Shown: positions 1 to 22,729 of the stretch, piece after piece
Position numbering within the stretch: the stretch's first letter is position 1
Layout: each line of letters starts with the position of its first letter
Origin: a virus
Virus record (IMG/VR): IMGVR_UViG_3300025324_000034
Coordinates: 1-22,729 of that record
Reading direction: 5' to 3' (one strand)
Length of the DNA stretch: 22,729 nt
Made by a program: the position numbers and the translations under genes
Notes under the pieces: model-generated
What the model was told of the DNA's origin: nothing
Seen by the model: the letters and a program-made list of their open reading frames with translations, nothing else
Databases searched by the model: none

Positions 1-2
1 TG

Positions 3-175
3 CAGGCCCCTCTGCCTGCCCGGCCGGCTCGCTGGCCGGAGGCGGACTTCATCATCGGCAATCCGCCGTTTCTCGGCTCGAAGCTGTTTCGGCAGAACGG
101 GTTGCCCGACCAGTACGTGCAGGCGATGTATGAAGCCTACGACCTGCCCAAGACCAGCGATCTATGCTGCTACTG
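3..175 (+). CDS. Fragment of an N6-adenine DNA methyltransferase (motif IV region), cut at both ends
   Basis: The plus frame starting at base 3 is open and reads RWPEADFIIGNPPFLGSKLF, then a YVQAMYEAYDLP stretch and SDLCCY. NPPF preceded by a hydrophobic strand is the catalytic motif IV of amino-group (adenine) DNA methyltransferases. The surrounding words resemble the large class I methyltransferases of MmeI/YeeA or type IIG restriction-modification systems. Only about 57 codons are present: the gene runs in from the left edge and loses family-like sequence at about base 175, where the phage tail gene (opposite strand) takes over. The stretch is visibly more GC-rich than the phage genes beside it. 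It is most likely bacterial chromosome joined to the phage by misassembly or recombination, not a phage methylase, since neither start nor stop is present. Confidence 0.8.
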
Positions 176-1284
176 CCCACCGCAGCGAGGTGAAGTTCAT
201 ACTGATTCCTAAGTTCATTGTACTTCGCAAAGGCATTCGGGAACTGAGAGCGGTTGAAGTAGGTATCGGTTTTGAACCACGGTGCAACGAGGTCCTCACT
301 GACATTTTGTACGCCATTATCAGTCCACTCATAAACCCCATCATTGCCGAGCCAATAGGCTTTGTCATTCACAACCACGACGGTCTCAGGAGCTACACAG
401 CCAGCTTTGCCGTATGTGATCTGCTGGATCGAGGTGTTAGCAAGTGACACACCCGTGCTCGTTGAGGAGGCATTAATCTGCCAGAGCCCATTTCGCTTGA
501 GAATGCCCAGCTGATTGCGTCGGGGTGCAAGGGCAACACAACCCACCTCATCCTGCCCAGTTGGGTAGGCCGTTAGCGTGTTTGGCCACGCATAGACCTT
601 ATTGGTCTCCGTAACAAAGATGGTATCAAGCAGGTTAGGCTCATCGCTAATGGCCCAGAGGCGAGACTTCCACTCGACAATATACTTGAACCGGATACCA
701 GCAATGGTGCCTGGAGGGGATGTTAGAGTATCTGAAAGGGCGGGTAATAGCTCCAATGAGGCATCGGAGAGGTTATTGATCAGCGCTTCTGATGTATTCC
801 CCTCATGATCAAGAAGGTGAAAATACACAGCTCCACCAGTCAGGGTGCGGTAGATGCGCCTTGCACTGATGGAATCTGTTGACCTGGCAATGTCGGTAAG
901 AGAGGCATTCTGATTAGCCAACGTTACCGCCACCGAAGGCGGACTTAGTGCTGACTCCATCAGCAAGTCACCATCACTATTTGTGACTATATAGCTCACT
1001 TTGAACTGGTAGGCTCCGGTGAGGCCGGTACCAGACCCAGCTGCCATTGTTGGTGGGTGGGCAGGTGGGTAAGGCACGAGAACACGCACAGTCCCCTCTG
1101 GATCAATCGCGAGATTCCTAGTTGGGGAATTGGTCATCACAATCCACTGATTGAGTACAGCAAACCTCGGCCGTCTAGTTGTGGAGAGTGTGACCCCTGT
1201 CGGGAGGGTGAGGGCTGTCGCCACACCAGTGGAGAGATTGAGTTTGTAGAGTGTCGAGCCGCCCTGCGCGAGTAAAAAAGCCAT
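52..1284 (-). CDS. Tail hub/stabilisation-like protein (P22 gp10 / T7 gp12 type), 3' end replaced by foreign sequence
   Basis: Reading frame of 410 codons; ATG at 1284 overlaps the TAA of the upstream gene as TAATG, implying translational coupling. The protein begins with a strand-rich MAFLLAQGGSTLYKLN segment. Around residues 75-200 lie sugar/fibronectin-like strands, and around 200-350 a pattern typical of podovirus tail-tube/stabilisation proteins: RFKYIVEWKSRLWA, then VGCVALAPRRNQLGILKR, then VVVVNDKAYWLGNDGVYEW. By family knowledge these proteins extend the short tail below the adaptor ring. Residues up to about SSSIDRW (bases ~155-175) fit the family. The last ~38 residues are Arg/Ser/Thr-rich and are read from the antisense of the methyltransferase fragment, so the true C-terminus is missing. 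The fold assignment rests on pattern recognition only. Confidence 0.7.
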   Translation of the reverse strand: MAFLLAQGGSTLYKLNLSTGVATALTLPTGVTLSTTRRPRFAVLNQWIVMTNSPTRNLAIDPEGTVRVLVPYPPAHPPTMAAGSGTGLTGAYQFKVSYIVTNSDGDLLMESALSPPSVAVTLANQNASLTDIARSTDSISARRIYRTLTGGAVYFHLLDHEGNTSEALINNLSDASLELLPALSDTLTSPPGTIAGIRFKYIVEWKSRLWAISDEPNLLDTIFVTETNKVYAWPNTLTAYPTGQDEVGCVALAPRRNQLGILKRNGLWQINASSTSTGVSLANTSIQQITYGKAGCVAPETVVVVNDKAYWLGNDGVYEWTDNGVQNVSEDLVAPWFKTDTYFNRSQFPNAFAKYNELRNQYELHLAAVGSSSIDRWSWAGRRLHTSPARTGRATRSAETASSRETADCR

Positions 1285-2639
1285 TAGGATCTCGTAACCA
1301 GGACCGCAATGGGGCCAGCAAAGTTATCCGTCGCAACCTTCGACCAGGAACCGGCATCTGCCGACTTTTCCATAATGAAACCATCAGCCAGATTGGATGC
1401 TGTCGCTGAAAAGACGACGTAGAGCTTGTCATTCAGAATGGCCATCCCCCCTGGCAGTTGTGGCACAGCAGCTGGACTGTCATTCGCATCGACATCACGG
1501 TCAGTGGTCCATGAGGAGGCGTCCCACTTGATGATATGAACTAGGTCTACCTGAGCCGAATCGTCCACATCGGAGAAGTAGTCTACACCATATAACTTGT
1601 CATTGTAGACGGTCAGCGAGGCAATATGAGCTTCACCGAGCACACCCCCAGCAGATGTAAATGATGTCGTCCACGCCCCAGTTGAGGCCGTTCGCCGTGA
1701 CACCCTCGCATTGGTAGATGCTGATGAGCGAAGTCCGGCGTAGAGATCCCCTTGATAGATGGCTAGGGAGCAGGGGTTCCCACTCAGATTTGAGACATCA
1801 ACCGTCCAGGTTGTGTCCAGTTCTGGGATACAGCTGACCACCTCACCAATACCATCAGTGGTGCCACCACTATTCAAACCAACCCAGAGGCGGTTCTGGT
1901 AATAGGCGAGGCAGGATGGATAGCCGTTGTCGACCTCATTCGTGCCGTCCCCGAAGGCAGAGGCAATTTGTGAAATGATGCCAGTTTCTAGGTTAAGAGA
2001 CAGTACCCGTCCAGCATAACTTGGTCCTGAATCCGATGTTGGGTCGTGGACGGCAAAGTAGATTGTGCCATTGGCGACGAGGAAGTCGGTAATGACGTAG
2101 GCTGGAGTACTTGCCGTCGCTGAAGGCCCGAAAGGAACCTCGTAGATTTCCGTCCCAATCGTGCCATCCCATATATTGATGACGGGTTTATCGGTGTTTT
2201 GGGTGTAGTCAAAACCAGCATAGACCAAGTAATTGCGAAATGCTGCAATACGACGGGCTACGAATTCCCCATCGAGGGTTGCGTGGAAATCAAGGTTCGT
2301 TGGGTCAAGTGGGGTAGCCGTATCGGTCCATGTAGCCCCATCTGTGGATGTCATGAAGGAATTGGTATCTTCATCCCCACGAGCTGCATAGAGGGTGCGG
2401 GTATAGGTTGTTTTGAGGTTCAGCCCTAACATTCCGGTCACGGAGCCGCTGAGGGCTGACGAGTTGAGTTTCGCCAGCCCTCCACGTTTACTGAGCGCAC
2501 CTGTACCTCCAGCGACACCATCCCGTGTATATTCCGCGTTCTGGAGTTGTGTCGCTTCGTTGTCCGCTAGTTGGAGAGGGCTCTTGACGAGGTTGACTCC
2601 TCCACCACCGACATCGTAGAGATTCAGTTTGCCAGCCAC
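1284..2639 (-). CDS. Virion protein, beta-propeller-like, probable tail component
   Basis: 451 aa, GTG start at 2639 with AAAGG about eight bases upstream. The N-terminus (VNLVKSPLQLADNEATQLQN, then KRGGLAKLN near residue 50) is a signature I associate with tailed-phage tail proteins that begin 'spxqladge..qaqNa....Ga..KRGGl'. The remainder is a run of short repeats such as FRNYLVYAG, NDKLYGVDYF, YQNRLWVG, GDLYAGLR and NDKLYVVF, each a hydrophobic strand after a loop, as in beta-propellers. It lies between the small structural genes and the gp10-like gene and shares a TAATG junction with the latter, so the two products are probably made in matched amounts and assembled together. No enzymatic motif is visible. 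An alternative reading is a receptor-binding or adhesion propeller. Confidence 0.65.
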   Translation of the reverse strand: MAGKLNLYDVGGGGVNLVKSPLQLADNEATQLQNAEYTRDGVAGGTGALSKRGGLAKLNSSALSGSVTGMLGLNLKTTYTRTLYAARGDEDTNSFMTSTDGATWTDTATPLDPTNLDFHATLDGEFVARRIAAFRNYLVYAGFDYTQNTDKPVINIWDGTIGTEIYEVPFGPSATASTPAYVITDFLVANGTIYFAVHDPTSDSGPSYAGRVLSLNLETGIISQIASAFGDGTNEVDNGYPSCLAYYQNRLWVGLNSGGTTDGIGEVVSCIPELDTTWTVDVSNLSGNPCSLAIYQGDLYAGLRSSASTNARVSRRTASTGAWTTSFTSAGGVLGEAHIASLTVYNDKLYGVDYFSDVDDSAQVDLVHIIKWDASSWTTDRDVDANDSPAAVPQLPGGMAILNDKLYVVFSATASNLADGFIMEKSADAGSWSKVATDNFAGPIAVLVTRS

Positions 2640-2659
2640 TCAGGTGCCTTTACGAGACG

Positions 2660-3058
2660 TTAGACAGTGATTTCGGTAACGCGCAAGTTTGCTGTACCAG
2701 TGGACTTGATACCACTGATCACACCTGTATAGGTATTCACCTCACTCACAAAGGTCGAATTCGCTCCCAGTTCAATTGAGAATGCCGTAGTCGTCGCTGT
2801 CGCAGCAAAGGCCAAGAATACCTTTGAGGACGAATCGTTGTGAATGATGCATTGTCTACGGTCTGCATTAGCTGCCAGTACAACACCTGTAACCGAGGTA
2901 ACAGCAACAGTAGTAATTGCTGCATTTGCAGGTGCGGCAGGGAATGTAACTGTTGTCGTGAAGTCGGTGATTTGAACACCATCAGCATCAACAATCGCTA
3001 CATCGAGGGCGAGTTCCTCATTTGTTAGCTCGCGGAGATGTGCTGCAAGAAGTGCCAT
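2660..3058 (-). CDS. Small virion protein
   Basis: 132 aa; ATG at 3058 overlaps the preceding TAA (TAATG). The N-terminal third contains a hydrophilic helix (LAAHLRELTNEELALDVAIV). The C-terminal two thirds are strand-rich, with the order RRQCIIHNDSSSKVFLAF, then a Ser/Thr loop, then VNTYTGVISGI and a closing strand. I recognise this layout ('..l.i.Nds....l.lg.....Y.G.v.Giw') from small structural proteins in many tailed-phage late blocks; their exact place in the virion is not known to me. Ala, Thr and Val dominate, as in decoration or tail-completion proteins. No signal peptide or membrane segment is seen. Confidence 0.65.
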   Translation of the reverse strand: MALLAAHLRELTNEELALDVAIVDADGVQITDFTTTVTFPAAPANAAITTVAVTSVTGVVLAANADRRQCIIHNDSSSKVFLAFAATATTTAFSIELGANSTFVSEVNTYTGVISGIKSTGTANLRVTEITV

Positions 3059-3276
3059 TATGTATTTATCCTGTAAGTGACTGTGGCAAGATAGATTGAT
3101 TGCTCACTATACTTGTCAACAGTCTGAAGTTGGAACGTGAGGTCAAGAACATGCCGAGGATCGAGCGTATCTAAGAAGACGTTGATCTCGTTCTCGAGGC
3201 TAATTCTCAAGCCGTAGCCATTTCCAGTGATAAACGGAGGAGACTCGAAGGTGCGGACAGCAATCTTGCCCAACAT
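3058..3276 (-). CDS. Small hypothetical late protein
   Basis: 72 aa, encoded between the adaptor gene (14 bases after its stop) and the next structural gene (TAATG overlap at 3058). The sequence is an even mix of strand and polar residues (for example TGNGYGLRISLENEINVFLD and YLATVTYRINT) with no cysteine, signal peptide or membrane segment. I do not recognise the family. Tight placement inside the operon supports translation. No convincing Shine-Dalgarno precedes the ATG at 3276, so expression may depend on coupling from the adaptor gene. Confidence 0.55.
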   Translation of the reverse strand: MLGKIAVRTFESPPFITGNGYGLRISLENEINVFLDTLDPRHVLDLTFQLQTVDKYSEQSIYLATVTYRINT

Positions 3277-3290
3277 GGCATGGGCTTACG

Positions 3291-4016
3291 TTATGACCAG
3301 TACGGATCAAAGAGACCATCTACAACAGTGGGTTCATGGTATTGACGCAGTCCAAGACTTTGGAGGAGGTGTTGCTTTTCAGTCGCATAGATCGCGAGCC
3401 AGGCTGGATCAGGGGATCGATCTTCACGTTCCTTTGCTCGGGCGAAGGCAACCATCCAGGCAATGATGGCATTATCCGATTCGCCAGGGATTGGATTTGA
3501 TTGCGCTGCTGTCCGGAGGGCCAGCGTTGGAACATACGCAAATCGCAGCGTCACGGCTGACGTAACCTTGGGGGCTACATAGATTACTGTCGTTGTGGCT
3601 CCACTATCATCAGTTGGGGCTCCAGCACCCGTGATGGAGTAGTAAATAACCCCATTCTGAGGATCGATATTTGCGGACGACCGAGAACCAGAAAACCGTG
3701 CATGGTTATAGTCAAGCGGTTGAAAGTGGAGGTTTCGATTGGAACTGGTTGAAGAGACATCCCTGGGCTCAATGAGATAGACCTTATGTACATTGGTCGG
3801 CACACCAGTAAGGGTAGCGGTATCAGCAGCCAGAGACACATTTGTCACATCATTGGTCAGGAAGTGTTCCTGCTTCAGGTCAACGATATCTCGCCACAAG
3901 TCTCGATAGCCTTGGTTGGCAATATCGACCAGCTCAGCAGATGACCAGAATGAGGCCGTCGATTCATTCAGGTGCAATCGTGCAGAAGTTTCAAGAGTGC
4001 TTAGCAGTGTTGACAT
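3291..4016 (-). CDS. Head-to-tail adaptor protein (P22 gp4 / phage adaptor type)
   Basis: 241 aa; the ATG at 4016 overlaps the upstream stop as TAATG. The N-terminal helices (STLLSTLETSARLHLN, then FWSSAELVDIANQGYRDLWR around residues 22-43) match the pattern of phage adaptor proteins, which carry 'ws..El...iN.gyrdl.r.i' and sit under the portal ring to connect it to the tail. The middle is strand-rich, with a VHKVYLIEPRD strand near residue 80. The C-terminus returns to helices (AIIAWMVAFARAKEREDR), as expected for a helical bundle with an inserted beta domain. Position downstream of the capsid genes and just before the tail-hub genes fits a connector role. Assignment is by motif pattern only. 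Confidence 0.7.
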   Translation of the reverse strand: MSTLLSTLETSARLHLNESTASFWSSAELVDIANQGYRDLWRDIVDLKQEHFLTNDVTNVSLAADTATLTGVPTNVHKVYLIEPRDVSSTSSNRNLHFQPLDYNHARFSGSRSSANIDPQNGVIYYSITGAGAPTDDSGATTTVIYVAPKVTSAVTLRFAYVPTLALRTAAQSNPIPGESDNAIIAWMVAFARAKEREDRSPDPAWLAIYATEKQHLLQSLGLRQYHEPTVVDGLFDPYWS

Positions 4017-4306
4017 TATCGAGGATTACTTTCGGATTGTGTGATGTGTGCGTCAGCAATGTATTGCCGCACATCTTCTTGCTTCACCACATCAAGTGAT
4101 CGGTAGGACTCGACCAAGGCGACATTGTCTTCCTCGTCCGCATCACGCGCACGTGATACCAAGAATGGGGACACCAGTGCCAAGAGTACGCCCTCGGGGG
4201 TAAGATCCCGCTCACGGGGCACACTCGTATCCGCATTCACCCGCGCGACATGTCGCAGAAGCTGCAAATTCAGCCGATCCGGAAGCGTAATCGTATAGTT
4301 AGTCAT
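4016..4306 (-). CDS. Small late protein, unknown function
   Basis: 96 aa; starts four bases after the stop of the 29-codon ORF at 4311-4400 and overlaps the adaptor start as TAATG. It is mainly helical and charged, with a possible helix pair around residues 38-55 (PEGVLLALVSPFLVSRARD) and an acidic segment DADEEDNVALVE. No known motif, signal peptide or transmembrane span is seen. Location immediately before the adaptor suggests a head-completion or tail-assembly helper, which is inference from neighbourhood. Confidence 0.55.
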   Translation of the reverse strand: MTNYTITLPDRLNLQLLRHVARVNADTSVPRERDLTPEGVLLALVSPFLVSRARDADEEDNVALVESYRSLDVVKQEDVRQYIADAHITQSESNPR

Positions 4307-4310
4307 TGGC

Positions 4311-4400
4311 TTATAATGCTTGCACAGTCCAAGGAATCTTAGACGTAACGCCCGTGATCCCGTCGAGTGCTTGATTCCGTGCTGTAGTTGAAAAAGCCAT
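4311..4400 (-). CDS. 29-aa ORF resembling the N-terminus of a phage tail protein (possibly truncated)
   Basis: ATG at 4400 is preceded by AAGGAG five bases upstream, among the clearest ribosome-binding sites in the window. The product begins MAFSTTARNQALDGITGVTS and ends IPWTVQAL. 'MAfstaARNaaLDal' is a common opening of longer phage minor tail or virion proteins, which normally continue for about 100 residues; here a TAA follows after 29 codons. It may therefore be a decayed gene kept for its ribosome-binding site, feeding translation of the 96-aa gene four bases downstream, or a genuine micro-protein. Confidence 0.5.
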   Translation of the reverse strand: MAFSTTARNQALDGITGVTSKIPWTVQAL

Positions 4401-4448
4401 GTCTACTCCTTGTTATTCGCTAAGCTGTCTTGCGGCTGCCGTCCCAAA

Positions 4449-6596
4449 TTAGTCAATTGTAAAACTCATATTTCCTTGGAGAGCAAACCCATTCGTCACG
4501 AGCGTGAGATTTGTGCCGGCTATTAGCCCGAACTGGGCTGCGGTTGTTGATGCTGCACCATAAATGATGCCTAGTGCAGCGACCCAAGCTCCATTATCGA
4601 ACAATCGACCATAAATGTACACTTCCAGGAGACTAGATGGAATCGTGAATCCGTTTGGTAGGGCAAAATACACAGCACTACTCACCGTGCCACCAAGCGT
4701 AGAAGCAGAGACATTGAGAATGATCTTGAGAATCGTGCCAAACTGAGTATATGTCTCCGAGAGTACATCTCCCGAGTCCACAGTCCATGTCATCGATCCC
4801 CCGCCCGTGAAGTTCCCAGCACTGAACGCAATTGGGATTGGCGTTCCAACGTCAACTCCAACGACGCGCCAGCGATTATCAGTGGTGTTGTAGGCCAGCG
4901 TAATGACACCACCGACACCAACGATCTGTCCTCGTGTGCTTGGAGACAGAATGCGATGGACATCCGTTGAGCCGGTGTCAGCATAAGCAACACGTACGGT
5001 GGACGTGCCGGCATTGATAACGATCACTTGATCACCATCAAGGGGAGTAGCAGTCCCTACCTGAAATCCCGTGATAATGAGAGCACTCGCCCCCGAACAG
5101 CGCAAGATGGTCCGGCGAAAACTCAAATCAAAGTTGTTTTGTGTTCCTGTTGCTGAGGAGGCTTGGGTCTGGAATCCACCACCTGCTGCTACTTCCCATG
5201 CTGGGTCTGCGCCAACACCAGCATCTGTGAGCACGTAACCATCCGTATTTGGTGCAAGGATGGCCCAACCAGAGGCACCCCGGTAGGCGATTGAGCCCCT
5301 CGTCGTGCCAACCATATCAAGGACAGCACTGGTCGTTAGTTCCTCAATAATACCTGCCCCAGCGGTGTCGCGACCAAGGATGCGATCAGATACGGCGACA
5401 TCCTGGATTTTGGCGTAGGTAACAGCGTCATCGGCGATACCAGCGGTGGCAATGGTCCCAAAGCCCAACGTGCTGCCAGATTCACGCAATACGGCAGCAG
5501 ATGCAGCGGTCGTGGTGATGTCTGCTGGGTCACCTGAGCTATTCGCTGAGCGTCCTATGACCGATAACGCACCAGAATCTCTAATATCCGTGTTGGTAAC
5601 GGCATTGTCGGCAATCGCTGTAGTGCCGCTGCCTGCCGCAGCAGTCACATCACCCGTAAGGGCTGAGCGCTGAATTCCACCTAATCCAGTGAATTCGATT
5701 CCACCCCCTACTGTTAACTCCTCTGGATTACCAGTTAATGCCGTGTCTCTACCAAGAAGGCGGTCAGTAGCAATTTCTTGGAGTTTAGCGAAGGTAACTG
5801 CGTCATCGGCAATCCCTACTGTAGCGACTGTCCCAAAACCAAGGGTACTTCCGGATTCGCGAAGGACTGCCCCAGATGTAGCAGAAGCCGCAATATCAGC
5901 AGGATCCCCACTACTATTTGCGGAGCGTCCTATAACTGATAGTGCCCCAGAGTCCCGCAGATCAGTATCTGTGACTGCATTATCTGCAATAGCAGTTGTC
6001 CCACTGCCTGCTGCCGCAGTGACATCTCCAGTGAGAGCAGATCGTTGAACTCCTCCTGAACCGGTAAACTCAATCCCACCACCAACCGTTAGCTCTTCTG
6101 GATTACCTGTCAGAGCCGTATCACGTCCGATGAGCCGATCGGTTGCGATATCTTGCAACTTTGCAAATGTAACTGCATCGTCTGCAATACCAGCTGTAGC
6201 TACAGTGCCAAAGCCTATCGTGCTGCCTGATTCACGCAGGACTGCTGCTGAAGCTGCCACAGCTGCAATGTCTGCTATGTCTCCAGATGAATTCGCGGAT
6301 CGGCCTATGACAGTAAGTGCCCCGCCGTCACGAATATCATCGTTCTGGATCTCACCCCTAGTAATGACCTGATTAGTAAGTGTAATGTAGTCAGGTGTTC
6401 CAGCAAGGGTAACATCCCCACTGTTTGTTCCTGCAAGCGTGCCAGATGCACCATCAGCAATGGTAATCCCAGAGCCTTGGATGCTGGCTGCCTGAGTCCC
6501 ATCCCAACGAACAATTTCATTATCAACTGAGGAATCAGATGCTCCAGTAATATCACCAGTTCCAGTTCCGCCGCTGATTTCGAGATTACCCTGCAT
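4449..6596 (-). CDS. Tail fibre / receptor-binding protein with tandem 125-aa repeats
   Basis: 715 aa; ATG at 6596 overlaps the preceding stop (TAATG). The N-terminus contains the fibre-type words DVTLAGTPDYITLTNQVI. Residues 89-213, 214-338 and 339 to about 413 are tandem copies of one unit containing VIGRSANSSGD, RESGSTLGFGT, GIADDAVTFAKLQ, NPEELTVGGGIEF and SALTGDVTAAAGSGTTAIAD. The C-terminal ~130 residues form a strand-rich head with a motif seen in many fibre tips (MTWTVDSGDVLSETYTQFG). By analogy such proteins trimerise into a long beta-rich shaft whose distal domain binds the host surface. The unit is repeated nearly perfectly in protein but not in DNA (separate finding). Placement between small virion genes and the adaptor is unusual but consistent with a tail role. 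Confidence 0.8.
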   Translation of the reverse strand: MQGNLEISGGTGTGDITGASDSSVDNEIVRWDGTQAASIQGSGITIADGASGTLAGTNSGDVTLAGTPDYITLTNQVITRGEIQNDDIRDGGALTVIGRSANSSGDIADIAAVAASAAVLRESGSTIGFGTVATAGIADDAVTFAKLQDIATDRLIGRDTALTGNPEELTVGGGIEFTGSGGVQRSALTGDVTAAAGSGTTAIADNAVTDTDLRDSGALSVIGRSANSSGDPADIAASATSGAVLRESGSTLGFGTVATVGIADDAVTFAKLQEIATDRLLGRDTALTGNPEELTVGGGIEFTGLGGIQRSALTGDVTAAAGSGTTAIADNAVTNTDIRDSGALSVIGRSANSSGDPADITTTAASAAVLRESGSTLGFGTIATAGIADDAVTYAKIQDVAVSDRILGRDTAGAGIIEELTTSAVLDMVGTTRGSIAYRGASGWAILAPNTDGYVLTDAGVGADPAWEVAAGGGFQTQASSATGTQNNFDLSFRRTILRCSGASALIITGFQVGTATPLDGDQVIVINAGTSTVRVAYADTGSTDVHRILSPSTRGQIVGVGGVITLAYNTTDNRWRVVGVDVGTPIPIAFSAGNFTGGGSMTWTVDSGDVLSETYTQFGTILKIILNVSASTLGGTVSSAVYFALPNGFTIPSSLLEVYIYGRLFDNGAWVAALGIIYGAASTTAAQFGLIAGTNLTLVTNGFALQGNMSFTID
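5358..6332 (-). repeat. Tandem 375-bp (125-codon) repeats inside the fibre gene
   Basis: Two full units and a partial third start at codons 89, 214 and 339 (near bases 6332, 5957 and 5582). A hand alignment of bases 5551-5670 with 5926-6045 (offset exactly 375) gives 33 differences in 120 positions, while the 40 encoded residues differ at only two (D/N and L/I). The units are therefore old or deliberately codon-diverged duplications kept by selection on the protein. Confidence 0.85.
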
Positions 6597-6865
6597 TAGT
6601 CTCTAGCCAACCAGTTGACTGTGCCAGTTAAAGAGGCCATTTTTGCGTAGATGAGCTGAAGAGATATAATAGGAACTGTAATAGCCTGCCCAGGCGTCAA
6701 GGCCACATACTGTGCCGTTGCATCCCCTACGACGACATTCGTAGTATTTGCAGCATCCGCCTGAATAAGGACTTCACGGATTGCATGACTCGTCGATGAA
6801 ATGGCAACCGCTGTAACGGTAAGAGCAGTTTGACCTGCAAGGAGCCTGCCAGATGTATAGGCCAT
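6596..6865 (-). CDS. Small virion structural protein
   Basis: 89 aa; ATG at 6865 preceded by GAAGAAG a few bases upstream. It ends in TAATG shared with the fibre gene, so its translation probably delivers ribosomes to the fibre. The pattern EVLIQADAANTTNVVVGD, an ALTPGQAITVPI strand and terminal VNWLARD matches a widespread small tailed-phage structural family ('..v.iqAd..Ntg.v.vGd....l.pGesv.ip.......i...g.tvnwLar'). By that similarity it is a beta-sandwich, possibly a fibre-attachment or head-decoration subunit. No signal or membrane segment is present. Confidence 0.7.
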   Translation of the reverse strand: MAYTSGRLLAGQTALTVTAVAISSTSHAIREVLIQADAANTTNVVVGDATAQYVALTPGQAITVPIISLQLIYAKMASLTGTVNWLARD

Positions 6866-6926
6866 AAGTCTTCTTCACCGTCTGTAAATTTGATCGATTC
6901 TCCGGTATTGTAAAGGCGGAGCATAG

Positions 6927-7118
6927 CTAGTGCTGAGTCGTTGATGAAACGATCATCAGATGAAAGTAACCCTGATCATCAGGTTTAATGGTGGTACAAG
7001 GAAGAATGAATTCTATAGTTCCACCAGCTTGCGTGATTGCATTGAGCCTGGCCTCCAGGGCATAATGATCACTTTCCACCAACGATTCAACAGTATATGT
7101 TTTCGGTGGTGCTGCCAT
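6927..7118 (-). CDS. Small hypothetical protein
   Basis: 63 aa; ATG at 7118 has AGGTGA five bases upstream, a fair ribosome-binding site. The helix YALEARLNAITQAGGTIEFI followed by a YFHLMIV strand resembles the compact helix-strand arrangement of small DUF1737/DUF4177-like proteins ('le..vN.l...GWe......'), but the central Trp is absent, so this is only a suggestion. It lies 12 bases after the preceding virion gene and 61 bases before the next. Function unknown. Confidence 0.5.
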   Translation of the reverse strand: MAAPPKTYTVESLVESDHYALEARLNAITQAGGTIEFILPCTTIKPDDQGYFHLMIVSSTTQH

Positions 7119-7130
7119 GAGTTCACCTGC

Positions 7131-7547
7131 TTAGTTAGTTGATCCAGCCGCAACAGCTCCGACGAGTTTCTCGTAGCCTTCAATGTGAGCAACACCCAAT
7201 ATCGATGACGTTGCTGTTGTAGCAACTACCATACTGGCCGCTACTGCTAGTGCTACCCCATGAGGACCAAAATCCCACTCAACGACAGATGGCACACCGG
7301 CCGCAGCGGTCAAAGATGTGTGACCGGCAATGTTAACTGGATTGCCAGTGGATGATGTAACCGTAAACTTCTTCGTGTTGGCCTGCGTGTGAATGGAAAG
7401 CACAATCTTCTGAATCACAATCTGATGATTGGCACTCTTGGTCGTATAGGTCAAGAGTGTTCCACCAGAGTCGTCCAGTGTCACATCGACTGAAAATGGG
7501 GCCTGACCAAATGCTATTTGGCCCTGATAAATATCTCCGCCTGGCAT
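7131..7547 (-). CDS. Virion structural protein, strand-rich
   Basis: 138 aa; ATG at 7547 with AAGGA eight bases upstream, starting 11 bases after the stop of the last paralog. The sequence is rich in Thr, Ser, Val and Ala, with alternating hydrophobic strands (FSVDVTLDDSGGTLLTYT, QIVIQKIVLSIHTQ) and a C-terminal AHIEGYEKL. This looks like a beta-sandwich of the decoration or fibre-base type. No catalytic motif or membrane segment is visible. I do not recognise a specific family. Confidence 0.55.
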   Translation of the reverse strand: MPGGDIYQGQIAFGQAPFSVDVTLDDSGGTLLTYTTKSANHQIVIQKIVLSIHTQANTKKFTVTSSTGNPVNIAGHTSLTAAAGVPSVVEWDFGPHGVALAVAASMVVATTATSSILGVAHIEGYEKLVGAVAAGSTN

Positions 7548-7558
7548 GTTATAGTCCT

Positions 7559-8152
7559 TTACCTAAACCGAATTTCTTTGTTCCGCAGCACCTGTGGTGC
7601 AGCTTCATACCCATACAGTGTAGGGGGTGTCCGATAGACAGAGGGTGGATCTACCTCAATATCTATTCCCATTCCACGAGCCAATCCAATCCAATAGGGG
7701 ATTCCTGCGTGACGTTGAAGGTATTCGGGCATTTTGTTGACACCAATGCCGTTGAGAATAATATGCGTGAAGCCTTCAAGAATGGCAAAGGGGATCATGT
7801 AGTCCACCTGGCACGTATACCAATGCTTCTCACGAGGGAATTCCTTCAACACCGCGTCCAGCGGGAACGTAACAGAGGCCACCACTTCAGGGATTGCTTT
7901 GAGCAGGTAAATAGGTTTCGTTGCACCCTGCTTTGCATACCACCAGAGGGTTTTAGGGCGAATGTTGCGAACACCTGGATAGTAGGTCGTACGCTCAATT
8001 GGGTGCAAGTCAAACCAGCGGGTCCAATCTGTCAGTTGGCCATTCCAGAACTGGGTATTGGAACGTGTCACACCCCAGAGTTCAGCATCTGGCCGTCCAG
8101 TTTTGGGAGACTCAAGACTTACCCGTTTGCCATGGATAATGACTGACTTCAT
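7559..8152 (-). CDS. Paralog 3 of a phage Rossmann-like family, function unknown
   Basis: 197 aa; the ATG at 8152 overlaps the stop of paralog 2 as ATGA. Conserved words in order: KSVIIHGKRVS at the start, ELWGVTRSNTQFW near residue 25, TDWTRWFDLHPIE near 42, KPIYLL, YTCQVDYMIPFAILEGF near 118, HIILNGIG, GIPYWIGLARGMGIDIEV near 152, and LYGYE close to the end. Alternating strand-helix order and the I-I-x-G opening suggest a nucleotide-binding-type alpha/beta fold. I have seen the same motif order ('WG.n....W.RWf.lH... PIy... y.ssi.yMlAlAi.eG...I.lyG') in proteins of tailed-phage virion neighbourhoods, annotated hypothetical. A sugar-transfer or surface-modifying role is conceivable but unproven. 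Confidence 0.6.
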   Translation of the reverse strand: MKSVIIHGKRVSLESPKTGRPDAELWGVTRSNTQFWNGQLTDWTRWFDLHPIERTTYYPGVRNIRPKTLWWYAKQGATKPIYLLKAIPEVVASVTFPLDAVLKEFPREKHWYTCQVDYMIPFAILEGFTHIILNGIGVNKMPEYLQRHAGIPYWIGLARGMGIDIEVDPPSVYRTPPTLYGYEAAPQVLRNKEIRFR

Positions 8153-8805
8153 ATCTCTGGCTCGCCTGGAAAGCGTCGATCTGCAAGACGGCGGATTTCA
8201 CGCGTTTCAGCACGGCTCAAGGGCGTATCGGTACCGGCTATTTCATAGCCATACAACTGGTCGGGGGAACGAAAGATTGATGGTCCTTCAAGTGTGATAC
8301 GCCGTCCCATACCCCGTGTAACCCCCATCCAATAGGGAATGCCACGATGAAGATGGTAATGGTGTAATGTTTCGGCTGTCCCGATTCCATTGAGTATGAT
8401 GTGATCAAATCCCTCCATAAGTGCAAAGGCAATCATGTAGTCAATTTGGCACGTAAAGTGGGTATTCTGCTGCCCATCAATAGCGAAATACTGTTGAAGT
8501 GCGTGCAAGGGAAATTCAACTGAGCCAGGAATGCGAGGGTCATGATGCTGTAAATAAATGGGACGCTCTGCCGTCTGCTGGCAATACCACAAAAATGTAG
8601 CCGGTCTTCGTTGCTCAATTCCAACAAAGCTTGGGTTACTGTCATCAATGGGATGGAGATCAAACCAGCGAGTCCAATCCAGCAGTTGTCCAGACCAGAA
8701 CCGTGTATTGCCTCGTGCAACACCCCAGAGTTCATGATCTTCACGCCCATGACGTGGTGAGAGTCGAGATACCCTGCGGCCGTGGATGATTACCGACTTG
8801 GACAT
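8149..8805 (-). CDS. Paralog 2 of a phage Rossmann-like family, function unknown
   Basis: 218 aa; ATG at 8805 overlaps the stop of paralog 1 (TAATG). It is close to paralog 3 throughout: KSVIIHGRRVSRLSP, ELWGVARGNTRFW, LDWTRWFDLHPID, RPIYLQ, FTCQIDYMIAFALMEGF, HIILNGIG, GIPYWMGVTRGMG, LYGYE. It carries an extra basic C-terminal tail of about 25 residues (AETREIRRLADRR). The WTRWF-x-LHP and G-x-P-Y-W-x-G motifs are invariant between paralogs 2 and 3 and likely mark the functional surface. It shares the tandem operon position and tight coupling of its siblings. No signal peptide or membrane span is present. Confidence 0.6.
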   Translation of the reverse strand: MSKSVIIHGRRVSRLSPRHGREDHELWGVARGNTRFWSGQLLDWTRWFDLHPIDDSNPSFVGIEQRRPATFLWYCQQTAERPIYLQHHDPRIPGSVEFPLHALQQYFAIDGQQNTHFTCQIDYMIAFALMEGFDHIILNGIGTAETLHHYHLHRGIPYWMGVTRGMGRRITLEGPSIFRSPDQLYGYEIAGTDTPLSRAETREIRRLADRRFPGEPEI

Positions 8806-9368
8806 TACTCAGTAGGTGTTGTGTCCCATCCATAGAACTTATCTGATGTTACAATGTCTACCCCTGGCGGAAAGTAGACTGAAATGCCTGCTCCCCGTGC
8901 TCGACCAACCCAGTAGGCGATACATGGTCGCTCGAAGGCATGCTCGTAATCCTTCTTACACATGAACCCATAGAGTTCGATGCGCTCAAAGCCTTCCATG
9001 ATAGCAAGGGCTAGCATTAATGAACATGAGCAGGTAAAGAAGGTCTCCGGAATGCCATCATTAGCAAAGTGAGCCATTACCGCTTCGCGTGGGTAGGCCA
9101 CACTGGCTGAAATAGTTGGGTCAACCTTCTGAAGGTAGATTGGACGAGATGTATCCTTTTCGCGGAACCACTTGACGCCGTGTGGGTAACGAGCCAGCTG
9201 GTGCTTCATACTGTGGAAGTTGAACCAGCGAGTCCAACCCTTCGAGACATGTGGGTAGTGGCCCCACATGCCCCGAGGATTGTTCATACACCACCGTTCG
9301 GCCCCTTCTACATCAGGCGTCTTGATGACGTTTGGTGCAAAACCGAGGATTTGAACGGTCTTAGCCAT
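8805..9368 (-). CDS. Paralog 1 of a phage Rossmann-like family, function unknown
   Basis: 187 aa; ATG at 9368 overlaps the upstream TAA (TAATG). This is the most diverged of the three: MAKTVQILGFAPNVIKTP, RWCMNNPRGMWGHY, KGWTRWFNFHSM, RPIYLQKVDPTISASVAYP, FTCSCSLMLALAIMEGF, RIELYGFMCKKDYE, CIAYWVGRARGAGISVYFPP, FYGWD. The LALAIMEGFERIELYGF segment and the E/Y-rich step before 'Y..G.ArG.GI.Vy.PP' are the best match to the general phage family. Paralogs 2 and 3 replace LYG with LNG, so this gene is probably closest to the ancestral form and the other two arose by later duplication. Function unknown. Confidence 0.6.
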   Translation of the reverse strand: MAKTVQILGFAPNVIKTPDVEGAERWCMNNPRGMWGHYPHVSKGWTRWFNFHSMKHQLARYPHGVKWFREKDTSRPIYLQKVDPTISASVAYPREAVMAHFANDGIPETFFTCSCSLMLALAIMEGFERIELYGFMCKKDYEHAFERPCIAYWVGRARGAGISVYFPPGVDIVTSDKFYGWDTTPTE

Positions 9369-10009
9369 TATACAGTGCTAAATGGGTTCGCTGGATCAGC
9401 CGCACCTTGACCAACAATATCGACAGCCCATTCATCTGCTGTGACATCCTCGAACTCAAGTGTTGAGCCCTTGACACCACTACCGTTTGCTGTGTGTCCT
9501 GTCACCGTATTGTCCCCAGCAGCCGTATGGAACAAGTCGGCAATTGCGGCTGCCGAGTCACCAGTATCACCAACATGGGCACTGCCAAAAAGGGTATCAT
9601 CACCTGTTGGACTAAACACATAGCCCGTTGCGGATGTGGTTCCAACAAAGAAGCGATACTTATTCCCCGTTCCAGAAGCCGCTGGAAGTTGGATAGTACA
9701 GCCAGCTGACACATTCAATGTTACCGTTTTAAATGCATGCGTTGCTGCGACAAGAGTCAATGTCCCTGTCGTATGATTGACCGGAGCACTTGTAACAACA
9801 GGATTTGTCATAACAGGTGCCGTCAGGGTCTTGTTGGTCAGGGTCTGCGTACTGGACGCATCAACAACCTGGACCTCAGTTGTCCCCGTTGAAGCAGGAA
9901 TGATCTTCAGAATATTGTCATCACTGTCCACATAGATGGGGGAAGCAGTTGATGTGCCAGAGACAGCACCAGGATTCGTTGCCTGACGTCGAACACTTCG
10001 AATAGCCAT
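9368..10009 (-). CDS. Fibre-like or capsid-associated structural protein
   Basis: 213 aa; ATG at 10009 with AAGGA nine bases upstream. Residues ~50-80 contain TQTLTNKTLTAPVMTNPVV, the 'TLTNKTLt.P' signature common to phage fibre and spike N-terminal regions. It is followed by a strand-rich Thr/Ala/Gly segment (LTLVAATHAFKTVTLNVSAG) and a terminal WAVDIVGQG strand, as in small trimeric beta domains. It is the first gene after the tRNA-like element and the strong hairpin at 10031-10055. Probably a virion surface protein such as a head fibre; the exact site is unknown. Confidence 0.65.
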   Translation of the reverse strand: MAIRSVRRQATNPGAVSGTSTASPIYVDSDDNILKIIPASTGTTEVQVVDASSTQTLTNKTLTAPVMTNPVVTSAPVNHTTGTLTLVAATHAFKTVTLNVSAGCTIQLPAASGTGNKYRFFVGTTSATGYVFSPTGDDTLFGSAHVGDTGDSAAAIADLFHTAAGDNTVTGHTANGSGVKGSTLEFEDVTADEWAVDIVGQGAADPANPFSTV

Positions 10010-10030
10010 GAGAAAAGTCCTTGCCCGCGT

Positions 10031-10055
10031 GAGGAGGGGGACTAGGCCCCTCCTC
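10031..10055 (-). other. Intercistronic hairpin, 9-bp GC-rich stem
   Basis: GAGGAGGGG (10031-10039) pairs perfectly with CCCCTCCTC (10047-10055) around a 7-nt loop. It sits between the tRNA-like element and the ribosome-binding site of the fibre-like gene. No T-run follows on the minus strand, so it is more likely a processing or stability element than a complete terminator. Confidence 0.6.
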
Positions 10056-10096
10056 CATACCGGGCGATGAGGAAAGAAAACTCCCTAGTCAAGATA

Positions 10097-10167
10097 TGGT
10101 TGCGGTCGCCGGAACTGCCCCGGTCCCTCTGGTTATGAGCCAGAGATGCGCTTTACACCACCCCGCA
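10097..10167 (-). tRNA. Degenerate tRNA-like element, CAT anticodon, encoded CCA
   Basis: Read on the minus strand, the 71-nt element begins TGCGGGGTGG and ends CCGCAACCA, both close to bacterial initiator tRNA ends. The anticodon stem TCTGG/CCAGA (5 bp) carries the loop CTCATAA, the standard Met/Ile2 loop with anticodon CAT. The acceptor pairs at five of seven positions (two mismatches next to the body). The D-arm is short (GTG/CGC with a 5-nt loop, no GG). The T-arm has the right geometry (CCGG/CCGG, 7-nt loop) but the loop is GGCAGTT instead of TTCRANN. The three consecutive G-C pairs of true initiators are absent. It could be a decayed phage tRNA-Met, a tRNA mimic used for RNA processing, or chance; geometry plus CCA argues against chance. 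Confidence 0.4.
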
Positions 10168-10187
10168 ACACTAGCTACCCAACAATG

Positions 10188-10694
10188 TTAGGCAGCACCT
10201 ACGATAATAAACCCACTTGGGGTTTCCGCACTCGTCGCATCTGTCACACCAAAGACAGTTGTCCATGCCTTCGACACGAGGCCGAGGGTAACTGGGAGAC
10301 CTGTTGGTGAGACAATAAGGGCCTGCGCACTCGCCTCATCCAACACGATGGAGAACACTGTCTGAGTGCCTTCAGCCGAGTCGGTAGCTGCGTTATCAAT
10401 GAGGGCATACGCCACATCAGTAGCAGAGTTCTGTTTCTTCAGCCACACTGCGTACACCTGACATGCCGCATCGATTCCATGATCCTGACCCTGAGAGTCA
10501 TCCACAGAGAGCTGATCGATGTCGACGAACTGGAGATCCGCATTTCCACTATTCGCTGCATGATTCAGGAAGAATGCCTTCATTGCATAGAAGGCATAGG
10601 GATTGCCAGATCCCGCTGTTGTCCCTGTCAGATTCCCCAGCGCACTGAAGACCTTCTGTCGGACGTTGTTAGCATTTTCAAGAGCAAGAGCCAT
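10188..10694 (-). CDS. Capsid-proximal structural protein, unknown family
   Basis: 168 aa; ATG at 10694. The protein is acidic, Ala-rich and free of Cys, with alternating helices and strands (ENANNVRQKVFSALGNLTG, YAFYAMKAFFLNHAANSG, ACQVYAVWLKKQ, TQTVFSIVLDEASAQALIV). It ends in a hydrophobic GFIIVGAA. It is separated from the upstream gene by two strong hairpins and from the downstream gene by the tRNA-like element and another hairpin, so it may be on an RNA segment of its own stability, as abundant head-decoration proteins often are. No recognised motif; the decoration role is inference. Confidence 0.55.
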   Translation of the reverse strand: MALALENANNVRQKVFSALGNLTGTTAGSGNPYAFYAMKAFFLNHAANSGNADLQFVDIDQLSVDDSQGQDHGIDAACQVYAVWLKKQNSATDVAYALIDNAATDSAEGTQTVFSIVLDEASAQALIVSPTGLPVTLGLVSKAWTTVFGVTDATSAETPSGFIIVGAA

Positions 10695-10714
10695 TGGTTG
10701 TTACTTTCGAGAGG

Positions 10715-10735
10715 TGTTCTGAGTCAGTCAGAACA
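10715..10735 (-). other. Intercistronic hairpin, 8-bp perfect stem
   Basis: TGTTCTGA (10715-10722) and TCAGAACA (10728-10735) form a perfect 8-bp stem with a 5-nt loop, about 20 bases before the start codon of the 168-aa gene. No T-run follows. Confidence 0.6.
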
Positions 10736-10740
10736 GACCG

Positions 10741-10766
10741 CTAATACTCATTCAGGCCGGTATTAG
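10741..10766 (-). other. Hairpin overlapping a stop codon
   Basis: CTAATAC (10741-10747) and GTATTAG (10760-10766) form a 7-bp stem with a 12-nt loop. The stem includes the TAA stop of the upstream gene (10763-10765). Together with the hairpin at 10715-10735 it makes a double stem-loop in this 68-base gap. Confidence 0.5.
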
Positions 10767-11269
10767 ATAGCCTTTGGGGAGAGAACCCCAGGAGCATGAT
10801 GGAAGGAACGCCCTAACCCTATTTTCTTGCGGTAGAGCTTCCACCCATCCTTGGCAGCATCGGTTGTGTTTGACACAATTGTTTTATCAATTGCATCACG
10901 CTTTGCTGCCTCATGTGATTCAATAACGTTAAGAACCTTCTCAGCCCCACCCTGTCGCCACGGAGCACGTTCGGCGAGTTCCTGGAAGAGGAGTGGATTG
11001 CCCCAGTTCGCAGTGGCCAGAATGGTCGTCACGGGGACAAGTGAGTAGGAAGCCAACATCTTGGTATCGGATTCCTTAAAGAGGGCTTCATTTGTGATTC
11101 GCTCTGGCAAGTTGAGCTTGCGGCGCTGAGCGAGACGGTAGTAGAATCCCTGTCGCGATGGAATGACCACCAGAGAGGCGTCAAAGTCCCATAACTGCCG
11201 GAGCCACCAACGTGGCGGGCCAGCAAGGTGAAATGGATTATGGTCCCTAATGTAATTGGGGAGAGCCAT
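10763..11269 (-). CDS. Conserved-looking phage late protein, unknown function
   Basis: 168 aa; ATG at 11269 overlaps the upstream TAA (TAATG). The N-terminal half is rich in aromatic residues and prolines (PFHLAGPPRWWLRQLWDFDA, FYYRLAQRRKLNLPERI). The C-terminal half is helical and basic (EKVLNVIESHEAAKRDAIDK, WKLYRKKIGLGRSF). The order capsid, 126-aa protein, then this gene suggests a head-completion, neck or head-tail role, but I recognise no family. The many charged residues and the lack of signal or membrane segments indicate a soluble or virion-internal protein. Confidence 0.55.
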   Translation of the reverse strand: MALPNYIRDHNPFHLAGPPRWWLRQLWDFDASLVVIPSRQGFYYRLAQRRKLNLPERITNEALFKESDTKMLASYSLVPVTTILATANWGNPLLFQELAERAPWRQGGAEKVLNVIESHEAAKRDAIDKTIVSNTTDAAKDGWKLYRKKIGLGRSFHHAPGVLSPKAI

Positions 11270-11649
11270 TAACTTTCCGGATTGACGAATCCTGCATCAT
11301 ATGGCAGAGGCGGGGAGCCTGCTGTTCGTCCGAGTGCATAGAGCCCATTGTCACCATCAACAACTTCACTGGGCTTCGCACCAACAAGCTTACTGCGATC
11401 CCACCGCTCAATAGCATCTACAACAGTTGTGATGGGTGAACAGTCATCGTTCAATTCCTCGATACCCAGCTTATAGTTCATTCTCCCAGTCATAGGATTT
11501 TCACTGCCCATGACAGGATTCTGCTCACGAAACTTCCGTGCCTGTGTTTCTGGAAATGAGTGCTTACCCGGAACGATTTCGACATGTTTACCATCCCAGA
11601 CACCTTTGAGTATCTGATTGGTTCGATTGATCACGGTCACATAACGCAT
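11269..11649 (-). CDS. Capsid-adjacent conserved phage protein
   Basis: 126 aa. A longer open frame runs upstream, but that part is antisense to nothing sensible and overlaps the capsid gene; the ATG at 11649 (MRYVTVINRTNQILKGVWDG) starts the coherent protein just after the post-capsid hairpin. Key words are VEIVPGKHSF, RKFREQNPVMGSENPMTG, YKLGIEELNDDCSPI and ERWDRSKL. I associate this 'WDG..y.i.PGk.....ea.....QnPvMGsE.P.tg...y.iGi.e..dd.sP' layout with small proteins directly downstream of major capsid genes in tailed phages. A head-stabilising or connector role is likely by context but not established. Confidence 0.65.
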   Translation of the reverse strand: MRYVTVINRTNQILKGVWDGKHVEIVPGKHSFPETQARKFREQNPVMGSENPMTGRMNYKLGIEELNDDCSPITTVVDAIERWDRSKLVGAKPSEVVDGDNGLYALGRTAGSPPLPYDAGFVNPES

Positions 11650-11661
11650 GAATAACCCCAC

Positions 11662-11704
11662 AAAAACCCGCGAGTGGGTGAGGACCACCATGATCCCCAC
11701 CCAC
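11662..11704 (-). terminator. Attenuator-like terminator after the major capsid gene
   Basis: Directly after the capsid stop, bases 11674-11704 form a 14-bp stem (two G-T wobbles, no bulges) closed by a 3-nt loop; on the minus strand the left arm begins GTGGGTGGGG. A run of five T follows at 11666-11662, seven bases past the stem. The spacer makes it an imperfect intrinsic terminator, so partial read-through to the downstream late genes is expected. It would also protect the capsid mRNA 3' end. Confidence 0.65.
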
Positions 11705-11719
11705 ACGAAGTTAGAACGA

Positions 11720-13030
11720 TTACGAACCAGCCGCGCGCTGCACAACCAGCGACTGACCAGTGATTCCGTCAAGTCTCGCACAGTATGCTGGATATTCCAG
11801 GAAATACTGCTTGCGAATTCGATACCACGCCTCGAACGCATCGCGAGCCGATGTTCCTGTTCCCACTCGCGTGAGAACCTGACCATCCTCGTCAACCCAC
11901 TTCCCAGGCTCGGAGACATACTCCTTGAAGCCAGCGTTCTTGACATCCAAGAACATCATGACATCGAGCGGGAAGTCACGGACTGCTCGAACAGGGACGT
12001 TCCCGAACGGAATGTCACCCTGCTTGAACGCAACCGTGCCTGCATCCGGCTTCATCAGGTTTGCACCCGAGTAGCGCCGGTCAGCATCTGTCAGCTGAAC
12101 GACCAGACGACGAATGCTGTGATGGGCCAGGATGATGTCGGAGCTTCCACCGAGCTTCTGGTCCATGATATCTGATACACGCTGTATCAGATCCACCGAG
12201 AGGGCACCTGTACTGGCATTGACATACGAACTGTAGGCCGGAACGTTGGTCCTATCCACACCAAAGTAATTGGCACGGTAGGTTCCATCATCCACAAGAG
12301 CCATCAGGCCCCACCACGCACGTTCGTAGGATGTGTCGTTCACATCCGTGACGGCAGAATTGGCGACCTGCACGATATAGTCACTATTGACCCACGCAGC
12401 ATTAGGAGCTGCATCAGTCGTGACGTCAGTGCCATCACTGTTGACAGCCGTGACCTTCACTACACCAGTTCGGAGGGAGCCCGTTGCCGGGTTCACCGCA
12501 CCAATGTACTGACCTGTGCTAACAAAGCGGTTGCCAAAGTTGTCGTTCGTGATACCACCAGGGGCATCGAGTTCTAGCGTTGTATCGCCGGACGGTGTAG
12601 CCTCATCAATGAGAGCCAGCACGCCTCGGCCATCCGATGCCAGAGCATACTCATCCCGACGCGCGTTGTCATCGATCAGGTACTGCATCTCTGACTTACG
12701 AGCCGAAATGAACGCGCCCTCGCTGGAGGTCGAGTCCTGCATGACTTCCCATGTCATACGGATACGTGACATCAGCTTTCGCTGGTCCACGAACAGCCGA
12801 GAATAGCCCTGCTGTCCGGCATCCGCCAGGAGAGAGTCTTCACCACCGAACATCGGAGACGTGTTGCGTGAGGTGTGAGCGAGTTTCACAATCTCGCGGC
12901 CCTTGAAGGGCGACGTTTCCGTCTTGATAATATCGCGGAGAGGGTTCTTCTGATTGACCCCTTCCGAAATACCGTCCTCGAACACATCTTTGAAGATGGC
13001 GTCGAGGGCTTGTTTATCTGCACCAGCCAT
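11720..13030 (-). CDS. Major capsid protein, HK97-type fold
   Basis: 436 aa; ATG at 13030 with AGTAGGT about seven bases upstream. Sequence order fits phage capsid proteins without a prohead protease domain. There is an N-terminal arm (ALDAIFKDVFEDGISEG). A long spine helix region follows, MTWEVMQDSTSSEGAF to YLIDDNARRDEYALASDGRG near residues 93-135. Then come a beta-rich P and I-like domain (residues ~145-235), SSYVNASTGALSVDLIQRVSD, the SDIILAHHSIRRLVVQL strand-helix, and a C-terminal EAWYRIRKQYFLEYP. It assembles the icosahedral shell around the scaffold encoded immediately upstream (27-base gap). The strong hairpin after its stop suits its high required dose. Confidence 0.85.
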   Translation of the reverse strand: MAGADKQALDAIFKDVFEDGISEGVNQKNPLRDIIKTETSPFKGREIVKLAHTSRNTSPMFGGEDSLLADAGQQGYSRLFVDQRKLMSRIRMTWEVMQDSTSSEGAFISARKSEMQYLIDDNARRDEYALASDGRGVLALIDEATPSGDTTLELDAPGGITNDNFGNRFVSTGQYIGAVNPATGSLRTGVVKVTAVNSDGTDVTTDAAPNAAWVNSDYIVQVANSAVTDVNDTSYERAWWGLMALVDDGTYRANYFGVDRTNVPAYSSYVNASTGALSVDLIQRVSDIMDQKLGGSSDIILAHHSIRRLVVQLTDADRRYSGANLMKPDAGTVAFKQGDIPFGNVPVRAVRDFPLDVMMFLDVKNAGFKEYVSEPGKWVDEDGQVLTRVGTGTSARDAFEAWYRIRKQYFLEYPAYCARLDGITGQSLVVQRAAGS

Positions 13031-13057
13031 GATTGTTACCTACTTGCCAAGGGTCGA

Positions 13058-13894
13058 TTAGCGGCCCTGGCCTTTTGCTGCCTCATATGCGGACCATGCC
13101 ATTGCTGTGCGTTCGTCCAGATTCTTGGGTTGTGCAGCAGTCGTTGCAGCCATCGGAGCGCCCGAAGGCGTGTCACGAGGGAGATTGCGATTCTGCACGG
13201 TCTGAGCCTGGATAGTTGCCCCGGATGCGCGCCTGACAGGTCCGATGAAATTACTCTCGAACTGCTGCCAGAACTCAGTCACCAGCGTGGGGTCCTGCAT
13301 GTATCTCTCAGTTAGCTCTGGCGAGGATGCCACATAGCCTGAGAAGGACGCATGAAGGGCACGCTTGCCCTCTTCTGAAAGTGGGCCACCGAGAGACTGA
13401 CTGGCGGCTTCATACAGACGGTCCATTGTGTTCCGTCCATAACTGCTCCAGTAGTGCTTATTCTGGGACTCAATGTTCCCAGACTGCTCGATGGTGGCGA
13501 GAATGTCGTTGGCTCGCTGCTCCAGTTGTGACAGCCCTGGATAGAGCTGCTGAAACTGATTTCGAACAGCCGAGACCTCTGGATTCTCCTGCGGGGTAAC
13601 GCCGACGATAGCATGAAGTTGACGTTGGGTTGCCTCGAACTGTGCTTGAAGCTGTGCCCGTTCCTGCGCGAACTGTTGCTGCGCCTGACGGATAGCGGTT
13701 TCACGAGTTTCCTGAAGGCGTCCCCTCAACCACGACGGTTCGGGCTGAGCCTGCGGTGTCGGAGCAGGTGCCGATGTCTGTTGTATCGCATCAGACGGTG
13801 CGGGTTGACCACTTATCGCAGGGTCTGGCGTAGGTGCAGTGGTATCGCTGACTGCTGGCGTGGATGATGGATCGGAAACATTGAGATCGGACAT
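13058..13894 (-). CDS. Scaffolding protein
   Basis: 278 aa; ATG at 13894 with AGGAG seven bases upstream. The N-terminal ~55 residues are Pro/Ala/Ser/Thr-rich and disordered (TPAVSDTTAPTPDPAISG). A long Gln/Arg/Glu-rich coiled coil follows (RLQETRETAIRQAQQQFAQE to about residue 100), then a mostly helical middle and a flexible, basic C-terminus (SAYEAAKGQGR). This composition, length and location between portal and capsid are the hallmarks of phage scaffolds, which template procapsid assembly and leave before or during packaging. The sequence family itself is not individually recognisable. No protease motif is visible, so removal is probably by exit rather than self-cleavage. Confidence 0.75.
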   Translation of the reverse strand: MSDLNVSDPSSTPAVSDTTAPTPDPAISGQPAPSDAIQQTSAPAPTPQAQPEPSWLRGRLQETRETAIRQAQQQFAQERAQLQAQFEATQRQLHAIVGVTPQENPEVSAVRNQFQQLYPGLSQLEQRANDILATIEQSGNIESQNKHYWSSYGRNTMDRLYEAASQSLGGPLSEEGKRALHASFSGYVASSPELTERYMQDPTLVTEFWQQFESNFIGPVRRASGATIQAQTVQNRNLPRDTPSGAPMAATTAAQPKNLDERTAMAWSAYEAAKGQGR

Positions 13895-13928
13895 ACTATC
13901 TCCTACTCTTGGTATCGCGGAGAGGACC

Positions 13929-13951
13929 GCGTCTGGAGTGCCACCTCAGAC
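13929..13951 (-). other. Hairpin between portal and scaffold genes
   Basis: CGTCTG (13929-13934) pairs with CAGACG (13946-13951) around an 11-nt loop, shortly after the portal stop and upstream of the scaffold ribosome-binding site. No T-run follows. It probably marks an RNA segment boundary between low-copy portal and high-copy scaffold messages. Confidence 0.45.
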
Positions 13952-13964
13952 GAGAGGAGGCTGG

Positions 13965-16900
13965 TTAAAATGCCGCAGGTTGCGGCGATGGGTTGGTTGC
14001 TGGATTGCCAGCAGGCCCACCTGAGTTGGTGTTTGAGTTCTGCATCGCACGTCCGCCACCAACACCTTCAGGCGGAAGAGGTTTGCCATCTGGTCCCATT
14101 TGTGGAGGGGGGAGGAGGGCGGTTTGAAGTTCTTGGAGGTGAATCATGACGAGCTGCTCAACTGCTGACTGCTGTGCCATCAACTCACGCATATGATCCG
14201 AGTTTAGCCACTTGATACGCTCACCATAGTGGACTTGGGCGTCAAACCAGGGCTTCATGATGAGAGGACTTGGCCCCTGTGGGTTCTGGAGCCAGCGTTC
14301 AAAGGCATCCTGCATTTGGAGGGATGTTTGTACGTGGACATTCAGTGATGGAGCGAGGTGTCCGAGACCCAATTCGTTGAGAAGGGCGTATCGCTGTTCA
14401 GGATCGTCCGGTTTGAGAAGCGCAAGTTGGTTCGCGTGCTCAATTGCGGCCCGCTTACCCAAGGATGTCTTGGGAGCATCGGTGCCGTCCTCAACTTTGA
14501 TGGACACATTGCCCTGGAGCTGGGCTTTTTGAAAGGCTTTGAAGGTGTAGCCCTTATTCGGGGTCACAACGGTCAAAATACGCTCCTGTGGACCGTAGGC
14601 ACGCTCTAATTCGAGGGCTGTCGTGAACCAGGCGCGATACATCTCTCCACGGGAGGCGAATGCGGAGGTGAAACGGGCTTGTGAGCGCTCAACCAGGAGC
14701 TGAAGGGCAGAAAAAGCCTCCACACCCGCTGGTTTCTGGCCTTTGATGATGTCATAGGTATTATGGACAAACACACCTGCATTCGTGCCAAAGTTTTGGG
14801 TGCTTGTGGTCAAATCGAAGACCTCTGCATCACCAATAGCTTCAATTGCTGCAACCCGATGATTAGTTAACCACTGTCTCGCTATTTGCCGCTCTTCAGG
14901 GGTCTTTGTCTCCCAGTAGGTTTTCATTGCAAGGCTTTGCTTCTTCCCCTTTGCAATTCTCTCAGCCATAGATAGCGACCGCCTCGTTGCGACAAGACTT
15001 CGACCATGTTCTAAACGGACAGGTTCGGGTACAGATTGCCAAATTGCTGTATTTCTAGCACGTCTTTCGTCTACAGACAGTGAATCCCAATAGTTATCAC
15101 GTCCGGAATGCATTGGCCCTAACTCACTTGCACGTTCAGCAGCAGATTTACCCTGCCAACGCTTTTTTCCAGCTGCTGAACACTGTTCAAATGTCGTGAC
15201 TGGAAACGGCCGAGGCTCACGGCGGAGATGCTCGGCTCGCGTTAGTACCTCAAGGTTTTCTGGAAGGTTGTTACTCCCATTGCAGTCAATGTGATGAACA
15301 TCTAGGTGACTTTGACCACGTTCCAGCCCATGGACAGCATATGCTACCATTCGATGAACAGGCTCATTCTTCCTGTCAACAGGTTGAGTGACTGATTGAT
15401 AGACTCTTCCAGACTTGGAGGAGGCATCTCGAAGGAGCAATGGCACAACAGGCTCCTCAATTCGCAGTTCATCGGCTCGAACATACCCACGATCATAAGT
15501 CAGGAATGGGTGATCAGGTGTACACTCGATATACGTACCTTCTTCAAATGATACACGTACCATTTTCTTGATCCCAGTACTCCATGCCTTCTCTACATAT
15601 GATGGGACAACGCGCATTGTCTCACAATCAAAACCGTATACCCACATTCCACCATTTGGGAACTCTGTAGACAGTTCCTTCATGGTTCTAACGACTCCAT
15701 CGAGACATGGGATTACAGTATCACCATGTAAACAACCTGCCAACTCCTCAATGTCCTTTAGATATTGCTCGCGGAGCCTAAACAGGGCAGGTTGGACGTT
15801 TTCCCCACCAATTCGCTCTGGTTTTCCAGCTCCACCCGCTGCGAGGGGGTTATATTTGAGTACCAAACCAGGATCACCAGTAAATTGGTCGATACCAGAG
15901 CCTTCTGGGACGATCCAAACAGGGTTCGCAGTCCTCTGGATGATCATTTGGATCAAGGAATCGAGCTGATTGAGCTGATCCTGCTTCTGAATGAGGGGTG
16001 CTAGGACACTTCGACCGTAGAGCCTGCCACCAATATGCTCAAAAATGGCAAACGCAAAGGGAAAGAGTGGTGCGCCGTCTCGATCCTTGTATGGAAGAGG
16101 TCCAGGAATGCTCTCATCAGGCTTCGTAATGAGCATTGGGGATGATTCCCCAATCACGCGCATGATTAAGCCCTCTGGGTATTTGAGCGTTGGCTTCACC
16201 CAGAGTTCATATTCAGTAACACCCTCGATATCCTCGCCGCCAGACCCGCCCATTGTGCCCCAACTATTCCCAGCACCAAGGTCATTAATGAAAGCGAGGG
16301 ACTTGAAAATCTGAACAGAGCGATCTTTGGGCGTCTTTTCCCAGACAATCTTATGCACGATATCTGGGTGATTCGCTTCATAGTAGTGCTTATCCCTCCA
16401 TCGCATGCGAATGATGTATGGTGTCTCGTCAAAACGGGTTACATTGGGGGGAAGCGCATACTCGAATGGGGACAGGGCAACAGTCTTACCTTTTCCATAG
16501 CCAGACCACTCACCAAGAGGTGTGCCATCTGGGTTAGATGCTTTCTGGAACTGCGTTCCACCACAGGCCGGACACATTTCGTTATTGTTAACGATTTCTG
16601 CCGGGGGAAGTGTCGTTCCACAGGCCATACACTGTTCAAACGCAATGAAAATGCGGTTAAAGCGAATATCCGTATCCCAACTCGTCTGAATACAGACACT
16701 CCCATTTGTCAGGAGCCAGAAATCCCCTTCACGCATGACCTGATTCATCTTATGCTCTTCGTGAATCAGTGGAGCGAGCTTGTCTACGACTTCAGCCGTA
16801 GCGACGGATTCGGTATTGTGCCCTATAGGTTGAGTGATAACACCAAGAGTAATAGACCCAAAGGTTGCACGAAGAGACTGGACGACCTCCGCCATCTTAT

Positions 16901-17189
16901 TGGTCACTGGCCTAGGAACATTCTTCTGTAGCCGCTTATCGACCCATTCACGACGTGATGGATGCCAGTAGATCCAGTGCCGATTCGTGACATAGTAGAG
17001 ATCACGAAGCCACTCCCGTTCCCATACCCAGCGGGAGGCAAAGGACTCCTTCTTACACTTCTCAAAAACAGCCAGAAGCTTTTCTGGGGCCATCATGTCG
17101 TTCACAGGTGGAGCAACCATCTCCATATCTGGAGTGGCACTCAGACTATTTGTCTGTGTCGGATCAGAAGGATAATAGGATTCAGCCAT
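13965..17189 (-). CDS. Portal protein interrupted in frame by an intein
   Basis: 1074-aa precursor; residues 486-810 are an intein (separate entry), so the spliced portal would be 749 aa, close to P22 gp1 (725 aa). Portal features include WVWEREWLRDLYYVTNRHWI near residue 55, NVPRPVTNKMAEVVQSLRA near 90-108, GRSVLAPLIQKQDQLNQLDS near 392, a PVWIVPEGSG strand, and the conserved helix region TYDIIKGQKPAGVEAFSALQ directly after the intein, followed by LLVERSQARF. The portal forms the dodecameric DNA channel at one vertex and anchors the terminase. Unusual is a zinc-ribbon knuckle pair, C187-x2-C190 and C206-x2-C209, inserted near residue 190. The C-terminus is Pro/Asn/Gly-rich and probably disordered. 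No strong Shine-Dalgarno is seen; the start lies eight bases after the upstream stop. Confidence 0.85.
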   Translation of the reverse strand: MAESYYPSDPTQTNSLSATPDMEMVAPPVNDMMAPEKLLAVFEKCKKESFASRWVWEREWLRDLYYVTNRHWIYWHPSRREWVDKRLQKNVPRPVTNKMAEVVQSLRATFGSITLGVITQPIGHNTESVATAEVVDKLAPLIHEEHKMNQVMREGDFWLLTNGSVCIQTSWDTDIRFNRIFIAFEQCMACGTTLPPAEIVNNNEMCPACGGTQFQKASNPDGTPLGEWSGYGKGKTVALSPFEYALPPNVTRFDETPYIIRMRWRDKHYYEANHPDIVHKIVWEKTPKDRSVQIFKSLAFINDLGAGNSWGTMGGSGGEDIEGVTEYELWVKPTLKYPEGLIMRVIGESSPMLITKPDESIPGPLPYKDRDGAPLFPFAFAIFEHIGGRLYGRSVLAPLIQKQDQLNQLDSLIQMIIQRTANPVWIVPEGSGIDQFTGDPGLVLKYNPLAAGGAGKPERIGGENVQPALFRLREQYLKDIEELAGCLHGDTVIPCLDGVVRTMKELSTEFPNGGMWVYGFDCETMRVVPSYVEKAWSTGIKKMVRVSFEEGTYIECTPDHPFLTYDRGYVRADELRIEEPVVPLLLRDASSKSGRVYQSVTQPVDRKNEPVHRMVAYAVHGLERGQSHLDVHHIDCNGSNNLPENLEVLTRAEHLRREPRPFPVTTFEQCSAAGKKRWQGKSAAERASELGPMHSGRDNYWDSLSVDERRARNTAIWQSVPEPVRLEHGRSLVATRRSLSMAERIAKGKKQSLAMKTYWETKTPEERQIARQWLTNHRVAAIEAIGDAEVFDLTTSTQNFGTNAGVFVHNTYDIIKGQKPAGVEAFSALQLLVERSQARFTSAFASRGEMYRAWFTTALELERAYGPQERILTVVTPNKGYTFKAFQKAQLQGNVSIKVEDGTDAPKTSLGKRAAIEHANQLALLKPDDPEQRYALLNELGLGHLAPSLNVHVQTSLQMQDAFERWLQNPQGPSPLIMKPWFDAQVHYGERIKWLNSDHMRELMAQQSAVEQLVMIHLQELQTALLPPPQMGPDGKPLPPEGVGGGRAMQNSNTNSGGPAGNPATNPSPQPAAF
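14760..15734 (-). mobile_element. Intein with HNH homing endonuclease inside the portal gene
   Basis: Residues 486-810 (325 aa). The N-terminal splice junction is Gly485/Cys486; block A reads CLHGDTVIPCLDG and block B GTYIECTPDHPFL with the T-x-x-H pair (T557, H560). A linker leads to an HNH nuclease (LDVHHIDCNGSNNLPENLEV, residues 629-648, then LTRAEHL). Three W-x5-ER repeats follow near residues 678-768 (for example KKRWQGKSAAER and TYWETKTPEER) and look like NUMOD-type DNA-contacting modules. Block F is DAEVFDLTTST and block G is GVFVHN with the penultimate His and terminal Asn, followed by +1 Thr811. All splicing residues are present, so autocatalytic excision and homing into intein-free portal alleles are expected. 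Codon boundaries were checked against the DNA. Confidence 0.9.
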
Positions 17190-17197
17190 TCACAGTC

Positions 17198-17545
17198 TTA
17201 TGAATTAGATTGGTTCTCGTAGACAGGGAGTCCTAATGCCTTAGCAAGGTCTTCCCCGATGTCATTGAACCCATTGTCAAGGTTTAGCATGTCCATCCCA
17301 GAGGAGCGGCGGCTTAGCTCAGGGACAGGTAGTTTGATTGCGTAAGCCTTCTCAATGAGGGCTTTGTTCTCATATTCAAGCTGATTAACCTTCGCACGGA
17401 GCCAATCGAAGTTGACCGTGGCTGTTGCGAGCTGAACACGCAATGTGTCACGCTCAGCTCTGACAGCTGCAAGGTCCTCTCGAACATCATCGACAGCTTC
17501 TTTACTAACTTTGAGATACTCAACGACGAGTTGTGGGATCCACAT
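17198..17545 (-). CDS. Coiled-coil protein between terminase and portal
   Basis: 115 aa; ATG at 17545 with GGGAG roughly ten bases upstream. Residues ~10-66 form an uninterrupted coiled coil with heptad hydrophobics (DDVREDLAAVRAERDTLRVQ, then WLRAKVNQLEYENKALIEKA). The C-terminus is short and polar (EDLAKALGLPVYENQSNS). No transmembrane segment is present, so it is not a spanin despite its size. Its place between packaging motor and portal suggests an assembly helper, but no family is recognised. Confidence 0.55.
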   Translation of the reverse strand: MWIPQLVVEYLKVSKEAVDDVREDLAAVRAERDTLRVQLATATVNFDWLRAKVNQLEYENKALIEKAYAIKLPVPELSRRSSGMDMLNLDNGFNDIGEDLAKALGLPVYENQSNS

Positions 17546-17550
17546 GCCGA

Positions 17551-17754
17551 TTACGCTCCCTTATGTCTATTGTATCCGTTACTTTTTCCATTAGGTCGTA
17601 GACCTTTTGGCCGATCCGTTAAGCCCCAGTCTATGCAACGCTTGCATGGCCACTTTGGGGACATAAACACCCCACAACGAGGACAGTAGATAATGGTCGC
17701 CCTATTGCGTGGGCCATGCAGCATCTTGAGCTTGAACTGCCTACTTGCACGCAT
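17551..17754 (-). CDS. Small zinc-ribbon protein
   Basis: 67 aa; ATG at 17754, two bases after the large-terminase stop. It carries a compact knuckle pair C24-P-R-C27 and C37-K-R-C40 (YCPRCGVFMSPKWPCKRC), flanked by strongly basic ends (RASRQFKLKMLHGPRNRA and a Gly/Lys/Arg-rich tail). This points to a zinc-stabilised nucleic-acid or protein-binding domain. Position directly after the terminase and before the portal invites a role in DNA packaging or HNH-like assistance, but no HNH histidines are present. Function unknown. Confidence 0.6.
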   Translation of the reverse strand: MRASRQFKLKMLHGPRNRATIIYCPRCGVFMSPKWPCKRCIDWGLTDRPKGLRPNGKSNGYNRHKGA

Positions 17755-17756
17755 CG

Positions 17757-19217
17757 TTAGAGCCAGAAGTCGTTGGCAATCATAGTTGTTGGTTGATCAG
17801 CTTCTTCACGAGCCTTGTCATGCTTTCGCATGCGTTCAATGACTCTCTGCATGTCTGGAGGGAGTTGGCTAATGTCACGACCACTTCCAACGATTGCCGC
17901 TTTGGGCAGGGTAGGCCACATCATCAAGGCATATCTGAGACAGTCCGGAAGCTCATCATCCTTCTTGAAGACCCTCGTAATACCGATTGATTGCTGGTCT
18001 TCACGGGGATTTGAGTAGCGAAGGGCTTTGAGTTGCTTGACAAGAAGTGGAACCGTTGGCTCGTAGAAGAACAGCTGCTTCGTGTGTAGCCACGTTTTTA
18101 CCCGTTCAATCCCAGCCTGCTGATCATTCTCCGCCTTGTTACAGTTAATCCCATGCTGAGAGAACTCAATAATGGGCTGGCGTTCATTCTTGTTGATTGC
18201 GTACTTGACTGGATTACCCTGAGCAAGGCGCTTTAAAGCCTGCACATGCTGAAAGAAGGACTTATCCCGTTCGAGGTATTCCCCAATTGCGACAATTCCT
18301 TGTTCTGTCAGTACCAGTCGAACAGCCCCAAATGGGTGATCAGCTCCAGTATCGATCCCGATTAGTGTCTGACGTGTTGCATCAATATTCGGCCATTCAG
18401 GAAGGAAGCGCTTCAGTTCAATATCATCTCGAATAACTTGGGGGAGGAGAAGGTCTCCATAGACAGCCCCAGTAAAGGTAACGAAGTCGGCTTCATATTC
18501 CTGCCGGTACATCGCGTCCGACATCTGCTGTCGTTCGCGGGCTAGGAACTCTTGGCTGATACGAGGATTCGCGGAGTCAACGGACTTCGCATGACAAGCC
18601 CAGTAACCTTTATCCCCAAGCTCAGCTGGCTTGTAAAGATGTTCGTAGACCCAGTCGTAGCCTCTGGGGGTTGTGGTGAAGAAGGCAACCGTGTTTCCTG
18701 CGAGGGATGGTCGAATGACATCCCAGTGTTGCTGAGTAAGTTCGGAAACTTCATCAATCCATAACCAGTCTAGTCCCTGCCCACGACCCTGATCAGGATC
18801 CTCTAATGTCTGAAAGTGGATCAGAGCACCATTTTTGAGGCGAAGATCCTTAAACTCGGAGTTCCAACTCTCAACCCATTCGTCTGGAATGAGTTGCTGG
18901 AAAGCCGGGATTACATAGCGGTGGAGCTTCGGGATCGTAGGGGCGCAAGCCCATCCAATGCTATGTGGAACGGTAGCTTCTTCAACTCCGGCAATGGAAC
19001 CTATCTTGGACTTCCCAAATCGACGACCCGCCATGATGGTGAGACGGTCAAAGATGCGAATTCCTGCTTGTCCACAATTCGGACAGACGAGATGTTCAGG
19101 GCACTTGTACTCAATTTTACATTGCCGACAGAGGCGACGGCGACGAGCTTCGAGGAATGCAATCTGGTCTGGCTGCGAGTAGAGAGGTTCTCCGGGGAGG
19201 TGAATCCACTGTGCCAC
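17757..19217 (-). CDS. terL: Terminase large subunit (packaging ATPase and nuclease)
   Basis: 486 aa, GTG start at 19217, three bases after the stop of the 54-aa gene. The ATPase shows Walker A GRRFGKSK at residues 64-71, Walker B LDWLWIDE at 149-156 and coupling motif TTTPRGYDW at 181-189. The C-terminal RNase-H-like nuclease shows IGIDTGADHPFGAV with D289 and a late acidic cluster KKDDELPDCLRYALM near 419-432. The protein cuts concatemeric DNA and drives it through the portal. Distinctive is a Cys-rich knuckle just ahead of the ATPase: C30-x2-C33, C39, and C45-x2-C48, probably zinc-binding. Its order after the small terminase and before the portal is the classical packaging arrangement. An upstream ATG in frame is not available, so GTG was accepted. 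Confidence 0.93.
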   Translation of the reverse strand: MAQWIHLPGEPLYSQPDQIAFLEARRRRLCRQCKIEYKCPEHLVCPNCGQAGIRIFDRLTIMAGRRFGKSKIGSIAGVEEATVPHSIGWACAPTIPKLHRYVIPAFQQLIPDEWVESWNSEFKDLRLKNGALIHFQTLEDPDQGRGQGLDWLWIDEVSELTQQHWDVIRPSLAGNTVAFFTTTPRGYDWVYEHLYKPAELGDKGYWACHAKSVDSANPRISQEFLARERQQMSDAMYRQEYEADFVTFTGAVYGDLLLPQVIRDDIELKRFLPEWPNIDATRQTLIGIDTGADHPFGAVRLVLTEQGIVAIGEYLERDKSFFQHVQALKRLAQGNPVKYAINKNERQPIIEFSQHGINCNKAENDQQAGIERVKTWLHTKQLFFYEPTVPLLVKQLKALRYSNPREDQQSIGITRVFKKDDELPDCLRYALMMWPTLPKAAIVGSGRDISQLPPDMQRVIERMRKHDKAREEADQPTTMIANDFWL

Positions 19218-19219
19218 GC

Positions 19220-19384
19220 TTATGCTACTTTGAGGTGTTTAATTCTCGTCTTAATATCTGTTATACCTAAGTCTTTGAATAACTCAGCAGCTTGTGCCCA
19301 AAAAAGGTTATATATAGCAGCCTCTGTTCCATACTGAAGCTGATCATTTTCAAACTGCTTTATGAGTGATTCTGTAAGTTTCAT
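19220..19384 (-). CDS. 54-aa late protein
   Basis: ATG at 19384 overlaps the stop of the 53-aa gene by four bases (ATGA); the TAA ends two bases before the terminase GTG. The product is MKLTESLIKQFENDQLQYGT, then a helical AIYNLFWAQAAELFKDLG and a basic tail IKTRIKHLKVA. It is helical, with no Cys and no membrane span. The stop of this ORF next to the GTG of the large terminase, which lacks a good ribosome-binding site, suggests its translation drives terminase synthesis. Function unknown. Confidence 0.6.
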   Translation of the reverse strand: MKLTESLIKQFENDQLQYGTEAAIYNLFWAQAAELFKDLGITDIKTRIKHLKVA

Positions 19385-19542
19385 GGCTTTGGCTTAGCGC
19401 TTTTAAGACCCTTAAGGGCAGCACTTTCCTTCGGCATCTTATGGGGACCCTTGGAAGAGTGCTTACCAGCCGCCCATTTCTTGGCGATGGCGGGCTCTTT
19501 GGCCCACATGAATCTACGCTGCTTTTCTGACTGGAAGGGCAT
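19381..19542 (-). CDS. Small 'SEKQRRFMWA' phage protein
   Basis: 53 aa, starting at a TAATG junction with the 35-aa gene and ending in ATGA overlap with the 54-aa gene. The product opens MPFQSEKQRRFMWAKEPAIA and continues with a Lys/Ser/Pro-rich basic tail. 'MPf.SekQRRfMwak.PeiAkrw' is a very common opening of tiny tailed-phage and prophage proteins, usually near structural or packaging genes; their function is not established to my knowledge. The basic character (about a quarter Lys/Arg) would allow nucleic-acid contact. This identity strongly supports the reading frame despite its size. Confidence 0.75.
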   Translation of the reverse strand: MPFQSEKQRRFMWAKEPAIAKKWAAGKHSSKGPHKMPKESAALKGLKSAKPKP

Positions 19543-19649
19543 TACTGAGGCCCCTGATTCATGAATTTTGCCACAAAGTCCAACAGTCCGAGACCTAATC
19601 GCTTCCAGAATCCAGGTTTCTTAGCAGCTTCACCATTGGAAGTAGCCAT
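19542..19649 (-). CDS. 35-aa small protein
   Basis: ATG at 19649 starts one base after the small-terminase stop, and its TAA shares one base with the next ATG (TAATG). The product, with the core KKPGFWKRLGLGLLDFVAKF, looks like a single amphipathic or short membrane-associated helix with a cationic N-terminal side. Perfect placement in the overlap chain supports translation. Function unknown; a peripheral-membrane or assembly peptide is conceivable. Confidence 0.5.
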   Translation of the reverse strand: MATSNGEAAKKPGFWKRLGLGLLDFVAKFMNQGPQ

Positions 19650-19650
19650 A

Positions 19651-20391
19651 TTATTTGATCACTTCCACATCAATCGTCTTAGGAGTCCCCACAATATTCC
19701 CAGCCTGTCGTTGGACTCCGTCACTAGAATCCTGGAATTGGATGTTCAAGGCGAGGATGGTTCCAGCAGCGGGACCGTCAATCTTGACTGCCTGATGACT
19801 CTTAAAAAGGCCCATTCCTTTAGCAGCCTCAATAGTCATCTTAAGGCGATGGTTGTCTTCAGCAGTGGGTCCGAGGAATTCCTTGATGTTATCAACAATC
19901 CGTGATGGGAGTTCGTGCTCAAGACGGTCGGCTGGGAGGTCGAATTCTAGGAGGCCAGCCTTGGTTGCCTTGGCGAGGATAGAACTAAGTGTCGTGTGCC
20001 GGATACCCATCTTCTGGGCAATCTCAGCTTGTGTCATCCCCTGCTGGCGTCCGAAGATGTATTGGACAACCCGATCCCGTAGGGGCATCCTTGGGGCTCG
20101 AGGGGTGTCTGGTTCGTCGTCAGCGTTTAAGGGGCCTAGCGGGGCTTCTGGGACCTTTGCAATCTGGGTAAAGGTGGGAGTAACCGAAACCGAAGAAAGT
20201 GTCTCCTGGGGCGTTGTAGGCCGTTCTAGGGCCTCTGTGGTATCTTTTGTGGCAAGCTGAGCTGATATTCCTGCTGATCCATTGACGGCCGCTTTGGCCC
20301 GGTTGCGTGCGATCCCACATTGGATACATGCACAGCCTTGTCGGTGGCCTGATATTGTGCCTCTTTGAGACGAAGGGTTTGGTTCCAGCAA
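19651..20391 (-). CDS. Putative terminase small subunit, HTH protein with N-terminal zinc-knuckle motif
   Basis: 246 aa from a TTG at 20391 (start uncertain). Residues 15-26 read GHRQGCACIQCG, an H-x2-GC-x-C-x2-C knuckle that I associate with small terminases and related phage proteins. A Pro/Thr-rich linker follows. Residues 118-150 are a winged-helix/HTH (MTQAEIAQKMGIRHTTLSSI, then KAGLLEFDLP). The helical part (DNIKEFL, then NHRLKMTIEAAKGMGLFKSH) and a C-terminal strand GTILALNIQF fit oligomerisation and large-subunit contacts. Small terminases select the pac/cos site and load the large subunit, and this gene lies in the expected place at the head of the late operon. The 5' end is problematic: another frame is open over 20226-20441 (see findings). 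A transcriptional regulator is the alternative. Confidence 0.6.
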   Translation of the reverse strand: MLEPNPSSQRGTISGHRQGCACIQCGIARNRAKAAVNGSAGISAQLATKDTTEALERPTTPQETLSSVSVTPTFTQIAKVPEAPLGPLNADDEPDTPRAPRMPLRDRVVQYIFGRQQGMTQAEIAQKMGIRHTTLSSILAKATKAGLLEFDLPADRLEHELPSRIVDNIKEFLGPTAEDNHRLKMTIEAAKGMGLFKSHQAVKIDGPAAGTILALNIQFQDSSDGVQRQAGNIVGTPKTIDVEVIK

Positions 20392-20509
20392 AATGTGTCG
20401 TATTCTTGGATTGACATGAGACGGTCGGAATAGTCTTGCACAGGAGGGGTTAGGGGGCGGGGGTTCCTGTCTCAGTCATGGCGGGTTAGGGAGAGGTGAG
20501 AAAATGTGG

Positions 20510-20561
20510 GACCGCTTGCCCCGGCTTCACCCAGCGGGGCTGGATGTCTATTTTTGCGGTC
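20510..20561 (-). other. Nested stem-loop in the late-operon leader
   Basis: Outer arms GACCGC (20510-20515) and GCGGTC (20556-20561) enclose inner arms GCCCCG (20518-20523) and CGGGGC (20535-20540) with an 11-nt loop. It lies about 85-135 nt after the inferred transcript start and more than 100 nt before the first late gene. No T-run follows. It may be an antitermination, stability or processing structure, or part of a packaging site. Confidence 0.5.
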
Positions 20562-20644
20562 GCCCTGAATTTGCCCCACAACAGCAGGAGGGAGTGGGAC
20601 TGTGTTGGGCGGGGCGGTGGAGATTTATGAAACTTTGGGTGCTC

Positions 20645-20668
20645 TTAGCATTTTAGCATACTTTAGCA
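20645..20668. repeat. Three TTAGCA direct repeats within the late promoter
   Basis: TTAGCA occurs at 20645-20650, 20653-20658 and 20663-20668 (plus strand), spaced 8 and 10 bases, covering the -10 box and spacer of the late promoter. Near-helical spacing fits a DNA-binding regulator (activator or repressor). Confidence 0.5.
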
Positions 20669-20679
20669 CAGTTTGTCAA
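20650..20679 (-). promoter_or_regulatory. Sigma70-type promoter for the late operon
   Basis: On the minus strand TTGACA (20679-20674, perfect -35) is followed after 18 bases by TAAAAT (20655-20650, five of six to TATAAT). It sits directly after the nuclease stop at 20689 and points into the whole packaging and structural block. The three TTAGCA repeats overlap it. Confidence 0.65.
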
Positions 20680-20688
20680 GTACTTTCT

Positions 20689-20988
20689 TTAGCCTGCCCC
20701 CAGAGTGTGCCACTGGCCCTTGTACCAGACCCATAGTTCATGCACATAGTGGGTAGAAGCATCACCATTGACTTGGGGCTTGAAACGGCCAAAAAGCTGC
20801 TTTACTCCGCCTGGAGATTTGGTGCGTTTAATTTGGATACATCTAACTGGTTCAGTGCCCCGGACGGCGATAAGATCCCACAAACCATGACTTCCAGCTG
20901 CCCGAATAACGGTATAGCCATCCTCCTCAAGAACCTTCTTGGCTTTGTACTCGTAAGCTCGGCCAGTGAGATAGTTCTTGTTAGGCAC
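20689..20988 (-). CDS. PDDEXK nuclease, Hjc-like Holliday-junction resolvase family
   Basis: 99 aa, GTG start at 20988 overlapping the stop of the small membrane ORF. Motifs in order: GRAYEYKAKKVLEEDGYTVI with E13; RAAGSHGLWDLIAV with D38; and CIQIKR with Q52-x-K54. Archaeal Hjc and related phage proteins show the same G-R-x-x-E, G-S-x-G-x-x-D and E-x-K order; here the acidic residue before the lysine is Gln, which some family members tolerate. It would resolve branched replication or recombination intermediates before packaging, which fits a gene just upstream of the terminase operon. The family usually has 110-140 aa, so this is a compact copy; GTG rather than ATG is chosen for lack of another in-frame start. 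Confidence 0.75.
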   Translation of the reverse strand: MPNKNYLTGRAYEYKAKKVLEEDGYTVIRAAGSHGLWDLIAVRGTEPVRCIQIKRTKSPGGVKQLFGRFKPQVNGDASTHYVHELWVWYKGQWHTLGAG

Positions 20989-21064
20989 CAGAGCTACGAT
21001 GTGACATAGAACGGCATCCTAACCAGACCATTAAGACAAGAGCGATTAAAGGTATGATAGCCAT
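20981..21064 (-). CDS. 27-aa hydrophobic mini-protein with lipobox-like end
   Basis: ATG at 21064, stop TAA at 20981-20983 overlapping the nuclease GTG by eight bases. The product begins MAIIPLIALVLMVWLGCRSM and ends with a polar, basic tail, so it is a single hydrophobic helix ending in LGC. That resembles a lipoprotein signal or a tiny transmembrane peptide. A good promoter ends only seven bases before its ATG (see promoter), and there is no Shine-Dalgarno. It may be a leaderless gene or merely an upstream ORF coupling translation into the nuclease. Moderate confidence. Confidence 0.45.
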   Translation of the reverse strand: MAIIPLIALVLMVWLGCRSMSHRSSGA

Positions 21065-21071
21065 AGTTGTG

Positions 21072-21101
21072 ATTTTAACACATCTGCTTCGGAATTGTCA
21101 A
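21072..21101 (-). promoter_or_regulatory. Sigma70-type promoter for the mini-ORF and nuclease
   Basis: On the minus strand TTGACA (21101-21096), an 18-base spacer and TAAAAT (21077-21072): the same boxes and spacing as the late promoter at 20650-20679. The ATG at 21064 begins seven bases after the -10 box, where transcription would start. Confidence 0.6.
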
Positions 21102-21220
21102 CCTTCCTGACCATAACTGCACATAGGTTTACAGAAATGACACAAGTGTGTCGCTTATCATAGATTTTGGGACCATCCGACACAGCAGTTTGGCCTTTAG
21201 AACCAAGCACTTACAGCAAT

Positions 21221-21254
21221 TTGTGTCGGGTGTGTCAAACCCCCTATATATAAG
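21221..21254 (+). promoter_or_regulatory. Possible rightward promoter overlapped by TGTGTC sites
   Basis: TTGTGT (21221-21226) lies 18 bases before TATATA (21245-21250), which runs into TATAAG. Two TGTGTC hexamers (21222 and 21231) cover the -35 side. On the opposite strand TTGACA (21238-21233) with TGTAAG 17 bases on (21215-21210) could fire leftward. Both are weaker than the 21072-21101 promoter. Confidence 0.35.
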
Positions 21255-21276
21255 AAGCGACACAGACGACGGTAGA

Positions 21277-21299
21277 GGGACCCCTCTGGCGGGGGTCCT
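21277..21299 (+). other. GC-rich hairpin in the control region
   Basis: GGACCCC (21278-21284) pairs with GGGGTCC (21292-21298) around a 7-nt loop, with a flanking G-T pair. It lies about 20 bases downstream of the possible rightward promoter, in the leader of any plus-strand transcript. No T-run follows. Confidence 0.45.
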
Positions 21300-21431
21300 C
21301 CCCGTCTAGACCGGCAAATCTGAGGCGAAATTAAGGAGAGCGACACACCAGGTAAGGTATTGTAGCTAAAGGGTTTAGGTGCCATTGCGGAGTGGGTGTG
21401 TCACATGCACCAGGGAAGGGTGACACAGTTT

Positions 21432-21850
21432 GTGCAAAAGTGTGTAGTTCGATATTTAATAAAATTTTCCCTCGCAGTGACACCACCCCGCCGGCGGTTG
21501 GCATGGTTGTTGCAGGGGGTCCCCACCCCTTCACAGTATTGCACATTGGCTCAGCCTTTGACGACGCAGCATTGTGCAACTATGTGGCCTCATAGGTATG
21601 TATGGGTAGCTCATTGATCTAGTGCAATTATGTGCAGGTATGCTCACGCTTTGGCACACTACATGATGCCGATGTTGGCTCAGTCCTTGATTGATGCGGC
21701 GGCGTGCATCGATAAGTAAGCAAGTGTCCTCATGAGCATATGTGTAGGCATCGCCGATTAGGTGCAATCATGGGCAACCTTGTGATGAGCTACAATGCGC
21801 AGGTGGCATGAAGATTGACCTTGACAATTGGCTCAAAGTGTGCATCGCAA
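21432..21850 (+). repeat. Degenerate direct repeats (TTGGCTCA and GTGCAANN-RTG families)
   Basis: TTGGCTCA occurs at 21546, 21675 and 21828, each followed by GTGCAAC or GTGCATCG (21574, 21694, 21840). A second family, GTGCAA plus two bases plus ATG/GTG, occurs at 21432, 21574, 21622 and 21762 (and again at 22125 and 22604). The copies are imperfect and do not preserve one reading frame, so DNA-level function (iterons, operators) or decayed duplication is more likely than coding. Confidence 0.45.
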
Positions 21851-22152
21851 AAAATGGCACGGTCCATGCCGACCCAGAAAGGTCGCGGTTCCGACACATG
21901 AAAGTACGCATCGCAGGCGACTTCGTCACGAAAATGCGCGAATTTGCCAGCAAAAACGTGTTGGCAGGTCGCGTGCTACAGGTCGTGTCACCAGGCGCAC
22001 CACGGCCTAGGCCAAGTCTGGAATTGACAACCGGCTTGCCAGTTAGGCTCACCATCCGCGGAGTGGATGGTCCATGCAAACCTGGCCAGTCGTGGGCAAT
22101 ACAGCCCAGAATAGAAGAAAGACAGTGCAACAATGGCAACATTGAATGTTGA
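21808..22152 (+). CDS. Unknown plus-strand gene, first of an overlapping pair
   Basis: 114 aa; ATG at 21808. The product starts MKIDLDNWLKVCIAKNGTVH, continues with a mixed alpha/beta middle (RHMKVRIAGDFVTKMREFAS, AGRVLQVVSPG) and ends in a polar segment after SWAIQPRIEER. The first half has balanced composition and a plausible codon pattern; the last 40 residues are less convincing. It overlaps the next start by 20 bases, suggesting coupling. The 5' end lies in the third TTGGCTCA repeat, so either the start is further in or the gene grew from repeat sequence. Strand and GC-rich composition differ from the late block. No family recognised. Confidence 0.5.
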   Translation: MKIDLDNWLKVCIAKNGTVHADPERSRFRHMKVRIAGDFVTKMREFASKNVLAGRVLQVVSPGAPRPRPSLELTTGLPVRLTIRGVDGPCKPGQSWAIQPRIEERQCNNGNIEC

Positions 22153-22489
22153 ACAACCGAAAGTGGACAAGTCAGTCGCAACGGCCAGCACGAAGGAACA
22201 GCACGACATCTTGGCCGAGATTGCGTCACTGAGGGAAGCCAACGCGAAGCTTCTTGCTGATGCAGCAGTGAAGGCCAGCGGCCGAGGATTCGATCCCTCC
22301 GACCTTGCGGGGCGAAACATCCTCGCCACACTGGACGGGCCAATCCTCATGCTCAAGATCGATCTCTCACGGCGCATGGGACAGAGCAAGTCAGGGCGAA
22401 GCGAACTGGTCGCCACGACGGCAGGCAACAAGCGAATCGACACCGACAAGGGTCCGGTCTTTTTGGGCCTGAACGTCTACGCTCGGTAG
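22133..22489 (+). CDS. Conserved-looking small protein, unknown function
   Basis: 118 aa; ATG at 22133, 20 bases inside the preceding ORF, within the word GTGCAACAATGG. The N-terminal half is a charged helix that could form a coiled coil (EQHDILAEIASLREANAKLL). The C-terminal half is strand-rich and looks conserved: ILMLKIDLSRRMGQSKSGRS, then ELVATTAGNKRI and GLNVYAR. The 'l.l.iDls...g.SkSGks..vatt.Gn..i.....gLNvY' layout feels familiar from phage and bacterial hypothetical proteins, but I cannot assign a function. A proper intrinsic terminator follows 40 bases after the stop, which supports a real gene end. Confidence 0.65.
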   Translation: MATLNVEQPKVDKSVATASTKEQHDILAEIASLREANAKLLADAAVKASGRGFDPSDLAGRNILATLDGPILMLKIDLSRRMGQSKSGRSELVATTAGNKRIDTDKGPVFLGLNVYAR

Positions 22490-22528
22490 GAGCCATACTC
22501 GGACCGAGACGGTTTGAGCAAACACGGG

Positions 22529-22564
22529 ACGACCGGGACAGCCAACCGGTCGTTTTGCTTTTTT
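22529..22564 (+). terminator. Intrinsic terminator after the plus-strand gene pair
   Basis: ACGACCGG (22529-22536) pairs perfectly with CCGGTCGT (22546-22553) around a 9-nt loop, followed by TTT, GC and a run of six T (22559-22564). The best rho-independent terminator in the window. Confidence 0.8.
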
Positions 22565-22729
22565 CGCAGGGTTTCACAGACTCAGCTACCAGGGCGGGGG
22601 ATTGTGCAATCGTGTGAAGCAAGCGGAACCGGCAACCTGGGCTCGCAAACGGCGCCAACGACGACCGGCAGGATGGCCGCCAAACGCGCCACGATGGCTC
22701 AGAACGCACGATCAACCGGGCGGCAAAGG

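Follow-up and report, generated by a model that had tools for sequence, protein, structure and literature searches.

The locus examined here raises the question of whether a 325-residue segment within a phage portal gene is a natural domain of the portal or a mobile intein and, if the latter, how it came to occupy this gene. The window, that is, the whole 22,729-nt stretch of viral DNA that was analyzed, encodes on its minus strand a portal precursor of 1074 aa in one unbroken frame of 1074 codons (13965..17189). Both ends of this product matched phage portals, with a PHROG match to phrog_156 (E=6e-19) and weak Pfam matches to P22_portal and Head-tail_con. The gene is flanked by those encoding the terminase large subunit (17757..19217, minus strand; phrog_2, E=4e-32) and the major capsid protein (11720..13030, minus strand; phrog_14242, E=4e-26), and a scaffold candidate at 13058-13894 had no informative family match. 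The precursor divides into an N-extein of 485 aa ending in ...DIEELAG (15735..17189), an intein of 325 aa running from CLHGDT to GVFVHN (14760..15734), and a C-extein of 264 aa beginning with TYDIIKGQKP (13968..14759), all on the minus strand; the C-extein is predicted to supply the tunnel loop and then the wing helix.

Precursor residues 486-810 matched the Pfam Intein_splicing family across both halves (E=3e-17, 63 bits against a cut-off of 35.8), and the match to the NCBIfam model TIGR01445 (intein_Nterm) began exactly at residue 486. The residues that define a class 1 intein were all present on the minus strand. These are the N-terminal nucleophile Cys486 (15732-15734), a TxxH block B, T557-P-D-H560 (15510..15521, with T557 at 15519-15521 and H560 at 15510-15512), blocks F and G in EVFDLTTSTQNFGTNAGVFVHN (14760..14825) with the penultimate His809 (14763-14765) and terminal Asn810 (14760-14762), and the +1 extein nucleophile Thr811 (14757..14759). 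An earlier note on this DNA had named Cys486, T557, H560, His809, Asn810 and Thr811, and each stands where that note placed it. The third-position G+C of the intein was 0.375 versus 0.51 and 0.57 in the exteins of the window, as would be expected for a fairly recent arrival. A structure predicted for the intein from two sequences had a mean pLDDT of 41 and was set aside.

Within the intein, precursor residues 611-656 (15222..15359, minus strand) form an HNH_3 endonuclease domain that scored 34 bits (E=2e-8) against a Pfam gathering cut-off of 24.8. Together with the Intein_splicing and TIGR01445 matches, both likewise above their cut-offs, this bears out the earlier description of the 325-aa segment as an intein with an HNH nuclease. 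C-terminal to the HNH domain, at intein residues 193-282 (14889..15158, minus strand), are three tryptophan modules that had also been pointed out before. Their presence exceeds chance, with as many found in only 2 of 20,000 shuffles of the 121-aa stretch, but the spacing is W-x6-ER and not the W-x5-ER originally given. We propose these modules as the likely DNA-recognition segment of the element.

The borders of the intein were examined by comparison with related portals. Searching IMG/VR with the N-extein as query returned 71 related loci. Among the intein-free relatives 69 junctions were readable, and all ran straight through. In each of the 68 relatives matching both halves, the gap from N-extein to C-extein at Gly485|Thr811 was zero residues, so that the exact borders assigned earlier were upheld with no residue gained or lost, and we regard them as proven by this comparison with intein-free alleles. 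The closest relative, L002, is itself intein-free, and its identity to the two extein halves is 74% and 78%; its portal is 751 aa long, consistent with the 749 aa that the earlier note had predicted for the spliced portal of the window. In total, 74 portals belonging to two clades (69 in the clade of the window and 5 in that of a second copy, L077) lack the segment, which rules out the 325 aa as a natural portal domain. Relatives holding the same residues as a normal domain, the case that would have spoken against an intein, were sought and were absent; the only relative possessing these residues, L077, carries them as an intein at this very position.

Four positions were invariant across the 69 empty junctions, namely Gly(-1), Asp(+3), Gly(+7), and Pro(+10). 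At +1, 40 of the junctions carry Thr, 27 carry Ala, and 2 carry Val. The site had been described as a conserved Gly/Thr motif, and this holds for the glycine, found in 69 of 69, whereas the threonine is only common. Class 1 splicing requires Cys, Ser, or Thr at +1. On this basis, 29 of the 69 alleles appear unable simply to accept the intein.

We then considered where the site falls in the portal structure. A sequence-only search of the portal profile against solved structures found no portal. The intein-free L002 portal was modeled from a 54-sequence alignment (mean pLDDT 78), and a fold search with this model returned more than 200 chains at Z>=8, many of them podovirus portals. The model has the portal fold, with a VIA-align Z of 31.7 to the cyanophage Pan3 portal (9vyf_H), followed by the portals of N4, P22, SU10, and T7. 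The insertion point corresponds to 484|485 in L002, where a modeled helix spanning 466-483 ends; beyond it, residues 484-498 form a loop modeled with low confidence and residues 499-539 a long stretch of helix. In T4 gp20, the stem occupies 359-377, the tunnel loop 374-398, and the subsequent helix 399-428 (PMC4493910). By analogy with gp20, the order and shape of these modeled elements would place the site at the boundary of the stem helix and the tunnel loop. The earlier note had explained the conservation of the motif by the packing of portal subunits; the model shows something slightly different, in that the stem helix terminates at this site and the flexible tunnel loop starts there. The T4 tunnel loop protrudes into the channel, its deletion disturbs ring size, and the deletion mutant does not complete packaging of the full genome (PMC4493910). 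An unspliced insert of 325 aa at the tunnel loop would very probably block either ring assembly or the passage of DNA, which would make splicing necessary, yet would not thereby make it a regulated gate.

A DNA pattern in which the end of the intein (HN|T) is joined to the portal motif identified a second viral contig, L077 (IMGVR_UViG_3300036851_000437), whose portal ORF of 1053 aa is interrupted by an intein at the identical position. Like the intein of the window, it has the splice junction GVFVHN|T and an HNH_3 domain above the Pfam cut-off; it differs in being 275 aa long, in its shorter post-HNH region, and in its block B, which reads SYDH. Most of the length difference lies in this post-HNH, W-module region, where L077 has two W-x6-ER-type motifs, one of them with x5. 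The two inteins were 42.6% identical by BLAST (E=2e-72), or 52% over aligned columns, whereas the exteins were only 26% and 28% identical. The five portals closest to that of L077 (56-67% identical) were all empty, with exact junctions in five of five.

Searches for other copies at the site disclosed none beyond L077. Two DNA-pattern scans (HN|T, and VHN|x with portal sequence) yielded L077 alone, and L077 was again the sole match when viral and genome contigs were scanned with an intein profile. An N-side scan gave 28 loci, none matching portal or intein, and neither bacterial nor archaeal genomes yielded a relative of the intein. In all, two copies came from scans covering 2.9 million viral contigs. 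As for a possible co-conversion tract, DNA identity to L002 around the site did not clearly increase outside the conserved motif. A DNA motif common to the window and L077, GAGTTGGC just before the site, was not pressed further because the empty L110 has a similar stretch.

We hold with high confidence that the element is a class 1 HNH intein that should splice to leave a 749-aa portal, would home to a conserved site, and has probably moved laterally. As suggested by the motifs and the empty alleles, Cys486, the TxxH block, His809-Asn810, and Thr811 would excise the 325 residues post-translationally. Gly485 would be ligated to Thr811, giving a portal subunit of 749 aa able to build the packaging ring. 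The HNH domain, probably guided to its target by the W-x6-ER helices, would cut intein-free portal alleles at the DNA for EELxG|TYDIIKG, and repair of the cut allele would copy the intein in.

Leaving direction and date aside, these comparisons indicate that the intein probably spread between phages by lateral, site-specific homing, as each clade has one occupied member with the rest empty and the inteins are more alike than their host portals. Homologous inteins at an identical site in both clades could also have been inherited vertically from an ancestor shared by the two portal clades, with every other member losing the element. Such descent would call for precise losses among the empty relatives, 69 in one clade and five in the other, and the intein would have kept 43% identity while the exteins dropped to 26-28%; we consider it quite improbable, and lateral homing accounts for the pattern far better. 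A single contig with the intein in the clade of the window might suggest that the intein was misassembled into the portal gene, but the in-frame junctions are codon-exact, the blocks are complete, and the independent contig L077 has the same arrangement, leaving this explanation with practically no likelihood.

The rarity of the element, at two copies in the 2.9 million viral contigs, might reflect decay, either to an intein that splices with an HNH domain no longer able to cut, or to one that no longer splices and leaves a defective portal. Both copies, however, retain an open frame, intact splice residues, and an HNH domain above the Pfam cut-off, and a copy unable to splice would knock out an essential gene; a decayed intein is unlikely on these grounds. 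Portals nucleate procapsids, and the earlier note had proposed that splicing gates procapsid assembly. Conditional splicing might serve as a switch timing that assembly, the more so as in T4 the tunnel loop is part of the lining of the DNA channel and contributes to setting ring size (PMC4493910), but nearly all relatives lack the intein, no sensor, disulfide pair, or other regulatory feature was noticed, and we judge such a switch very improbable. The proposed gate was unsupported, although it is reasonable to expect, as a weaker form of the idea, that a portal left unspliced would probably fail to function. The homing intein outlined above is the reading that we carry forward.

An HNH intein in a portal gene is of a kind already known, and it is the distribution of the present one that is informative. 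Kelley et al. 2016 (PMC5050341) report six copies of portal inteins (PORT) in mycobacteriophage cluster C1, and they cite Dalgaard et al. 1997 for HNH inteins. The C1 inteins resemble that of the window in lying in a phage portal gene and differ in the phages that carry them. The earlier remark that inteins are described less often in portals is fair, with the qualification that such cases had already been published. Mycobacterium phage Alice gp98 (L117:4764-7025), a hypothetical protein, was considered as a C1 portal and rejected, as it matched DUF7178 alone and no portal family.

The unannotated GenBank record LR756508.1, from a 484-kb huge phage, encodes a T4-like portal with three inteins (145763-149920; L075:2264-6424), seen as Portal_T4 matches in three stretches and Intein_splicing matches in three. 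Removal of the inteins leaves 637 aa, with gapless junctions relative to an intein-free Microcystis phage portal at 44% identity. Alignment to T4 gp20 puts the third intein site within the tunnel loop region (loop limits from PMC4493910). This third intein, about 30% identical to that of the window, likewise has an HNH domain and a single W-x6-ER-type module and lies in a portal gene near the tunnel loop. It differs in its length of 458 aa, its +1 Ser, and its different loop site (EGK|ST), and its host portal is of T4 type and holds two further inteins. Inteins in the RcKickapoo DNA polymerase, the CL131 dCTP deaminase, and an SP-15 hypothetical protein were 27-31% identical to that of the window over the N-terminal splicing half and HNH region, but interrupt other host genes at other sites; excision of the CL131 intein has been demonstrated in E. 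coli (PMC6293099).

It is tempting, though the case is somewhat short of even, to regard the tunnel loop as a recurrent intein target, with at least two separate insertions (window/L077 and the third LR756508 intein) in unrelated portal types, and to take Thr as opposed to Ala or Val at +1 as marking portals able or unable to carry the window-type intein; for the tunnel loop this is a generalization from two cases only. Wider interest is moderate, since neither inteins in portals nor HNH inteins are new. The element is nonetheless an intein with proven boundaries in a gene for virion structure and not for replication. The window and L077, with barely similar portals occupied at one site, form a natural pair for studying how an HNH nuclease tolerates divergence of its target, and the natural variation of Thr, Ala, and Val at +1 offers a ready system for asking whether target alleles resist intein capture.

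Two further features were noted in these phages. The portal family has two invariant CxxC pairs (FEQCMACG...MCPACGG) in a zinc-ribbon-like insert, present in 54 of 54 aligned portals and located in the window at about 16555-16640 (minus strand), and the portal profile was weakly similar to ribosomal zinc-ribbon proteins. The intein-free relative L069 contains, at 1093-1245 (minus strand) and about 3.6 kb upstream of its portal gene, a possible free-standing endonuclease, seen as an HNH stretch with 42% identity to the HNH of the window.
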